From: Antiquaquibacter metalliresistens
GTDB lineage: Bacteria; Actinomycetota; Actinomycetes; Actinomycetales; Microbacteriaceae
Assembly (NCBI RefSeq): GCF_029211225.1
Contig: NZ_JARGEM010000002.1
Location: 124,001 to 188,000 of the forward strand
Reading direction: 5' to 3'
DNA length: 64,000 nucleotides
The position numbers and the translations under genes were made by a program. The first letter of the stretch is position 1, and each line of letters begins with the position of its first letter. The notes beneath the pieces are model-generated. The model was not told where the DNA came from. It worked only from the letters and a program-made list of their open reading frames with translations, and made no database searches. Shown in pieces: positions 1-64,000 of this stretch.

Positions 1-2
1 AC

Positions 3-341
3 TCAGCCACCCGACCCGCCCGTGGTGCCGCTCGGCTGCGCCGGGGCGGGGGCGGGTTGGGGCTCGACGACCGGGGCTGGTGCGGGGGCAGGGGCCGGGG
101 CCTCCACGACGGGGGCCTCCACCGCCGGGGCTTCGACCACCGGCGCGGGTGCCGGCACCGCCTCCGGCGGCACCTCGGCCGCCGGGGCGTCGGAGGTGCC
201 GACACCGCGCGGCGCGACATCCGTGGCCGTCTCCTGCGCCGTCGCCGCGTTCTGGAACCCGACCACACCGCCGACGAGCGCGAACGTGGAGAGCAGCCCC
301 ACCAGGGTGCGGCTGCCTCCCGCCGGTCGCGACTTAGTCAT
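3..341 (-). CDS. Small secreted Pro/Ala-rich protein, unknown function
   Basis: No known domain; 112 residues. A hydrophobic segment at about residues 12-32 followed by ATAQE reads as a signal peptide, so the mature chain is probably outside the membrane. From about residue 55 it is nearly all Pro, Ala, Val and Glu in PAPAPVVEAP-like repeats and ends in a Gly/Ser-rich tail, a composition typical of wall-spanning spacers. I start it at the ATG that overlaps the stop of the upstream gene by eight bases (ATGACTAA), which implies translational coupling. A longer in-frame reading upstream is Thr-rich and is the shadow of the overlapping gene. Function is not inferred. Confidence 0.6.
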   Translation of the reverse strand: MTKSRPAGGSRTLVGLLSTFALVGGVVGFQNAATAQETATDVAPRGVGTSDAPAAEVPPEAVPAPAPVVEAPAVEAPVVEAPAPAPAPAPVVEPQPAPAPAQPSGTTGGSGG

Positions 342-711
342 CGTCCCCGGACTCGTCCTCGTGCTCGGCGCTGTCGTCGTGGCCGTCGTCGTCGTAGCTG
401 TCGTCGTCACCGTCGTCGTCGCTCGTGTTGCTCTGCGAAGGCGACGGCACACCGCCGGTCGAATCGCCGTCGTCGTCGACGCTGCCGTCACCGCGCAGCC
501 CGTTGTCGTCGTCGGCACCGGGGGTGGGGGTCGAGCTCGGTGTGGGGCTCGTGGTCGGGCTCGGGGTCGACGTGGGCACGAGCACGTCCGTGGCCTGCCC
601 GATGGTGCCCTGATTGAAGGCGGCGAGCGTCGCCCCGTTCACGGCCATGGCGGCGCCCGTCGTGGCGAGCACACCGATGATGGAGAGAGCGATGATGGCT
701 GGAGTCTTCAT
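334..711 (-). CDS. Secreted protein with acidic Asp-rich tail, unknown function
   Basis: 125 residues starting MKTPAIIALSIIGVLATTGA, a clear signal peptide (residues 1-22) with AMA before the likely cleavage site. A Ser/Thr/Pro linker (about 45-66, TPSPTTSPTPSSTPTPG) follows, then a tail of about 55 residues dominated by Asp, Gly and Ser (DDDGDDDSYDDDGHDD). The tail could bind cations, but no domain supports this. It precedes and overlaps the Pro/Ala-rich secreted gene, so both are likely one unit. It is divergent from the response regulator starting about 110 bases away, making it a plausible target of that two-component system (inference). Confidence 0.65.
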   Translation of the reverse strand: MKTPAIIALSIIGVLATTGAAMAVNGATLAAFNQGTIGQATDVLVPTSTPSPTTSPTPSSTPTPGADDDNGLRGDGSVDDDGDSTGGVPSPSQSNTSDDDGDDDSYDDDGHDDSAEHEDESGDDD

Positions 712-821
712 GCCTCCACGCTAGAAGTGCGTCGTCGAAGACGAATCTGGCGAACATCCAAGATTCGTCCAAGATCCGCGGCCTGCTCCGAGAACCGGCG
801 CCTCGCGACCACAATTGACCC

Positions 822-1493
822 ATGCGGGTACTGGTCGTGGAGGATGACGCTTCCGTCGCCGACGGCATCCTCGACGGTCTCGCCCAGGCCAGCATCGAAG
901 CACGCCACGTGAGCACCGGTGCCGCGGGACTCGAGTCGCTGACCGACTACGCCCCGGACCTGGTGCTGCTCGACCTCGGACTGCCCGACATGGATGGCAC
1001 CGAGGTGTGCCGCAGCATGCGTGCCCGCTCACAGACGCCGATCATCGTCGTGAGCGCGCGCGACGACGAGATCGACCGGGTGCTCGCGCTCGAGATGGGT
1101 GCGGACGACTACGTCGTCAAGCCGTTCGGCATGCGCGAACTGGTGGCGCGCATCCGTGCCGTCTCGAGGCGCACGGCCGCGCCCGCGCCGGATGCCACGC
1201 CGCAACGGGTCTTCGGACCGCTCGTCATCGACTCCCGCACCCAGAAGGTGACCCTGGATGGCGCGCCGATCCACCTCACCGCCAAGGAGTTCGAGTTGCT
1301 GCTGTACCTCAGCGACGACCCCGGCGCGGTGTTCCGACGCACCGAGATACTGCACGACGTGTGGTCGACCAACTGGTACGGCACGACGAAGACGCTCGAC
1401 GCGCACATCGCGGCGATTCGCAAGAAGCTCGGTCACCCGGGATGGATCGAGTCGGTGCGCGGGGTCGGCTTCCGCTTCGGTGAGCCGACGTGA
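822..1493 (+). CDS. OmpR/PhoB-family response regulator
   Basis: 223 residues. N-terminal receiver domain (about 1-115) with the acidic pair VVEDD, phosphoacceptor Asp51 (LLDLGLPDMDG), a Ser/Thr in VSAR and Lys in VKPFG. The C-terminal winged-helix DNA-binding domain (about 130-222) contains the usual LTAKEFELLLYL and the closing RGVGFRF. It acts as a cytoplasmic transcription factor phosphorylated by the histidine kinase whose GTG start overlaps its stop by four bases (GTGA). The divergent secreted-protein pair upstream is the nearest candidate target. The signal cannot be told from the sequence. Confidence 0.93.
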   Translation: MRVLVVEDDASVADGILDGLAQASIEARHVSTGAAGLESLTDYAPDLVLLDLGLPDMDGTEVCRSMRARSQTPIIVVSARDDEIDRVLALEMGADDYVVKPFGMRELVARIRAVSRRTAAPAPDATPQRVFGPLVIDSRTQKVTLDGAPIHLTAKEFELLLYLSDDPGAVFRRTEILHDVWSTNWYGTTKTLDAHIAAIRKKLGHPGWIESVRGVGFRFGEPT

Positions 1494-2875
1494 AGTGGCG
1501 CCTCGTCGCGGCCCTGATCGCCACGACCCTGCTCGTGATCCTGGTGCAGGACGTGCCGCTGAGCTTCACCCTGCGCGACGTGCAGCACGACAACATCATC
1601 ACCGGACTCGAGCGCGACGCCTTCGTGCTCGCGGGGCGCAGCGAGGAGGCGCTCGAGGAGCCCAGCGCCGAGTCGAACGCGCTCATCACCGAGATCGCCC
1701 AGCGCTACCGGGAGAAGAGCGGTGCACGGGTGATCCTCGTCGACGCCGAGGGCATCGCGATCGTCACGAGCGACGCCGACGACTCGAGGCTGGGCGCCTC
1801 GTATCTGTCGCGGCCGGAGATCGAAGCGGCACTCGGCGGTGAGATCGCCACCGGCACGCGGTATTCCACGACGCTGCAGCAGGAGCTGCTCTACGTGACC
1901 GTGCCCGTGCTGAGCGGGGAGCGCGTGCTCGGCGCGGTTCGGCTGACCTACCCGGCGCAGGTCGTCGAGGATGCCGTGGCGCGGCAGCTCGGACAGCTCT
2001 GGCTCGTCGCGCTCACCACCGTGCTCCTGGCCGGCGTGGTCGGGTACATCTTCGCCGCGGGGGTGACGCGACGGCTCGACCTGCTGCGGGCATCCACCGA
2101 ACGGCTCGCCGAGGGGCACCTCGACACCCGCGCCGAGGAAGACACCGGCGCGCCGGAACTGCGATCGCTCTCCCGTTCGTTCAACGTGATGGCGGAGCGG
2201 CTCAACGGTCTCATCGACCAGCAGCGGTCATTCGCGGCCGATGCGTCGCACCAACTGCGCACGCCGCTGACCGCGCTGCGACTCAAGCTCGAACGCGCCC
2301 GCGACCTGATCCACGAGGATCCGGTGGGTGCCGAGGCGCGGCTCGCCGCGGCGGAGAGCGAAGCGGACCGGCTCGGTTCGATCATCGAGGGCCTGCTGCT
2401 GCTGGCCCGGACCGAGGCGAACACCACGGCGACGGAGCGCGTCGATGTCGCCGCCGTCGCGCGTGCGCGCACCGAGCACTGGATGGCGCTCGCCGAGGAG
2501 TCCGGCGTGCGCATCGGCTATCACGGCGCGGAGCACGCAGCGGCGCTGGCGCTCCCAGGTGCCGTGGAGCAGGTCGTCGACAACTACATCGACAACGCGC
2601 TCTCGGTGAGCCCCGCCGGCGGCACCATCGTGGTCAGTGTGGAGTCCGGCGCGCGCACGGTCGACCTGCACGTGCTCGACGACGGCCCGGGCATGTCGGC
2701 GGAGGACCGCCTCCGCGCGTTCGATCGGTTCTGGCGGGGCGCCTCGCCTGCCGGTGGCAGCGGACTGGGGTTGGCGATCGTCGCACAGCTCATGGCTGCG
2801 AGCGGCGGGGCCGCAGAGCTGCAGGCGCGCCCGGAGGGCGGCCTGGATGCCTCGGCGACCTTCCCGTCCGCCTGA
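1490..2875 (+). CDS. Membrane sensor histidine kinase
   Basis: 461 residues with GTG start overlapping the response regulator stop. Transmembrane segments at about 5-22 and 168-191 enclose an extracytoplasmic sensor region of about 140 residues; a HAMP linker follows. HisKA carries the phosphoacceptor His254 in ASHQLRTPLTALRLK, and the C-terminal HATPase_c has an N box (VVDNYIDNALSVS), DDGPGM (G1) and GGSGLGLAIV (G2). All catalytic motifs are intact. The sensor region has ASYLSRPEIEAAL, reminiscent of single-Cache-like folds, but I cannot assign the ligand. Partner: the regulator directly upstream. Confidence 0.92.
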   Translation: MKWRLVAALIATTLLVILVQDVPLSFTLRDVQHDNIITGLERDAFVLAGRSEEALEEPSAESNALITEIAQRYREKSGARVILVDAEGIAIVTSDADDSRLGASYLSRPEIEAALGGEIATGTRYSTTLQQELLYVTVPVLSGERVLGAVRLTYPAQVVEDAVARQLGQLWLVALTTVLLAGVVGYIFAAGVTRRLDLLRASTERLAEGHLDTRAEEDTGAPELRSLSRSFNVMAERLNGLIDQQRSFAADASHQLRTPLTALRLKLERARDLIHEDPVGAEARLAAAESEADRLGSIIEGLLLLARTEANTTATERVDVAAVARARTEHWMALAEESGVRIGYHGAEHAAALALPGAVEQVVDNYIDNALSVSPAGGTIVVSVESGARTVDLHVLDDGPGMSAEDRLRAFDRFWRGASPAGGSGLGLAIVAQLMAASGGAAELQARPEGGLDASATFPSA

Positions 2876-2907
2876 CCGGCCGCAGGAGCGGCGGCGCACC
2901 AGATGAC

Positions 2908-3627
2908 TCAGATGCCGAAGCGCACGATGTAGGCCGAGCTCGACCACACCGAGTTGACGCTCACGACGCGGCCCTCGTACGGCGCGTCGATCATCATGCC
3001 ACCGCCGAGGTAGATGCCGGAGTGCCCTGGCATCACGACCATGTCGCCGGGCAGGGCGGCCTCCCAGGCGATCGGGGTGCCGACCGCGGCCGCGCTCGAG
3101 ACGCCGTGCGGCAGCGAGACACCGACCTGGGCGTAGACGTAGGCGACGAAGCCGGAGCAGTCGAAGCCTGCCGGCGTCGCGCCGCCATAGACGTAGGGCA
3201 CACCCTGGTACTGCATGGCGATCGAGACCACCTGATCGAGGCTGAAGAACGGCATCGGCGGGTTGGCCAGCAGGGCCGTGTAGCTCGAGGCCGGTGCCGC
3301 TGCCGCCGCCGCGGCGGCCATCTCGGCGGCCGACGTCGAACTGAATGCGTCACGGTCCGCCACTCCCGCGGTCACGCCGCCGGCCACGGCCAGCGATTGG
3401 GCGTGCTCCTGCGTGAACTGCTGCAGCTGCACCTTGGTCTGCACCTTGGCGGTGTCGACCGGCTCGCCCTGGTAGGCGTAGGCCGGCAGTGCGACGGTCG
3501 CGAACATCCCTGGAACGACGACCGCGATCACCGCGGTGCTCAGGAAGCTGGACTTGCGCTTGGCCTTGGGTGAGGCGAAGGTCTTCGGGATTTCGGGTGC
3601 TACGGGCGTTTCGGGTTGTGGTGCCAA
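2908..3627 (-). CDS. NlpC/P60-family peptidoglycan hydrolase
   Basis: About 239 residues. The C-terminal NlpC/P60 (C40) domain shows the catalytic Cys in FDCSGFVAYVYAQVG and the His in MPGHSGIYLGGG, and is expected to cut peptide stems of peptidoglycan outside the cell. The third catalytic position falls in MMIDAP, unlike the more usual His/Asn. A single hydrophobic segment (STAVIAVVVPGMFATVALPA) after a basic KAKRKSS stretch is a signal peptide or anchor; an Ala-rich linker joins it to the domain. I prefer the TTG start because AGGAGG lies eight bases before it; an ATG 45 bases upstream (3672) has no good ribosome site. Convergent with the histidine kinase. Confidence 0.85.
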   Translation of the reverse strand: MAPQPETPVAPEIPKTFASPKAKRKSSFLSTAVIAVVVPGMFATVALPAYAYQGEPVDTAKVQTKVQLQQFTQEHAQSLAVAGGVTAGVADRDAFSSTSAAEMAAAAAAAAPASSYTALLANPPMPFFSLDQVVSIAMQYQGVPYVYGGATPAGFDCSGFVAYVYAQVGVSLPHGVSSAAAVGTPIAWEAALPGDMVVMPGHSGIYLGGGMMIDAPYEGRVVSVNSVWSSSAYIVRFGI

Positions 3628-3729
3628 GAGTGTTGCCTCCTGCGTCTCGGCAGCCCCATGTCGCTGCCCCATCCGTTTCGTATATCTCCACGTACCTCAC
3701 GCGAGACGGGTGAACGAGACGCTCGGTGA

Positions 3730-3764
3730 GGGTCCTTGACCGGCATTCCTGGTCGCGAGGACCC
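3730..3764 (-). promoter_or_regulatory. Strong hairpin in the leader of the NlpC/P60 gene
   Basis: The seven-base arms GGGTCCT and AGGACCC enclose a second perfect stem (GACC/GGTC) with a nine-base loop. It lies about 100 bases before the hydrolase start and 70 bases after the DtxR-family gene stop, both on this strand. No T run follows, so it could be a leader structure or a terminator of the upstream gene. It lacks the conserved blocks of the c-di-AMP riboswitch often found before such hydrolases. Confidence 0.4.
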
Positions 3765-3836
3765 AGCGACTCTATGCCGAGAGCGTGCCGAAGTCACGCT
3801 GAGGCGATGCCTCCCAGAGGATTCCCAGTGGAGAAC

Positions 3837-4529
3837 TCAGGCGGTGATGTAGATGTGCACGGCGACCTCGTTGGGCAATTCCAGCCCCTCGCCGAAGCCT
3901 TCGACCTGCACGGAGACATACGATCCGGCGGCCGCGATCGTCACGTTCGCACCGGGCATCACACCCGCCGCCTGCAGCTGCTGCAGCAGTTCGGGCTCGA
4001 ACTGCACGGGCTCTCCCAGGCGACGGATGACCCCGCTCACCGGTGCCGTCGCCTCCGCCACGACGGCCACGATGTTGACCACGCCGTCCATGAACCCGGG
4101 CGCCGGGGCATCCCCCAGTTCCTGCAGACCGGGGATCGGATTGCCGTACGGCGACTCGGTGGGGTGGTCGAGCATCTCGAGCAGGCGGCGCTCGACCTGC
4201 TCGCTCATCACGTGCTCCCAGCGGCAGGCCTCGTCGTGCACGTAGGCCCAGTCGAGACCGATCACGTCGGCCAGCAGCCGCTCGGCCAGCCGGTGCTTGC
4301 GCATGACGTGGATGGCGCGGCGCCGCCCCTCCACGGTGAGTTCCAGGTGCCGATCCCCCTCGACGACCACGAGGCCGTCGCGCTCCATGCGCGCGATGGT
4401 CTGCGACACGGTCGGACCGGAGTGGCCGAGCCGCTCCGAGATGCGCGCGCGCAGCGGCACGATCTGCTCCTCCTCGAGATCGAGGATGGTGCGCAGGTAC
4501 ATCTCAGTGGTGTCGACGAGGTCCGTCAT
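3837..4529 (-). CDS. dtxR: DtxR/IdeR-family iron-dependent repressor
   Basis: 230 residues from the ATG giving MTDLVDTTEMYLRTILDLEE, which matches the start of IdeR/DtxR almost residue for residue; the ATG nine bases upstream is less like the family. Domains: winged helix (1-75, SGPTVSQTIARMERDGL recognition helix), metal-binding dimerisation domain (about 76-140, with HVMRKHRLAE, Cys/Glu of the ACRWEHVMSEQVE stretch typical of DtxR), and a C-terminal SH3-like FeoA domain. With Fe(II) it should repress iron and heme uptake genes. Good matching boxes occur elsewhere in this window before hmuT and the HtaA gene. Divergent from serC by 41 bases. Confidence 0.92.
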   Translation of the reverse strand: MTDLVDTTEMYLRTILDLEEEQIVPLRARISERLGHSGPTVSQTIARMERDGLVVVEGDRHLELTVEGRRRAIHVMRKHRLAERLLADVIGLDWAYVHDEACRWEHVMSEQVERRLLEMLDHPTESPYGNPIPGLQELGDAPAPGFMDGVVNIVAVVAEATAPVSGVIRRLGEPVQFEPELLQQLQAAGVMPGANVTIAAAGSYVSVQVEGFGEGLELPNEVAVHIYITA

Positions 4530-4531
4530 AG

Positions 4532-5680
<1,149 letters not shown>

Positions 5681-5682
5681 CC

Positions 5683-5925
5683 ATGCGCTTCTGGCTCAAG
5701 TCCGACGAACGGCGCCCGAGCCCGGCACCCGTGGCGACGGATGACCGGCTGGCCTTCCTCGTCGGACTCGTCGCCTGGGTCGCCGCCCTCGCCGCGATGC
5801 TGCTGTTCCTCGAGCCGCTGCGCGCGGCGGGCAACCTGTGGTGGTTGTGGACGGCGATCGCCGGCGTCGCGCTCGGACTGATCGGCCTGCTCCACACGCA
5901 CGTGCGCGGCCGCCGCAAGGCGTAG
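5683..5925 (+). CDS. DUF2530 small membrane protein
   Basis: 80 residues; two predicted transmembrane helices (about 24-46 and 50-70) separated by a short loop, with a basic C-terminus HVRGRRKA that should be cytoplasmic. It fits DUF2530, an actinobacterial family of unknown function regularly found just after serC. The ATG follows the serC stop by two bases with no room for its own promoter, so it is read from the serC transcript and probably coupled to it. Confidence 0.82.
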   Translation: MRFWLKSDERRPSPAPVATDDRLAFLVGLVAWVAALAAMLLFLEPLRAAGNLWWLWTAIAGVALGLIGLLHTHVRGRRKA

Positions 5926-6009
5926 GCCCCAAGGGCGTCCGGCCGCACAGCCCGACGCCGATGCACCGCAACCGGCCTGCCGGCTTTCGCACGCGTTGCA
6001 TCCGCCGCG

Positions 6010-6116
6010 CGCCGCACCCTCGCCCACGCCCACGCCCACGCCCACACCCACACCCACGCCCACACCCACACGCCACGCCCACACGCCCACGCGTGCCACC
6101 CACGCCCACGCGTCAC
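6010..6116. repeat. Hexanucleotide array of CCCACG/CCCACA units
   Basis: The first part of a 677-base stretch without a gene (5926-6602). About fifteen near-contiguous copies of CCCAC(G/A) with small drifts, ending in CCCACGCGT repeats. Reading frames through it give only Pro/Thr/His low-complexity strings on one strand and poly-Val/Trp/Gly-like strings on the other, so I do not call a gene. Such arrays expand by slippage and may differ between strains. Confidence 0.7.
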
Positions 6117-6161
6117 GCCCTTCCCCACGTCCACACGCACGCCTCGCCGCGTGGCTCGCGG

Positions 6162-6184
6162 AACTCAGGAGCATCTCCTGAGTT
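6162..6184. repeat. Palindrome AACTCAGGAG-CAT-CTCCTGAGTT
   Basis: Ten-base perfect arms with a three-base loop, between the CCCACG array and a second, related palindrome 210 bases on. The core TCAGGAG/CTCCTGA is the same as in the ends of the two elements around the DUF559 gene at 55.7-56.8 kb. No T run, so not an obvious terminator. Confidence 0.75.
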
Positions 6185-6392
6185 ACGCACCTGACGTCTG
6201 CGTGCTCAGAGGCACGGCCCTCTCCCGCAACGACCCGACTCCCCTTTGCGGGGATCTTCATCGTGAGGAGCGTGCGCCACTGACATCTCAACGGCGCACG
6301 AGAAGCCGACAGCGCCCGGCGCGGCGCGCATCATGCGCACGAGTCCGACCCCGAATGCGCGCGGGACCCGACCGTCGAGCGCGCTCGTCGAG

Positions 6393-6425
6393 CGCGAAAC
6401 TCAGGAAATCCTCCTGAGTTTCGCG
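6393..6425. repeat. Palindrome CGCGAAACTCAGGA/TCCTGAGTTTCGCG
   Basis: Fourteen-base perfect arms around a five-base loop (AATCC). It repeats the ACTCAGGA/TCCTGAGT core of the palindrome at 6162 and is followed at once by purine-rich short tandem repeats. The 208 bases between the two palindromes contain no convincing gene, ribosome site or RNA that I recognise. Confidence 0.75.
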
Positions 6426-6467
6426 AGTCAGTCAAGGGCAGGATGCCGCGGCAAGGCAGCGGGGCGA

Positions 6468-6554
6468 GGCCGAGCCGGGCAAGGCAAGGCAAGGCAAGGC
6501 AGCGGAACATGGCCGAGCCGGGCGGGCCGACAGAGGCCGAGCCGGGCGGGCCGA
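6468..6554. repeat. AAGGC tandem repeat and 24-base-period direct repeats
   Basis: Four AAGGC units (6481-6500) are followed by two identical 20-base copies of GGCCGAGCCGGGCGGGCCGA at 6511 and 6535, with a partial copy at 6468. The array fills the gap up to the stop of the DUF3027 gene. A similar mix of palindrome plus CCAAGGGGG units is found at 56.8 kb. Confidence 0.7.
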
Positions 6555-6602
6555 GCCGGGGAACGCGCAGGGGCAGAGGAAGCGAGGGGCAGCCGAACCG
6601 GC

Positions 6603-7148
6603 TTAGGAGTCGTCCTCTTCGCGGTCGTCTTCGCCGTCGCCGAAGTCCTCGTCCAGTTCATCGAGCACGTCCGGGTCATCGATGTCGACGCCGTCGAGGT
6701 CGCCGCCGTGAAGCACGTCGCTGCCGAGCAGGTCGTCGTCATCGTCGTCGTCGTCCGCGTCGTCGTCATCGTCATCGTCGTCGTCCGCGTCGTCATCGCC
6801 GGAGTCGTCGTCCGCGTCGTCATCGGAGCCGTCGAGCGCTTCGGCCTCAGCGGCTTCCTGGGCGGCCTTGTACTCGGCGAGGCGGTCCGACCACGGCACC
6901 CAGTCGGGCGCGAGCAGCGCGCCCTCGCCCGGCATCAGCTCGGTCTCGAGCACGGTCGGCTCTCCCCCGTCGACGACGGCGAGGCTCACGGTCCACTGCC
7001 ACCCGGGGTATCCGGGCATCGCGGACTCGAACCGCACGGTCACCACACCATCGCCCTCGTCCACCGACCCGACGTATGCGCCGATCGTGGATTCCGGGGT
7101 GATGTCGAGCAGCGCTTCGCGGGCGAACTCGAGGTGGCGGTCAGGCAT
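6603..7148 (-). CDS. DUF3027 protein with poly-aspartate tail
   Basis: 181 residues. The first 100 (LLDITPESTIGAYVGSVDEG ... PDWVPWSDRLAEYK) match the core of DUF3027, an actinobacterial family of unknown function usually encoded next to a cold shock gene, as here. The last 75 residues are extremely acidic: within about 45 residues some three quarters are Asp, written by GAC/GAT triplet repeats, then a Leu/Asp/Gly segment and EEDDS. The ATG overlaps the cold-shock gene stop by eight bases (ATGCCTGA), so translation is likely coupled. The tail length may vary by slippage. Confidence 0.85.
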   Translation of the reverse strand: MPDRHLEFAREALLDITPESTIGAYVGSVDEGDGVVTVRFESAMPGYPGWQWTVSLAVVDGGEPTVLETELMPGEGALLAPDWVPWSDRLAEYKAAQEAAEAEALDGSDDDADDDSGDDDADDDDDDDDDADDDDDDDDLLGSDVLHGGDLDGVDIDDPDVLDELDEDFGDGEDDREEDDS

Positions 7149-7521
7149 CCAGTTCGTCCGCGACCTTGCGCAGCATCGCGGCGATCTTCGCGCCGTGCGC
7201 CTTGTCCGGGTACCGGCCCCGCTTGAGCCCGGCGCCGATGCCGTCCATGAGCTTGACGAGGTCCTCGATGATGATCGCCATGTCGTCGGCCGGCTTGCGG
7301 TTGAGCTTGGCGAGACTCGGGCTGGCCTCGAGCACCCGCACCGACAGCGCCTGGGCGCCCTTCTTGCCGTCGGCCACGCCGAACTCCAGCCGGGAGCCCG
7401 CTTTGACGACCGCGCCGGCGGGCAGGGCGGACGCATGGAGGAAAACTTCTTGGCCGTCATCGCTGGAGATGAAGCCGAAGCCTTTCTCTTCGTCGTAGAA
7501 CTTGACCTTGCCGGTGGGCAT
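7141..7521 (-). CDS. Cold shock domain protein with C-terminal extension
   Basis: 126 residues. Residues 1-66 are a cold shock domain with RNP1 (KGFGFISS) and RNP2 (VFLHASAL), starting MPTGKVKFYDEEKGFGFI. The extra 60 residues (KLNRKPADDMAIIIEDLVKL...) are the extension found in the CspB-like protein of mycobacteria and relatives, distinct from the 67-residue Csp at 40.2 kb. It should bind single-stranded RNA or DNA in the cytoplasm. GTTCCGCATG context gives an AGGAGTTCCGC ribosome site. Transcribed with DUF3027; divergent from the small membrane protein. Confidence 0.92.
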   Translation of the reverse strand: MPTGKVKFYDEEKGFGFISSDDGQEVFLHASALPAGAVVKAGSRLEFGVADGKKGAQALSVRVLEASPSLAKLNRKPADDMAIIIEDLVKLMDGIGAGLKRGRYPDKAHGAKIAAMLRKVADELDA

Positions 7522-7580
7522 GCGGAACTCCTCGGTACGTGGTGCATCAAGCCTAGAGGACTCCGCTGTCCCCTATCCTT

Positions 7581-7853
7581 GTGAATGTGACCCAGGACAA
7601 CACGATGCTCGCTCACCGCGGCGAGCGCATCCTCGCCTTCATGGTGGCATCGGCCATCGGGCTGTCGGTGCTGTCGTTCCTCGCGGTCATCATCGCCACC
7701 GCCGCCGGGGTCACCGACTTCGACGGCGGCATCTGGCCCGTGCTGATCGTGTTGCCCGCGGTCGGCCTGCCCCTGGGTCTCGTGCTCATGATCGCGCTCA
7801 TCGTCGTGAGTGGGATCCGGAGGAGTCGCGACGCGAGGGATGCCTCCCAGTAA
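7581..7853 (+). CDS. Small two-helix membrane protein
   Basis: 90 residues from GTG. Two strong transmembrane segments (about 18-42 and 51-78) and a basic Arg-rich C-terminus (GIRRSRDARDASQ). Homologues in related genomes tend to carry misleading transporter names; nothing here (no Walker motifs) supports a transport ATPase. It overlaps the next gene by 14 bases, so it is coupled to the Helicase_C_3 gene, and is divergent from the cold-shock gene. Function unknown. Confidence 0.65.
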   Translation: MNVTQDNTMLAHRGERILAFMVASAIGLSVLSFLAVIIATAAGVTDFDGGIWPVLIVLPAVGLPLGLVLMIALIVVSGIRRSRDARDASQ

Positions 7854-9672
7854 CGACTCCGCCCTCGCGCTGGCCGACCAGCTGCGATCGCTGGTCGACC
7901 CCGAGCTCATCGCCCTGATGGCCGAGCGCTCGGTGAGCCCGAACGGCATCCGGGACTTCTTCGATCTCGCCGACGCCCTGCTCGCCCCCGACTCCGTGCG
8001 CGCCGCGCTCGATCGTCTGCAGCGCCCGAGCCTCGTGGCCCTCGCGGTGGTTGCCGAACTCGGTATGCCCCGCTCGAAGGATGCCGCCGCCCACCTCACC
8101 GCGATCGGCGGCGACGCCACCGCCTTCGACGCGCACCTCGCCGCCGCGCGCGACCTCGCGCTGCTGCTGGAGCGCGACGGCGTGCTGAGCGTGCCGCCCA
8201 CCGTCGCGGCCGCGATCGCCACACCGGTGCGTGAACTCATCGCGCAGCCACCGCCGCCCGCACTGTCACCGGTGGGCCGCGGCGACCGCGCGGCCGCCGA
8301 CCGGCTGGCCGCATCCCGCGCCTTCGAGACCACGGGCTTCGTCGCCGAGCTCGTCGCGGAGCTGCAGCGGGAGCCCGCGCGCGAGCTCGCGCGCGGCGGC
8401 ATCACGCTTCCGGACAGTCGGCGGCTCGCGGCATCCGTCGGCGTCGACCTCGACCGCGTGCCGGAGATGCTCGACATCGTCGAACGCGCGGGACTGGTCA
8501 CCCCCGGCGTCGGCGAGCGCGTCGTCAGCGATGCCGGCAGCGCCTGGTTGCCCGGCGGTTTCGCGGAGCGCTGGACGGCACTGGCCGCCGGATGGCTGGA
8601 ACGCCTGCCGGAAGACGTGCGAGCGATCCTGCGCGACCGCGCCGGCGCGGAGTGGGGCGGCGGCCTTCACGAGTACCTGACGTGGCTCTACCCGGCTGGC
8701 GACGCGTGGATCCGCGAACGGGTCGCCGTCTACCTGCGCGACGCCGAGCGGCTCGGCATCACGCACGAGCGGGTGCCGAGCACTCCCGGCGCGCTGCTGC
8801 TCACCTCCGGGGCGGATGCCGCGGGTGCCGCGATGGGCGAGCTGTTCCCCGCCGAGGTCGACAAGGTCTACCTCCAGCACGACCTCAGCGTGGTCTCCCC
8901 CGGCCCGCTCGCGCCGCGACTCGACGCGCGCCTGCGCACCATCGCCGAGTCCGAGGGGGGCGTGCTGGCACCCACTTACCGCATCACCACCGCGAGCCTC
9001 AACCGCGCGATGGCCGCGGGTGAGACCGCGGAGAGCATCCGGCAGTTCCTCGGCGGCATCTCGCTCAGCGGCATCCCGCAACCGCTCGAATACCTCATCG
9101 CGGAGGCCGCCGCCCGCTACGGTCTCGTGCGCGTGGCGCCCACGCCCGAGGGCGGCAGCCGCGTGCGGTCAACGGATGCCGGACTGCTGCGGGCGATCGC
9201 CGTGGACGCGAGCCTCACCCCGCTCGGCCTCAGCCGGTCCAGCACCGAGCTGACCAGCCGTTTCGAACCCGACGTGGTCTTCTGGAGCCTCGCCGAAGCC
9301 CGCTACCCGGTCGCCGCCGAAGACGAGCGCGGCCGCATCCTCACCCCCGAACGACCCCGCCGCGCCGGCGCCAACGCACCCGTGCGTGCCGACCCGATCG
9401 CCACCCTCATCGAGCGCCTGCGCGCCGAGAGCCCGGCGGATGCCGCGGCCGCCGACCGGGCCTGGCTCGCCCGCCAACTCGACGTCGCCATCCGCGGCAA
9501 GCTCGCCCTCACGGTCACCGTCACCCTGCAGGACGGCAGCTCCGTGGACTACCAGCTCGAGCCGGCGAGCGTCGCCGGCGGACGCTTGCGCGCCCGCGAC
9601 CGCCGCACCGACCTGGAGCGCACGCTGCCGCTGTCGAGCATCACCGGCGTGGGGCCGGCCGCGGACTCCTGA
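7840..9672 (+). CDS. Helicase_C_3 (XPB-associated) domain protein
   Basis: 610 residues starting MPPSNDSALALADQLRSLVD. It has no Walker A or DExH motif, so it is not itself a helicase. Its middle and C-terminal parts (FPAEVDKVYLQHDLSVVSPG; YLIAEAAARYGLVRV; RPRRAGANAPVRADPIATLI) match the Helicase_C_3 family, called helicase-associated or XPB/Ssl2-like. In M. tuberculosis the equivalent (Rv0862c) lies next to the XPB helicase gene; here the XPB gene is 21 kb away. A role with XPB in DNA repair is inferred from that pairing. The start at 7840 has a GGAG-type ribosome site inside the upstream gene. Confidence 0.85.
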   Translation: MPPSNDSALALADQLRSLVDPELIALMAERSVSPNGIRDFFDLADALLAPDSVRAALDRLQRPSLVALAVVAELGMPRSKDAAAHLTAIGGDATAFDAHLAAARDLALLLERDGVLSVPPTVAAAIATPVRELIAQPPPPALSPVGRGDRAAADRLAASRAFETTGFVAELVAELQREPARELARGGITLPDSRRLAASVGVDLDRVPEMLDIVERAGLVTPGVGERVVSDAGSAWLPGGFAERWTALAAGWLERLPEDVRAILRDRAGAEWGGGLHEYLTWLYPAGDAWIRERVAVYLRDAERLGITHERVPSTPGALLLTSGADAAGAAMGELFPAEVDKVYLQHDLSVVSPGPLAPRLDARLRTIAESEGGVLAPTYRITTASLNRAMAAGETAESIRQFLGGISLSGIPQPLEYLIAEAAARYGLVRVAPTPEGGSRVRSTDAGLLRAIAVDASLTPLGLSRSSTELTSRFEPDVVFWSLAEARYPVAAEDERGRILTPERPRRAGANAPVRADPIATLIERLRAESPADAAAADRAWLARQLDVAIRGKLALTVTVTLQDGSSVDYQLEPASVAGGRLRARDRRTDLERTLPLSSITGVGPAADS

Positions 9673-9848
9673 AGGCCGGCACCACTCCGGCCATCGGAAT
9701 CCCGCGCGGGTCGGACAGCTGGGGCACCGCCGTCGGCTTCGCGTGCCCAGGTGGCGCTGACCATCTCCGTGGACGTTCGGCCCATGTTGTGCATGACAAA
9801 CCCATAATGTTCACGAGCTTTGCTAGTCTGACGGCTGGAAAGGATCCA

Positions 9849-12002
9849 ATGACCCAGCCATACGCGACAACGCGACGACGCATGCTCCTCGACATGCACA
9901 TCCCCGACTGGGACCCGGCGTTCCTCTCCGAGTACGACCCGGCGTCGCTCGCCGACCAGTACGCGCGCGCGGGTGTCGCGGCGGTGCTCGTCTACGGCAA
10001 GTCGCACCTCGGTCTCAACAGCTGGCCCGCGCCCGTCGGCTCCGTGCACCGGGCCGCGCGCGATCGCGACCTCGTGGCCGAGATGCTCTCCGCCCTCCGC
10101 GATCGCGACATCGCGGCCGGGCTGTACCACACGACCGTCTTCGACAACTGGGCGATCGAGACGCACCCCGAGTGGTCGACCGTCCCAGCATCCACGCGAA
10201 TCGGGGTCGCCGCACCGTGGCACGGTCCGCGCTACGGCACCGCCTGCCCCAACAACCCTGACTACCGCGAGTACGAGCGCACCCAGATCACCGCCCTGCT
10301 GGAGCGCTACGACGTCGATGTGCTCTGGCTCGACATGACGTTCTGGAACGCGGTGTGCGTGTGCGTGGTCTGCAGCGAGCGCAGCCGTACCGAGCTCGGC
10401 TTCGAGATCCCCGAGCGACTCGACTGGCGTGACGCGGAATGGGTCGCGTTTCAAGCTGCCCGCGAGCGGTGGCTGAGGGAGTTCATCGTGTTCCTTCACG
10501 AGACCGCTCAGCGGGCGCGACCGCGCATCGACGTCGTGCACAACTTCGGCGCTGCGACCCACGGCTGGTACTCGGGGCTGCGGACCGATTTCAGCACGAT
10601 CGACGCCTTCGCGGCGGGCGACATCTACGGAGGTCGCGACGAGCAGCTCCTCGTGTCGAAGATCATGCAGCACCTCGGCCAGCGCCAACCCGCCGAGTTC
10701 ATGACGACGCGCACCTCCGACCTCGCCAACCACGTCGACCTCAAGTCGGAGCTCACGATGACGGTCGAAGCCCTCGCAACCATCGCCCACAACGGCGCGT
10801 TCCTCTTTATCGATGCGATTGATCCGCGCGGCACCGTCAACCCCGAGGTCTACGAGAGGCTCTCCCGGGTGTTCGCTCACGTCGAGGAGGTCGAGGTGCA
10901 GCTCGGCGGCACCCCGGTCGCCGACGTCGCGATCTACTACTCCGACGACTCCTGCATCTACCCGCCCGACTCCGGTCGCGCCGTCGCGGAGGCCACGATC
11001 GTGGACGGGGACGCCACGCGCAAGGCCGACCTGCCCCACATCCGTGCCGTGTCCGCGGCCGCAGCCGCCCTCCAGCGCGCCCACATCCCGTTCGCGGTGC
11101 TCACGCACGACGGCTTGAGCCGGATCGGCGAGTACTCCGTGCTGGTGCTGCCCGACGTCATCCGGATGAGCGAGCCCGAACGCGACCTCGTCCGGGCCTT
11201 CGTGGCCGGCGGCGGCCGGATCTACGCGAGCGGCCGCACCTCCCTGCTCGACACGACCGCCGCGCCGCTCGACGACCTCGGCCTCTCCGACGTCTTCGGT
11301 GTGCGGCTCGAGGGCCACGAGAGCGGCGACGGCTTCTACCTCGCGCCCCGAGTCGACTGGCTGCGCGACGCCGTCGCGCCGGAGCACCACCTGAGCCACG
11401 GCTTCCGCCCGGGGTGGGTCGGCGCGGACTACGCCGATGCGACTCTCGGCCTGCCCCGCGTCACGGCGACGACGGGCAGGGCCATCGCGACGCTCACGCT
11501 GCCGTACGCCTATCCGTCGCGCGGCTCGATGGCGGGGCACGACTTCGCGAGCATCCACTCGTCGCCGCCATGGGAGGAGCGCGAGGAAGCGACGATCGTC
11601 GAGAACCAGTTCGGCGACGGCCGCTCGATCTACGCGGTCGCCCCGGTCGAGCGCGGCCGCTCGGAGTCGGAGTGGCGCGTCTTCGTCGGCGCGGTCGAGA
11701 GACTGCTCGGTGAGGATGCCCGCGTGCGAGCCACCGCGCACCCCGACATCTGGCTCACCGCGTTCGAGCAGCCCGAGCGATCCCGCGCTCTCATCGCGGC
11801 GCTCGTCTACCGAACGGACGCGCCGTCGCCGCAGCTCCCGCTCTCAATCGAGTACCGCCTCCCGGGCGGTGTCCGCGCGACGCGGGTGTCCCGGGCGGTC
11901 GACGGGACGCCGCTGGCGTTCTCGGGCGAGGGCGGCGTCGTGCGCATCGAGACGACGGTCGAGCTCTTCGAGCTCGTGGCCGTCGACTACGCGATCGGCT
12001 GA
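9849..12002 (+). CDS. Putative GHL6-type glycoside hydrolase with beta-galactosidase trimerisation-like domain
   Basis: 717 residues, no signal peptide, so cytoplasmic. The N-terminal (beta/alpha)8-like part (about 10-340) contains YDVDVLWLDMTFW, where Asp sits at the usual end of strand 4, and DVVHNFGAATHGW; this resembles the GHL6/GH29-like putative glycosidases. The second part (about 370-480, YSVLVLPDVIRMSEPERDLV, GGGRIYASGRTSL) is a GATase-like beta-galactosidase trimerisation domain, then a beta-rich end. The ATG follows AAAGGATCC. It begins the catabolic island and converges with DUF4862, overlapping it by 16 bases. Substrate not predicted. Confidence 0.7.
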   Translation: MTQPYATTRRRMLLDMHIPDWDPAFLSEYDPASLADQYARAGVAAVLVYGKSHLGLNSWPAPVGSVHRAARDRDLVAEMLSALRDRDIAAGLYHTTVFDNWAIETHPEWSTVPASTRIGVAAPWHGPRYGTACPNNPDYREYERTQITALLERYDVDVLWLDMTFWNAVCVCVVCSERSRTELGFEIPERLDWRDAEWVAFQAARERWLREFIVFLHETAQRARPRIDVVHNFGAATHGWYSGLRTDFSTIDAFAAGDIYGGRDEQLLVSKIMQHLGQRQPAEFMTTRTSDLANHVDLKSELTMTVEALATIAHNGAFLFIDAIDPRGTVNPEVYERLSRVFAHVEEVEVQLGGTPVADVAIYYSDDSCIYPPDSGRAVAEATIVDGDATRKADLPHIRAVSAAAAALQRAHIPFAVLTHDGLSRIGEYSVLVLPDVIRMSEPERDLVRAFVAGGGRIYASGRTSLLDTTAAPLDDLGLSDVFGVRLEGHESGDGFYLAPRVDWLRDAVAPEHHLSHGFRPGWVGADYADATLGLPRVTATTGRAIATLTLPYAYPSRGSMAGHDFASIHSSPPWEEREEATIVENQFGDGRSIYAVAPVERGRSESEWRVFVGAVERLLGEDARVRATAHPDIWLTAFEQPERSRALIAALVYRTDAPSPQLPLSIEYRLPGGVRATRVSRAVDGTPLAFSGEGGVVRIETTVELFELVAVDYAIG

Positions 12003-12943
12003 ACGCGCCGATCGGCGGCGCCGGCGAGCGCCGCGACGGTGGCCTCGACGCCGGCAAGCCGCTCCTCGAGGGCGACCGCTCCGGGCGCCGCCTTGACCTT
12101 CGCCCCCACGAAGTCGAGGGACTCGAGGCCGTCGATCGCGTCGAGCGACCGAGCGATCGCGTCGTCGTCGAGCAGGGAGTGCCCGTCAACCGCGGCCACC
12201 GGGTTGTGCACGTCGCGCCAGGCATCGCCGAAGGGGCCGTCCGTCGCCGCAGCTCCTGAGAGCATCATCCCGCGGAGCAGCCCGACATCCTGGATCTCGC
12301 GCACGTGCTCGACGGGGGTGCGCGCGGAGCGGCCCTCGATCGCGGAGCGCCCCCAGTTGACGCTCAACCCGAGACGCGCATCCCGGCCGCCCGCCGCGCG
12401 AACCGCGACAATCTCGTCGGCGAGGGAGAGGTAGCCCTTCTGCCACGTCCCGCCGGGCACCGCCGCATCGCAGTGCTCGACGACGAGAGCCGCGCCATCC
12501 CAGTCGAGCGCAGCGAGCGAGGAGAGCGACGAGGCGAGAGACGCGGCATCCGACGCTCCCGGTTCGCGCCGCGAGGGCGCGGAGTGCAACTGCACCGCGC
12601 AGACCGCGCTCCGGCCGAGCGCGTCATGGAGGCGCAGGATGCTCTCGCGCGCCCGCCGCGCGTCCTCGAGAGCGGCCTCGCGCGCGGCGGCATCGGCGGA
12701 TGCGAGCCCGTACCGGCTGTCGGTCTTCCCGATCGTGAAGGTGAGCGGCAGCAGCGTGACGACGACGTGCCAGCCGCTCGGCAGGAGGCCGGCCAGGCGG
12801 TCCGGATGCTCGCCCCGGCGGTACGGCGCCTCGATTCCCCCCACGCCCTCGAGCCGGCCGAGGAGCTCGTACCACCGCGGCTCGTCCGCAGGAGGCAGCT
12901 CGCCGGCGGCGGCGTACGCGCCGACCGTGAACCCGCGCGGCAC
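11987..12943 (-). CDS. DUF4862 family protein (TIM-barrel-like)
   Basis: 318 residues from a GTG that overlaps the stop of the dehydratase gene by one base (TAGTG). The opening FTVGAYAAAGELPPADEPRW and the segments ... WHVVVTLLPLT, VVEHCDAAVPGG, LGLSVNWGRSAIEG fit DUF4862, an uncharacterised family with a TIM-barrel pattern of strands ending in acidic residues. Position in a dehydratase operon suggests a sugar isomerase, epimerase or lyase-like activity, but no catalytic residues are known to me. A longer reading upstream runs inside the dehydratase gene and is not used. Confidence 0.65.
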   Translation of the reverse strand: MPRGFTVGAYAAAGELPPADEPRWYELLGRLEGVGGIEAPYRRGEHPDRLAGLLPSGWHVVVTLLPLTFTIGKTDSRYGLASADAAAREAALEDARRARESILRLHDALGRSAVCAVQLHSAPSRREPGASDAASLASSLSSLAALDWDGAALVVEHCDAAVPGGTWQKGYLSLADEIVAVRAAGGRDARLGLSVNWGRSAIEGRSARTPVEHVREIQDVGLLRGMMLSGAAATDGPFGDAWRDVHNPVAAVDGHSLLDDDAIARSLDAIDGLESLDFVGAKVKAAPGAVALEERLAGVEATVAALAGAADRRVQPIA

Positions 12944-14118
12944 TAGCGCGTCCCGAGCGCGGCAGCGCGGATCTCGTCCTCGAGCACCTCGATGCCGAGT
13001 CCCGCTCCCGCCGGCAAGACCATGTGGCCAGCGCTCACGTCGAGCGGACACGCGAGGAGCCCGTTGGCATTGTGCACGGCGCCGATCTGGTACTCGAACG
13101 AGGGCATGAGCTGCGTCGTCGCCGCGATGTGCATGCCCGCGGCGAGGGCGGGGCCGAGCGCGAGCGAGTGGTGCGGCATGACGGGACGGGAGGCCGCGTT
13201 GGCCATCGCGGCGATCGTCCAGGCCTCGCTGATGCCGGTCCGACCGACGTCCGGCTGGTAGATGTGCACGGCATCGCGGGCGATCCAGGCCGCCGCCTCG
13301 AAGCGGTTGCGCATGGCCTCCCCCGCCGCGAGCGCGATGTCGGCGGCATCCGCGAGGCGGGCGAAGTCGTCGAGGTTCTCAGGCGGCAGCGCGGACTCGA
13401 GGAACCAGGCATGCCTCTCGAACAGGCCGCGAGCGAGATCGAGGGCTTGCGGTAGCGAGTAGACGCCGTGAACGTCGACGGCGAGCTCGACGTCCGGCAC
13501 GAGCTCGCGGATCCGGTCGAACGCGGCGAGGTCGTCGCGCACGCCGTGGCCGAGGTGGAGCTTGAAGCGCCGGGCACCGGCATCCCGCAGCTGCTGGATG
13601 GTCTCGGCGCGCTCCTCAATGGTGTCGCCGGCGATGCTGCTGACGTAGGTGGGGATCTCGGTGCGGAAGGCCCCGCCGAGCAGGGCGGAGACCGACAGCC
13701 CGCGGGCGCGGCCGACGAGATCCCACAGGGCGATGTCGACGCCCGCGATACCGTCCGCCTGGAACCCGGTGAGGTGCCCGCGCTCGCGCATCGACTCCTG
13801 CATCCGGGAATGCAGCCACCGCGTGCGTCCCGCGTCCTGCCCCAGGATGATCGGGCTCAGCACGTCGTCGATGACGGCTGCGGTCACCCGGGGGCCCACG
13901 GGTGCCAGGGACTCGCCCCACCCCACCGCGCCGTCCTCGGTCTCGACTCGGACGAGGACCGTCTCGGTGAGGTCCGCGTAGAGGGTCCCGCGGTCGAAGA
14001 TCGTGCGATACATGGGCCGTGCGGAGGTGGGATGCCCGTCTGCATCCAGCCGCAGCACGAAGGTCTCCACGCGCGAGATGACGAGCGGGGTGCCCCCGGA
14101 TCCGTTCTGAGTGCTCAT
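12943..14118 (-). CDS. Mandelate racemase/enolase-superfamily sugar-acid dehydratase
   Basis: 391 residues, full length for the superfamily. Capping domain (about 12-140), then the barrel with K186-L-H188 (FKLHLG), metal ligands D215 with H217 (VDVHGVY), E241 (ESALPPEN) and E267 (AAGEAM), and general base His in MPHHSLALG (316/317). The Asp-x-His pair on strand 3 is the pattern of D-galactonate-type dehydratases, so I expect it to dehydrate an aldonate or uronate-like acid to a 2-keto-3-deoxy acid. Lys186-x-His188 differs from the racemase Lys-x-Lys. Divergent from the large exported protein; DUF4862 follows in one operon. Confidence 0.85.
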   Translation of the reverse strand: MSTQNGSGGTPLVISRVETFVLRLDADGHPTSARPMYRTIFDRGTLYADLTETVLVRVETEDGAVGWGESLAPVGPRVTAAVIDDVLSPIILGQDAGRTRWLHSRMQESMRERGHLTGFQADGIAGVDIALWDLVGRARGLSVSALLGGAFRTEIPTYVSSIAGDTIEERAETIQQLRDAGARRFKLHLGHGVRDDLAAFDRIRELVPDVELAVDVHGVYSLPQALDLARGLFERHAWFLESALPPENLDDFARLADAADIALAAGEAMRNRFEAAAWIARDAVHIYQPDVGRTGISEAWTIAAMANAASRPVMPHHSLALGPALAAGMHIAATTQLMPSFEYQIGAVHNANGLLACPLDVSAGHMVLPAGAGLGIEVLEDEIRAAALGTR

Positions 14119-14183
14119 GCCCGCCTCTCTGCGGTCTCACTGTAGCCATCCCGCTGCTGTGGATGTATGTAACATTTAAAGGG

Positions 14184-14227
14184 TTGACAATCTAGATCGT
14201 TCATGTCAAATCTACTATATGACTGAT
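14184..14227 (+). promoter_or_regulatory. Divergent promoter/operator region of the exported enzyme and dehydratase
   Basis: AT-rich patch in GC-rich surroundings. TTGACA (14184-14189) reads as a -35 box and is also one arm of an inverted repeat with TGTCAA (14204-14209). ATCTACTATATGACTGAT (14210-14227) overlaps the start codon and resembles sequences at 24065 and 26671 in the island's other promoter regions, so it may be the IclR operator. No ribosome site precedes the ATG of the exported protein, so it may be translated from a very short or leaderless message. Confidence 0.45.
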
Positions 14228-17200
14228 GACGCTCAACGTAGAGACCCAGTTCTTCCGCCCTTCAGCCGTCGCTCCATGATCGGCCTCATGCTCGCAACGG
14301 GGGTGCTCCCCCAGGTCCTCGGGGCCTACGACCAGCCGGCCGTCGCCGCGCTGCGCGACACCGACCCGTTCGTCCCCTCGGACGCTCTGCGCCGGCTGGA
14401 GAAGCCCGATCTGGACTTCCAGCAGGTCGCCCAGCTCACGGGCGCGCATCATCGGGTCACCTTCTACTCCGCGACGTGGGACGGCGGGGCCGCCCACGTG
14501 CGCGACCTCGAGGTCTGGAACGGGGCGGCGTGGGTCACCGTCTCCGGCGTCGACGCCCGGTTCGACGAGCAGTGGGTCGTGCTCACGAGCACGGATGCGG
14601 CATCCGCCGACTACTACTACGCGGCGGCCGACCCGCACTGGGTCGCCCTGCAGACCATCAGCCAGCTCTCCTCTACGACGGTGGAGCTCACCGCGACCGA
14701 CGGTGCCGACTACTCCCTCGTGGTGCGCTGGGTGATCGACGGCGACTACGTCGAGGTGCAGTACGAGATCACGGCGCTGCAGACCCAGCACTACGTCGTC
14801 GGCTACCAGTCGATGCCGATCGTCGGCCTGGCCGATGTCGACGAAGTACTGTGCGGATCGCTCCAGCACGCGCGCACCGTCAAGAGCACGACCTCGCTCG
14901 GCGCGTGGGAGCTCTTCGCCCCGATGTCGCTGACGGAGCGCACGATCTCCTCCCAGCAGATCACGGTCGGCGTGTACATCCCAGGGGACGTCCTCGCGTT
15001 CGAGCACGACCGCGCCCTCGGCAGCGACCGGCAGCCGTTCGGGATGAGTCTGCGCAACGACACCGGAGACATCCAGCCCGTCGTCTACGCGCCGCAAGCG
15101 GGACTGCGCTCGGTGATGACCGCGAGCACCTCATCCGCGTACGCCTTCGGCGTCGCCGCGATGGTGGGGCCGCTCTACGAGGCCTACGTCGACATCTGCC
15201 GCGACCAGTACGGGCTGACGTCGTACCGCGAGAACGTCTACGACACCTCGCTCACTGACGCCGTGCACAACATGATGGCCCTCGCCGCGATTGATCCGGC
15301 GAGCGACGACAGCGAGGACTACGTGCCGTCCTTCTCCGGGTGGTGGAGCCGGGCAAAGGGGTTCATCGACCTCGAAAACAACCAGTCCGTGCGCGCTGCG
15401 ACCGCCAGTGCCCTCCTGTCCGCGTTCTACCTGACAGCCACCGCCGCGGACCAGAGCTTCTACGACAAGCGCGCCCGGCCGATGCTCGAGTACCAGGTCT
15501 CCCGGCGCAACGTGGGCACCACGCCCGTTCCGGGCTCGCCCGTCTACGGCGACACGAGCCTCACGACGCACGCCCTCGGCAGCTACGTCCACGACGCGAG
15601 CGTGCTCGTGCCGATGTGGCAGCTCACCAAGGGCCAGAACGGCGGCCTGCATCGAGCCGCGAAGGACCTCATCGTCACGCGCCCGGCGTACCAGCCCGAC
15701 TACCGCAGCCCGTGGAGCACGGCCATGCAGGCGTGGCAGCTGAGTGGGGATCCCGCGCGGCTCGCCGAGGCCACCGCGATCGCGAAGCGCTACGCGCGCG
15801 ACAACATCGACACCCCCTACACGTCGAACGTCACCGAGCTGCAGTTCGCCTTCACCTACTCGAAGTCGTGGATCGAGCTCTTCATGCTCTTCGAGCACAC
15901 CGGCGACCCCGATCTGCTCGCGGCGGCGTACACCGAGGTCAAGCGCTTCATCACGCAGACGACCGTGCGGCCCGTGCCCTCCGGCACGGTCTCGGTCCCG
16001 CCGGGGTCGCCGAACCTCGAGCACATCGACGCGTGGGGCGCCGCGGGCGACCCGTCCTACCCGCACACCACGGTCTCGACCGAGACGGTACCAAAGTGGC
16101 TCGTCTCGACCTCGGGGCTCACGTTCGAGCAGCTCATCACCTTCAAACTCGGCGACAGCACGACCGACGGCGGCGGCGGGTACGTGCTCAATCCGATGTG
16201 GGCGCCGGCCCTGCTGCGGCTCTCCCACCACACCGCCGACACCTTCATCCGCGATGTGGCGCGCAACATGGTCGTCGGCCGCTTCACCAACTACCCCGGC
16301 TACTACAACAAGCAGTTCGTCGCCCGGCACATCGCCCCGGACTACGCCCTTACCGGCCCGTCCAGACTGTCGGCGATCTACTACCACCACATCCCCGGTC
16401 AGATCGAGCTCGCAATCGACTTCCTGCTCTCCGAGTGCTACCTCCGCTCCGGAGGGGCGATCTCGTTCCCCGGCCAGTTTGAGAGCACGTTCGTGTACTT
16501 CCGCGTGCGCCTCTACGGAGCGGAGCCCGGCACCTTCTACGGCGAGACCGGCGTGTGGCCGCACTTCCCCGCAGACATCATCGCCGTCGACGATCCGCAG
16601 ATCAACTGGGTCACGGGCGTCAGCGACGACGACTTCTACGTCGCTCTCTCGAACATGTCCGCGTCGTCGGTGACCACCACTGTCACCTTCGACGAGGACC
16701 TCACCGACATCAGCCCGTCGTCGACGTACAGCGCGGAGATCATCGACGCCGCAGGGTCCCGCACCTCGACGTCCGTGACCGGCGGCTCCCTCACGGTGAC
16801 GGTGCCCGCGGGCGGCATCACGTCGATCGTCGTGCGGGGCGCCGGGGTGCCCGCCCCGTGGCACTGGACGCCGACCGCCGTCGACCGCTCCGCCGTGAGC
16901 TACTCGCTCGACGACGCCGACCCGTCGGGACCGCTGGGGATGACCAAGGCGCTGCTCATCGTCCGGCCGGACCGCTCGGGGATGGACGCGTACGTGCAAA
17001 CCGATTCGCAGGATGCCGCGACCATGACCTACTCCATCAACGGGGGCGCCAACCAGACCACCCCCGCCAAGCCCTACCCGTACGAGTGGACCATCCCGCT
17101 CTCGAGCCTGACCGACACCTTCACGTACCAGGTGAGCACCGCGACGACGTCCTCGCCGCAGCGCACCCTGAGGCTGCCCCCGTCGATCACCTCGGTGACA

Positions 17201-18229
17201 CCGACGGGCCAGACGTACTCGGGCGAGGTCTCGGCCCCCGGCAGCACGACGCCGGGCGACACGTTCAGCGTGCGGGCGCGCATCCGGTCGTCGAGTACCA
17301 CGAACCGCACGGGGGTGGTGCTCTCGCTCACCGTGCCGTCGGGGTGGAGCGTCGCAAACGCGACCGGACCCAGCACCCTGCCGGCTGGCGGTTCGATCGA
17401 CTGGACCTTCGACGTGACGGCCTCGGCCTCCGCGACGATCGGCAACGCGACCATCTCGGGCTCCGCCACATGGACGGGCGGCGCGGCCGGGGTCACGGCG
17501 ACCTCGATCGAGGTGCTGCAGCCCGTCCTCGTGACGGCCGTGACGGCGTCACCCGCTCGAGTCAAGCCGGGCGAGTCCACGACCCTGACGATCGCCGTGC
17601 TCAACCGCGGGCCGGCCTCGCTCTCCCCGTCGATCGCATTCGCAGCACCGAGCGGCTGGTCGCTCGCCGCTTCGAGCGCCTCCGTCACCGTGCCCGCGCG
17701 ATCGGAGCAGGAGATCACCGTGGTCGCGACCGCGGGCAGCGGAGTCACCCCGGACGCGGCGTACTCGCTCACGGCGACCCCGAGCGGCGGTGCCGCCGTC
17801 GCGGTGAACGTGCAGGTCGATCATCCGCTCGCGACCGTCATCACGGCCGATAGCCCGTACCCGCGCTACTTCGAGCTCGGCCACTGGATCTCGAGCGGCC
17901 TGCCTGGATTCGAGAAGACCATCTCGCGCTACAGCGCCACCGGCGTGACGGGCGGCTCGGTGCGCTGGACACCCGACCTGCCGGCGAGCGGCACCTATGA
18001 GGTGTTCGTGTGGTTCCCCGCCAATTCGGGATCCACGACCTCGGCCTCGTACACCGTGCACCACGCCTCCGGAGACTCGACCGCCTCAGTGAACCAGTCG
18101 ACGAGCGGTGGCTCGTGGGTGAGCCTCGGCTCGTACTCGTTCGCAGCCGGCAGCGGAGGCTACCTGAGGCTGGATGTCACGAACACGTCGTTCCACCGCG
18201 CGAGCGCGGCGCGATTCCTCAAGCTCTGA
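14219..18229 (+). CDS. Tat-exported multidomain polysaccharide-active protein (NEW3 and golvesin-like domains)
   Basis: 1336 residues. The start has a twin-arginine signal, FSRRSMIGLMLATGVLP (about 15-31). A beta-sandwich-like region (about 50-330) is followed by an alpha-helical region (about 350-780) with repeated helix-turn-helix and many Tyr/Trp/His, which looks like an (alpha/alpha)n toroid of glycosidases and lyases; catalytic residues cannot be assigned. About 790-880 is a beta domain. About 985-1205 contains NEW3-like (NPCBM-associated) Ig modules (PGDTFSVRARI; LTVPSGWSV; KPGESTTLTIAVLNRGPASL). The last 115 residues (TPDLPASGTYEVFVWFPAN; SAARFLKL) match the golvesin/Xly carbohydrate-binding-like domain. 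It probably attacks the island's polymer outside the cell. Confidence 0.75.
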   Translation: MTDDAQRRDPVLPPFSRRSMIGLMLATGVLPQVLGAYDQPAVAALRDTDPFVPSDALRRLEKPDLDFQQVAQLTGAHHRVTFYSATWDGGAAHVRDLEVWNGAAWVTVSGVDARFDEQWVVLTSTDAASADYYYAAADPHWVALQTISQLSSTTVELTATDGADYSLVVRWVIDGDYVEVQYEITALQTQHYVVGYQSMPIVGLADVDEVLCGSLQHARTVKSTTSLGAWELFAPMSLTERTISSQQITVGVYIPGDVLAFEHDRALGSDRQPFGMSLRNDTGDIQPVVYAPQAGLRSVMTASTSSAYAFGVAAMVGPLYEAYVDICRDQYGLTSYRENVYDTSLTDAVHNMMALAAIDPASDDSEDYVPSFSGWWSRAKGFIDLENNQSVRAATASALLSAFYLTATAADQSFYDKRARPMLEYQVSRRNVGTTPVPGSPVYGDTSLTTHALGSYVHDASVLVPMWQLTKGQNGGLHRAAKDLIVTRPAYQPDYRSPWSTAMQAWQLSGDPARLAEATAIAKRYARDNIDTPYTSNVTELQFAFTYSKSWIELFMLFEHTGDPDLLAAAYTEVKRFITQTTVRPVPSGTVSVPPGSPNLEHIDAWGAAGDPSYPHTTVSTETVPKWLVSTSGLTFEQLITFKLGDSTTDGGGGYVLNPMWAPALLRLSHHTADTFIRDVARNMVVGRFTNYPGYYNKQFVARHIAPDYALTGPSRLSAIYYHHIPGQIELAIDFLLSECYLRSGGAISFPGQFESTFVYFRVRLYGAEPGTFYGETGVWPHFPADIIAVDDPQINWVTGVSDDDFYVALSNMSASSVTTTVTFDEDLTDISPSSTYSAEIIDAAGSRTSTSVTGGSLTVTVPAGGITSIVVRGAGVPAPWHWTPTAVDRSAVSYSLDDADPSGPLGMTKALLIVRPDRSGMDAYVQTDSQDAATMTYSINGGANQTTPAKPYPYEWTIPLSSLTDTFTYQVSTATTSSPQRTLRLPPSITSVTPTGQTYSGEVSAPGSTTPGDTFSVRARIRSSSTTNRTGVVLSLTVPSGWSVANATGPSTLPAGGSIDWTFDVTASASATIGNATISGSATWTGGAAGVTATSIEVLQPVLVTAVTASPARVKPGESTTLTIAVLNRGPASLSPSIAFAAPSGWSLAASSASVTVPARSEQEITVVATAGSGVTPDAAYSLTATPSGGAAVAVNVQVDHPLATVITADSPYPRYFELGHWISSGLPGFEKTISRYSATGVTGGSVRWTPDLPASGTYEVFVWFPANSGSTTSASYTVHHASGDSTASVNQSTSGGSWVSLGSYSFAAGSGGYLRLDVTNTSFHRASAARFLKL

Positions 18230-18833
18230 GCCAGCGCGGGCTCGCCGCGATCGCCCGGAGCGCGGCGAGCTCGTCGGGATCGGCCAGGGCGGCACCCACG
18301 GCGACGGCGTCGACCCCCGCCTCGAGGAACTCGACGGCGTTCGCCGAGCTCATGCCGCCCGTCGCGACGATCCGCACGTCGGGGAAGGGCCCGCGCATCG
18401 CCCGCGCCCAGCCCGGCCCGAGCTGCGCCGCGGGGAACATCTTCACCCACGAGCAGCCGAGCGCGACGGCGGCCTGGATGTCGCTCGCCGTCGCCACACC
18501 GGGCAGGTGGGCGAGCCCTGCGCCCGCCGACGCCCGCGCGACCTCGGCGTCGACCCCCGGTGCGACGGTGAAGGCGGCGCCCAGGGACCGCGCGCGATCG
18601 ACGAGGGCGGTCGAGACGATCGTGCCCGCGCCGACCAGGCGGGAGCGAGCGGCGCCCGCGTGCACGAGAGCGGCGAGGGCGTCGGCATCCTGATCGGACT
18701 GGAGCGGGATCTCGACGAGGCCGATACCGGCGTCCCACGCACGGGAGGCGAGCTCGAGGCTGCGCTCCGCGCCCAGCCCGCGCAGGATGAGCATGAGCGG
18801 CGAGCGCTCGAACTCGGCGCTGAAGTCGATCAC
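18219..18833 (-). CDS. eda: KDPG/KDPGal-type aldolase
   Basis: 204 residues, family length. Class I aldolase of the Eda/DgoA type: Arg18 (LILRGL), Glu41 (VEIPLQS), the GAGTI phosphate-loop region, and Schiff-base Lys131 in WVKMFPAAQLGP, then GGMSSANAVEFL and VGAALAD. It should split a 2-keto-3-deoxy-6-phosphosugar acid into pyruvate and glyceraldehyde 3-phosphate. The IPLQS variant of the usual VTLRT may reflect another stereochemistry. GTG start overlaps the kinase stop by four bases (GTGA). Its end overlaps the exported protein gene tail-to-tail by 11 bases. Confidence 0.9.
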   Translation of the reverse strand: MIDFSAEFERSPLMLILRGLGAERSLELASRAWDAGIGLVEIPLQSDQDADALAALVHAGAARSRLVGAGTIVSTALVDRARSLGAAFTVAPGVDAEVARASAGAGLAHLPGVATASDIQAAVALGCSWVKMFPAAQLGPGWARAMRGPFPDVRIVATGGMSSANAVEFLEAGVDAVAVGAALADPDELAALRAIAASPRWLRA

Positions 18834-19825
18834 AGGGCTTCTCCTCTGCTAGGCGGGGTCTGCGCCCACTCCGTCCACTGCGAGTCCGACAGCGCCAGGA
18901 GCTCCTCGAGGGACTCGAGCGAGGGCTGCGTCGCGACATCGTCGGACGAGCGCAGCACGGCTCCCGCCGAGACGTGCCCCACCCGCGCGGCAAAGCGGGA
19001 GTCGCCGCTGCGAGCGTACGCGGCGAGGAAGCCGCCCGCGAAGGCATCGCCCGCGCCGACCGGCTCGCGCACGAGGGTCGCGAGCGCGGCGACCCGGATC
19101 CGGCGGTCGCCCTCGAACACCGTCGCCCCCACGGCGCCGTCCTTGACGACGAGCAGACGCGGGTTCGGCAGGGTCTGCCGCACCGCCTCCGGCGTCGCCG
19201 AGCCCCACAGGGCGGACGCCTCGTCGAGGCCGACGAAGCACACGTCGCTCGCGTCCGCGAGCCGGTGCAGCTCCGCGGGCGCCGAGCGCCCGCCCCACAG
19301 CGCGGGGCGGTGGTTAACGTCGATGCTGACGAGCGCCGCCCCCGTGGCGCGACCCACCACGATGCGGTCGACGAGTGCGGCGCAGCTCTCGGACAGGGCC
19401 GCGGTGACCCCGCTGGTGTGCAGCGCGGTTGCCGCGGGCAGATCGGCGAGAAGTCCGTCGAGGTCGGCGAGCGACAGTCGAGAGGCCGCAGAGCCCGAGC
19501 GGTAGTAGTGCACGCGCGTCGCATCCGGCCCGGGGTCCTTGAGGAGCAGGCCGGTCGGCGCCCCGCTCGTCAGCTCCACGCGGGAGACGTCGACGCCGTA
19601 GCCCGCGATCGTCGCGAGCACGCGGCGGCCGGCCGGGTCGTCGCCGAGCCTGCTCGCCCACGACGACGAGAGCCCGAGCTGCACCGCGCACGCGGCGACG
19701 TTCGACTCCGCTCCTGCCGTGAGCACGCGGAAGGCCTGCGCCGCCTCGAACGGCCCCACCGGATCGGGCACGACGGCGCCCATGGTCTCGCCAACGGTCA
19801 CGAGGTGCTCGAGACTCGTCATCAT
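18830..19825 (-). CDS. kdgK: PfkB-family 2-keto-3-deoxysugar-acid kinase
   Basis: 331 residues from ATG in ATGATGA, overlapping the lactonase stop. PfkB/ribokinase fold: GETMGAVVPDPVGP start, sugar-binding GAESNVAACAVQLG, and the C-terminal signature VGAGDAFAGGFLAAY with the catalytic Asp and anion hole. Similarity of order (GETM..., YYRSGSAASRLS, DVNHRPALW) matches 2-dehydro-3-deoxygluconokinases. It should make the 6-phospho substrate of the aldolase gene next downstream. No regulation is visible beyond membership of the importer operon. Confidence 0.87.
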   Translation of the reverse strand: MMTSLEHLVTVGETMGAVVPDPVGPFEAAQAFRVLTAGAESNVAACAVQLGLSSSWASRLGDDPAGRRVLATIAGYGVDVSRVELTSGAPTGLLLKDPGPDATRVHYYRSGSAASRLSLADLDGLLADLPAATALHTSGVTAALSESCAALVDRIVVGRATGAALVSIDVNHRPALWGGRSAPAELHRLADASDVCFVGLDEASALWGSATPEAVRQTLPNPRLLVVKDGAVGATVFEGDRRIRVAALATLVREPVGAGDAFAGGFLAAYARSGDSRFAARVGHVSAGAVLRSSDDVATQPSLESLEELLALSDSQWTEWAQTPPSRGEAL

Positions 19826-20703
19826 CGCTCGAGAGCGCCCAGTAGGTCCGGTCGGGGTCGCCACGGGCTCGCCGGTCGCCCCGGCACGGCGACTCGCGCT
19901 GCGAAGACGCGTCCATCATCCGATGTCGGATGCTCGAGCCCGACCCGCGCGGTCGTCACGACCAGGAGGTCGCCGACGAGGCACACGGCCGAGGGCCGGC
20001 GCGCGTCCAGCTCGACCACATCCGTGACCCGCCCCGAGGCATCGAACCGGCGCACCTCGCCGGCGTCCCACACGGCGACCCAGACCCCGTCCTCCTCGTC
20101 GACCACGAGTCCGTCGGGGTTGCCGCCGTCGATGGCGGCGAGGATGCTCCGCTCCCCCAGCTCGCCGCCCCCGAGGGCGATCGCCTCGAGCCGGCGGTGC
20201 GGGAGAGTGTCGATGTAGTACATCGTCGAGCCGTCGCCGGAGAAGCCGAGCCCGTTCGAGACCGTGACACCGGTCAGCCGGGTGCGGACCGCCCCGGCTT
20301 CGTCGAGCGTCAGGAGGCAGGCATCCGGCACGCGCGCGTGGCTCTGCGAACCGGCCCACAGTACACCGGCCGCGTCCGCCGCTCCATCGTTGAACTGCGT
20401 GCCGTCGGGGATGACGCCCGTCGCGATCGGAGTCAAGGCGCCCGACTCGGAGATGTGCACGAGGTCGCGGCCGACCGCGCACACCCAGCCCTGCCCGGGC
20501 TCGGGGAGCGGCGCGGCGAAGCCGACGGTCGGCCCGACGTCGACGACGAGCATCGAGGTGAGGACCCCTTTGACGATCCGGCCGACATGGAACTCGCCGA
20601 CTGCCATGTCCACCCAGAGGAGGCGCTCGCCGCGGGCATCCCACCGGGGCGACTCGCCCTGCTCGAACGCGCGACCGGCGAGCGGTTCAGCTCTTGACCG
20701 CAC
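19822..20703 (-). CDS. SMP-30/gluconolactonase-family lactonase
   Basis: 293 residues from GTG, overlapping the permease stop by 17 bases. Six-bladed propeller of the SMP-30/LRE type with the metal and catalytic residues in place: Glu17 (EQGESPRWD), Asn105 (QFNDGAAD), Asn150 (VTVSNGLGFSGDG) and Asp197 (GGNPDGLVVDEEDGVW). It should open an aldono-lactone to the free acid, feeding the dehydratase encoded further on. No signal peptide, so cytoplasmic. Between permease and kinase in one overlapping operon. Confidence 0.87.
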   Translation of the reverse strand: MRSRAEPLAGRAFEQGESPRWDARGERLLWVDMAVGEFHVGRIVKGVLTSMLVVDVGPTVGFAAPLPEPGQGWVCAVGRDLVHISESGALTPIATGVIPDGTQFNDGAADAAGVLWAGSQSHARVPDACLLTLDEAGAVRTRLTGVTVSNGLGFSGDGSTMYYIDTLPHRRLEAIALGGGELGERSILAAIDGGNPDGLVVDEEDGVWVAVWDAGEVRRFDASGRVTDVVELDARRPSAVCLVGDLLVVTTARVGLEHPTSDDGRVFAARVAVPGRPASPWRPRPDLLGALER

Positions 20704-21601
20704 CCGCGATTCCCTCCACGAAGTAGCGCTGGAGGAAGAGGAAGATCACGACGACCGGCAGGACGCTGATCGTCGCGGCTGCGGCGAGCCCCGTCCAGTC
20801 CGACGTGTTCGTGCCGAAGAAGCCATACATCCCGACGCCGAGCGTGCGCAGCGACGGATTGCCGAGGGTGAAGATGAGCGGCACGAAGAACGCGTTCCAC
20901 GAGAAGATGAAGTTCATCAGCACGACCGTCCCGGTCACGGGTTTCGCGAGCGGCAGCACGACCGAGAAGAACGTGCGGAAGTAGCCCGCGCCGTCGACCT
21001 GAGCCGCCTCGGTGAGCTCCTTCGGGATCTGCGAGAAGAAGCCGACGTAGAGCAGTACCGGCACCACGAGCGACGGACCCGCTTGCGCGAGCGCGGCGCC
21101 GAAGAGGCCGTTGGCCAGCCCGAGCGCGTTGACGAGCACAAAGGTCGGGATGATCGTGTACCCGCTCGGGATGAACATCGTCACCACGAGCACGCCGAGG
21201 ATGATCTTGCGCCCCGGCAGCCCCGGTCGGCTGAGGGCCCATCCCGCGGGAGCGGACACGAGCACCACGAGCACGACCACAGCGACCGAGAACACCACGG
21301 TGTTGAGTGTGTACTCGCCGAAGCGCCCGACGGTCCACGCGCGCACGAAGTTCTCGAGGGTGAACTCCTCCGGGATGAGGCTCGCACCGTTTCGGTACAT
21401 GTCCGCCTGCGTCTTGAACCCCGTCGAAACCATCCAGAGGAACGGGTAGACCCACGCGAACGCGATCGGGATGAGCAGCACGTGCCAGAGCTGGATCCTC
21501 CAGCTGCGGCGCCTCGGCTTCGGCCGATTCGGGCCACCGGGGGCGATTCCGTCGTCGAGTGCGCGAGCGACGTCCACGGGCGGCGTGGCGAGTGCGGTCA
21601 C
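20687..21601 (-). CDS. CUT1 sugar ABC transporter permease (MalG-type)
   Basis: 304 residues from GTG (GTGA overlap with the first permease). Six predicted membrane helices and the cytoplasmic EAA loop EAAQVDGAGYFRTFFSVVLP that docks on the ATPase. The MalG-like ending is RYFVEGIAGAVKS. Works with the preceding permease and lipoprotein to import a saccharide; no ATP-binding gene is in the operon. The upstream in-frame extension lies inside the first permease and is not coding. Confidence 0.9.
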   Translation of the reverse strand: MTALATPPVDVARALDDGIAPGGPNRPKPRRRSWRIQLWHVLLIPIAFAWVYPFLWMVSTGFKTQADMYRNGASLIPEEFTLENFVRAWTVGRFGEYTLNTVVFSVAVVVLVVLVSAPAGWALSRPGLPGRKIILGVLVVTMFIPSGYTIIPTFVLVNALGLANGLFGAALAQAGPSLVVPVLLYVGFFSQIPKELTEAAQVDGAGYFRTFFSVVLPLAKPVTGTVVLMNFIFSWNAFFVPLIFTLGNPSLRTLGVGMYGFFGTNTSDWTGLAAAATISVLPVVVIFLFLQRYFVEGIAGAVKS

Positions 21602-22563
21602 GAGAGCTCCTTCCCGCGGCGCAGACGGAGCACGAGGGCCTGCCCGACGGTGATCACGAGCGTCAGCAGGCCGAACACGACGCCGGCCGCAGACGCGAAG
21701 CCGTAGCGCGACGCCAGGATCTCCGGGTTGAACGCGATGCGGTAGATGTAGGTCGGCACGACATCGGTGGAGAACACAGGACCGCCCTTCGTCATGACCT
21801 GCACGATGTCGAACGTGTTGAGGCTGCGCTGGAAGACGAGCAGCAGCACGACGATCGCCATCGGAGCGAGTACCGGGAGGGTGACGTGGAAGAACTGCTG
21901 CCGTGGCTTGGCTCCGTCGAGGCGCGCGGCCTCGCCGAGCTCCGGCGGCACGGTCTGCAGCGCGGCGAGCCAGTAGATGAGCGTGATGCCGAAGCCCTTC
22001 CAGATGTCCGCAGCGATGACGGTCGGCAGTGCGGTCGCGGGGCTGCCGAGGAAGTTCACCCGAGGCAGGCCGAGCGCGGTGATCAGCTGGTTGACCACAC
22101 CGCTCACGGGATCGAGGAGCACCGCGATGACGATGCCGACGACGGCCGTCGTCGCGACGACCGGGAGGAAGAACGCCAGGCGGTAGAGGTTGCGGCCGCG
22201 CAGGAAGGCGCTGTCTAGGAGGATCGCGAGCAGCAGCGCGAGCGGCGCCTCGATGAGCAGCGCGGCGAGCGAGAAGGCGAGCGAGTGCCAGAACGCGTTC
22301 CAGAACGCGGCATCCCGCAGCACCTCCTCGAAGTTCGCGAGCCCGATCCACTGGGTCAGCGGACCGATGCCGTCCCAGTCGAAGAAGGCGTAGACGTAGC
22401 TCGCGACGATCGGCCAGAGGGTGAAGCCGCCGAACAGCAGGGCGAGCGGCAGCAGGAAGAGGTACGCCTGCCAGTTCTCCCGGCGGCGCCGACGCCCGAG
22501 GCGCCCCGCGGGGCGGCCGGCCCTGGCAGCCGGTCGCCCCGCAGTGAGTGTGTCGTTGCTCAC
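21598..22563 (-). CDS. CUT1 sugar ABC transporter permease (MalF-type)
   Basis: 321 residues from GTG two bases after the binding protein stop. A basic N-terminus (GRLGRRRRRENWQAY) precedes six membrane helices; the EAA loop is EAARLDGAKPRQQFFHVTLP. It forms the heterodimeric channel with the next gene. The order binding protein, MalF type, MalG type is the standard CUT1 layout, here followed by catabolic enzymes in the same operon. Confidence 0.9.
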   Translation of the reverse strand: MSNDTLTAGRPAARAGRPAGRLGRRRRRENWQAYLFLLPLALLFGGFTLWPIVASYVYAFFDWDGIGPLTQWIGLANFEEVLRDAAFWNAFWHSLAFSLAALLIEAPLALLLAILLDSAFLRGRNLYRLAFFLPVVATTAVVGIVIAVLLDPVSGVVNQLITALGLPRVNFLGSPATALPTVIAADIWKGFGITLIYWLAALQTVPPELGEAARLDGAKPRQQFFHVTLPVLAPMAIVVLLLVFQRSLNTFDIVQVMTKGGPVFSTDVVPTYIYRIAFNPEILASRYGFASAAGVVFGLLTLVITVGQALVLRLRRGKELS

Positions 22564-22565
22564 TC

Positions 22566-24002
22566 CTATTCGCCGTCCCAGTCGCTCAGCGGGTCCCAAT
22601 CGGCGAACGTGATGTCGTCGCGGCTCGCACCGGGCACCGCATCGATGGCAGCGTCGATCTGAGCGTCGAGGTCGGCCGCGATCGGTCCGAACGGCTGGTT
22701 CTGGATGATCGCGTTCGCCGCCGCGGCGACCGGGTTGAGCCCCGTCTGGCCGGCGAGTGCGTTGAAGATGGCCGCACCGCCCTCGCTCAGCAGAGCCGGG
22801 TTCGGGGCGAAGCGAACGGTGTCCTCCGCGATGCTCACGATCGTCGACTGGTCGTCGGTGAGCTTGTCGCGCCACGCCGACTCGATCGCGGTGAGCGTGC
22901 CGAAGGTGTCGTAGTACTCGCCCTGGAACTCCTCCGAGGCCAGGCACTCGAGCACCTGCCAGGCCGCATCCGGGTTCTCGGTCTCGCTCGACATGCTCCA
23001 GTGCGGGGCGAACGACGAGAGCTGCGCGTTGTACGCCTCGCGCCCGCCGTCCGGAACAGGCGGGGCGACGATGCCGAGGTTGAGGTCCGGGTTGAGCGCG
23101 CGGATCTGGGCGACGTGCCAGGGCGCCGTCGAGTACATCGCCAGTCGGCCCGCCGCCATCTCCTGGAACGCCTTCGTGCCGTCCCAGCTCTCCCAGCCGG
23201 GCTCGAGCACGCCGTCGGCCTGCATCGCGGTGAGCATGTCGACGAGGGCGACGAAGTTGGGGTTCGAGACATCCGCCTCGCCCGTCTGCAGGTTGACGCC
23301 GTTGGTCGACAGCGTCGCCGGTGCGCCGGTGCCGAGCATCCAGTTGATGGCGGATGCCGTGCCCGCCGTCGGGGCGAAGCCGTACACGCTGCCGCCGTTG
23401 TCGGCCGTCACCTTGCGCGCGATCTCATCGAGCTCGCCCCACGTCTCGGGCGCCTCGTCGAAGCCGGACGCGGCGAGCACGTCCTTGTTGTAGACGAGAA
23501 GCGACACGTACGACCAACCGCCCCACGTGAGCGGGACGCTCACGAGGTCGCCGTCGCGGTAGAGACCGGAACGCTCCGGGTCGGTGATGCTGCCCTCGGG
23601 GAACCGGCTCGTGAACTCCTCGTCGGCGTAGTCGGAGAGGGAGGCGACCCAGCCCTTCGTGTAGAACCGGTCGAGCGCGGCCTGGCCCTGGGCCTGGAAG
23701 ACGTCGGGTCCGTCGCCCTGCTGGAACATGAGCTCGATCGCGTTGAGCTGCTGGTCGGCCGGGTTCTCGACGATGGTGACCGTCAAGCCGGGGTTCTCGG
23801 CCTCGCAGCGGTCCATCTGGCTGCGGTAGAGCGCGCTCGCGCCCGACGGGTCGGGGACGATCGCGAGCGTGACCTCGCCGGTCGCGCCAGGGCCCTGATC
23901 GGCAGGCGCGCCGAAGAGGCTGCACCCGGCGAGCGCGACGGCGCTCGTGGTCAGGATTGCGGCGGCTGCGAGCGGACGGCGTCTCTGTGTGCTTCGGGGC
24001 AT
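22566..24002 (-). CDS. Sugar-binding lipoprotein of the CUT1 ABC importer
   Basis: 478 residues; lipoprotein signal with lipobox LAGC (TSAVALAGCSLFG), so membrane-anchored outside. Family 1 extracellular solute-binding protein: WGELDEIARKVTAD, GPDVFQAQGQAAL, MAAGRLAMYSTAPWHVAQIR, ENPDAAWQVLECLASEE. The ATG at 24002 has AAGGAG seven bases before it; an upstream ATG does not. First gene of the importer and catabolic operon. Divergent from the DapA-family gene across an AT-rich promoter region. Ligand unknown; the large size fits an oligosaccharide. Confidence 0.9.
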   Translation of the reverse strand: MPRSTQRRRPLAAAAILTTSAVALAGCSLFGAPADQGPGATGEVTLAIVPDPSGASALYRSQMDRCEAENPGLTVTIVENPADQQLNAIELMFQQGDGPDVFQAQGQAALDRFYTKGWVASLSDYADEEFTSRFPEGSITDPERSGLYRDGDLVSVPLTWGGWSYVSLLVYNKDVLAASGFDEAPETWGELDEIARKVTADNGGSVYGFAPTAGTASAINWMLGTGAPATLSTNGVNLQTGEADVSNPNFVALVDMLTAMQADGVLEPGWESWDGTKAFQEMAAGRLAMYSTAPWHVAQIRALNPDLNLGIVAPPVPDGGREAYNAQLSSFAPHWSMSSETENPDAAWQVLECLASEEFQGEYYDTFGTLTAIESAWRDKLTDDQSTIVSIAEDTVRFAPNPALLSEGGAAIFNALAGQTGLNPVAAAANAIIQNQPFGPIAADLDAQIDAAIDAVPGASRDDITFADWDPLSDWDGE

Positions 24003-24064
24003 GAACAACTCCTTCGTTGTGAATCTAGAGAACATTCCTGATCTATGCGATCTGTGGTTAGAGT

Positions 24065-24081
24065 ATCTACATTATGCAGAT
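24065..24081. promoter_or_regulatory. Near-perfect 17-base palindrome in the importer/lyase divergent promoter
   Basis: ATCTACATTATGCAGAT pairs at seven of eight arm positions. It lies between the binding protein gene and the DapA-family gene in an AT-rich patch and resembles the sequences at 14210 and 26671. Likely an operator, most simply for the island's IclR regulator. Confidence 0.45.
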
Positions 24082-24133
24082 TATTCGCAAGTAGTGGGTG
24101 ATACAACTGTGAATCACTGGTCGAGGAGGACCC

Positions 24134-25063
24134 ATGAGTTCGATGTCATTGCGCGGGGTCGTGCCGATCCTGGCCACGCCGTTCGATGCGGACGGAGCGC
24201 TGGATGAAGCGAGCCTCGGCCGCCTGATCGACTACGAAATGGCTGCCAGCGCCCGCGGGCTCGCAGTCTTCGGCATGGCGAGCGAGGCCTTCTCGCTGTC
24301 GGGCGACGAACGGCGCCGCATCCTCGAGATCGCCGTGCGGGGGACCGATGGGACCGGGCTGCCCCTCATCGCCGGAATCGCCCCGACATCGCTGCAGTCC
24401 GCACGGGATCAGCTCGCGAGCTGCGCCGCAGGCGGGGCATCCGTCGTGATGGTGATGCCGCCGCACTTCGTGAAGCCGTCGGCCGCGCAGGTGGTCGACT
24501 TCTTCGGCGCACTGTCCGAGGACGCGGCTACGGCGGGGCTCGAGATCATGGTGCAGGACGCCCCGGGCGCGACCGGGGTCGTGATGGACGTCGACACCCT
24601 CGCCGCGTGCGCGTCGTTCGACGCCGTCACCTCGGTCAAGGTCGAGGCGCCGCCGACGGCGCCCAAGATCCACCGGCTCTCGACGCGAGCCGAGTTCGCC
24701 GATGTCGAGATCCTCGGCGGCCAGAACGCGCAGTTCCTCCTCGAGGAGCTCGCGTCGGGAGCGGTGGGCACGATGCCCGCGTGCGAGTTCACCGATCTGC
24801 TCGTACCGATCATCGAGGACTGGAACGCGGGTCGGGAGGATGCCGCACGGGACGAGTTCACCCGCATCCTGCCTTTGGTAGTTTGGGGGCTCCAGCCCGG
24901 CATCGCGTGGGCTGTGCACAAGGAGGTCCTCGTGGCGAGAGGCATCATCGCGCACTCCACAGTGCGCTCCCCCGCGTCGCCCCTCGCCCCGCACTCGAGG
25001 GTGCTCCTGCACCAGATGACGGAGCGGCTGCACCTGCCCGCCGTCGACCGGGTGCGCGTGTGA
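24134..25063 (+). CDS. DapA-family aldolase/dehydratase
   Basis: 309 residues; ribosome site GAGGAGGA. Class I lyase fold of the DHDPS/N-acetylneuraminate lyase superfamily: RGVVPILATPFDADGALD start, Schiff-base Lys169 (VTSVKVEAPPT), and a GMASE stretch at the usual GTTGE. The catalytic Tyr block is replaced by QDAPG (residues 141-145), which marks a sugar-acid subgroup rather than true DapA. It may cleave or dehydrate a 2-keto-3-deoxy acid. Its stop overlaps the SDR start (GTGA). It gives the island a second lyase besides the KDPG-type aldolase. Confidence 0.82.
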   Translation: MSSMSLRGVVPILATPFDADGALDEASLGRLIDYEMAASARGLAVFGMASEAFSLSGDERRRILEIAVRGTDGTGLPLIAGIAPTSLQSARDQLASCAAGGASVVMVMPPHFVKPSAAQVVDFFGALSEDAATAGLEIMVQDAPGATGVVMDVDTLAACASFDAVTSVKVEAPPTAPKIHRLSTRAEFADVEILGGQNAQFLLEELASGAVGTMPACEFTDLLVPIIEDWNAGREDAARDEFTRILPLVVWGLQPGIAWAVHKEVLVARGIIAHSTVRSPASPLAPHSRVLLHQMTERLHLPAVDRVRV

Positions 25064-25797
25064 CCGGTCGGGCGCTCGTCACCGGGGCCACGTCGTCCCT
25101 CGGCGCCGCCGTGCTCCGTGCGCTCGACTCCGCGGGCTACCGCTCGGTCGGCACCTCCCTCGACGAGGCCGGGATCGGCGGAGTCGTGGAGTACGTCGCG
25201 GCGGACCTCAGCGCGCCCGGGGAAGCGGCTCGAGTGCTCGATCGTGCGATGGCCGTGCTCGGCGGACTCGACACCGTCGTGTGCATCGCCGGCGCGATGC
25301 CGGTGGCCCGCATCGAGGACACGACCGACGAGCAGCTCGCCGCCGCCATGAGCGGGTCGTTCTCCACCTTCTTCGAGACGGCCCGCGCCGCGGTCACCCG
25401 GATGCCGCCGGGCTCGAGCATCGTCGCCGTCTCGTCGGTGAACGCGACCCTCGCAGCGCCCGGGGTTGCGGCGTACGCGAGCGCGAAGGGGGCCGTTGAG
25501 GCGCTCGTGCGCCAGCTCGCGCTCGATCAGGCGGCACGGGGCATCCGGGTCAACGCGGTCGCACCCGGCCTCATCGACTCGGGCACCATCGCGGACGGCG
25601 GCGCGGGCTACCCGCGGGGCCGCGCCGTGACCGATGACGAGGTCGCCGCCGCGATCGTGTTCCTCGCCCTCCCCGGATCGTCGGGTATCACGGGGGCGGT
25701 GCTGCCCGTGGATGCCGGGCTCTCGATCACCTCGCCAGCGTCGTTCCTCCGGCCGGACCTGCGCCAGCGGCTCACTCCGGCCGATCGCGCGGACTAG
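25060..25797 (+). CDS. SDR-family sugar dehydrogenase candidate
   Basis: 245 residues from GTG. Classical short-chain dehydrogenase: nucleotide-binding TGATSSLG, catalytic Ser in VSSVNAT, YASAK catalytic Tyr and Lys, and VNAVAPGLIDSG. It could oxidise the imported sugar to a lactone, the step before SMP-30, or act on the lyase product; the sequence cannot decide. Cytoplasmic. Translationally coupled to the DapA-family gene and overlapping the convergent IclR gene by four bases. The longer upstream reading is inside the lyase gene. Confidence 0.83.
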   Translation: MTGRALVTGATSSLGAAVLRALDSAGYRSVGTSLDEAGIGGVVEYVAADLSAPGEAARVLDRAMAVLGGLDTVVCIAGAMPVARIEDTTDEQLAAAMSGSFSTFFETARAAVTRMPPGSSIVAVSSVNATLAAPGVAAYASAKGAVEALVRQLALDQAARGIRVNAVAPGLIDSGTIADGGAGYPRGRAVTDDEVAAAIVFLALPGSSGITGAVLPVDAGLSITSPASFLRPDLRQRLTPADRAD

Positions 25798-26594
25798 CGC
25801 CGCGAGGCGTGGAAGCCGAGGTCGGAGGAGATCTGGTCCGCCCGCTCGATCGCCCGCACGGCGAGCGCTTCCGTGCGCTCGGGCAGGCGGATCGCCGACA
25901 TCGGTCCCGAGATGGACAAGGCGGCGACGATCGCGCCCGAGCGATCGCGGATGGGTGCGGCCACGCAGGCGCGGCGCAGCGCGAGCTCTTCCAGCTCGAC
26001 CGCATAGCCGCGGGAGCGGACGGAGTCGAGGTCCGCGACGAGCTCGTCGAGGGTGGTGAGGGTATTGCCGGTGTACTGGGGGAAGGGCCCCGGGCCGAGC
26101 TGCTCCGCCACCTCCTCGCGCGAGAGGTCGGAGAGGAGCGCCTTGCCGAGTCCGGTTGCGTGCAGCGGGCCGCCTCGGCCGATCATCGTGGCCGACCGTG
26201 GAGCATCCGCCCCCTCGAAGTGCGCGAGGTAGAAGAGGTTCGTTCCCCGTCGTTCGGCGAGGTTGACGCCGAGCCCGAGCTCCGCGGCGAGCGATTGCGC
26301 GAGCTGACGCCCGGCCTGGTGAACCGGGGACTGGTTGAGAGCGACCGCGGCGAGCGTGACGACCTGCGGGCCGGCGGTGTAGAGCCCGCTGCGCTCGTCG
26401 AGGCTGAGGAAGCCGAGACCCAGCATCGCGCCGACGAGCCGGGAGACCGTCGATTGGCCGAGACCGGTCAGCTCGACGAGCTCGGAGATGCGCAGCTGCG
26501 GGCGCTCTTGGGTGAAGCACGACAGCACCGACAGAGCCCGCTCGACGCTCTGCGTGCCGGTCGCGTTCTCCTTCGTCGCGGCGCCTGCGGCCAT
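25794..26594 (-). CDS. IclR-family transcriptional regulator
   Basis: 266 residues. N-terminal winged helix (about 14-80: SVERALSVLSCF, LTGLGQSTVSRLVGAMLGLG) and the C-terminal IclR effector domain (LHATGLGKALLSDL; RSRGYAVELEELALRRACVA; LSISGP). It should sense a sugar acid or related intermediate and control the island. It is divergent from the SGNH gene with a candidate operator between, so it may control itself. A GAGGAGCGC ribosome site precedes the ATG. Confidence 0.9.
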   Translation of the reverse strand: MAAGAATKENATGTQSVERALSVLSCFTQERPQLRISELVELTGLGQSTVSRLVGAMLGLGFLSLDERSGLYTAGPQVVTLAAVALNQSPVHQAGRQLAQSLAAELGLGVNLAERRGTNLFYLAHFEGADAPRSATMIGRGGPLHATGLGKALLSDLSREEVAEQLGPGPFPQYTGNTLTTLDELVADLDSVRSRGYAVELEELALRRACVAAPIRDRSGAIVAALSISGPMSAIRLPERTEALAVRAIERADQISSDLGFHASRR

Positions 26595-26670
26595 GCGCTC
26601 CTCCTCGGTCGGGTGTCGTGGTGCATTCTACGCATGGCTCGCGGGCCGCCCGATGGTGCACCCTCAGTGC

Positions 26671-26685
26671 ATCCACTATACGGAT
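26671..26685. promoter_or_regulatory. Candidate IclR operator
   Basis: ATCCACTATACGGAT has ATCC/GGAT arms and resembles ATCTACTATATGACTGAT at 14210 and ATCTACATTATGCAGAT at 24065. It lies between the divergent IclR regulator and SGNH esterase genes, where an autoregulatory site is expected. Only three sites, so tentative. Confidence 0.4.
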
Positions 26686-26729
26686 GATGTAGGTTCTTTG
26701 TGGATAATCGATCCGTTACAGGGGAGCGC

Positions 26730-27335
26730 ATGGCGAACACGATCGTCTTCACGGGAGACAGCATCACCGACTCCGGGCGGCGCGATCCCGAGCGGTCGCC
26801 TCTGGGCTCAGGCTACGTCGCCCTGCTCGCGCCCGAGCTCGCCGCCGCAGGCTGGCAGGTCGTGAACACCGGCATCTCCGGAAACCGTGCTCGGGATGTC
26901 GCGGCCCGCCGGCACTCGGACATCGACGCGCACTCCCCCGCCGCGGTAAGCCTCCTCGTCGGGATCAACGACGTGTGGCGGCGCTTCGACAGCGACGACC
27001 CCACGAGCGCCGAGGACTTCGAGAGCGCCTACCGCGAGATCCTCGGCGACCCGGGCATCCGCGCCGCGCGCTGGGTGCTCCTCGAGCCGTTCCTGATCCC
27101 GGTAGCGCCGAGCCAGCACGAGTGGGCGGAGGACCTCGACGGCAAGCGCGAGGTCGTGTGCTCCCTCGCCGCCGAGTACGGTGCCGCATTCATCCCGCTG
27201 CACGCCGAGATGAACCGGGATGCCTCGGACCTGGGTGCCGCCGCGCTCACGACCGACGGAGTGCACCTCACCCCGATCGGCTACGAGCGGCTCGCGGCGC
27301 ACTGGCGGGCCTACGGCGCGAGCGCCCTCGCCTAG
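26730..27335 (+). CDS. SGNH/GDSL-family hydrolase
   Basis: 201 residues from ATG (MANTIVFTGDSITDSG) with GGGGAGC before it. The four SGNH blocks are present: GDSIT with catalytic Ser11, NTGISGN (Gly), VGINDVW (Asn) and TTDGVHLTPIGY (Asp and His). No signal peptide, so intracellular. Probably removes acyl groups, for example O-acetyl, from imported sugars or oligosaccharides. It is the last intact gene of the island and lies 80 bases from insertion-sequence remains. An upstream in-frame ATG at 26700 overlaps the promoter and is less likely. Confidence 0.82.
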   Translation: MANTIVFTGDSITDSGRRDPERSPLGSGYVALLAPELAAAGWQVVNTGISGNRARDVAARRHSDIDAHSPAAVSLLVGINDVWRRFDSDDPTSAEDFESAYREILGDPGIRAARWVLLEPFLIPVAPSQHEWAEDLDGKREVVCSLAAEYGAAFIPLHAEMNRDASDLGAAALTTDGVHLTPIGYERLAAHWRAYGASALA

Positions 27336-27380
27336 TTGTTAGTGCCCAGGGAGGTTATTTGACCTGGTTGCGGTGAGGTG

Positions 27381-27429
27381 ACGAGAACCTCCCGGATTAG
27401 ACACCACTTCTGATTCAGGAGGTTCTCGT
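27381..27429. repeat. 12-base inverted repeat ACGAGAACCTCC/GGAGGTTCTCGT
   Basis: Perfect 12-base arms with a 25-base loop, next to the transposase remnant. The right arm contains AGGAGG followed by a GTG, so in an intact element the hairpin would hide a ribosome site. ATTCAGGAG, the end motif of the 55.6-56.8 kb elements, occurs at 27413-27421 across the right arm. Probably a terminal or leader part of a decayed insertion sequence. Confidence 0.5.
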
Positions 27430-27477
27430 GCGAGGCCTGCTCCGAGTCAACGTGCCGCGCAGCCTCCCCGCCGGGCT

Positions 27478-27572
27478 CCACTTCTACACTCACCACAGGC
27501 CCCCGCACCGCCATCGGCAAGGTCCCACCGATCAACCGGATCTCGAACAACCAGGCTGCGCTCGACTCCTAG
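27478..27572 (+). pseudogene. C-terminal remnant of an IS481/IS3-type transposase
   Basis: Read in the frame ending at TAG 27570-27572, the last codons give RTAIGKVPPINRISNNQAAL, which matches the typical DDE transposase tail (RPHTAIGGKPPISR...NN). The rest of the transposase is missing: upstream sequence is unlike it and a GTG at 27428 opens another frame, so the 5' part and 3' end were joined by deletion. Its stop overlaps the pntB stop on the other strand. It marks the right edge of the catabolic island. Confidence 0.6.
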
Positions 27573-28942
27573 AGGTTCTTCACCGCCGTGAGCACCTTGG
27601 TGAGCGACTCCTTCGCGTCGCCGAACAGCAGGGCGGTCTGCGGCTCGTAGAGCAGCTCGTTCTCGATGCCGGCGAAACCAGGACGCATGGAGCGCTTGAG
27701 GAAGACGACCTGGCGTGCGTCGGCGACATCCAGAATCGGCATGCCGTAGATCGGCGAGCCCTTGGTGTTCTTCGCCGCGGGGTTCACCACGTCGTTGGCA
27801 CCGACGACGAGGGCCACGTCCGCGTTCTTGAACTGCGGGTTCACCTCGTCCATCTCCTGCAGCTTCTCGTAGGGCACGTTGGCCTCCGCGAGCAGCACGT
27901 TCATGTGCCCGGGCATGCGGCCGGCGACCGGGTGGATGCCGAACACGACGTCGATGCCCTTCGCCTCGAGCGTCTCCGCGAGTTCCGCCATCGTGTGCTG
28001 GGCCTGGGCGACGGCGAGACCGTAGCCGGGGACGACGATCACGCGCTGGGCGTAGCCGAGCAGGATCGCGACATCCTCGGCGCTCGAGGACTTCACGGGC
28101 CGGTCGGACTCCTGCGTGGAGCCCGCGGTCGAGCCGCCCTTGAAGGCGCCGAAGATGATGCCCGCGACGCTGCGCCCCATCGCTTGCGCCATCGCGCGAG
28201 TGAGGATCGTGCCGGAGGCACCGACGAGCGTGCCCGCGACGAGCAGCAGGATGTTGCCGAGCACGAGACCGGATGCGGCGACCGTGAGTCCCGTGAACGC
28301 GTTGAGCAGCGAGATGACGATCGGCACGTCGGCGCCGCCGACCGGCAGCACGAGCAGCACGCCCGCGACGAGGCCGAGCGCGAGCAGCACGAGCACGGCG
28401 ACGAAGGAGTGCGTCGCGATCACGAAGCCGCCGGCGACGAGCGCGCCGAGCAGCACGGCGCCCATCACGAAGGGCTGGCCGGGGAAGGTGATCGCGCGCG
28501 TCGGCATGAGCTCCTGGAGCTTCGCGAACGTGATGCACGAGCCCGAGAACGAGACGGCACCCACGAGCACCGTGAACGCGACGGCGAGCGCCGACCACGG
28601 GTCATCCGAGTGCGGGAGCTCGAGCAGCGCGACGAGCGCCGCGGCGCCACCGCCGACGCCGTTGAACAGCGCGACGAGCTGGGGCATCTGCGTCATCTTC
28701 ACGCGGCGCGAGATCGGGGCGGCGATCGCGGAACCGACGACGATGGTGCCGAGGATCCATGGCAGGTTCTCGAGCTTCATCGACAGGAACACGGTCACGA
28801 GCGCGACGAGGGCGCCGAACGCACCGATGAGGTTGCCGCGGCGCGCGCTCTTCGGGGAGCTGAGGCCCTTGAGGGCGAGGATGAAGCAGACCGCGGCAAC
28901 GAGGTAGAGGATCGCCGACCACTCGGGGCTGAGGATGCTCAC
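27569..28942 (-). CDS. pntB: NAD(P) transhydrogenase subunit beta
   Basis: 457 residues. The N-terminal half (about 1-260) has eight or nine membrane helices forming the proton channel; the C-terminal domain III binds NADP(H), with VPGYGLAVAQAQ and GANDVVNPAAKN. The complex transfers hydride from NADH to NADP+ using the proton gradient. GTG start overlaps the stop of the small alpha subunit (GTGA). A three-gene pnt operon with split alpha subunit is common in actinobacteria and alphaproteobacteria. It could supply or consume NADPH from the neighbouring oxidative sugar route. Confidence 0.95.
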   Translation of the reverse strand: MSILSPEWSAILYLVAAVCFILALKGLSSPKSARRGNLIGAFGALVALVTVFLSMKLENLPWILGTIVVGSAIAAPISRRVKMTQMPQLVALFNGVGGGAAALVALLELPHSDDPWSALAVAFTVLVGAVSFSGSCITFAKLQELMPTRAITFPGQPFVMGAVLLGALVAGGFVIATHSFVAVLVLLALGLVAGVLLVLPVGGADVPIVISLLNAFTGLTVAASGLVLGNILLLVAGTLVGASGTILTRAMAQAMGRSVAGIIFGAFKGGSTAGSTQESDRPVKSSSAEDVAILLGYAQRVIVVPGYGLAVAQAQHTMAELAETLEAKGIDVVFGIHPVAGRMPGHMNVLLAEANVPYEKLQEMDEVNPQFKNADVALVVGANDVVNPAAKNTKGSPIYGMPILDVADARQVVFLKRSMRPGFAGIENELLYEPQTALLFGDAKESLTKVLTAVKNL

Positions 28943-29241
28943 TTGGCACTCTCCTTCTTGACGTTCTTGCGGCCGCCGAACATCTCGAGCATGCGGTCGG
29001 TGACGACGAAGCCGCCGACGAGGTTGACGGTCGCGAGCAGCACCGCGATGAGCGCGATGACGAGCACGAGCACGTCCTCCGCCTGGCCCGCGACGATGAT
29101 CGCGCCGACGAGGATGATGCCGTGGATCGCGTTCGCGCCCGACATGAGCGGGGTGTGCAGGGTGCTGGAGACCTTCGCGACGACCTCGAATCCGACGAAG
29201 ACGCTGAGCACGAAGACCGTGAGCAGGGTGATGGGATCCAT
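28939..29241 (-). CDS. pntAB: NAD(P) transhydrogenase subunit alpha, membrane part
   Basis: 100 residues. Three to four membrane helices (MDPITLLTVFVLSVFVGFEV; GANAIHGIILVGAIIV; ALIAVLLATVNLVGGF) and the conserved VTDRMLEMFG end that precedes domain III in fused versions. It completes the proton channel with PntB. The ATG overlaps the stop of the NAD-binding subunit by one base (TAATG). Confidence 0.93.
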   Translation of the reverse strand: MDPITLLTVFVLSVFVGFEVVAKVSSTLHTPLMSGANAIHGIILVGAIIVAGQAEDVLVLVIALIAVLLATVNLVGGFVVTDRMLEMFGGRKNVKKESAK

Positions 29242-30383
29242 TACTTCTTCGCTCCCTCCACCGCGGTCGCGGTGGGCTCGTGGCGGATGACGCCCTCGTA
29301 AGTCAGGCACGCGCCCGCGACGACCTCGTCCTCGAAGTCGGGGGTCACGACGCCGTCGACGGTCATGAGGGCGATGAGGTTGGAGACGTTCTTGGCGTAG
29401 AGGCGCGAGGCGTCGTAGGGCATCGTGGATGCGGCATCCTTCATGCCGACGATCGTGATCTCGCCGCCGTCGACCTTGACGCGCACGTCTTCGCCGGGCT
29501 TGCTGCCCTCGACGTTGCCGCCGGACTCGGCCGCGAGGTCGACGATCACGCTCCCGGCGCGCATGCCGCTGAGCATCGCCTTGGTGATCAGTCGCGGTGC
29601 CGGGCGACCAGGGATGGCGGCGGTCGTGACGATCACGTCGGAGTCCGCCACGTGCGGGGTGAGCAGCTCCTGCTGGCGCTTGGCGCGGTCGGCGGCGAGC
29701 TCCTTGGCGTAGCCGCCACCGGCATCCGCGGCGTCGAGATCGAGGTGGATGAACGTGCCACCCATGGACTGCACCTCGTCGGCGGATGCAGCGCGCACGT
29801 CGTTCGCCGACACCTTCGCCCCGAGGCGCTTGGCCGTCGCGATCGCCTGGAGCCCCGCGACACCCGCGCCGAGCACGAGCACCTTCGCCGGCGGGATGGT
29901 GCCCGCCGCCGTCATGAACAGGGGGAAGAACCGCGGCAGCCGCATCGCGCCCTCGAGCACGCAGCGGTAGCCGGCGACGAGCGCCTGGGACGTGAGCGCG
30001 TCCATCGACTGGGCCCGGGAGATGCGCGGCACGAGTTCGAGCGCGAAGGCGGTGACGCCCGCGTCGCGCAGCGCCTTCACCGCGGCCAGCTCGGACGCCG
30101 GGGATGCCAGGCCCACCGTGATCGCGCCCTTGCGCAGTCCCGTGATCACCTCGGGCTTCAGGGGACGCACATGCGCGAGCACGTCGGCCTTCGCGAGGTC
30201 GAGCTTCTTCGCCACGGTGGCCCCCGCGGCGGTGTAGTCCGCGTCCGGGTAGCCGGCCTCGACGCCGGCTCCGGCCTCGACGGTGACCTCGAGCCCGGCG
30301 GCGATCAGCTGCCGCACCGACTCGGGCGTTGCGGCGACGCGGCGCTCACCGGCATCCGGTTCTCGCCTCACTGCGATTCTCAT
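29241..30383 (-). CDS. pntAA: NAD(P) transhydrogenase subunit alpha, NAD-binding part
   Basis: 380 residues; cytoplasmic domain I. MRIAVRREPDAGERRVAATP start, alanine-dehydrogenase-like fold with NAD site VLVLGAGVAGLQAIATAKRLGA and the mobile-loop region. I use the ATG at 30383, which has AGGAG five bases upstream and matches the family start; a longer frame continues upstream without similarity. First gene of the pnt operon, divergent from the XPB gene. Confidence 0.94.
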   Translation of the reverse strand: MRIAVRREPDAGERRVAATPESVRQLIAAGLEVTVEAGAGVEAGYPDADYTAAGATVAKKLDLAKADVLAHVRPLKPEVITGLRKGAITVGLASPASELAAVKALRDAGVTAFALELVPRISRAQSMDALTSQALVAGYRCVLEGAMRLPRFFPLFMTAAGTIPPAKVLVLGAGVAGLQAIATAKRLGAKVSANDVRAASADEVQSMGGTFIHLDLDAADAGGGYAKELAADRAKRQQELLTPHVADSDVIVTTAAIPGRPAPRLITKAMLSGMRAGSVIVDLAAESGGNVEGSKPGEDVRVKVDGGEITIVGMKDAASTMPYDASRLYAKNVSNLIALMTVDGVVTPDFEDEVVAGACLTYEGVIRHEPTATAVEGAKK

Positions 30384-30538
30384 GGCACTCCTCATGGTGG
30401 CGCAAACGATCGAAATGTAGCAGCCGCTCGGGAACGAATCTGCCCCGATCTGCGCGGATGTGCGAGAAGAACCGCGGAACTTAAGGAAACCGGAAACCAC
30501 CCGCCACGCCGAGCGCGGCCCCGGCATAGGCTTGAAGG

Positions 30539-32185
30539 ATGCTCCCGAACGGTCCCCTCATCGTGCAGAGCGACCGTACCGTGCTGCTCGAGGTCGCCCA
30601 TCCGGAGGCCGAGGACGCCCGGCACGACCTCGCGGTGTTCGCCGAGCTCGAGCGCGCACCCGAGCACATCCACACCTACCGCATCACCCGCCTCGGCCTG
30701 TGGAACGCCCGCGCCGCCGGTCACACGGCGGAGGACATGCTCGCCACCCTCGAGCGCTACTCGCGCTTTCCCGTGCCGCAGGCGGTCTCCGTGGACATCG
30801 CCGAGACCGTCGGTCGCTACGGCCGCCTCGTGATCGAACGGGCGGATGATGGCGCCCTCACCCTCACCGCGACCGACCCTGCCGTGCTCGGCGAGATCAC
30901 TCGGGCGAAGAAGGTCGCCGAGCTGCTGTTCGAGAAGCGCGGCGAGCGCACCTACGTCGTGCAGGCCTGGGCGCGCGGCCAGCTCAAGCAGGAGCTGTTG
31001 AAGCTGGGATGGCCGGCCGAGGATCACGCCGGCTACACGCCGGGCACCCCGCACGACATCGCGCTCGACGAGTCCGCGTGGCACCTGCGCCCGTATCAGA
31101 CGCAGGCGATCGACAACTTCACTCGCCACGGCTCCGGGGTGGTCGTGCTGCCGTGCGGCGCGGGCAAGACCCTGGTCGGGCTCGGAGCGATGGCGGCGAC
31201 CGACACGACCACGCTCATCCTCGTCACCAACACGGTCTCGGCGCGCCAGTGGCGGGCGGAGCTGCTCAAGCGCACGAGTCTCACCGAGGACGAGATCGGC
31301 GAGTACTCCGGGCAGCTGAAGGAGATCAAGCCCGTCACGATCGCGACGTACCAGATCCTCACCGCGAAGCGAAAGGGCGAGTACGCCCACCTCGCGCTGC
31401 TCGATGCGCTCGACTGGGGACTCGTGATCTACGACGAGGTGCACCTGCTGCCGGCACCCGTGTTCAAGCTCACCGCCGAGCTGCAGGCCCGCCGTCGGCT
31501 GGGGCTCACCGCGACGCTCGTGCGCGAGGACGGGCGCGAGGGCGACGTGTTCTCGCTCATCGGCCCCAAGCGGTTCGACGCTCCGTGGAAGGAGATCGAG
31601 GCGCAGGGCTTCATCTCCCCCGCCTCGTGCTTCGAGGTGCGCATCGACCTGCCGGAGCACGAGCGACTCGAGTACGCGGCATCCGCCGATGACGGCCGGT
31701 ACCGCCTGGCGGCGACGGCGCCCGCGAAGCTGGACGTGGTGCGCACGCTCGTCGCCCGCCATGCCGGGGAACGGATCCTGGTGATCGGGCAGTACCTCGA
31801 TCAGTTGGACGAGCTCGCGGATGCCCTGAACGCACCGTCGCTCACGGGGTCGACGCCGATCGCCGAGCGCGAGCGGCTCTATCAGGAGTTCCGGGACGGC
31901 ACGACTCCCGTGCTCGTGGTCTCGAAGGTCGCGAACTTCTCGGTGGACCTGCCGGAGGCGACCGTCGCGATCCAGGTCTCGGGGTCGTTCGGTTCACGTC
32001 AGGAGGAAGCTCAGCGTCTGGGCCGTCTGCTGCGGCCGAAGGAGAGCGGGCTGCCCGCGAACTTCTACACGCTCGTCGCGCGCGACACCGTCGACCAGGA
32101 TTACGCGCAGAATCGCCAGCGCTTCCTGGCCGAGCAGGGATACAGCTACACCATTCTCGACGCGGACTCGCTCGAGGCGGCCTGA
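30539..32185 (+). CDS. XPB-type DNA repair helicase
   Basis: 548 residues, standard for bacterial XPB. N-terminal domain, then superfamily 2 motifs: Q-like RPYQTQAI, Walker A PCGAGKT (205-211), DEVH (299-302), LTATLVRED, and C-terminal QVSGSFGSRQEEAQRLGRLL. A 3'-5' ATP-dependent DNA helicase for excision repair. TAGGCT six bases before the ATG and no ribosome site suggest a leaderless transcript. Its usual neighbour, the Helicase_C_3 gene, lies 21 kb away beyond the catabolic island. The 3' end overlaps the truncated AbiEi-like gene by 40 bases. Confidence 0.94.
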   Translation: MLPNGPLIVQSDRTVLLEVAHPEAEDARHDLAVFAELERAPEHIHTYRITRLGLWNARAAGHTAEDMLATLERYSRFPVPQAVSVDIAETVGRYGRLVIERADDGALTLTATDPAVLGEITRAKKVAELLFEKRGERTYVVQAWARGQLKQELLKLGWPAEDHAGYTPGTPHDIALDESAWHLRPYQTQAIDNFTRHGSGVVVLPCGAGKTLVGLGAMAATDTTTLILVTNTVSARQWRAELLKRTSLTEDEIGEYSGQLKEIKPVTIATYQILTAKRKGEYAHLALLDALDWGLVIYDEVHLLPAPVFKLTAELQARRRLGLTATLVREDGREGDVFSLIGPKRFDAPWKEIEAQGFISPASCFEVRIDLPEHERLEYAASADDGRYRLAATAPAKLDVVRTLVARHAGERILVIGQYLDQLDELADALNAPSLTGSTPIAERERLYQEFRDGTTPVLVVSKVANFSVDLPEATVAIQVSGSFGSRQEEAQRLGRLLRPKESGLPANFYTLVARDTVDQDYAQNRQRFLAEQGYSYTILDADSLEAA

Positions 32186-32628
32186 GGCCGCCTGCGCGGA
32201 CCGCCCGCGTGCACCCCGCACCGCTCGACGACCCACTCGGCGTGCTCGAGACCGACCGCCCGACGGTCGCCCGGGCCTGGGTGCCGGGACCAGTGCACCA
32301 CGACCGGGGCATCGGCCGCGAGCGGCAGGCGCGGCCACACCGGATCATGCAACCGGGCGGTGTTCGCCGCGACCTCCACGTGAAGCACGTGCGGCATGGC
32401 TTCGCCCAGGTGCAATGCCACCGCGCTCACGCACGTCAGCCGACCGCCGATCCGCCACGCCCGGAGCACGGCCGGATGCTCGTCCGGCCGTGCGAACCAG
32501 CCATTGCGTACCCGGATCAGTCGCCACCCATACCACGCGGCGAGGTCAATCTGGCCTGGGTCGACTCCCGCGCTGACCAATTCTCTGCGCGCGGCAAGGC
32601 CTCCCAGTGAGTCCACGATGTCCAGCAT
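32146..32628 (-). pseudogene. Truncated AbiEi/DUF559-type protein
   Basis: 160 residues from the ATG seven bases after GGAGG. The N-terminal winged-helix-like part (MLDIVDSLGGLAARRELVSA ... WYGWRLIRVRNGWFARPD) and the central domain (CVSAVALHLGEAM; PVVVHWSRHPG) parallel the 293-residue DUF559 protein at 55.8 kb. The C-terminal nuclease domain is absent: after about residue 135 the frame has no family similarity and runs antisense into the end of the XPB gene. Most likely a 3'-deleted copy. It may still be translated as an AbiEi-like DNA-binding piece. Confidence 0.65.
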
Positions 32629-32728
32629 CTTCATGCCTCCACGCTCGCACCCCATGACCGCCCGTCTCGTCGGCCTCACGCGTTGTGTGGATAGCGTCGG
32701 ACGCACCGCCGATGTGGGATCGCCAGAC

Positions 32729-32765
32729 ACTCTGAGTTTGAAGGACTGTCCTTCAAAATCAGAGT
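32729..32765. repeat. 37-base near-perfect palindrome
   Basis: Arms of 18 bases with one mismatch around a single central base (ACTCTGAGTTTGAAGGAC and its complement). It lies 100 bases before the truncated AbiEi-like gene and 60 bases beyond the stop of the broken DUF1697 gene. No T run on either side. It could be a terminator for both strands, a protein-binding site or a fold-back repeat. Confidence 0.7.
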
Positions 32766-32801
32766 CTCGTAAACGTGAGGATGGGCGCTGCCGCAGTGTG
32801 C

Positions 32802-32840
32802 TCAGTGCGAGAGCTCAATAAAGTCAGTGCGAGAGCTCAA
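32802..32840. repeat. 17-base direct repeat, 22-base period
   Basis: TCAGTGCGAGAGCTCAA occurs at 32802 and 32824. The second copy contains the stop codon and last codons of the DUF1697 reading, so the repeat duplicates the gene's 3' end. Probably a small slippage duplication. Confidence 0.7.
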
Positions 32841-33308
32841 CAAGCTTGCGAACGGTATTGAGATTGCGCGCGGTTCCCGGCACGGCGAGGCGACGCATCA
32901 GCCCGTCCGTGTTCAGCTCGGAAGCGCCGATGCCGTGGGCATAGCGGAGGTGGAGGTGGTCTCCTATCACCTTCCAGCGGTCGGCGCCGGCGCGCTGAGG
33001 AAGCTGATGTAGGAGTACCTGGGGTCGACCACCTCGAACGGGTGTTCGGCGAGTGCTCCAACGAGCTGCTCTCGTGTTCGCGACATCACCTCCCTCGACC
33101 ACCCGTAGGCGGCAGTGAGCGCGGATTCCACGGCGCGGTCGAAGGCGTCCGCGTCGCCCGAGATCGTGACGAGCGCGTTGCCGGAGGCAATGTAGGTGCG
33201 CACGTCCGCCGCCCCGAGGCCGCTGAGCAGCTCGCGGAACTCCGCCATCGGCAGCGTCGCACCGCCGACGTTCACGGCGCGAATGAAGAGCACGCGGGGC
33301 TGGGCCAC
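32824..33308 (-). pseudogene. Frameshifted DUF1697 gene
   Basis: The 5' frame (33308 down to about 32980) encodes MAQPRVLFIRAVNVGGATLP ... TYIASGNALVTI ... SYISFLSAPAP, a clear DUF1697 start. It then stops at TGA 32967. The 3' part of the family (DRWKVIGDHLHLRYAHGIGA ... TARNLNTVRKLVEL) is in another frame and ends at 32824. Compared with the family, about a dozen residues are also missing at the junction, so a small non-triplet deletion probably broke it. A sequencing error cannot be excluded. Confidence 0.75.
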
Positions 33309-33317
33309 CCGCCCAGG

Positions 33318-34955
33318 TTACGGCGACGCGCGCCGCACGTGCGATCGCGCGTGTTCGACCGCCGCGTCGAGCGAGTCGAAGAGGTGGTTCTGGTGGCGCA
33401 GCGCATCGAGCACCCCCACGTGCGTGGCCAACCGCAGGTGCTGCGGCTGGATGCCCTTGATGAGCACGGTGATCCCGCGCCGCTCGAGCGTTCGCACGAT
33501 CTCGGTGATGACGTTGGCACCCGTCGCATCCAGAACCTGCAGCTGGGACATCCGGATGATGACGACGGTAACGTCCCTGATCTGGCTGACCCGCTCGAGC
33601 ATGCGCTCCGCCGCCCCGAAGAACAGCGCCCCGTCGAGCCGGAACAGCGCAATGCGCTCGTCGCCGGGTTCGGCGGGCCCGGGCAGTTCCTCGCGGTGCA
33701 CGCCGGCGGCCCGCGAGAGGGAGCGCAGCGCGGCGAAGGCCGCGACCGCGATGCCGATGCCCACCGCGATGATCAGGTCGAACGACACGGTGATGATGGC
33801 GGTGACGACGAACACGATGGTGTCCGATCGGGTGGAGCCGACGACGCTGCGCATCGTCGCGAGCGAGACCATGCGGAACGCCGTGACCATGAGCACCCCC
33901 GCGAGCGCCGCGAGCGGAATCTGCGAGACCACGGTCGCGGCGAGGTAGACGACGCCGAGCAGCACGAGCGCGTGCACGATCGCGGCGAGCCGCGTGCGCC
34001 CACCGGAGCGCACGTTGACCGCCGTGCGCGCGATGGCGCCGGTCGCCGGCATCCCACCGAAGAATCCGGCCACGAGCGAGGCGAGCCCCTGCCCGACCAG
34101 CTCACGATCGGCGTCGTACGCGCCCGTGTCGGCGATGGATGCCGCGACCCTCGCCGAGAGCAGCGACTCGATCGCCGCCAACGCCGCCACCGCGAAGATC
34201 GGCCCCACCAGGGTGGACACCACCGCCCAGTCGAAGCCGGGCACCGACGGCGCCGGCAGGGAGCTCGGCAGCTCGCCGATGCGCGCCAGTGGCAGGTTCG
34301 TCCACGCCGTCACGAGCGACACCACCACGATCGCGATGATCGACCCGGGCAACTGCTTGTGGATGCGCGGCGCGAGCAGCATGATCCCCGCCGTCGCGGC
34401 GACCGCCGCCAACGACCAGCCCACCGCCGGCCAGTGCATCGCGCTGAGCGCCTCGAACGCCGAGACGAGCGCGCTGGAACTCGCGTGCGGGGTGCCGCCG
34501 AGCGCTGCGGGCACCTGCTGCAGGAAGATCACGATCGCGATGCCGAGCGTGAAGCCCTCGATTACGGGCCACGGGATATACCCCACCACCCGACCGAGCT
34601 TGAGCAGCCCCGCGACCAGCACGACCACACCCGCGAGCACGCTGACGATCGCGATGACCCCGGCCCCGTGCGTGGCGACGATCGGCCCGAGCACCACCAC
34701 CATCGCCCCGGTGGGCCCGGAGACCTGCACGTTCGAGCCGCCGAAGACCGCAGCGACCAGACCGGCGACGATCGCCGTGATGAGGCCCGCCTCGGCTCCC
34801 GCCCCCGAGGACACCCCGAAGGCGAGCGCGAGCGGCAGTGCCACGATGCCGACGGTGACGCCGGCGAGCAGGTCGCCCTTCCAGGTGCGCCGGATCGGAG
34901 TGTAGTCCGCTCGGCCCGGCAGCAGGGGGCGCAGGTAGCCGAGCACGCGCTTCAT
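33318..34955 (-). CDS. SulP-family anion transporter with STAS domain
   Basis: 545 residues. About 11-12 membrane helices (residues 25-410) with family blocks GVTVGIVALPLALAFGVSSG and GGMPATGAIARTAVNVRSGGRTRLA, then a cytoplasmic STAS domain (about 430-540, RLDGALFFGAAERM; VVIIRMSQLQVLDATGANVI). Transports sulfate, bicarbonate or dicarboxylates; which one is not decided by sequence. The ATG overlaps the stop of the ArsR-type regulator (ATGA), so the pair is one operon controlled by that regulator. Confidence 0.92.
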   Translation of the reverse strand: MKRVLGYLRPLLPGRADYTPIRRTWKGDLLAGVTVGIVALPLALAFGVSSGAGAEAGLITAIVAGLVAAVFGGSNVQVSGPTGAMVVVLGPIVATHGAGVIAIVSVLAGVVVLVAGLLKLGRVVGYIPWPVIEGFTLGIAIVIFLQQVPAALGGTPHASSSALVSAFEALSAMHWPAVGWSLAAVAATAGIMLLAPRIHKQLPGSIIAIVVVSLVTAWTNLPLARIGELPSSLPAPSVPGFDWAVVSTLVGPIFAVAALAAIESLLSARVAASIADTGAYDADRELVGQGLASLVAGFFGGMPATGAIARTAVNVRSGGRTRLAAIVHALVLLGVVYLAATVVSQIPLAALAGVLMVTAFRMVSLATMRSVVGSTRSDTIVFVVTAIITVSFDLIIAVGIGIAVAAFAALRSLSRAAGVHREELPGPAEPGDERIALFRLDGALFFGAAERMLERVSQIRDVTVVIIRMSQLQVLDATGANVITEIVRTLERRGITVLIKGIQPQHLRLATHVGVLDALRHQNHLFDSLDAAVEHARSHVRRASP

Positions 34956-35308
34956 CGGGACACCGTCGTCAGGTGCGCCCGCGTCGTCTCCAGGACGTCG
35001 ACGAGCAACGACCGGGCGGCCGCGAGCAGGTCCGCGACCTGCGGGTACGCCAGCCGGTAGTACACCTGGCTGCCGCGCCGCTGACCGGTGACCAGGTTGT
35101 GCCTGCGGAGCACCGCCAGGTGCTGGGAGAGGTGGGATGCCTCGAGCCCGGTATCGCGCAACAGCTCGGTCACCGGCACCTCGTCGGACGCCGCGAGCAC
35201 CTCGAGCACGCGCACCCGCACGGGATGCGAGAGGCCCTTGAACAGGTTGGCCTTCACCTCATAGAGCGGATGGTCCTCCGCGCTGAACCCGTCGCTCGCT
35301 GACTTCAT
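34952..35308 (-). CDS. ArsR-family regulator without metal-site cysteines
   Basis: 118 residues. Winged helix: NLFKGLSHPVRVRVLEVLA, TELLRDTGLEASHLSQHLAVLRRHNLV and the QRRGSQVYYRLA wing. There is no Cys anywhere, so it is not an arsenic- or metal-thiolate sensor of the classical kind. It probably controls the SulP gene it overlaps. The start region contains TGAATTCA and ATCATATCACG, a possible self-operator shared with the divergent two-component operon. Confidence 0.88.
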   Translation of the reverse strand: MKSASDGFSAEDHPLYEVKANLFKGLSHPVRVRVLEVLAASDEVPVTELLRDTGLEASHLSQHLAVLRRHNLVTGQRRGSQVYYRLAYPQVADLLAAARSLLVDVLETTRAHLTTVSR

Positions 35309-35371
35309 GAATTCATCATATCACGAAGAGGCTCCCAGACTTTATTCAGTCAATTCGCAGATACTTGGCGC

Positions 35372-36064
35372 ATGGCTGATGGACCGAAGATTCTCATCGT
35401 CGATGACGAGCCGAACATCCGTGACCTGCTCACGACATCCCTGCGCTTCGCCGGCTTCGCCGTGCGCGCGGTCGGCAACGGGGCGCAGGCGATCTCCGCG
35501 GTGCTGGAGGAGGAACCCGACCTCATCATCCTCGACGTCATGCTGCCCGACATGAACGGCTTCGGGGTGACCAAGCGGCTGCGCGCCTCGGGCTACACCG
35601 CGCCGATCCTCTTCCTCACCGCCAAGGACGACACCGAGGACAAGATCACCGGCCTCACCGTGGGCGGCGACGACTACGTGACCAAGCCGTTCAGCCTCGA
35701 CGAGATCGTCGCGCGCATCAAGGCCATCCTGCGCCGCACGATGCAGGACGACGAGGAGGCCGTCATCCGGGCCGGCGAGCTCACCATGGACCAGGACACC
35801 CACGAGGTCACGATCGGCAACCAGCAGATCGAGCTCTCCCCCACCGAGTTCAAGCTGTTGCGCTACCTCATGCTCAACCCGAACCGGGTGCTGAGCAAGG
35901 CGCAGATCCTCGACCACGTCTGGGAGTACGACTTCAACGGCGACGCCGGCATCGTGGAGAGCTACATCTCCTACCTGCGCCGCAAGCTCGACCAGTTCTC
36001 GGAGGAGCCGATCATCCAGACCAAGCGCGGTTTCGGCTACATGCTGAAGGCCGCCAAGGTCTAG
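35372..36064 (+). CDS. OmpR/PhoB-family response regulator
   Basis: 230 residues. Receiver with DDE (11-13), phosphoacceptor Asp55 (LIILDVMLPDMNGF), FLTAKD and TKPFSLDE; C-terminal winged helix ELSPTEFKLLRYLMLNPN ... IVESYISYLRRKLD ... RGFGYML. Resembles the TrcR/PrrA-like actinobacterial regulators. No ribosome site; GATACT six bases before the ATG fits a leaderless start. Followed after 13 bases by its histidine kinase. Targets unknown. Confidence 0.93.
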   Translation: MADGPKILIVDDEPNIRDLLTTSLRFAGFAVRAVGNGAQAISAVLEEEPDLIILDVMLPDMNGFGVTKRLRASGYTAPILFLTAKDDTEDKITGLTVGGDDYVTKPFSLDEIVARIKAILRRTMQDDEEAVIRAGELTMDQDTHEVTIGNQQIELSPTEFKLLRYLMLNPNRVLSKAQILDHVWEYDFNGDAGIVESYISYLRRKLDQFSEEPIIQTKRGFGYMLKAAKV

Positions 36065-36077
36065 CGTTGACCTCCTG

Positions 36078-37766
36078 ATGGACGAACTCACCGAGTGGTG
36101 GAACCGGATCTCCCTCCGCACCAAGATCACCGGTGTGACCGTCCTCCTGCTGACGATGGGCCTGCTCGTCGCCGGCATCGGCACGATGGCGGTGCTGCGC
36201 GCGTACCTTCTCGACGAGGTGGATGCCGACCTCAAGGAGGCCGTCGGCACGCTCGACCCCGTCGTCGACCTCGAGGGCGTGCGCACCTTCGACGGCGAGT
36301 CCTACTCGCGCCTCAACCGCTTCTACTTCGCCGCAGTCGACGCCGATGGCGTGCTCATCGATGACAACCTCGAGTCCGACCAGGCGAGCATGCGACCGGA
36401 TGTCTCCGGCCTCACCCTGTTGCGCCTGCAAGAACTGCCCACCCAACTGACGCTCACGAACGCGAAGCACACCGTGGAGTGGCGGGTGCTGGCACTGCCC
36501 GGCCGCCTCGTCGGCACCGGCGAACAGGCCACCCTGGTGATCGGCATCGATCTGGGCGAGTCCAATGCGATCGTGGCCCGGTACGTGGCGATCTTCCTGT
36601 TCTTCGGGCTCACCGTCGTGATCCTCGGGGGTGCATTGACCCGGCTGCTGGTCACCACCACGTTCACGCCGCTGCGTGAGGTGGAGGCCACGGCGGCCCG
36701 GTTCGCCGACGGGGACTTCAATCAGCGCCTCTCGGGCGCCACGCCGAACACCGAGGTCGGGCGGCTCAACCGCAGCCTCAACTCGATGCTCGGGCGCATC
36801 GACCGCGCGTTCGCGGACCGGGCGAAGACGATCGACCAGATGCGCAGGTTTGTGGGCGACGCATCCCACGAACTGCGCACGCCGCTGGTGTCGGTGCGCG
36901 GCTACGCCGAGCTGTACCGCATGGGCGCGCTCACCACCCCGGAAGACGTCGCGCAGGCGATGGAGCGCATCGAGAAGGAGGCGATTCGCATGGGCGAACT
37001 CGTCGAAGACCTGCTCGAGCTCGCGCGCATCGACGAGGCGAAGCCGCTGCAGCTGACCGAGGTCGACCTCGTGCCGCTGGCGAACGACGCCGCGCTCGAC
37101 GCCATGGCATCCGCACCCGACCGGGTCGTCACCGTGATCGGCACCGACATCGCGCCGTCCGACCGCCACGTGGAGGAGGCCGACCCGCAGACCAAGGTGC
37201 TCGAACTGCCCGACCTCACGCCGCCGTCCACGCCGTCGCGCGGGGTGGCATCGCTGGCCACCGGCCCGATCGCGTTCGCCAACGCGACGCTCGCCCGCAT
37301 GCGCCGCAGCCGGGTGAAGCCGAGTGAGCCGCAGCCGGTCGTGCCCGAGCCGCCCACGCCCGCGCTGCGCGCCATCGTGCTCGCCGAGGAGAACAAGCTG
37401 CGCCAGGTGCTCGCCAATCTGATCGGCAACGCCTTGCGGTTCACTCCGGCCGGCAGCCCGATCGAGATCGGTGTCGGCGTGGATGCGGATCGCCGCCTCG
37501 CGATCCTCTCCGTGATCGACCACGGCGAGGGCATCCCACCGCAGATTCGCGACAAGATCTTCCAGCGCTTCTGGCGCGCGGACACCTCGCGCACGCGCGA
37601 CACCGGCGGCAGCGGCCTCGGTCTCGCGATCGTGTCGGCGATCGTGGAAGCCCACCGCGGCGAGGTCGAGGTCGTCGAGACGCCCGGCGGCGGGGCGACG
37701 TTCCGGGTGCTCCTGGCACTTCTCCCCAGATCCGGGGATGCCCCCGCCCTCCCCAAGGCGCCCTGA
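36078..37766 (+). CDS. Membrane sensor histidine kinase
   Basis: 562 residues. Membrane helices at about 19-40 and 167-189 bracket an extracytoplasmic sensor; HAMP linker; HisKA with His264 (GDASHELRTPLVSVRGYAEL), as in TrcS-type kinases; HATPase_c with LRQVLANLIGNALRFTPAG, DHGEGI and GGSGLGLAIV. Between HisKA and the ATPase domain there is an unusual insert of about 75 residues rich in Pro, Thr and basic residues (PPSTPSRGV; MRRSRVKPSEPQPVV), longer than in the first kinase of this window. Partner: the regulator just upstream. Confidence 0.92.
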   Translation: MDELTEWWNRISLRTKITGVTVLLLTMGLLVAGIGTMAVLRAYLLDEVDADLKEAVGTLDPVVDLEGVRTFDGESYSRLNRFYFAAVDADGVLIDDNLESDQASMRPDVSGLTLLRLQELPTQLTLTNAKHTVEWRVLALPGRLVGTGEQATLVIGIDLGESNAIVARYVAIFLFFGLTVVILGGALTRLLVTTTFTPLREVEATAARFADGDFNQRLSGATPNTEVGRLNRSLNSMLGRIDRAFADRAKTIDQMRRFVGDASHELRTPLVSVRGYAELYRMGALTTPEDVAQAMERIEKEAIRMGELVEDLLELARIDEAKPLQLTEVDLVPLANDAALDAMASAPDRVVTVIGTDIAPSDRHVEEADPQTKVLELPDLTPPSTPSRGVASLATGPIAFANATLARMRRSRVKPSEPQPVVPEPPTPALRAIVLAEENKLRQVLANLIGNALRFTPAGSPIEIGVGVDADRRLAILSVIDHGEGIPPQIRDKIFQRFWRADTSRTRDTGGSGLGLAIVSAIVEAHRGEVEVVETPGGGATFRVLLALLPRSGDAPALPKAP

Positions 37767-37806
37767 TCCCTGCGGCGCCCGCCGCCGCCCCGGTACCGTC
37801 ACCCGC

Positions 37807-38097
37807 ATGACTCGTTACCAGGTAGACAGCGAAGCCGTTCTCACCGCGACGGGGGCCGTGCGCACCTCGATCTCGCGCATCCAGTCGGAGGTCGCCGGGC
37901 TGCACAGCCAGCTCGCGAACCTCCAGGGCTCGTGGACCGGCCAGGCCTCGACGGCGTTCGCGGGCGTCGTCGCGGAGTGGAAGGCCACCCAGCAGCGCGT
38001 CGAGGAGAACCTCGCCGCCATCAACCAGGCGCTCAGCCAGGCCGGGCAGCAGTACGCCGACATCGAGGCGGCCAACGCGAGGCTCTTCACGCGCTGA
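37807..38097 (+). CDS. WXG100-family protein (EsxA-like)
   Basis: 96 residues, the family length. Two-helix hairpin with the central W-x-G: NLQGSWTGQASTAFAGVVAEW, flanked by helices that form dimers. Such proteins are exported by type VII (ESX) systems, through a YxxxD/E-like end (here YADIEAANARL). No ESX component or partner gene is nearby. TACCGT seven bases before the ATG and no ribosome site suggest a leaderless transcript. Convergent with groEL; the two share a terminator. Confidence 0.88.
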   Translation: MTRYQVDSEAVLTATGAVRTSISRIQSEVAGLHSQLANLQGSWTGQASTAFAGVVAEWKATQQRVEENLAAINQALSQAGQQYADIEAANARLFTR

Positions 38098-38160
38098 CCG
38101 CGAGGTCGGCTCTCCGTGGCCGAGGCCCGGAGGTCGAGCGAGGTGTACCGGCGCACAGCA

Positions 38161-38193
38161 AAGCGGGCGGCCCCTTCTGGGAGCCGCCCGCTT
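38161..38193. terminator. Convergent terminator between the WXG100 gene and groEL
   Basis: Arms AAGCGGGCGGC and GCCGCCCGCTT with an 11-base loop, 16 bases after the groEL stop codon on its strand. The AA/TT edges allow use from both sides. Confidence 0.75.
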
Positions 38194-38209
38194 CGTGTGC
38201 CTGAACTGC

Positions 38210-39871
<1,662 letters not shown>

Positions 39872-39883
39872 CTAACGAATTCG

Positions 39884-39910
39884 TTGGCACTCGGAACATG
39901 CGAGTGCCAA
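39884..39910 (-). promoter_or_regulatory. CIRCE element 1 (HrcA operator)
   Basis: TTGGCACTC, nine bases, GAGTGCCAA: perfect nine-base arms with the classical nine-base spacing, 43 bases before the groEL start. Arms deviate from TTAGCACTC only at the third base. Confidence 0.9.
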
Positions 39911-39919
39911 GACTCAAAA

Positions 39920-39946
39920 TTAGCACTCGCCATGGGTGAGTGCAAG
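39920..39946 (-). promoter_or_regulatory. CIRCE element 2 (HrcA operator)
   Basis: TTAGCACTC, nine bases, GAGTGCAAG. The left arm is the consensus; the right arm is degenerate at its end. Nine bases from the first element, giving a tandem operator as found before actinobacterial groEL genes. Confidence 0.8.
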
Positions 39947-39976
39947 GCACGGGATGCCGCGACGAAGCGCCGCAAA

Positions 39977-40219
39977 CGGCGGCGAGTCGCACCCGCCCCC
40001 CCGGCGGCGAGTCGCACCCGCTGCACGGCGGCGCGACGCACCCCGCTGTACAGCGGCGAGCGCTCTGCCCGCGGCGAGCCCGGCCTACGGGGCGGGAGTC
40101 ATGTGCGTGCGGCGGGAGGCATCCCCGTCCGGCGGGAGACATCCCGCGTGCGGCGGGAGACATCGACCGGTGGCGGGGGTCGTTTATCCCGCCGAACGCG
40201 AGTTTCTCCCGCCGAAGCG
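39977..40219. repeat. Two families of short tandem repeats in a gene-free gap
   Basis: The 299 bases between CIRCE and the cold shock gene hold no gene. CGGCGGCGAGTCGCACCCG occurs at 39977 and 40002, with a degenerate copy at 40026 (period 24-25). Then GGCGGGAG(T/G/A)CAT-type units start at 40091, 40111, 40131, 40152 and, weaker, 40172 (period 20-21). Two units in opposite orientation (CCCGCCGAA at 40188 and 40208) keep the 20-base period. Confidence 0.75.
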
Positions 40220-40245
40220 TCGGCGTGGCGGTGGCCGGGAGCGCG

Positions 40246-40449
40246 CTAGGCGAGCTTGACGGACTCGGCTTGGGGCCCCTTGGCACCCGTGCCGACCTCG
40301 AAGACGACCTGCTGGCCCTCTTCGAGCACCTTGTACCCGGCCATGTCGATCGCGGAGTAGTGGACGAACACGTCCTGGCCCCCGTCGTCCACGGTGATGA
40401 AGCCGTAGCCCTTCTCAGCGTTGAACCACTTCACGGTTCCGTTCGCCAT
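40246..40449 (-). CDS. Cold shock protein, single domain
   Basis: 67 residues ([20 protein letters not shown]), the length of CspA-type proteins. RNP1 KGYGFITV and RNP2 VFVHYSAI are intact. Acts as an RNA chaperone or single-strand binding protein. GGGAG lies 6 bases before the ATG; a longer frame upstream lacks similarity. The 220 bases before it contain no gene and probably include its promoter and long leader. Confidence 0.94.
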
Positions 40450-40671
40450 GTCTTGCTCCCTGCTGTGGTTCTGAACTGGCGCCGTCGGGGGCGACCATCC
40501 ACGAATAGTAACGAGCAGCGAGGGTCGACAGGAGGCCCTCAGGGGGCTGTGCACCTCGATTTGACCGAGATTAAACACGCGCGTAACACGATCGGCACTC
40601 ACGTTGGCTTCGGGGCCCGCGCCGCGGCGGCATCGGGCCCGATCCTGGTCGATCCGGAGGCGGCGAACCGG

Positions 40672-41268
40672 CTATTCGGTGGGCTCTTCCGTCGTCTCGT
40701 CGGTGACCACGGGGCCGAGGAAGTCCGCGCCGACGCCGACCACGATCGGCTGGCCGGGGAAGGTCTCCGGCGAGACCAGGCGGATCTCGCCGACGCCGAG
40801 AGCCAGCGCCACGCCCCGGGCGATGCCCTCGTTGGCGGGGTCGCTGTAGTAGATGAAGGTGTCTTCCACCGGTTCGGCCGCGACGATCCTGGAGGTGACC
40901 GGCCATCCCGCCGCCGCGAGCTGGTCGCCGACCGTATTCTGCACGCCGGACGTGCCGGTGGCGTTGAGGATCGTGATCTTCACGACGGCCGGATCGATGG
41001 TGCTCGGGTCGGTGACCGGATCCATGGTGGGAGTGGGCGTCGGCGTGGGCGTCGCGCTCGGCGCGGCATCGAAGATCGGCAACCCGACATCGATGCCCAT
41101 GAACCGGTTGAGCGCGAACAGCCCGCCGAAGATCAGCACGCCGGTGGCGAGCGCCGCCCAGGCGAATCCGATCCATCCGCGCCCGCGCCGCATCGGTCCG
41201 CGGTGGGCGCCGATCCGCTCGAGATCCTTGGGCAGTTGGTCGAACTGGTCTTTGGGGTATGACGCCAT
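40672..41268 (-). CDS. LytR_C domain membrane protein
   Basis: 198 residues. Cytoplasmic basic N-terminus, one membrane helix (about 31-55, GWIGFAWAALATGVLIFGGL), a Thr/Pro linker (SATPTPTPTPTM), and an extracytoplasmic LytR C-terminal domain (VVKITILNATGTSGVQNTVG ... VGVGADFLGP). This domain occurs alone or after LytR-CpsA-Psr ligases that attach polymers to the wall. It follows the DUF3263 gene by three bases. The exact role is unknown. Confidence 0.85.
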   Translation of the reverse strand: MASYPKDQFDQLPKDLERIGAHRGPMRRGRGWIGFAWAALATGVLIFGGLFALNRFMGIDVGLPIFDAAPSATPTPTPTPTMDPVTDPSTIDPAVVKITILNATGTSGVQNTVGDQLAAAGWPVTSRIVAAEPVEDTFIYYSDPANEGIARGVALALGVGEIRLVSPETFPGQPIVVGVGADFLGPVVTDETTEEPTE

Positions 41269-41271
41269 GGC

Positions 41272-41616
41272 TCAGTCGGTCGATTCTGGGTCGTGCGGCC
41301 CTCGGCCACCGTGGTCAGCGATCCTGAACGCCCGTGCCGCCCTGGCCCGAGTGCGGGCGTCTCGCGCCCGCTGCAACCGGCCGACCAGCATGGGATCGTG
41401 CCGCACGGCATCGGGCGAGTCGATCAGAGCGTTCAGCAGTTGATAATAGCGGGCCGCGCTGAGGCCGAACTCCGAACGGATGGCCTCCTCCTTCGCACCG
41501 GCATGCCGCCACCAGTGGCGCTCGAAGTCGAGCATCCGCCGCTGCAGCGCGGGCAGGGACGACGGCGACTCGTGCGTCGGTTCCGCCTCTGCCGCCACGT
41601 ATCCTCCAGGGTTCAT
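41272..41616 (-). CDS. DUF3263 protein
   Basis: 114 residues. LQRRMLDFERHWWRHAGAKE ... IRSEFGLSAARYYQLLNALI is the conserved DUF3263 core, a helix-turn-helix-like fold restricted to actinobacteria. The C-terminus is Arg/Ala-rich. I use the ATG at 41616: TAGTAT five bases before it and no ribosome site suggest a leaderless start. Upstream and co-directional with the LytR_C gene, divergent from hmuT. Confidence 0.82.
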   Translation of the reverse strand: MNPGGYVAAEAEPTHESPSSLPALQRRMLDFERHWWRHAGAKEEAIRSEFGLSAARYYQLLNALIDSPDAVRHDPMLVGRLQRARDARTRARAARAFRIADHGGRGPHDPESTD

Positions 41617-41683
41617 CACGGATACTAGGGCCGGGATGCCGTCACCGCCGCGACCCGCGCGGGAAGGTCGTGACATCCACAGC

Positions 41684-41699
41684 TTAGGATTGCCTAACC
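41684..41699 (+). promoter_or_regulatory. DtxR/IdeR iron box before hmuT
   Basis: TTAGGATTGCCTAACC matches the DtxR consensus TTAGGTTAGSCTAACC closely and abuts the hmuT start. Binding there by the iron-loaded repressor would block expression; the start so close also implies a leaderless or very short message. Confidence 0.75.
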
Positions 41700-42794
41700 A
41701 TGGTTACCCGCACCGCCACCGCCATCGCGCTCGCCGCGACCCTGCTGCTCGTCGGATGCGGCGGCGTCGCGCCGCACACCACCCCGAGCCCGAGCGTGAC
41801 GAACGACCCGACCGTGCCGCTGAGCGAACTCGAGGTACTGACGGACCCGCGCTCCCACGTCGGCGAGTCGACCGCGACGCTGGCGAATGCCGCCATCGCG
41901 GTGCCCGCCGAGACGCCGACCCAACAGTTGCCGGTGACCGTGGCATCCCACGACCTGGACGGCGACACCGAGGTGACCGTGAAGTCGACCGAGCGCATCC
42001 TGCCGATGGACATCTCGGGCTCGATCGCGGCGACGGTGTTCGGGCTCGGCTTCGGTGACTCCGTCGTCGGACGTGACATCTCGACGACGTTCCCGGGCAC
42101 TGAGGAGCTTCCGGTGGTCACCTCCGGCGGCCACACCGTGAACAACGAGGCGATCCTCGCGCTGCGACCGACCGTCGTGATCACCGACGGCAGTATCGGG
42201 CCCATCGACGTCGTGAAGCAGCTGCGCGATGCGGGCATCCCGGTGGTGTTCGTCGACACCGACCCGTCGATCGCCGGCGTCGGGGAACTCGCGGTGCAGG
42301 TCGCCGCGGCGCTCGGCGCGCCGGCCGCCGGCGAGGTGCTGGCCGCTGAACTCGTCGCCGGCATCGAGGCGAAGGTCGCCGAGATCGCCGCCATCCTGCC
42401 CGCGGGCGAACCACTGCGCATGCTCTTCCTCTATCTGCGCGGCAGCTCCGGCGTCTACTACCTGTTCGGCGCCGAGTCGGGTGCCGACGTGCTCATCGAC
42501 GCCCTCGGCGGCCTGGATGTCGCGGCCGAGATCGGCCTGGACGGCATGCGCCCCATGACCGACGAGGCCATGATCGCCGCCGACCCCGAGCTCATCCTGG
42601 TGATGACGGATGGCCTCGCCAGCGTCGGCGGGGTCGACGGGCTGCTCGAGTCCAAGCCGGCGATCGCGCTGACGGCGGCCGGGCAGCACCGCCGCTTCGT
42701 CGACATGGCGGACGGCGAGATCCTGAGCTTCGGCCCGCGCACGGCCGACGTGCTCGACGCCCTCGCACGCGCGATCTACGCACCCGGGCAGTAG
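41700..42794 (+). CDS. hmuT: Heme ABC transporter binding lipoprotein (HmuT-like)
   Basis: 364 residues. Lipoprotein signal with lipobox LLVGC (Cys20), a linker, then a BtuF/FhuD-like two-lobed binding protein (ERILPMDISGSIAATVFGLG; HTVNNEAILALRPTVVI; GAESGADVLIDALGGLDVA; RFVDMADGEILSFGPR), as in HmuT hemin-binding proteins. It should pass heme from HtaA-type proteins to an HmuUV permease. No hmuU or hmuV gene is in the window. Preceded by an iron box; convergent with the HtaA gene. Confidence 0.85.
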   Translation: MVTRTATAIALAATLLLVGCGGVAPHTTPSPSVTNDPTVPLSELEVLTDPRSHVGESTATLANAAIAVPAETPTQQLPVTVASHDLDGDTEVTVKSTERILPMDISGSIAATVFGLGFGDSVVGRDISTTFPGTEELPVVTSGGHTVNNEAILALRPTVVITDGSIGPIDVVKQLRDAGIPVVFVDTDPSIAGVGELAVQVAAALGAPAAGEVLAAELVAGIEAKVAEIAAILPAGEPLRMLFLYLRGSSGVYYLFGAESGADVLIDALGGLDVAAEIGLDGMRPMTDEAMIAADPELILVMTDGLASVGGVDGLLESKPAIALTAAGQHRRFVDMADGEILSFGPRTADVLDALARAIYAPGQ

Positions 42795-42804
42795 TCCCCG
42801 CACG

Positions 42805-42843
42805 ACGAAGGGCCCGGCGGACGCGATCCGCCGGGCCCTTCGT
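42805..42843. terminator. Bidirectional terminator between hmuT and the HtaA gene
   Basis: Seventeen-base perfect arms (ACGAAGGGCCCGGCGGA and its complement) with a five-base loop, 11 bases after the hmuT stop and 8 bases beyond the HtaA stop. The GAAGGGCCC start and CCCTTCG end suit both directions. Confidence 0.88.
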
Positions 42844-42850
42844 GTCGCGG

Positions 42851-45556
42851 TCAGGCCTTGCGCGCCCGCATCCGCCAGATCAGCACACCGGCGGCCGCGC
42901 CGACGACGACGATGCCGACGATGAGCCAGGCCAGCCAGCCGAGGTCGGGGCCGGTCGCGGCCGTGTTCTCGGGATCCACCTCGACGGGCGCCGACGTCGT
43001 CGCGCAGGCTCCATCGAGGGTGATGGTGAACGTCAGCGGGTCGAGCTCCTCGCCGGCGGGGTAGGTGCCGAATGCGGCGGCGCCCGGCGCGGAGAGGGTG
43101 GCCGGGGCATCCGTCACCGTGAGCACCGCGCCGTCCTGCGTCACCGTGGCGGACGCGAGGTCGATGCCGGCGAACTCGACGCCGGCCGCCTCGACCGGGG
43201 TGCCCTCCTGCGTCGTGCCGCTCACGTCGAGCAGCAGCACCGCGGAGTCCGCGTCGACGAACTCGATCACCGGGTTGGCGACGGTGGTGTCGAGGATGCC
43301 GCCGTGGCCGGTGAACTCGATCGAGCCCTGGAAGGCGAGCACGCCTTCACCGGTCGCGGGGTCGTAGTGACCCTCGCCATCTGCCCAGCCGAAGTTGGGC
43401 GTCTCGTAGGTCGCGCCGTCGGCGACGGTCCACTCCCCGTTCGCGATCGAGCCGCTGATATAGCTGCGGAACGACTCCTTGAAGCCCCAGGTGAGGCTCG
43501 AGGCCTCGACCGTGCAGCCCTGGGTCTCCATCGGCTGGATCTGCAGGGCGAGCCCGCGGCTCACCGAGCCCTGGAAGGTGAGGGTGTGGTCGCCGCTGAG
43601 CCCGTAGGGCAGCTTTCCGGTCCAGGTCACGACACCATTCTGGTCCGCCGTGGCTGCGCGGTCGATCACCGTGGGCGTGGAGTAGAGCACGACGAGGATG
43701 CCGGACTCGTTGGGCTGGAACCCCTCGGCCGTGAAGGTGTACCGCTGACCCTCGGTGAACTCGTCCGCGTCGACCGCGGCGATGCCGTCGGTCTGCGGGG
43801 GCGCTGCGGCCGGGGAACGGACGCTCGAGCCGACGCTCGCCGGCCCGGTGGCCCCACCGAGGCTGATCGGGCTCCAGGCGTCGAGCGAGCGGTTCGTCAG
43901 TGCGAGACCGTGAGCGGCGAAGGTCGCAACCCCGTAGTCGCCACCGGCGACGAAGGCGTTCGCGGGGATGGTGATCGAGGTCGAGAAGGCGCCGCCCGAG
44001 ATGCTGCCGGGCTGCACCCACACGGTCGCGAGCCAGCCGGATTCGGATGGCACCCGTCCCGGCTGCCACACCGAAGACGAACCGATCGAGACGTAGACGC
44101 CGTTCGCGGCGCCGGCACCGGTGTATCCCGAACCCGAGATCCGGAAGGTGTTGCTCACCGACCGGTCGACGGATGACGGGGTCACGCCGAGCGAGACGCC
44201 CGCGGTGGGCGGCGTCGTGGGCGTGGTCGGCGTGCCGGGATTCGTCGGCGTGCCCGGGTCGGTCGGCGTCGTGGTGCCGGCGAACGCGACCACACGCTTC
44301 GCGTCCTGCGTGCGGTCCGTCATGCCCGTGTGGTTCATCAACGTGAAGAATGCCGGGGCGGTGAACGAGGATGCCGCGGCGGGCACGGCGTACTCGAAGC
44401 TGAAGGTGCCGTTCGCCTCCATCTTCACCTGAGTCGCAGAGGTTGGGCTCGGTGTGACGAGGCGCGCCGAGGAGGTCGACAGGCACGAGCTCGTCGTCAG
44501 CATCGCGAACGACACGGTCGACAGCTCCCGGTCCTCGCACATGGTGACGTAGATCGCCTTCGTGCCCGCGTATCCCGAACCGGTCACGGTGACGGTCTGA
44601 CCTGTGCGGTCGAGGTTGGTCGACGGGCTGACGGTGATCGTCGGGGTGGCGGCGGCGGCTTCGACTGGCCACTCGAACGAGACGGCATCGAGTGCGGCCC
44701 CGGCGCTGTAGAAGCCCGCGAAGGCGGCGGCACCGTCGGCCGTGAGCACGGCGGGCACGCCGCTGAACGCGACGGACTCGCTCGTGGAAGTCTCGGTGCC
44801 GGACGAGAGGTCGAGCGTTGCGAGCACGACGTCATCCGCTGGAATGAACACACCGGGGTTCGACATCTCCGTGTAGACCGCATCCACCACGATGCTGCCG
44901 GTCGTGGGTCCGGTGCGCTCGACGCGGAAGTCGGAGAACGTCAGATCGAGCAGGCCGCCGTGGCCCGTGAAGTGGATGCTGCCGTCGTAGAGCACCGAGC
45001 CGGTGTCGGCCGCGACATCCGCCGAACCCTCGCCGCCCGTCCAGGCGAAGGGGGTGCTGGAGCTCACGTTGCCGGCGACGGTCCAGCCGCCGTGCGCGAT
45101 CGGGCCCGAGATGTAGTTCGTGAAGGAGGTCTTGATGCCCCAGGACAGCGTCGCATCAGCGACGCTGCCGTCGGTCGCCGACGTCGACATCGTCGAGAGC
45201 ATCCGCGAGGCCGCAAAGAGGTCGGCCGACGGCACGAGCGCCTCGGGCGCCTCGTCTGTCGCGGGCTCTTCGACGGGCTCGGTCGCAGGCTCCGTGGTCG
45301 GCTCCTCGGTCGGCTCGGCGGTCGGCTCGGCGGTCGGTTCCGTCGTCGGCTCGGCCGCGAGCTCCTCGGCGGGCTCTTCCGCCGGCGCCTCCGGTGTCGC
45401 GGTCGGCTCGACGAGCACCTCGACGCTCTCGCCGTCCGCACGCAATGGCAGTGCGGTGGCGGATGTCGCCGCGGTGACGCTCGCGAACCCGATGAGTACG
45501 GCGACCGCCGCCGCCCCCCATCTGGTTCGAATTCGGGTGAGGACAGTCTTCTTCAC
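42851..45556 (-). CDS. Large cell-surface heme-binding protein with two HtaA domains
   Basis: 901 residues. Signal peptide (about 10-35), Glu/Thr/Pro repeat spacer (TEPTAEPTAEP, about 48-100), HtaA domain 1 (about 133-290, LSWGIKTSFTNYISGPIAHG), two Ig-like regions with a GTPTTPTTPPT linker (about 300-560), a further beta domain (about 590-690), HtaA domain 2 (about 697-850, LTWGFKESFRSYISGSIANG), and a C-terminal membrane helix with basic tail RMRARKA. HtaA domains bind heme and take it from hemoglobin. The protein is wall-spanning and membrane-anchored. An iron box lies 42 bases upstream of the start. Confidence 0.88.
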   Translation of the reverse strand: MKKTVLTRIRTRWGAAAVAVLIGFASVTAATSATALPLRADGESVEVLVEPTATPEAPAEEPAEELAAEPTTEPTAEPTAEPTEEPTTEPATEPVEEPATDEAPEALVPSADLFAASRMLSTMSTSATDGSVADATLSWGIKTSFTNYISGPIAHGGWTVAGNVSSSTPFAWTGGEGSADVAADTGSVLYDGSIHFTGHGGLLDLTFSDFRVERTGPTTGSIVVDAVYTEMSNPGVFIPADDVVLATLDLSSGTETSTSESVAFSGVPAVLTADGAAAFAGFYSAGAALDAVSFEWPVEAAAATPTITVSPSTNLDRTGQTVTVTGSGYAGTKAIYVTMCEDRELSTVSFAMLTTSSCLSTSSARLVTPSPTSATQVKMEANGTFSFEYAVPAAASSFTAPAFFTLMNHTGMTDRTQDAKRVVAFAGTTTPTDPGTPTNPGTPTTPTTPPTAGVSLGVTPSSVDRSVSNTFRISGSGYTGAGAANGVYVSIGSSSVWQPGRVPSESGWLATVWVQPGSISGGAFSTSITIPANAFVAGGDYGVATFAAHGLALTNRSLDAWSPISLGGATGPASVGSSVRSPAAAPPQTDGIAAVDADEFTEGQRYTFTAEGFQPNESGILVVLYSTPTVIDRAATADQNGVVTWTGKLPYGLSGDHTLTFQGSVSRGLALQIQPMETQGCTVEASSLTWGFKESFRSYISGSIANGEWTVADGATYETPNFGWADGEGHYDPATGEGVLAFQGSIEFTGHGGILDTTVANPVIEFVDADSAVLLLDVSGTTQEGTPVEAAGVEFAGIDLASATVTQDGAVLTVTDAPATLSAPGAAAFGTYPAGEELDPLTFTITLDGACATTSAPVEVDPENTAATGPDLGWLAWLIVGIVVVGAAAGVLIWRMRARKA

Positions 45557-45597
45557 GGATGCTCCTGCTGTGCTGTTGTTCGCGCAAACGAACGGAA

Positions 45598-45620
45598 AGT
45601 TAGCTAAGGCTTAGCTAACT
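45598..45620 (-). promoter_or_regulatory. Perfect palindromic iron box before the HtaA gene
   Basis: AGTTAGCTAAG-G-CTTAGCTAACT: eleven-base perfect arms, containing a 19-base TTAGCTAAGGCTTAGCTAA that matches the DtxR/IdeR site layout. It lies in the promoter of the HtaA gene. Confidence 0.85.
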
Positions 45621-45660
45621 TCGAACCTATGGCGGAGCAGGCATGAATGTCAAAGGTTTG

Positions 45661-45676
45661 GTAAGGCAATCCTTAC
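45661..45676 (+). promoter_or_regulatory. Iron-box-like inverted repeat before msrB
   Basis: GTAAGG-CAAT-CCTTAC, within TTTGGTAAGGCAATCCTTA, agrees with the 19-base DtxR consensus at roughly two thirds of positions. It lies 66 bases before msrB and 40 bases from the palindromic iron box, so it may belong to either gene. Confidence 0.5.
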
Positions 45677-45742
45677 ATGATCCGTGGAACATCCGCGCCC
45701 ACTCGCTGGTTGAATGAGACGAGACCACGAACAGGAGTTGCC

Positions 45743-46174
45743 ATGAGCACCCCCCAGAGCACTGACAAGAGCACCAAGAAGTACACGGTCGAGAAGACCG
45801 AAGACCAGTGGCGCGAGGAACTCGGCGAGGAGCGCTACGCGATCCTGCGCCAGGCCGCCACCGAGCGCGCCTGGACCGGCGAACTGCTCGACGAGTCGCG
45901 CGCCGGCCTCTACGCGTGCGCGGCCTGCGGCGCCGAGCTGTTCAAGAGCGGCACCAAGTTCGACTCCGGCTGCGGCTGGCCGAGCTTCTACGACTCCGTG
46001 AACCCGGATGCCGTCGAGCTGATCGAGGACACGAGCCTCGGCATGGTGCGCACCGAGGTGCGCTGCGCGAACTGCGGCGGACACCTCGGCCACGTCTTCG
46101 ACGACGGCTACGGCACCCCCACCGGTCTGCGCTACTGCATGAACTCGCTCTCCCTCGACTTCAAGGAGCAGTGA
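45743..46174 (+). CDS. msrB: Peptide-methionine (R)-S-oxide reductase
   Basis: 143 residues from the ATG with AGGAG upstream. Zinc Cys pairs ACAAC and RCANC, substrate block SGCGWPSFYD, GHVFDDGYG and catalytic Cys in RYCMNSLSL are all present. Repairs methionine-R-sulfoxide in oxidised proteins using thioredoxin. The iron-box-like repeat upstream suggests a link to iron and oxidative stress. Its stop overlaps the nitroreductase-like GTG (GTGA). Confidence 0.95.
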   Translation: MSTPQSTDKSTKKYTVEKTEDQWREELGEERYAILRQAATERAWTGELLDESRAGLYACAACGAELFKSGTKFDSGCGWPSFYDSVNPDAVELIEDTSLGMVRTEVRCANCGGHLGHVFDDGYGTPTGLRYCMNSLSLDFKEQ

Positions 46175-46716
46175 TCTCCGCGTTCGAGGCCGTCGGCGCC
46201 CGTCACTCGTACCCGCGGGTGACGGATGCCGCACCCACGCACGACGAGCTCGCGCGGCTCGTCGAGGCGGCCGCGAGCGTCGCCGACCACGGCGCCCTGC
46301 GACCGTGGCGGCTCATCGAACTGCGCGGCGAGGATCGCGAGCGGCTCGGTGCGGTGTTCGCCAAGCGCGGCGGTTCGGCCGCCAAGCCGCTGCGCGCGCC
46401 GCTCGTCATCGCGGTCGTCGCGTCGCGACGACCCAGCGGCAAGGTCGCGGGGTGGGAGCAGGATGCCGTGGCATCCGGTGTCGCGCACGTGCTGAGCCTG
46501 CTGCTCGACGAGGCGGGCTGGGGCGTGATGTGGCGCACCGGGGAGCTCACGCGCGACAAGAAGGTCGCCAAGCTGCACGGCCTGGGCAAGCACGAGCGCC
46601 TGATGGGGTGGCTCTACGTGGGCGGCAAGCCCGAGCGGTCCAAGCCCGAGAAGCGCAAGCCGCTCAGCCTGGAACGCCACCTCGGCGCGCTCGGGGCAGC
46701 GACGCGATCCCGATAG
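46171..46716 (+). CDS. Nitroreductase-family protein
   Basis: 181 residues from GTG, coupled to msrB. Short FMN-dependent nitroreductase fold: RHSYPRVTDAAPTHDELARL (the family Arg start), VADHGALRPWRLIEL, and a C-terminal WGVMWRTGELTRDKKVAKLH ... LMGWLYVGGK. The size fits the YdjA-like group. Reduces small substrates with NAD(P)H; the actual substrate is unknown. Overlaps the convergent transporter gene by 53 bases. Confidence 0.85.
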   Translation: MISAFEAVGARHSYPRVTDAAPTHDELARLVEAAASVADHGALRPWRLIELRGEDRERLGAVFAKRGGSAAKPLRAPLVIAVVASRRPSGKVAGWEQDAVASGVAHVLSLLLDEAGWGVMWRTGELTRDKKVAKLHGLGKHERLMGWLYVGGKPERSKPEKRKPLSLERHLGALGAATRSR

Positions 46717-47638
46717 CGACGAAGGTGACCACGGTGCCGACGATGGTCGTCCATTCGACGGGATGCCCCGCCACCGGGAGCACCAGATCGAACACCAGCG
46801 ACGCCGCCAGCTGACCGGCGATCGCGCCGAGCCCGAGCAGCAGCACGCCGGTGAAGCGCACCACGATCGCGTAGCCGGCGACGAAGAGGATGCCGTTGAC
46901 GCCGCCCACATACAGCAGCGGGTTGGTCGGGAACGTCACCGGCTGCCACGCGACGAGCGCGTGCACCGCGAACACGATCGCCAGCAGCAGCGCCCCCACC
47001 ATGAAGTTGAAGAAGGTCGCGGTGAGCGCCGAGCCGCTGATCTCGCGCACCTGACCGTTGACCGCCTGCTGCCAACCGAGACCGAGACCGGCGGCCAGCG
47101 GCAGCGCGAGCACCCACCACTCGACCCCACCGCGGATCTGCGGGGACACGGCGAGCGCGACGGCGAGCACCGCGAGCACGGCACCGACGATGCGGGATGC
47201 CGTCACCGGCTTCGGCGCCATTGTGCCGAGCCCGCGTCGGTCGACGAGCAGACCGCTGATGGTCTGACCCGCGATCGTGGCGACGGTGAACAGCGCGACG
47301 CCGAGGATCGCCGCGGTGAGCCCCTGCGAGAGCACGAACAGCCCGCCCGCGGCGCCGCCGGCCGCGTACCACCAGGGCGTGCTGCCAGTGCGGATGCGGT
47401 CGACGATCGTCGCGACGCCGCGGCGTGCCCCGGGAATGACGAGCACGATCACCACCATGATCAAGAACCCGGATCCGAACGAGATCACCGCGGCGAGATA
47501 GCCGTCGCCGAGTTCCCGACCCAGTTGCCCGTTGATGCGGGACTGCGCCGCGACGAGGCCGCCGCACACTACGGCGCCGATCATGGCGAGGCTGACGGCG
47601 AGGGGCGAATGGTGCTCGGGCACGGCGGAAGAACTCAC
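46664..47638 (-). CDS. DMT-superfamily (YdcZ/DUF606-type) transporter
   Basis: 324 residues from GTG (VSSSAVPEHHSPLAVSLAMI). About ten membrane helices in two similar halves: AAQSRINGQLGRELGDGYLA in the first and GWQQAVNGQVREISGSALTA in the second, each with the NGQ signature of the DUF606 family. Substrate unknown. A longer reading upstream crosses the tRNA gene and is false. Confidence 0.85.
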   Translation of the reverse strand: MSSSAVPEHHSPLAVSLAMIGAVVCGGLVAAQSRINGQLGRELGDGYLAAVISFGSGFLIMVVIVLVIPGARRGVATIVDRIRTGSTPWWYAAGGAAGGLFVLSQGLTAAILGVALFTVATIAGQTISGLLVDRRGLGTMAPKPVTASRIVGAVLAVLAVALAVSPQIRGGVEWWVLALPLAAGLGLGWQQAVNGQVREISGSALTATFFNFMVGALLLAIVFAVHALVAWQPVTFPTNPLLYVGGVNGILFVAGYAIVVRFTGVLLLGLGAIAGQLAASLVFDLVLPVAGHPVEWTTIVGTVVTFVAIGIASLPRARRGGVPG

Positions 47639-47661
47639 TTGGCTACTATGGACCAGTCCAC

Positions 47662-47738
47662 GCCCCCTTAGCTCAGCTGGCCAGAGCAGCGCTCTTGTAA
47701 AGCGCAGGTCGTCGGTTCGAATCCGACAGGGGGCTCCA
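47662..47738 (+). tRNA. tRNA-Thr (anticodon TGT)
   Basis: 77 bases fold as a complete cloverleaf: acceptor GCCCCCT/AGGGGGC, D stem GCTC/GAGC, anticodon stem GCGCT/AGCGC around CTTGTAA (anticodon TGT), TTCGAAT T loop with GTCGG/CCGAC stem, and encoded CCA. Reads ACA/ACG threonine codons. No integrase or repeated 3' end nearby, so no sign of use as an attachment site. Confidence 0.97.
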
Positions 47739-47786
47739 TCTCGCCGGTGGTCGAGCGAGGTCGAGACCGGCGCCGTGCCTGCCAAC

Positions 47787-48212
47787 TCACTCGCCGAGCG
47801 CGCCGATGCACGCCGCGAGTCCGCCGGCCAGCGCTTCGCGCTCCCCCGCGGTCAGGCCCGACAGCATCCGCTGCTCGACCTCGTCGACGAGCGCCTGCGC
47901 GGCATCCAAGGCATGGACGCCCTCAGACGTCAGCACGGCGGGCAGGGCGCGCCCGCCGTCGGCCTGGGTGGGCCGCGCGACGAGGCCGCGGTCGATGAGC
48001 TGTTGCAGCATGACGTTCATCGACTGCCGGGTCACGAAGGTACGCCGAGCGAGCACCGCGGCCGAGATGCCGGGTTCGCGACGCAAATGGTGCAGACAGG
48101 AGTAGTGCGAAACCGTGAGCCCGAGCGGGCTCAGCGCCTCCTCCATGCGCAGGTGGAGCAGCGACTGCGCGTGCTTGAGTGCGTATCCGATCGATGCCGA
48201 AGCCTTGCTCAT
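47787..48212 (-). CDS. MarR-family regulator
   Basis: 141 residues. Winged helix of the MarR type: LGLTVSHYSCLHHLRREPGI, AAVLARRTFVTRQSMNVMLQ and the RPTQADGGRALPAVLT wing. Divergent from a VOC protein gene, with a perfect ATGTCAG/CTGACAT palindrome overlapping its own start codon, so it probably represses itself and the VOC gene. Effector unknown. Confidence 0.88.
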   Translation of the reverse strand: MSKASASIGYALKHAQSLLHLRMEEALSPLGLTVSHYSCLHHLRREPGISAAVLARRTFVTRQSMNVMLQQLIDRGLVARPTQADGGRALPAVLTSEGVHALDAAQALVDEVEQRMLSGLTAGEREALAGGLAACIGALGE

Positions 48213-48228
48213 GTCAGTATTCTGACAT
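48211..48228. promoter_or_regulatory. MarR operator palindrome ATGTCAG-TATT-CTGACAT
   Basis: Seven-base perfect arms, four-base centre. A further half-site CTGACAT lies at 48247. Placement over the regulator start and before the divergent VOC gene is typical of MarR autorepression. Confidence 0.7.
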
Positions 48229-48264
48229 ACAGTGGATGTAAGTAACCTGACATAGGAGCACATC

Positions 48265-48636
48265 GTGACCGTGACCGGCCCAGACTTCATCGCCCTCCAG
48301 GTGCGCGACCTCGAGCGCGCCGCCACCTTCTACGAGGATGCCGTGGGGCTCAGCCGCGCCCCGTTCTCGCCGCCGCATGCGGTCGTCTTCGACACGCAGC
48401 CCGCTTTCGCGGTTCGCGACCCCGCGCCAGGCGTGGACCTGGATGCCGGCCCTCTCGGCCTGGGCGTCGCGTTGTGGCTGCACGATCCCGACGCCGTGGC
48501 GCTGCACGCCAGGCTCGTCGCCACGGGCGCCGTGGTGGTGCAGCCGCCCTTCGAGGGCCCGTTCGGCACGACCTTCGTCTTCCAGGATCTCGACGGCTAT
48601 CACGTGACCGTGCATGATCGCGCGACCCGAGGCTGA
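48265..48636 (+). CDS. VOC-superfamily (glyoxalase-like) protein
   Basis: 123 residues from GTG with TAGGAG before it. Paired beta-alpha-beta-beta-beta modules: FIALQVRDLERAATFYEDAV at the start and FVFQDLDGYHVTVHD at the end. Could be a lyase, dioxygenase or antibiotic-binding protein. The divergent MarR regulator suggests a protective role against a small molecule (inference). Confidence 0.82.
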   Translation: MTVTGPDFIALQVRDLERAATFYEDAVGLSRAPFSPPHAVVFDTQPAFAVRDPAPGVDLDAGPLGLGVALWLHDPDAVALHARLVATGAVVVQPPFEGPFGTTFVFQDLDGYHVTVHDRATRG

Positions 48637-48645
48637 CGGCGCGGC

Positions 48646-48996
48646 TCAGGACTCCGGGTCGTACCCGAACACCCGCAGCTCCTGCGGGCACCGGCACGCG
48701 GCGGCGATCTTCGCCGCCCACTCCACCGCGGCCTCGCGCGACGGCAACCTGAGCACCGTGTGTCCGCCGGCCAGCCCGCTGAACTCGGGGTAGGGGCCGG
48801 GCGTCACGGTGCCGTCGGCGGAGACGCGCACGGGCTCGACGGACTCGTCGATGCCGCCGCCGAAGACGTACACGCCGGCATCCTTCGCCTCCTGGATGAC
48901 GGCGTGCGAGTCTCGTACCACGTCGTCGAACTCCTCCGGTCGAACGACCATCGCGGCGCTCGGGAACGAGATCAGGTAATGCAGATCGGTGGTCAT
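48646..48996 (-). CDS. YCII-related (DGPF-type) protein
   Basis: 116 residues; ferredoxin-like YCII fold (HYLISFPSAAMVVRPEEFDD; GPYPEFSGLAGGHTVLRLPS; EAAVEWAAKIAAACRCPQEL). The family has no firmly known function and is often annotated as a transcription initiation protein without proof. The ATG overlaps the stop of the reductase-like gene (ATGA), so they form an operon. Confidence 0.75.
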   Translation of the reverse strand: MTTDLHYLISFPSAAMVVRPEEFDDVVRDSHAVIQEAKDAGVYVFGGGIDESVEPVRVSADGTVTPGPYPEFSGLAGGHTVLRLPSREAAVEWAAKIAAACRCPQELRVFGYDPES

Positions 48997-49667
48997 GACT
49001 CTCCTTCGACGGCCTTGCGGTTGAAGACGTAGTGCACGACGCCGGACGGCGACGCCGTCGCCTCCACGTCGAATCGTTGCTCGAGGCCCTCCTGCCCGTC
49101 CCAGACGCGCACGCCGCGGCCGAGCAGGATCGGCACGACGACGACATGCAGGTGGTCGACGAGGTCCGCATCAAGGAACTCCCGAACGACGGTCGGTCCG
49201 CCGCCGAGCCGCACATCGAGGCCGCCGGCCAGCTCGGTCGCGAGTGCGAGCGCCTCGTGGGGCGTGGCATCCCGGAACAGGAAGGTCGTCTCCCCCATCA
49301 CCAGGTCGGGGCGTTCGTGGTGGGTCAGCACGACGACGGGCGAGTGGAATGGCGGCTCCTCGCCCCACCAGCCACGCCACGACTCGTCCTGCCACGGCCC
49401 CGTCTGCGGGCCGAACTTGCCGCGCCCCATGATCTCCGCGCCGATGCCGACGCCGGTCGCCGCCGCGAACACGTCATCGACACCCATCGTGCCGCCCCCG
49501 ACCGCCTCGTCGTCGTGGCCGGTCATGCTCACGAACGTGCGCGTGGAAAAGAACCAGCGCATCAGCCTGTCACCCGCGTGGCCGAACGGCGCGTCGACCG
49601 CGGGGTTCTCACCGGTGGCGAATCCGTCGAGCGAGACGGCGAGGCTGTGCACACGAAGCCTGGTCAT
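48993..49667 (-). CDS. Dihydrofolate-reductase-family (RibD_C) protein
   Basis: 224 residues from the ATG giving MTRLRVHSLAVSLDGFATGE. Fold of the RibD C-terminal/YwjB-like group: EIMGRGKFGPQTGPW, VVVLTHHERPDLVM, GGLDVRLGGGPTVVREFLDA and LVDHLHVVVVPILLGRG. Expected to use NADPH on an unknown substrate. First gene of the pair with the YCII protein. Confidence 0.85.
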   Translation of the reverse strand: MTRLRVHSLAVSLDGFATGENPAVDAPFGHAGDRLMRWFFSTRTFVSMTGHDDEAVGGGTMGVDDVFAAATGVGIGAEIMGRGKFGPQTGPWQDESWRGWWGEEPPFHSPVVVLTHHERPDLVMGETTFLFRDATPHEALALATELAGGLDVRLGGGPTVVREFLDADLVDHLHVVVVPILLGRGVRVWDGQEGLEQRFDVEATASPSGVVHYVFNRKAVEGES

Positions 49668-49745
49668 GCCACCGACGCTACTGGCCGATGTAAACGTTGT
49701 CCACATCGGGCCGGTGCGGACGCCAGACGAACGGCCCGCAAACGA

Positions 49746-49780
49746 CTCGGGCGCCCAACCGAGACCGGCGGGCGCCCGAG
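49746..49780 (-). terminator. Terminator of the DsbA-like gene
   Basis: Ten-base perfect arms CTCGGGCGCC/GGCGCCCGAG with a 15-base loop, 17 bases after the stop codon of the DsbA-like gene on this strand. Confidence 0.7.
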
Positions 49781-49796
49781 GCTGAACGGCCGAATG

Positions 49797-50699
49797 CTAC
49801 GGGGTCGGCGTGGGGGTCGGGGTCGGCGTCGAGTTCTCGACGAACGAGCTGCCGGCGACCTGCACGACGAAGGCCTGGAACGACGCGAGGTCGTTGACGG
49901 CGCCCTCGTACTTGACGCCGTTGACGATCACGGTCGGGGTGCCCTGCACCTTGTCGACGTTCGAGTTCGGGATCGGGCCGTTGAGGGCCCGAGCCGTGGC
50001 ACTACCGACCCAGTTCTTGAACTGCTGGTCGCGGATGCACGTGGCGATGTCGTCCGCGTTCTCGACGCCGGCCTCCGTCGTCAGGGCGACGAGCTCGTCG
50101 TCGCTGAGTCCCGTCGTGTTCTCCGCGGGCTGGTTGGCGAACAGCAGGTTGTGGAACGCATAGAACTGGCTCGGCGACGAATCCGCGACGCACGCTGCGG
50201 CATTGGCGGAGCGAGTGGAGTACTTCGTGCCCTGCGACGCGCGGTCGAGGATCGCGATCGGGTGGATCTCCACGGTCGTGTTGCCGTTGTCGAGCAGGCT
50301 CGAGATGTACTCGCCGTTGGTCTGCTCGAAGGAGCCGCAGATCGGGCAGAGGTAGTCGACGTACATCTGGATATCGAGCACGCCTGCGGCCTCATCGCGC
50401 TCATGGGGCACCGGGTCTTCGCCCGCGGCGAGCGCGGGGGTCTCCGTCGCGACCGCGCCCTTGGTGAGCTGGATGCCGTCACTGGCCATGTTCGCGGGGC
50501 CGGGGCCGGCCGGCCGCACCGAGTTGAAGATCACGAGGGCGATCACGGCGACGATCGCGAGCGAGGCCAGGATGATGCCGCCCTGCAGCAGCACCTTCGT
50601 GCGGCGATCCTTCTTCCTCTGCTCTTCGCGCAGGATGCGAGCCTTCTCGCGCGCGGCATCGCGGCGCTCGTTCTTGGTCAGGCGGCTGTCGGAACTCAA
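49797..50699 (-). CDS. Membrane-anchored DsbA-family thiol oxidoreductase
   Basis: 300 residues. Basic coiled N-terminus (LTKNERRDAAREKARILREE), one membrane helix (about 40-60, GGIILASLAIVAVIALVIF), then a DsbA/thioredoxin-4 domain outside with the active-site CPIC in VDYLCPICGSFEQ and the cis-Pro loop QGTPTVIVNG. Ends in a Thr/Pro repeat. Probably forms or repairs disulfides in exported proteins. I use a TTG start (MSSDSRLTK) because similarity begins there; no ATG or GTG lies close, so the start is uncertain. Confidence 0.83.
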   Translation of the reverse strand: MSSDSRLTKNERRDAAREKARILREEQRKKDRRTKVLLQGGIILASLAIVAVIALVIFNSVRPAGPGPANMASDGIQLTKGAVATETPALAAGEDPVPHERDEAAGVLDIQMYVDYLCPICGSFEQTNGEYISSLLDNGNTTVEIHPIAILDRASQGTKYSTRSANAAACVADSSPSQFYAFHNLLFANQPAENTTGLSDDELVALTTEAGVENADDIATCIRDQQFKNWVGSATARALNGPIPNSNVDKVQGTPTVIVNGVKYEGAVNDLASFQAFVVQVAGSSFVENSTPTPTPTPTP

Positions 50700-50929
50700 T
50701 CGAACCTCGTCTGCTGTGTCGTGAGGGCGCGCACGACGCGTGCGCCTTGGGAATTCTATGAGCAATCGGCTGGGAATCCCCCATGCTCGGGCTGAATGCG
50801 GGCCGTACCCGGCTCAGCGCGCGATGCGCGGGAGTGCCATACTGTTCGTTGGTGTCCTCTCGGGGCACCGCATTCCATTCACTACGGATCGTCCGGCACG
50901 TACCTGCCGGTGAAGGAGCAGTAATAGTC

Positions 50930-52030
<1,101 letters not shown>

Positions 52031-52039
52031 TCACTCGAC

Positions 52040-52078
52040 GATCGGGCTTGTCGAGATCGGATCTCGGCAAGCCCGATC
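52040..52078 (+). terminator. Hairpin after the MsmK-type ATPase gene
   Basis: Nineteen-base arms with one mismatch and a single-base loop (GATCGGGCTTGTCGAGATC and its near complement), 10 bases after the stop. No T run, so an intrinsic terminator of the GC-rich kind. Confidence 0.7.
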
Positions 52079-52094
52079 ACCGTTAAGGAGCACG

Positions 52095-53387
52095 ATGGCC
52101 GGTTCACTGAACATCACGGCGGCAACCGTCGACCCGGCCCTGCTCGACCTGCCGTGGAACCTCCCGCTCGACGTGTGGCCGGAGGATTCGATCGCCACCC
52201 TGCCCAAGGGCATCTCGCGTCACCTCGTGCGCTTCGTGAACCTGAGTGGTTATGTCGTGGCGATCAAGGAGACCTCGGCGGAGCTCGCCCGGCGGGAGTA
52301 CGACACGCTTCGCGCGCTGCAGCGCCTCGATCTGCCCTGCGTCGAGCCGGTGGCCGTGATCACGAACCGCACGGATGACGCGGGCGAGCCGCTCGAGTCC
52401 GTGCTGGTCACCCGCCACCTGCGGTTCTCGCTGCCGTATCGGGCGGTGTACTCGCAGAGTCTGCGGCCGGAGACGGCCACCCGGCTCGTCGACGCGCTCG
52501 CGGTGCTGCTCGTGCGCCTGCACATCTCCGGCTTCTTCTGGGGCGACGTCTCGCTCTCCAACACCCTGTTCCGCCGCGATGCCGGGGCGTTCGCCGCCTA
52601 CCTCGTCGACGCCGAGACCGGCACGATCTACGACGGGCTCTCCGACGGACAGCGCGAGAACGACCTCGAGATCGGTCGCATCAACATCGCGGGCGAGCTG
52701 CTCGACCTGCAGGCCGGCGGCCGACTCGAGGAGCACATCGACCCGGTCGAGATCGCCAACGGCATCGTCGCCCGCTATCGCACGCTCTGGAAGGAGCTCA
52801 CCGGCTCCGAGGAGTTCGATCAGTCCGAGCGCTGGCGCATCAACCAGCGGGTCGAGCGCCTGAACGACCTCGGGTTCGACATCGAGGAGCTCGCCATCAA
52901 GACGGACGAGACCGGCACGCAGGTGCGCATCCAGCCGAAGGTGGTGGATGCCGGGCATCACTCACGACGCCTGCTGCGACTGACCGGACTCGACGCGCAG
53001 GAGAACCAGGCCCGGCGCCTGCTCAACGACCTGGACTCCTACCGCGCCGCGTTCGAGAAGCAGGACCTCGACGAGGAGGTCGTCGCCCACGAGTGGACCG
53101 CGCGAGTGTTCGAGCCCGTGATCCGCGCGATCCCGAAGGAGCTCAAGGGCAAGCTCGAACCCGCCGAGATCTTCCACCAGCTGCTCGATCACCGCTGGTA
53201 CCTCTCGCAGAACGAGCACCGCGACATCCCGCTCGCCGAGGCGGTGTCGAGCTACATCGACACGGTGCTGCGGCACCGGCGCGACGAGGCGACGATGATC
53301 AACCCGCCGACCGGCACGTTCACGGCACCGATCTCGGTCATCACCGCGCCGGAGCCCGAGGAAGACGACTGGCGCAGTAAGGTCTAG
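52095..53387 (+). CDS. DUF4032 protein with kinase-like motif
   Basis: 430 residues, AAGGAG upstream. The N-terminal half contains VVAIKETSAELARREYDTLR and LHISGFFWGDVSLSNTLF, resembling the Lys and the HxGDxxxxN catalytic loop of aminoglycoside/Rio-type kinases, with VDAETG at the usual metal-binding DxE/DFG place; His of the loop is Trp here. The C-terminal half (DUF4032, LKGKLEPAEIFHQLLDHRWY) is unassigned. Function unknown; possibly phosphorylates a small molecule or protein. Between the ATPase and MMPL genes. Confidence 0.8.
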   Translation: MAGSLNITAATVDPALLDLPWNLPLDVWPEDSIATLPKGISRHLVRFVNLSGYVVAIKETSAELARREYDTLRALQRLDLPCVEPVAVITNRTDDAGEPLESVLVTRHLRFSLPYRAVYSQSLRPETATRLVDALAVLLVRLHISGFFWGDVSLSNTLFRRDAGAFAAYLVDAETGTIYDGLSDGQRENDLEIGRINIAGELLDLQAGGRLEEHIDPVEIANGIVARYRTLWKELTGSEEFDQSERWRINQRVERLNDLGFDIEELAIKTDETGTQVRIQPKVVDAGHHSRRLLRLTGLDAQENQARRLLNDLDSYRAAFEKQDLDEEVVAHEWTARVFEPVIRAIPKELKGKLEPAEIFHQLLDHRWYLSQNEHRDIPLAEAVSSYIDTVLRHRRDEATMINPPTGTFTAPISVITAPEPEEDDWRSKV

Positions 53388-53390
53388 GCC

Positions 53391-55625
53391 GTGACCCCCA
53401 CGGAGCCGACCGGTGCCCTCGCGGCCACGAGTCGGCTCGCGGCGCGGCATCCGTTCGTCACGATCGCGGCCTGGGCCGTGGTGCTGGCGGTCTCGATCCT
53501 CACCGCGCTCTCCGGCATCGGGGGCGAGAGCCTCTTCGACCGGCTCGACAGCGCGGCGCCGACCGCACGTGGCGAGAGCACCGACGCCGACGACCTCCTG
53601 GCCGGCACCGGTGAGCAGGCGCAGTCCCTCTCGTTGGCCCTGGTCGGTGTGGACCCGACGGATGCCACGGCCATCGCCATCACCGCCGACCTCGCCGATC
53701 GCGTGGCCGCCCTCGACCATACCGAGCTGCTCGACCCGCTCGCGGCCCCGCGCCTGCCGGACGGCAGCCCGCTGCCGGCCCTCGCCCCGCTCTTCGCGGA
53801 GGACGGCGACGGGTTCCTCATCACCGGCACGGTCACGGGGGTGGATGGCGGCGCGCCCGACGAGGACGAGCGGGACGCACTGCAGACCGAGCTCGAGGCC
53901 ACAGCGACGCAGCTGCGCGAGGAGTTCCCGAACGCCACCGCGGAGGTCGGCGGCACCTCCCTGCTGGTGAGCTCGATCATCGCCATCTCCGAGCAGGACC
54001 TGCGGCGCGGCGAGTCCGTCGCGCTCCCGATCGCACTGCTGGTGATGCTCGTGGTGTTCGGCGGTTTCCTGGCGGCGGGCATCCCGCTCGTCGGCGCCGT
54101 CGTCTCCATCGTCGGCGGGCTCGGGGTGCTGTTCGGCTTCACCTTTGTCACCGACATCGACACGACCGTCGTCAACGTGGTCACCGCCGTCGGGCTGGGG
54201 CTGTCGATCGACTACGGCCTGCTGATGGTGAGCCGGTTCCGGGAGGAGTACCGGGCGGAGCTCGGGGCATCGTCCCCCTCCGTACACCGGGAGCACCTCA
54301 TCGAGGCGATCGCGCGCACCGCGGCGAGCGCGGGACGCACCGTCACCTACTCGGGTATCACCTTCGCGATCGCGTCGCTGAGCCTGCTCGCGTTCGAACC
54401 GCGCCTGATGCGCGCGGTCGGTCTCGGCGCGCTCGCGGTCACCGCGCTGGCGATCGCCTCCGCGATCACGCTCGTGCCCGCGCTGCTCGCGCTCGCCGGT
54501 CCGCGACTGGCGCGTCCCGGCGCGCTCACCCGCATCCCCGGTCTCGGGCGGGTGCTGAGCCGGTTCGGCGATGTGGCGCCCGCCGAGGGGTTCTTCTCCC
54601 GGCTCACGCGGCGTGTGCAGCGGCACCCCGCGCTCATCACCATCGCCTGCGCCGCGGTGCTCGTGCTGCTCGGCAGTCCCCTGGCGAGCCTGCGGCTGGC
54701 GAACACGAGCGTCGATGCGCTGCCGCAGAGCTCCACCCAGTACGCCTTCGTCGACACCCTGCGCGAGCACTTCCCGCAGGCCGCCTCGCCACGGGTGGCC
54801 CTCGTCACCGAGACCGAGGCGGATGCGGTCGCCTGGGCCGAGCAGGTGCAGTCGCTGCCCGCGGTGCAGTCCGTCGCTCCCCCGGTGGCGGCCGGGGACG
54901 GCTGGCGGGTGAACGTGCGGGTCGACCCGGCCGACGGCATCCCGCTCGTGGAGCGGATCCGGGCCGAGCGCCCGGACTTCCCGGCCTGGGTGACCGGCAC
55001 GGATGCCCGTACCCTCGATCTCTCGCAGGCGCTCCTGCGCGGGGTGCCGCTCGCCGTGCTCATCGTCGCCCTCGGCACGTTCGTGCTGCTGTTTCTGATG
55101 ACCGGGAGCGTGGTCATCCCGATCAAGGCGCTCATTGCGAGCGCGCTCTCGCTCGGCGCCTCGATCGGCGTGCTCGTCTGGGGCTTCGAGCAGGGCAACT
55201 TCGCCGGGATGATGGGGTTCAACGCCGCCGACGTGCACGGTGTCGACGTGCTCGTGCTGGTGCTCACGTTCGCGTTCGGCTTCGGGCTCGCGATGGACTA
55301 CGAGCTGTTCATCCTCTCCCGCGTGAAGGAGCTCAAAGACGCCGGAGCCAGCGACGAGGAGGCCATCGCGCTGGGCCTGCAGCGCTCCGGCCGCATCATC
55401 TCCTCCGCCGCGCTCATCATCATCGTCGTCTTCGCCGGCTTCGCCACCGGCGACCTCATGGTGATCAAGCAGCTGGGCACCGCCCTCGCGGTCGCCGTGC
55501 TGCTCGACGCCACCCTCGTACGCTGCCTGCTGGTGCCGGCCCTGATGACGTGGCAGCGCCGCATCATGTGGTGGTCACCACGCTGGATGAAGCGGCTGCA
55601 CGCCCGCTTCGCGCTGACGGACTAG
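53391..55625 (+). CDS. MMPL/RND-family membrane transporter
   Basis: 744 residues from GTG, three bases after the DUF4032 stop. About twelve membrane helices in two halves, each with a large extracytoplasmic loop; conserved GLGLSIDYGLLMVSRFREEY in helix 4 and AFGFGLAMDYELFILSRVKE in helix 10, each with the Asp-Tyr proton-relay pair. Exports lipids or hydrophobic compounds by proton antiport. Probably cotranscribed with DUF4032, whose link to it is unexplained. Confidence 0.9.
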   Translation: MTPTEPTGALAATSRLAARHPFVTIAAWAVVLAVSILTALSGIGGESLFDRLDSAAPTARGESTDADDLLAGTGEQAQSLSLALVGVDPTDATAIAITADLADRVAALDHTELLDPLAAPRLPDGSPLPALAPLFAEDGDGFLITGTVTGVDGGAPDEDERDALQTELEATATQLREEFPNATAEVGGTSLLVSSIIAISEQDLRRGESVALPIALLVMLVVFGGFLAAGIPLVGAVVSIVGGLGVLFGFTFVTDIDTTVVNVVTAVGLGLSIDYGLLMVSRFREEYRAELGASSPSVHREHLIEAIARTAASAGRTVTYSGITFAIASLSLLAFEPRLMRAVGLGALAVTALAIASAITLVPALLALAGPRLARPGALTRIPGLGRVLSRFGDVAPAEGFFSRLTRRVQRHPALITIACAAVLVLLGSPLASLRLANTSVDALPQSSTQYAFVDTLREHFPQAASPRVALVTETEADAVAWAEQVQSLPAVQSVAPPVAAGDGWRVNVRVDPADGIPLVERIRAERPDFPAWVTGTDARTLDLSQALLRGVPLAVLIVALGTFVLLFLMTGSVVIPIKALIASALSLGASIGVLVWGFEQGNFAGMMGFNAADVHGVDVLVLVLTFAFGFGLAMDYELFILSRVKELKDAGASDEEAIALGLQRSGRIISSAALIIIVVFAGFATGDLMVIKQLGTALAVAVLLDATLVRCLLVPALMTWQRRIMWWSPRWMKRLHARFALTD

Positions 55626-55650
55626 GCAGCGTCGCTCGCCACCTCGCATC

Positions 55651-55742
55651 ATTCAGGAGGCTCTGTGGTGGGTGTGGCTGACGTGGGTGCGGCAGACCAC
55701 GCAACGCGCCGATTCACCCTCCGGTCACACGAGCTCCTGAAT
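55651..55742. repeat. 92-base element with ATTCAGGAG/CTCCTGAAT ends (copy A)
   Basis: Nine-base perfect terminal inverted repeats at the outer edges of a 92-base GC-rich segment downstream of the DUF559 gene. Read inward, its first 40 bases resemble the reverse complement of copy B (GGAGG, T, TG, GG, GGTG pattern). No coding potential. Confidence 0.7.
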
Positions 55743-55774
55743 GTTGCCAGGCGGCGGGGGATGAGGGGGCGCGT

Positions 55775-56656
55775 TCAGCGCTGCGCCAGCGCCGCGAGCA
55801 CCACCCGCTCGCACCAGGCCCAATCGGACGCCACGCGCAGATAGCTCAAGCGGATGACGGTGTAACCGCGTGCCACGAGTTCGGCGTCCCGCCGTCGGTC
55901 CTCCTCGAACGCGTCGGGATCCTGGTGATAGGTGCGGCCGTCGACCTCGACCACCAGCCACCCGTCGATGACCATGTCGACGCGTCCGGCGCCGGAGACC
56001 TCGGCCTGCTGCACGATCGAGAGCCCGAGGCGCCGCAGCCGACGACAGGCCAGGGACTCGATTCCGGATTCCGCGCCGACCGTCGCGAGCGCGGCAAGGC
56101 GACGCGAGCGAGCAGGCTCGCGCGCGAACATCCCGAGCAATACCGGTCGGGTGATGTGCAGCTTGGTCAGCGCGGAGTCCAGACAGGCGAGTGCGGTCTC
56201 CTGGTCGCACCATCGCACCGTCTGCCGAAGCGCGGTGGCGAGATCCACGCGCCAGCATTCAGGACCGAGTTCCGGCACCGCGCCGTCGCGCATCCAGTGC
56301 AGGCGGATGCGCGCGCGGGGCCGGTCAGACCAGACCGAGGTCGTGAAGCTCGGCGGCACCGCCGTGCGCAACCGCGACGAATGATCACCGACCACGACGT
56401 GGATGATGCGCGAGAAGCCACCCCAGAGGCCGTAGCTCTGTGCGGCGGTCGGACCGGCGAGCCGACCGCCGACCCGTGCGGCCACGACGGCGGCGTGCGA
56501 CGTCTCCGGTACGACGTACCGAGCCTGCCGCACCCGTCGCACGGATCCGTTGCGAACGGCACGGGTGATCGCGTAGCCGTCGATCCCTGCCGCGATCAGC
56601 TGCTGCCGGGTCGCGACCCCACCGACACTTCTGACCACCGAGGCCGGGTCTCGCAT
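55775..56656 (-). CDS. AbiEi-like N-domain plus DUF559 endonuclease-like protein
   Basis: 293 residues from the ATG giving MRDPASVVRSVGGVATRQQL. The N-terminal AbiEi-type winged helix (1-60) is followed by a central domain (IIHVVVGDHSSRLR; RARIRLHWMRDGA) and a C-terminal DUF559 domain of the PD-(D/E)XK/Vsr type (GRVDMVIDGWLVVEVDGRTYHQDP ... YTVIRLSYLRV): Asp in VDMVID, Glu-Val-Asp and the later residues form the expected nuclease core. Usually called an orphan type IV antitoxin-like protein. It is enclosed by two palindrome-ended elements. An upstream ATG at 56734 is possible. Confidence 0.82.
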   Translation of the reverse strand: MRDPASVVRSVGGVATRQQLIAAGIDGYAITRAVRNGSVRRVRQARYVVPETSHAAVVAARVGGRLAGPTAAQSYGLWGGFSRIIHVVVGDHSSRLRTAVPPSFTTSVWSDRPRARIRLHWMRDGAVPELGPECWRVDLATALRQTVRWCDQETALACLDSALTKLHITRPVLLGMFAREPARSRRLAALATVGAESGIESLACRRLRRLGLSIVQQAEVSGAGRVDMVIDGWLVVEVDGRTYHQDPDAFEEDRRRDAELVARGYTVIRLSYLRVASDWAWCERVVLAALAQR

Positions 56657-56741
56657 GCAGAGAGCATCGCGCCGAAGCAGGGTGCCGATGCGCCCGTGGG
56701 TCGGATCGGTGGATCCCCCGGGGCTGTGGAACACGGCCGTA

Positions 56742-56832
56742 ATTCAGGAGATCGCGTGGCCAGTGGTGCTCTCGGCGGCTCGTGAGGTCACTCGCGCCTC
56801 AACGACCCCACCAGCCTCACAACCTCCTGAAT
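56742..56832. repeat. 91-base element with ATTCAGGAG/CTCCTGAAT ends (copy B)
   Basis: Same nine-base terminal inverted repeats and nearly the same length as copy A, on the other side of the DUF559 gene (85 bases before the chosen start, 7 bases from the longer one). Non-coding. Followed directly by CCAAGGGGG repeats. Confidence 0.7.
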
Positions 56833-56835
56833 GAA

Positions 56836-56879
56836 GCCAAGGGGGCCAAGGGGGGCAATGGGGCCAAGGGGGCCAAGGC
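56836..56879. repeat. GCCAAGGGG short tandem repeats
   Basis: Five drifting copies of GCCAAGGGG(G) fill the space between element B and the stop of the E2 gene. Comparable purine-rich arrays follow the palindrome at 6393. Confidence 0.7.
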
Positions 56880-58136
56880 CTAGAGCAGCATCCCCAGGGG
56901 GTTCTCGATCAGGGCGACGAACGCCGCCATCCACTCGGCCGCGACCGCGCCGTCGATCACCCGGTGATCGGCGGAGAGCGTGACGGTCATGACCGTGCCG
57001 ACGGCGAGCTCGCCGTTCTCGACGACCGGCTGCTGCTTGGCCGCGCTGACCGCGAGGATGCCCGACTGCGGCGGGTTGAGGATCGCCGAGAACTCGTCGA
57101 CGCCGTACATGCCCAGGTTGGAGACCGAGAAGCTGCCGCCCTCGAGCTCGTGCTGCTGCAACCGACCGGCACGCGCGCGCTCCGCGAGATCGACGACCGA
57201 GGCCGCGACCGCGCCGAGCGAGAGCGAGTCGACGCCGCGCACCACCGGGGTGAGCAGCCCGCCGTCGATCGCGACGGCGACCGCGAGATCGACATGGTCG
57301 AACCGGCGGATGCCGTCGCCGAGCCAGATCGCGTTCGCCGCGGGCACGCGCATGAGCGCCCCCGCCACCGCCTTCAGCACGAAGTCGTTGACGGAGATCT
57401 TGCGCGGAGCGGTCTGGTTGATCTCCGCCCGCAATGCGAGCAGCTTGTCGACCCTGCAGTGCGCGGTGACGTAGAAGTGCGGCACCGTGGTCTTGCTCTC
57501 GGTGAGTCGGCGCGCGATCGCGCGACGCATCCCCGTCAGCGGCACATCGGTGTAGCCGCCCTCGGCCGGCGCTGCCGGCGCAGGTGCGGCCTTCGGCTGG
57601 GGTGCCGGTGCTGCCTCGAGGTCGCGGCGCACGATGCGGCCGCCCGGTCCGGTGCCGACGAGCTGCTCGAGCGCGATGCCGCGCTCGCGAGCCAGTCGCC
57701 GCACGATGGGGCTCGCGAAGTGACGACCGCCGCTCGCAGCGGCGGCGTCGGGTTCGGGTGCCGTCTCCGGCTCCGGCGCGGCGGGGGCCGCGGTGACGGT
57801 GGGCTCCGGCGCGGGGGCCGGAGAGGCGGCGGGGGGCTCGGCGGCGGCGCCGACACCCGCGGCGGCGAGGGCGGCGTCGAGCGCGTCATCCCCCTCCCCC
57901 GTGGCCAGGATGACGGCGATCGGCGCGCCGACCTCGATGTTCTTGCCCGGCTCGGCGAGCAGGCGCCCGACCGTGCCGCCGGTCTCGGCGGCGTACTCGA
58001 CCACGGCCTTCTCAGTCTCGATCTCGGCGAGCGGCTCACCGACTGCGATCGACGAACCGACCTCGGTGAGCCAAGTCTGGATGGCACCCTCGGTGGCCCC
58101 CGCGAGCGCGGCGGGCATGCGCACGACGGTGGCCAT
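56880..58136 (-). CDS. 2-oxoacid dehydrogenase E2 (dihydrolipoamide acyltransferase)
   Basis: 418 residues. Lipoyl domain (1-78) with the modified Lys in ETEKAVVEY; Pro/Ala/Glu linker; peripheral-subunit-binding domain (about 137-172, ASPIVRRLARERGIALEQLV); Pro/Ala linker; acyltransferase domain with catalytic His in SADHRVIDGAVAAEW. It takes the acyl group from E1 to CoA. Overlaps the E1 stop by one base (TGATG). No E3 gene nearby, so the general lipoamide dehydrogenase is presumably shared. Specific for which 2-oxoacid or acetoin is not clear. Confidence 0.92.
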   Translation of the reverse strand: MATVVRMPAALAGATEGAIQTWLTEVGSSIAVGEPLAEIETEKAVVEYAAETGGTVGRLLAEPGKNIEVGAPIAVILATGEGDDALDAALAAAGVGAAAEPPAASPAPAPEPTVTAAPAAPEPETAPEPDAAAASGGRHFASPIVRRLARERGIALEQLVGTGPGGRIVRRDLEAAPAPQPKAAPAPAAPAEGGYTDVPLTGMRRAIARRLTESKTTVPHFYVTAHCRVDKLLALRAEINQTAPRKISVNDFVLKAVAGALMRVPAANAIWLGDGIRRFDHVDLAVAVAIDGGLLTPVVRGVDSLSLGAVAASVVDLAERARAGRLQQHELEGGSFSVSNLGMYGVDEFSAILNPPQSGILAVSAAKQQPVVENGELAVGTVMTVTLSADHRVIDGAVAAEWMAAFVALIENPLGMLL

Positions 58137-60325
58137 CAGCGTGCTCCCATTCCGCGACGGATCGTCTCGATGCCGGCGACGACCTCCTCGGTGCGGGCGA
58201 TCGCCGCACGCTCGAGCACCTTGGAGATGCTCGGGGATGCCTCCCCTCCCGAGACGCGCTCGATCGGCTGGTCGAGCCAGTCGAAGTAGCGCCGCTGGAT
58301 CTCGTCGGCGAGCCAGCCGCCGTAGGAGGTGCCGCGTGCACCCTGTTCGACGATGAGCACGGCGTTGGTCTTCTTGATGGACTCGCCGATGGTGTCCCAG
58401 TCGATCGAGGCGCGGTCGAGCCAGCGCAGGTCGATGAGGTCGGCGGAGACGCCGGTCTGGTCGATCGCCTCGATGGAATGCGCAACCATCGAGAGGTAGC
58501 TGATGATCGTCACGTCGTCGCCCGTGCGGCGCAGCGCCGCCTTGCCGGGCGGCAGGATGTAGTCGAGGTCGCCGGCCGGCACCCTGTCGGCCGTGTTGTA
58601 GAGGTCGACGTGCTCGATGACGAGCACCGGGTCGTCGAGCGCGAGGGCCGCGTTCATGAGTCCCACGTAGTCCGCAGCGGTCGAGGGCGCGACGATGCGC
58701 CACCCGGGCGCGGTCGCGAAGATGCCCGCGGGATCCATCAGGTGCTGGGAGCCGTAGCCCGAGCCCATCGCCACCTTGGTGCGCAGCACGAATGGCACCG
58801 GGTTGTCGCCACCGAACATGTGCCGCGCCTTGCCGACCTGGTTGAACACCTGGTCGGCGGCGACCCACATGAAGTCGGGATACATGAACTCGACCACGGG
58901 ACGGTAGCGGCCGTCGAGGGCGAGCCCGCCCGCGAGTCCGGTGAAGGCGTTCTCGCTGATCGGGGTGCCGAGCACGCGTTCCGGGCCGAACTTCTTGGCC
59001 AGGCCCTTGGTCGCGCCGTTCGTGCCGCCGGCGAGGCGGTGCACGTCCTCGCCCATCACGACGATGCGGTCGTCGACCTCCATGCGTCGCTCCATGACCC
59101 CGGCGACGGCGTCGACGAACTTCGTCTCGCGCCACTCGCCCGTGTGGTCCAGCGGGTCGGCCACGGTCAGGCTCGCCAGCTCGCTGCCGTCCCCGCGCAC
59201 GCCGACGTTGACGAATCCGGGGTCGGGCCACAGGTCCGGCCGGATGCGACGCTTGCCCTGCTGGTCGGGATCGGCTTCGAGCAGCTCGGCGATGGCCGCG
59301 GTCATCGCCGCCTGCGCTCGGGCGCGCAACGCCGCGACGCCGGCCTCGTCGATCAGACCGAGCTTGATCATCTCGCGCGCCATGCGGTCGAGGGGGTCGC
59401 GGGCACGCCACGCTGCCTCCTCCTCCTTGGTGCGGTAGCCGAAGGCGCTGCCCGGGTACGGGCCGTTCTGGTGGAAGAAGCGGTAGACCTCGGCCTCGAC
59501 GACCGCGGGGCCCTGGCCGGAACGCATGTGCTCGGCGGCCTGTTCCATTGCGAGGTACACCGCGAGCGGGTCCATGCCATCGACGCGCCAGGCACGGATG
59601 CCGAAGCCCTGCGCCCGAACCGAGAACCGCGGATCGGCCGAGGCCTCGTCGGCCTTGGTCGAGACGGCATAGAGGTTGTTCTCGATGAAGAAGCACACGG
59701 GGAGCTTCCAGGTGGCGGCGAGGTTCATCGCCTCGAGCACCGAGCCGATCTGGGATGCGCCGTCGCCGAAGTAGTTGATCGTGAGGTCGGTGGCGCCCGA
59801 GTGCTTCTGCGCCCAGGCGTTGCCTGCCGCCATCGGTGCGCCACCGCCGACGATCGCGTTCGTGCCGAGCGCGCCCGCCTCGAACCACTGCAGGTGCATC
59901 GAGCCGCCGCGACCGCGGCAGTAGCCCTGGGCGAGACCGAGGATCTCGGCGAGGGTGCGCTGCAGCACCTCCTGCACATCGGCCGAGACGTCGGCGGCGG
60001 GATCGATCGCGCCGCCGGTGACGTGGTTGATGGCCTTGGCGAGGAACTGGTGGTGGCCGCGGTGCGAGCCGTTGACGGCATCCGTCGATCGCAGACCGAC
60101 GATGGAACCGACCGCACCGCCCTCCTGACCGATGCTGGAGTGGGCGGGGCCGTGCACGAGGCCCTCGCCGGCGAGTTCGAGCACCGTCTCCTCGAACGCG
60201 CGGATCAGATGCAGCTGGGCGAGCATGGTGCCCAGCAGGGCGGGGTCGGCCGCTTTCCAGTCGGTGGCGGTGGTCGAGAGCTCGATCCACTCCACTCCGG
60301 TTTCGAGACGTCGCTGTCGGGGCAT
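58136..60325 (-). CDS. 2-oxoacid dehydrogenase E1, fused alpha and beta subunits
   Basis: 729 residues, twice the alpha length: alpha part (about 1-350) with the thiamine diphosphate motif starting GDGASQIGSVLEAMNLAA and ending NN, and HSSIGQEGGAVGS; beta part (about 400-729) with VMGEDVHRLAGGTNGATKGL, PISENAFTGLAGGLALDGRY and SYGGWLADEIQ. Single-chain E1s occur in acetoin- and branched-chain-type complexes. The ATG at 60325 is chosen; the frame upstream crosses the operator region. Operon with E2, divergent from VOC-GntR-aldehyde dehydrogenase genes. Confidence 0.9.
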   Translation of the reverse strand: MPRQRRLETGVEWIELSTTATDWKAADPALLGTMLAQLHLIRAFEETVLELAGEGLVHGPAHSSIGQEGGAVGSIVGLRSTDAVNGSHRGHHQFLAKAINHVTGGAIDPAADVSADVQEVLQRTLAEILGLAQGYCRGRGGSMHLQWFEAGALGTNAIVGGGAPMAAGNAWAQKHSGATDLTINYFGDGASQIGSVLEAMNLAATWKLPVCFFIENNLYAVSTKADEASADPRFSVRAQGFGIRAWRVDGMDPLAVYLAMEQAAEHMRSGQGPAVVEAEVYRFFHQNGPYPGSAFGYRTKEEEAAWRARDPLDRMAREMIKLGLIDEAGVAALRARAQAAMTAAIAELLEADPDQQGKRRIRPDLWPDPGFVNVGVRGDGSELASLTVADPLDHTGEWRETKFVDAVAGVMERRMEVDDRIVVMGEDVHRLAGGTNGATKGLAKKFGPERVLGTPISENAFTGLAGGLALDGRYRPVVEFMYPDFMWVAADQVFNQVGKARHMFGGDNPVPFVLRTKVAMGSGYGSQHLMDPAGIFATAPGWRIVAPSTAADYVGLMNAALALDDPVLVIEHVDLYNTADRVPAGDLDYILPPGKAALRRTGDDVTIISYLSMVAHSIEAIDQTGVSADLIDLRWLDRASIDWDTIGESIKKTNAVLIVEQGARGTSYGGWLADEIQRRYFDWLDQPIERVSGGEASPSISKVLERAAIARTEEVVAGIETIRRGMGAR

Positions 60326-60346
60326 GGCAGTACGGTACCCCAGGAT

Positions 60347-60359
60347 TGTTTCCAATTCA
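60347..60359. promoter_or_regulatory. Candidate GntR operator, copy 1
   Basis: TGTTTCCAATTCA in the divergent region, 22 bases before the E1 start. It recurs as TGTATCCAATCA 62 bases away, near the VOC gene. The FCD-type GntR encoded close by is the likely binder. Confidence 0.45.
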
Positions 60360-60408
60360 ATGCTGTATTGCGAGATGCACTGGATTTTCCCGGCGCTCGG
60401 CGCCAGAA

Positions 60409-60420
60409 TGTATCCAATCA
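60409..60420. promoter_or_regulatory. Candidate GntR operator, copy 2
   Basis: TGTATCCAATCA, same orientation as copy 1, 25 bases before the VOC start. One copy per divergent promoter would let one regulator control both operons. Confidence 0.45.
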
Positions 60421-60444
60421 AGCTTCGAGTCGAAGGAGACGGTG

Positions 60445-60975
60445 ATGAGTGGACTGCCAGGCATGCGAGGCATCGACCACATCGGCATCACCGTGCCGGA
60501 TCTCGATGAGGCCGAGCGCTTTCTCGTCGACGTGCTCGGCGCCCAGCACATCTACACGCTCGGCCCGAAGCAGGCCGACGACGACTGGATGCAGGTGACG
60601 CTGGGCGTGCATCCGCGCACCGTGATCCGCGAGATCCGCTTCTACCGGCTCGGCAACGGCAGCAACATCGAGACCTTCAAGTACGAGGCCGCCGACGGCC
60701 AGGCGCCGCAACCGCGCAACAGCGACATCGGCGGTCATCACCTGGCGATCTACGTCGACGACATGGATGCCGCGATCGCGCACCTGCGCGCGCACGACGT
60801 CGAGATCATGGGTGAGCCCACCGCCAGTGCGGGGCCAGCGGCGGGCCAGCGCTGGCTGTACTTCCGCAGCCCGTGGGGCATGCAGTTCGAGCTCGTGAGC
60901 TTCCCGGGCGGCAAAGCCTACGAATCGGGGGCCGAGGTCAAACTCTGGCACCCCGGGCATCCCGCAGAATGGTGA
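60445..60975 (+). CDS. VOC-superfamily (glyoxalase-like) protein
   Basis: 176 residues, AAGGAG before the ATG. Two paired modules with likely metal ligands His in GIDHIGITVPDLDEAERF, His in GGHHLAIYVDDMDAAIAHL and Glu in GMQFELVSFPGG. The family holds glyoxalases, epimerases and dioxygenases. First gene of the operon with the GntR regulator (start 3 bases after its stop), so it probably acts on the same substrate as the fused E1/E2 complex. Confidence 0.87.
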   Translation: MSGLPGMRGIDHIGITVPDLDEAERFLVDVLGAQHIYTLGPKQADDDWMQVTLGVHPRTVIREIRFYRLGNGSNIETFKYEAADGQAPQPRNSDIGGHHLAIYVDDMDAAIAHLRAHDVEIMGEPTASAGPAAGQRWLYFRSPWGMQFELVSFPGGKAYESGAEVKLWHPGHPAEW

Positions 60976-60977
60976 CC

Positions 60978-61643
60978 ATGACCGACGTCGCGCCCGCCCG
61001 CCACGGGGCCGCCGGCGTTCGCATCGCCGACGGGCTGCGGCGCGCGATCCTGTCCGGCGAGTACGAGCCGGGTGCCCGCATCCGCCAGGACGATCTGGCG
61101 GACCTCCACGGCGCGAGCCGGCTGCCGGTGCGCGAGGCGCTGCGGATGCTCGAAGGCGAGGGTCTGGTCACCCTGGTCGCGAACACGGGGGCCTGGGTCT
61201 CCAGCCTCAGCCTTGCCGAGTGCGAGGAGATGTACCAGATGCGCGAGCGCATCGAGCCACTGCTGCTGCGCTACAACGTTCCGCTGCTCAGCGAGCAGCA
61301 GATCGACGAGCTCGAGCGGCTCGCGACCGTCATGGAGGGCGCGAACGACCTCGAGGACTTCATCGCGCTCGACCGCGAGTTCCATCTCTCGAGCTATGCC
61401 GTTGCCGAGACGAGCGTGCTCGGCGACACCGTGCTGCGGCTCTGGAACCGCACCCAGCACTACCGTCGCGCGTTCATGCGCGTCTTCCGCACCGAGGGCG
61501 ACCGCAGCGTGCACCTCGAACACCATCTTCTGGTCTCGGCGATCCGCCGCCGCGACCTCGACGAGTCCGAGCGCGTGCTCACCGGGCACATCCGGCGCAC
61601 GCGACTCGAACTCGCCCGGCACCCCGAGGTCTTCTCCGCCTAG
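60978..61643 (+). CDS. GntR/FCD-family regulator
   Basis: 221 residues. GntR winged helix (about 13-78, IADGLRRAILSGEYEPGARI; ASRLPVREALRMLEGEGLV) and the FCD ligand domain (about 85-215) with the metal-binding Asp and His residues in ALDREFHLSSY, EHHLLVSAIRRRD and GHIRRTR. It should sense a small organic acid and control the divergent operons. I start at MTDVAPARHG; an ATG nine bases upstream overlaps the VOC stop. Confidence 0.9.
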   Translation: MTDVAPARHGAAGVRIADGLRRAILSGEYEPGARIRQDDLADLHGASRLPVREALRMLEGEGLVTLVANTGAWVSSLSLAECEEMYQMRERIEPLLLRYNVPLLSEQQIDELERLATVMEGANDLEDFIALDREFHLSSYAVAETSVLGDTVLRLWNRTQHYRRAFMRVFRTEGDRSVHLEHHLLVSAIRRRDLDESERVLTGHIRRTRLELARHPEVFSA

Positions 61644-61669
61644 GAGAGCCCAACCCACGAAGGAGCACC

Positions 61670-63046
61670 ATGGCCATCGCCACCATCAATCCCGCCACCG
61701 GCGTCACGGAGAAGACCTTCGAGGCGCACGACGCCGCCGAGGTCGAACGTCGCATCGCCCTTGCGGATGCCGCGACGAAGGCCATGCGGCAGACCTCGTT
61801 CGCCGAGCGTGCAGCCTGGATGCGCGCTGCCGCCGACCTGCTCGAGGCCGACGCCGACGACATCGCCGTCATCATGACCACCGAGATGGGAAAGCCCCTC
61901 GCGCAGGCGAAGGCCGAGGCCCTCAAGTGCGTGAAGGGCATGCGCTTCTACGCCGAGCACGCCGAGGGATTCCTCGCCGACGAACCGCTCGACGATCCGT
62001 CGAAGGTCAACGCCTCCGCCGCCTACGCCGTCTACCAGCCGCTCGGCGCCGTGCTCGCCGTCATGCCGTGGAACTACCCGCTGTGGCAGGTCATCCGCTT
62101 CGCGGCACCCGCCCTCATGGCCGGCAACTCCGGCCTGCTCAAGCACGCCTCCAACGTTCCGCAGTCCGCGCTCTACCTCGACACGCTCTTCGAGCGCGGC
62201 GGGTTCCCGGCCGGCGCGTTCTCGACGCTGCTGATCGGGTCGCGCGAGGTCGCCGCCGTGATCCAGGACAGGCGGGTCAAGGCCGTGACGCTCACCGGTT
62301 CCGAGCCGGCCGGCCGCGAGGTCGCCGCCAATGCGGGCGGGCAGATCAAGAAGGCCGTGCTCGAGCTGGGCGGCTCCGACCCGTTCATCGTCATGCCCTC
62401 GGCCGACCTGGAGAAGGCCGTCACCACCGCCGTCACCGCACGCGTGCAGAACAACGGCCAGTCGTGCATCGCCGGCAAGCGCTTCATCGTGCACGCCGAC
62501 GTCTACGACCAGTTCGCCGGCCTGTTCGCCGAGAAGCTCAAGGCCCTGGTCGTCGGTGACCCCATGGATGCCGCGACCCAGGTCGGCCCGCTGGCCACCG
62601 AGTCCGGCCGTGACGAACTGGCCGAGCTCGTGGACGACGCCGTGAAGCACGGCGCGACGGTGCTCACCGGCGGACGCGCCCCCGAGCGGCCCGGGTGGTT
62701 CTACGAGCCCACCCTGATCGCCGACCTCCACGACGGCATGCGGCTCGTGCTCGAGGAGGCCTTCGGGCCCGTCGCATCCCTCTATCGCGTCGAGAGCCGT
62801 GAAGAGGCGCGCGACATCGCCAACCAGACCACCTTCGGCCTCAGTTCCGCGGTCTGGACGACGGATGCCGACGACGAGGAGTTCTTCGTGAACTCTCTCG
62901 ATGCCGGCGCCGTGTTCATCAACGGCATGACCATCTCCTACCCCGAGCTGCCGTTCGGCGGCATCAAGGACTCGGGCTACGGGCGCGAGCTCGCGGCCGC
63001 GGGCATCAGGGAGTTCTGCAACCTCAAGACGGTCTGGAAGGGCTGA
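61670..63046 (+). CDS. NAD(P)-dependent aldehyde dehydrogenase (succinate-semialdehyde type)
   Basis: 458 residues, AAGGAGC before the ATG. Catalytic Cys in QNNGQSCIAGKRF, general base Glu in LELGGSDPFIV, cofactor motif TGSEPAGREVAANAG, and MPWNYPLWQVIRFAAPALMA. The length and YPELPFGGIKDSGYGREL end match the Sad/GabD-like group. Oxidises an aldehyde, perhaps one arising in the pathway of this locus. Follows the GntR gene by 26 bases. Confidence 0.9.
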   Translation: MAIATINPATGVTEKTFEAHDAAEVERRIALADAATKAMRQTSFAERAAWMRAAADLLEADADDIAVIMTTEMGKPLAQAKAEALKCVKGMRFYAEHAEGFLADEPLDDPSKVNASAAYAVYQPLGAVLAVMPWNYPLWQVIRFAAPALMAGNSGLLKHASNVPQSALYLDTLFERGGFPAGAFSTLLIGSREVAAVIQDRRVKAVTLTGSEPAGREVAANAGGQIKKAVLELGGSDPFIVMPSADLEKAVTTAVTARVQNNGQSCIAGKRFIVHADVYDQFAGLFAEKLKALVVGDPMDAATQVGPLATESGRDELAELVDDAVKHGATVLTGGRAPERPGWFYEPTLIADLHDGMRLVLEEAFGPVASLYRVESREEARDIANQTTFGLSSAVWTTDADDEEFFVNSLDAGAVFINGMTISYPELPFGGIKDSGYGRELAAAGIREFCNLKTVWKG

Positions 63047-63172
63047 GCGACGCAGCAGGCTCGCTGTTCATATTTCACTCGGAGTGCACGGGTTGTATAG
63101 TGACGCTTGAAAGTACCAGCCGGGATCGCTGACGATCTCTGGTTCAGTTGCGGTTTCAAAGGAGAAATCACC

Positions 63173-64000
63173 ATGAGGCAATCACAGTCCGTGCGGTTCC
63201 GGCGCCCGTTGGCCATCGCGGCCGCGGCCACCGCGGCATTCGCACTCGCAGCCTGCTCCACCCCCGCGTCCGACGGCGGGGACTCCTCGTCCGAGGAGAC
63301 CCTCCAGATCGCGTACATCTCGTTCGCGGTCGCCAACACCTACGACGAGCCGATGCTCGCGGAGGCCCAGAAGGTCGCCGACGCGAACAACGCCGAACTG
63401 ACGGTGTTCGACGGCAACCTCGACCCCGCCACCCAGGGCACGCTGATCGAAGACGTGATCGCCTCGGGCCAGTACGACGGCATGATCGTGCAGCCGATCT
63501 ACGGCCCCGCGATCTACGACGTCGTGAAGGAAGCCATCGACGCGGGCATCACGGTCGTCAACATCGACCAGATCCTCGGCGACGACTTCACGAGCGGCGC
63601 GACGCAGCTCGAGGGCCTCTCCGCGAACGTCGTGTTCGTCGGTTCGATCCTCGGAGAGAAGTTCGGCAAGGAGACGGTCGCCGCGTGCGCGTCGCAGAAC
63701 CTCGACCCGTGCAACGTGGCGTACCTGCACGACCTGAAGACCTCCGCGGTGAGCATCGCGCTGTGGGACGCCTTCAACGAGGTCACGGCCGGCACCCCCG
63801 TCAAGGTCGTCGCCGAGGGCGAGACCTTCTGGAACCCGGCGGCCGCGCAGACTGCCGTCGCCGACATCCTGACCGCCAACCCGGACATCGACGCGATCGT
63901 CACGTCTGACCAGGGACTGCAGGGCGCGGCCCTCGCGATCGAGGCGGCCGGCAAGTCGCTGACCGACTACCTGCTGGTCGGGTACGGCGGATCGGTCTGG
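63173..64000 (+). CDS. Ribose-type ABC transporter binding lipoprotein (partial)
   Basis: First 276 residues; the gene continues beyond the window. AAAGGAG before the ATG. Lipoprotein signal with lipobox LAAC (AAFALAACSTPASD), then a periplasmic-binding-protein-like fold of the RbsB/XylF type (LQIAYISFAVANTYDEPMLA; GMIVQPIYGPAIYDVVKEAI; NPDIDAIVTSDQGLQGAALA). It should bind a small sugar, polyol or related compound for import by permease and ATPase genes expected just downstream. Preceded by TTGTATAGTG at about 63093, a possible GntR-type half-site or -10 box. Confidence 0.9.
   Translation, partial: MRQSQSVRFRRPLAIAAAATAAFALAACSTPASDGGDSSSEETLQIAYISFAVANTYDEPMLAEAQKVADANNAELTVFDGNLDPATQGTLIEDVIASGQYDGMIVQPIYGPAIYDVVKEAIDAGITVVNIDQILGDDFTSGATQLEGLSANVVFVGSILGEKFGKETVAACASQNLDPCNVAYLHDLKTSAVSIALWDAFNEVTAGTPVKVVAEGETFWNPAAAQTAVADILTANPDIDAIVTSDQGLQGAALAIEAAGKSLTDYLLVGYGGSVW

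Follow-up and report, generated by a model that had tools for sequence, protein, structure and literature searches.

We identified a gene for a DUF559-type nuclease that lies between two nearly equal, palindrome-ended DNA elements, and the pairing of such genes with such elements is real and general. Gene and elements may together represent an undescribed and possibly mobile nuclease-and-element system. In the literature searched, mostly without subscription journals, we found no description either of elements paired with DUF559/AbiEi genes or of a role for the solitary AbiEi/DUF559 genes.

The unit in the window

The window, by which we mean the whole stretch of 64,000 nucleotides that was analyzed, carries at 55775-56734 (minus strand) a gene for a DUF559/MTES_1575 protein of 319 amino acids, in which an AbiEi-type winged helix is followed by an EDxHD/Vsr-type nuclease. 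An earlier, sequence-only reading had this gene bracketed by ATTCAGGAG...CTCCTGAAT elements of 92 and 91 bp, and this is exactly what was found. The element on the 3' side of the gene occupies 55651-55742 (92 bp), with arms that match outward to 55647-55746, and the element on the 5' side occupies 56742-56832 (91 bp), with arms matching outward to 56738-56836 and a position 8 bp ahead of the predicted start codon. The unit is neighbored by genes named by eye as an MMPL-type transporter and pyruvate dehydrogenase E2 (PDH); among open reading frames of at least 80 amino acids in the window, no AbiEii-like toxin gene was recognized between the elements and these flanking genes.

The window contains five copies of the nine-base word ATTCAGGAG, where 0.19 would be expected, and none of 100 shuffles gave five. 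With a middle of 55-85 bp, ATTCAGGAG...CTCCTGAAT is present at two places only in the 3.07-Mb genome, which are the window pair (reversed-pattern control, 0). Two outcomes had been named beforehand as telling against the sequence-only reading, and both are absent: the end motif is not common genome-wide, the window pair being the only exact elements in the genome, and sharing is not limited to the nine-base ends, relatives having more than nine end bases in common. The suggestion that the inner sequences are loosely related in inverted orientation fared less well, as inverted comparison finds 13 and 12 of 20 positions alike but direct (10 and 12) and self-palindromic (9 and 12) comparisons make them nearly as alike. 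The fifth ATTCAGGAG, at 27413, sits in a separate inverted repeat, GAGAACCTCC...GGAGGTTCTC, at 27340-27430, which is perhaps the end of an insertion sequence.

The window protein scores above the Pfam cut-offs of three families: PF18741 MTES_1575 (42.3 bits, cut-off 38.2; residues 230-299, at 55838-56047, minus strand), PF13338 AbiEi_4 (28.5, cut-off 25) and PF04480 DUF559 (23.4 bits, cut-off 20.6). The AbiEi_4 match covers the winged helix (residues 33-69, at 56528-56638, minus strand), and it is the identity of this part that tracks the end motif best. NCBIfam gave no match for the protein, and PADLOC matched it only weakly to AbiEi and very weakly to a homing endonuclease (E 0.012). Residues E226, D253, E263, H270, and D279 are invariant in an alignment of 26 sequences (A2), and across 44 proteins the active-site columns hold E, D, E, and D in 44 and H in 42. 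A profile of the 26 relatives matches the solved structures 3HRL (E 1.4e-10) and 3R3P (E 2.4e-5), the latter labeled "Mobile intron protein" and taken by us to be I-Bth0305I. Judged by its active-site residues and its relation to a solved member, the nuclease is of the EDxHD/Vsr type, and MTES_1575 is described as a Vsr-type nuclease domain in PMC3710099. Kinship with HUH transposases was not found, the window protein and the profile of its relatives matching nuclease and winged-helix families.

Solitary AbiEi/DUF559 genes are common, with PF18741 matches (E of at most 0.001) in 27/27 genomes of the genus and a close match in 101 of 198 genomes from across the order. In the genome to which the window belongs, five of six tested DUF559 loci are paired, with a different end word at each; the unit at the glyS-dsbA spot of this genome (L064) has additional tandem CATGAGTTGCG end words just outside its right element. 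The window also contains, at 32257-32631 (minus strand), an AbiEi-only fragment that matches positions 5-131 of the relatives' alignment profile without the nuclease part, and no paired elements were found at the two AbiEi-only fragments of this genome, of which it is one.

Occurrence and geometry of paired elements

Exact ATTCAGGAG elements were found at 10 places in 6 of the 27 genus genomes, with 7 of the 10 flanking a DUF559 gene and 3 solitary. We then allowed other ends in a de novo test that looked for palindrome-ended spans on either side of a gene with one end word in common. A first search of this kind placed a pair at 34/42 DUF559 loci versus 4/94 control genes, and 3 of these 4 controls turned out to be DUF559 genes themselves. 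The sequence-only reading had proposed a search of related Microbacteriaceae, and its expectation was borne out: by a fixed rule, with thresholds set on genus data and with loci that share spots and close kinship and hence are not independent, elements adjoin DUF559 genes at 79 of the family's 110 tested loci, versus 0 unexplained among 96 control genes (6 matched, of which 3 were DUF559 genes fetched again and 3 were dsbA genes adjacent to DUF559 units). Outside the family, 4/13 loci in other families of the phylum were paired. For new loci at the same thresholds, pairs were detected at 21/58 in other families of the order and at 8 of 11 more in Microbacteriaceae (one of the 11 being a repeat, L302 = L231), with 2/27 control genes and 0/60 random placements matching.

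The test gave no pair at 31/110 family loci and 37/58 loci of other families, at many of which nothing was seen; a few are misses, such as L016, where 71-bp elements are visible by eye on both sides. The genus sample consisted of 40 fetched from 108 listed PF18741 places, frames of more than 1000 amino acids being left out, and further samples consisted of about 58 strong matches and then of 30 loci plus 40 chosen regions from an order-wide search. Once open reading frames proved to run into elements, an inner search margin of 140 bp replaced the earlier one of 30 bp.

The lengths of the elements are phased. Among the matches listed, 81 exact TTCAGGAG-ended spans, some of them by eye inside coding sequence and kept in, peak at 69-71 bp (28 spans), 79-84 bp (38 spans), and 90-92 bp (11 spans), with 4 of the 81 off these peaks, and their best period is 10.9 bp (R 0.80 versus a null 99th percentile of 0.39). 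Steps of about 11 bp make it probable that the two ends share one face of the DNA duplex. The two elements of one locus are equal within 1 bp at 65/79 loci, and the other 14 differ by 2, 2, 4, 10-13 (seven loci), 16, and 22-23 bp (three loci); in a second locus set, paired elements are equal in 24/29 cases and differ by 1 bp in 5/29.

The interiors are less regular. A central core, GACACGCC, is not general, being present in 12/13 of the G258 set and in 1/13, 0/10, and 2/30 of other sets. Among 97 equal-length pairs, direct comparison is better by at least 0.1 in 16 and inverted comparison in 15, and the five most alike pairs (L367, L087, L262, L077, and L263) are so in direct orientation. An origin of the pair as one chimeric element, with the unit inserted in its middle, predicts that outer arms match outer arms and inner arms match inner arms; no such preference was found, and this origin was rejected.

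The end motif follows the protein

Each gene clade has its own end motif, and the motif goes with the winged helix more than with the nuclease and with the protein rather than with the genomic site. Across 80 loci, end-word likeness correlates with likeness of the winged helix at a rho of 0.40 and of the nuclease at 0.21; the partial correlation is 0.365 for the winged helix with the nuclease allowed for and 0.073 for the nuclease vice versa. No permutation in 300 reached the observed correlation for any part of the protein. Pairs of loci at the same spot whose proteins are less than 35% identical have a word score of 4.73 (41 pairs), which is about that of unrelated loci (4.19; 4615 pairs), and pairs at different spots with proteins 40-50% identical score 6.89 (134 pairs); different-spot pairs above 50% number 8 only, with a high word score in 3. 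As words are unrelated at shared spots when the proteins are dissimilar and more alike at different spots when the proteins are similar, common inheritance at one spot is not the whole cause.

The closest relatives of the window protein (L074, L225, L221, L233, and L023; 45-55% identity) are located at another spot yet have the same ATTCAGGA. The window unit may be an example of a gene and a motif that move as a unit, its motif being common with relatives elsewhere. That the nuclease recognizes its own elements, as had been proposed at the outset, is very likely as a prediction from the pairing and the winged-helix link.

Shared spots, empty sites, and solitary copies

One and the same intergenic spot can harbor unrelated units. 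Grouped by similar flanks on either side, 115/191 loci make up 28 spots of at least 2 loci each, and among 75 locus pairs in which both flanks have at least 80% DNA identity, the DUF559 proteins are below 40% identical in 13 and 40-60% identical in 28. L238 and L254, for example, have differing nucleases at one spot (flanks 92% and 80%, proteins 52%), and L261 and L272 have one flank at 97% and proteins at 34%. Ordinary recombination in the conserved genes on either side can account for such swapped units.

The commonest spot, glyS-dsbA, with 24 loci, is compactly empty in G018 (about 64 bp) and G020 (about 90 bp), lengths being taken by eye, and contains no element in either genome, so that units need not land in an element. 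The comparison of occupied with empty sites, which the sequence-only reading had proposed as a check, gave no support for mobility: at the few comparable sites neither a target-site duplication nor a clean insertion was found. In the approximately 100 kb compared, G258 and G297 have nearly all elements in common, and the one difference is no clean insertion; neither nicking nor spreading, both suggested by that reading, was observed. In one unit of these two genomes, the left element is nearly identical and the right one differs over its middle, with the ends kept. L186 (G258 C1:1112231-1113417), near an element cluster, is a 1.19-kb insertion relative to G297 with apparently a direct repeat of about 40 bp at its ends.

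No clean empty site was found in the MMPL-PDH region of ten relatives. In three of the ten (L103, L104, and L110), the PDH gene is directly beside what appears by eye to be the homologue of the window gene at 52095-53387. As the MMPL-type gene and the unit (53388-56879) are absent there, the larger stretch may have been gained or lost as a whole.

Elements also occur away from the gene. L087-type ends are present in 12 exact copies in G003, two of them beside the gene, and in none of the other 26 genus genomes (control, 0); G003 is the one genome of the 27 that has the cognate gene of this family. Ten of the copies were fetched, and their ends and middle are partly kept. In G258, 7/11 exact-ended elements are at most 75 kb from the nuclease gene (p 6.5e-6). 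Family-wide, a looser TTCAGGAG pattern matches 57/398 genomes with up to 14 copies, and the reversed control has one match each in 8 genomes.

Clusters surround the glyS-dsbA unit in two genomes, with about ten exact elements in 47 kb in G055 (L041-L043) and seven elements in 70 kb in G258 (L183-L186). These clusters suggested attC-like cassettes, a candidate that was rejected; between the elements there are, by eye, ordinary conserved genes and one nuclease gene.

Discussion

The explanation that we consider best, and on balance probable, is that the gene and its two elements are one unit, whose protein binds the ends and whose nuclease, through repair or transfer, spreads elements or units. 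Each element would carry two inverted copies of a motif of about 12-16 bp, whole helical turns apart and on one face of the duplex. The protein, most likely as a dimer, would bind both ends via its winged helix and so close the element into a short loop or clamp. With the upstream element spanning the promoter region, the protein should repress itself; AbiEi acts in this manner on its inverted repeats (PMC3985639), from which we infer that the DUF559 protein controls its own gene.

The nuclease most likely acts at element-bound DNA, where it could nick or cut within the element or could cut a rival allele. Repair or strand transfer would then copy elements, and at times the whole unit, into other intergenic places, and solitary elements would be the non-autonomous offspring of the unit. 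Protein and cognate elements are probably inherited and exchanged as a unit of a selfish kind. A bolder proposition is that of a selfish nuclease-element class, widespread in Actinomycetales, in which the nuclease spreads phased palindromic elements in trans along with its own gene and each clade has a private word; on this we are almost evenly poised, with a slight lean toward doubt.

The main rival is that the elements are AbiEi-style operators, the upstream one serving self-repression and the downstream one looping or read-through control, with solitary elements regulating other genes and the nuclease used otherwise, e.g., in defense. The promoter of the streptococcal AbiEi gene contains two inverted repeats, TGTTGCTTTTA-N27-TAAAAGCAACA, to which AbiEi binds as a repressor (PMC3985639), and an M. 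tuberculosis AbiEi is reported to autoregulate via multiple inverted repeats (PMC7319586). The upstream element moreover usually precedes the start codon closely, at a median distance of 80 bp in 111 loci, and the phasing would suit looped operators. Operators account less readily for a second, near-equal element at the 3' end of the gene, where the median gap to the stop is 12 bp and the element overlaps the open reading frame in 45/111 loci. The solitary copies could be a regulon, but a crude gene caller places 7 of the 10 fetched from G003 between convergent genes and away from promoters, and copy families are confined to one genome of the genus. On this evidence we regard the operator explanation as unlikely, albeit the first to be kept in mind.

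A little less likely again is a free-standing homing endonuclease, which would cut the empty or rival allele at a fixed spot, repair from the flanks copying the unit and the elements merely insulating and regulating. Such a role fits the EDxHD-type nuclease domain, the shared spots with diverged proteins between like flanks, and a glyS-dsbA spot that is filled in many genomes and compactly empty in two, and I-Bth0305I is reported to bind, as a dimer, a target of almost 60 bp (PMC3943268). It leaves unexplained the dispersed solitary elements and the motif on both sides of the gene, and no cleavage site was identified at the spots.

Least of all do we expect the elements to be folded hairpins, as REP-like single-stranded structures or two-way transcription terminators, a very improbable reading in which the good folding of the whole window elements (z -2.4 to -6.9) and the G003 copies between convergent genes are set against a mean fold z that falls, once end motifs are removed, to -0.58 in 142 elements versus -0.12 in 142 controls (with stronger values of -1.65 for the G003 set and -1.25 for a mixed set), weak hairpin covariation, comparisons of the four arms of a locus in which self, inverted, and direct orientation do equally well, which gives no sign of favored pairing inside an element, and length steps of about 11 bp, which fit duplex DNA better than a stem.

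When the preferred explanation, in which nuclease and elements are one spreading unit, is placed beside known systems, REP-RAYT comes closest. In RAYT, as described in PMC3733652, palindromic elements flank a solitary enzyme gene and related elements are scattered intergenically over the same genome, and the DUF559 unit likewise has a solitary enzyme gene between palindromic elements and cognate copies dispersed in the same genome. The enzyme, however, is an EDxHD/Vsr nuclease rather than a HUH tyrosine transposase, and the elements are 59-92 bp long with helical spacing and an interior hairpin signal that is weak over all elements and stronger in the G003 set, whereas REP sequences are 20-40-bp hairpins tagged GTAG. 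Copies number in the tens, compared with hundreds for REP (PMC2817692). The RAYT analogy of the sequence-only reading is apt in the sense of "works like", as solitary copies of an element family were found in the genome that has the cognate gene and in no other of the genus; it does not extend to descent, the protein having no HUH kin, and gains little from the hairpin, whose fold signal beyond the end motifs is mostly weak.

With the AbiE type IV toxin-antitoxin system, the unit has in common an AbiEi-kind N-terminal winged helix and inverted-repeat sites near the gene; it differs in its C-terminal nuclease, in sites on both sides, in longer, phased spacing, and in that no AbiEii-like gene was seen in the window. 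I-Bth0305I, an EDxHD homing endonuclease, has a nuclease domain alike by profile (the 3R3P match), and its reported dimeric target of about 60 bp (PMC3943268) is close to the end-to-end distance of the DUF559 elements. Unlike it, the DUF559 gene is in no intron or intein and is flanked by two intact elements rather than by a target split by insertion. In integron cassettes, a gene is next to attC, and these sites are imperfect palindromes with conserved ends and variable middles, some of them clustered. DUF559 genes also adjoin imperfect palindromes that are conserved at the ends, variable in the middle, and here and there clustered, but no integrase was found at the loci examined, a single gene family is involved, and sites stand on both sides of one gene.

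The paired elements amount to a predicted DNA target for every protein, which makes binding, cutting, and mobility testable together in each clade. Should the proteins spread their own elements, this would be a new kind of bacterial selfish DNA and, if true, the RAYT-REP system reinvented using a restriction-type nuclease. If their role is regulation only, they would be a large group of regulatory nucleases whose sites can be read. In both cases, the numerous pairs of motif and protein would serve as a natural recognition-code data set.
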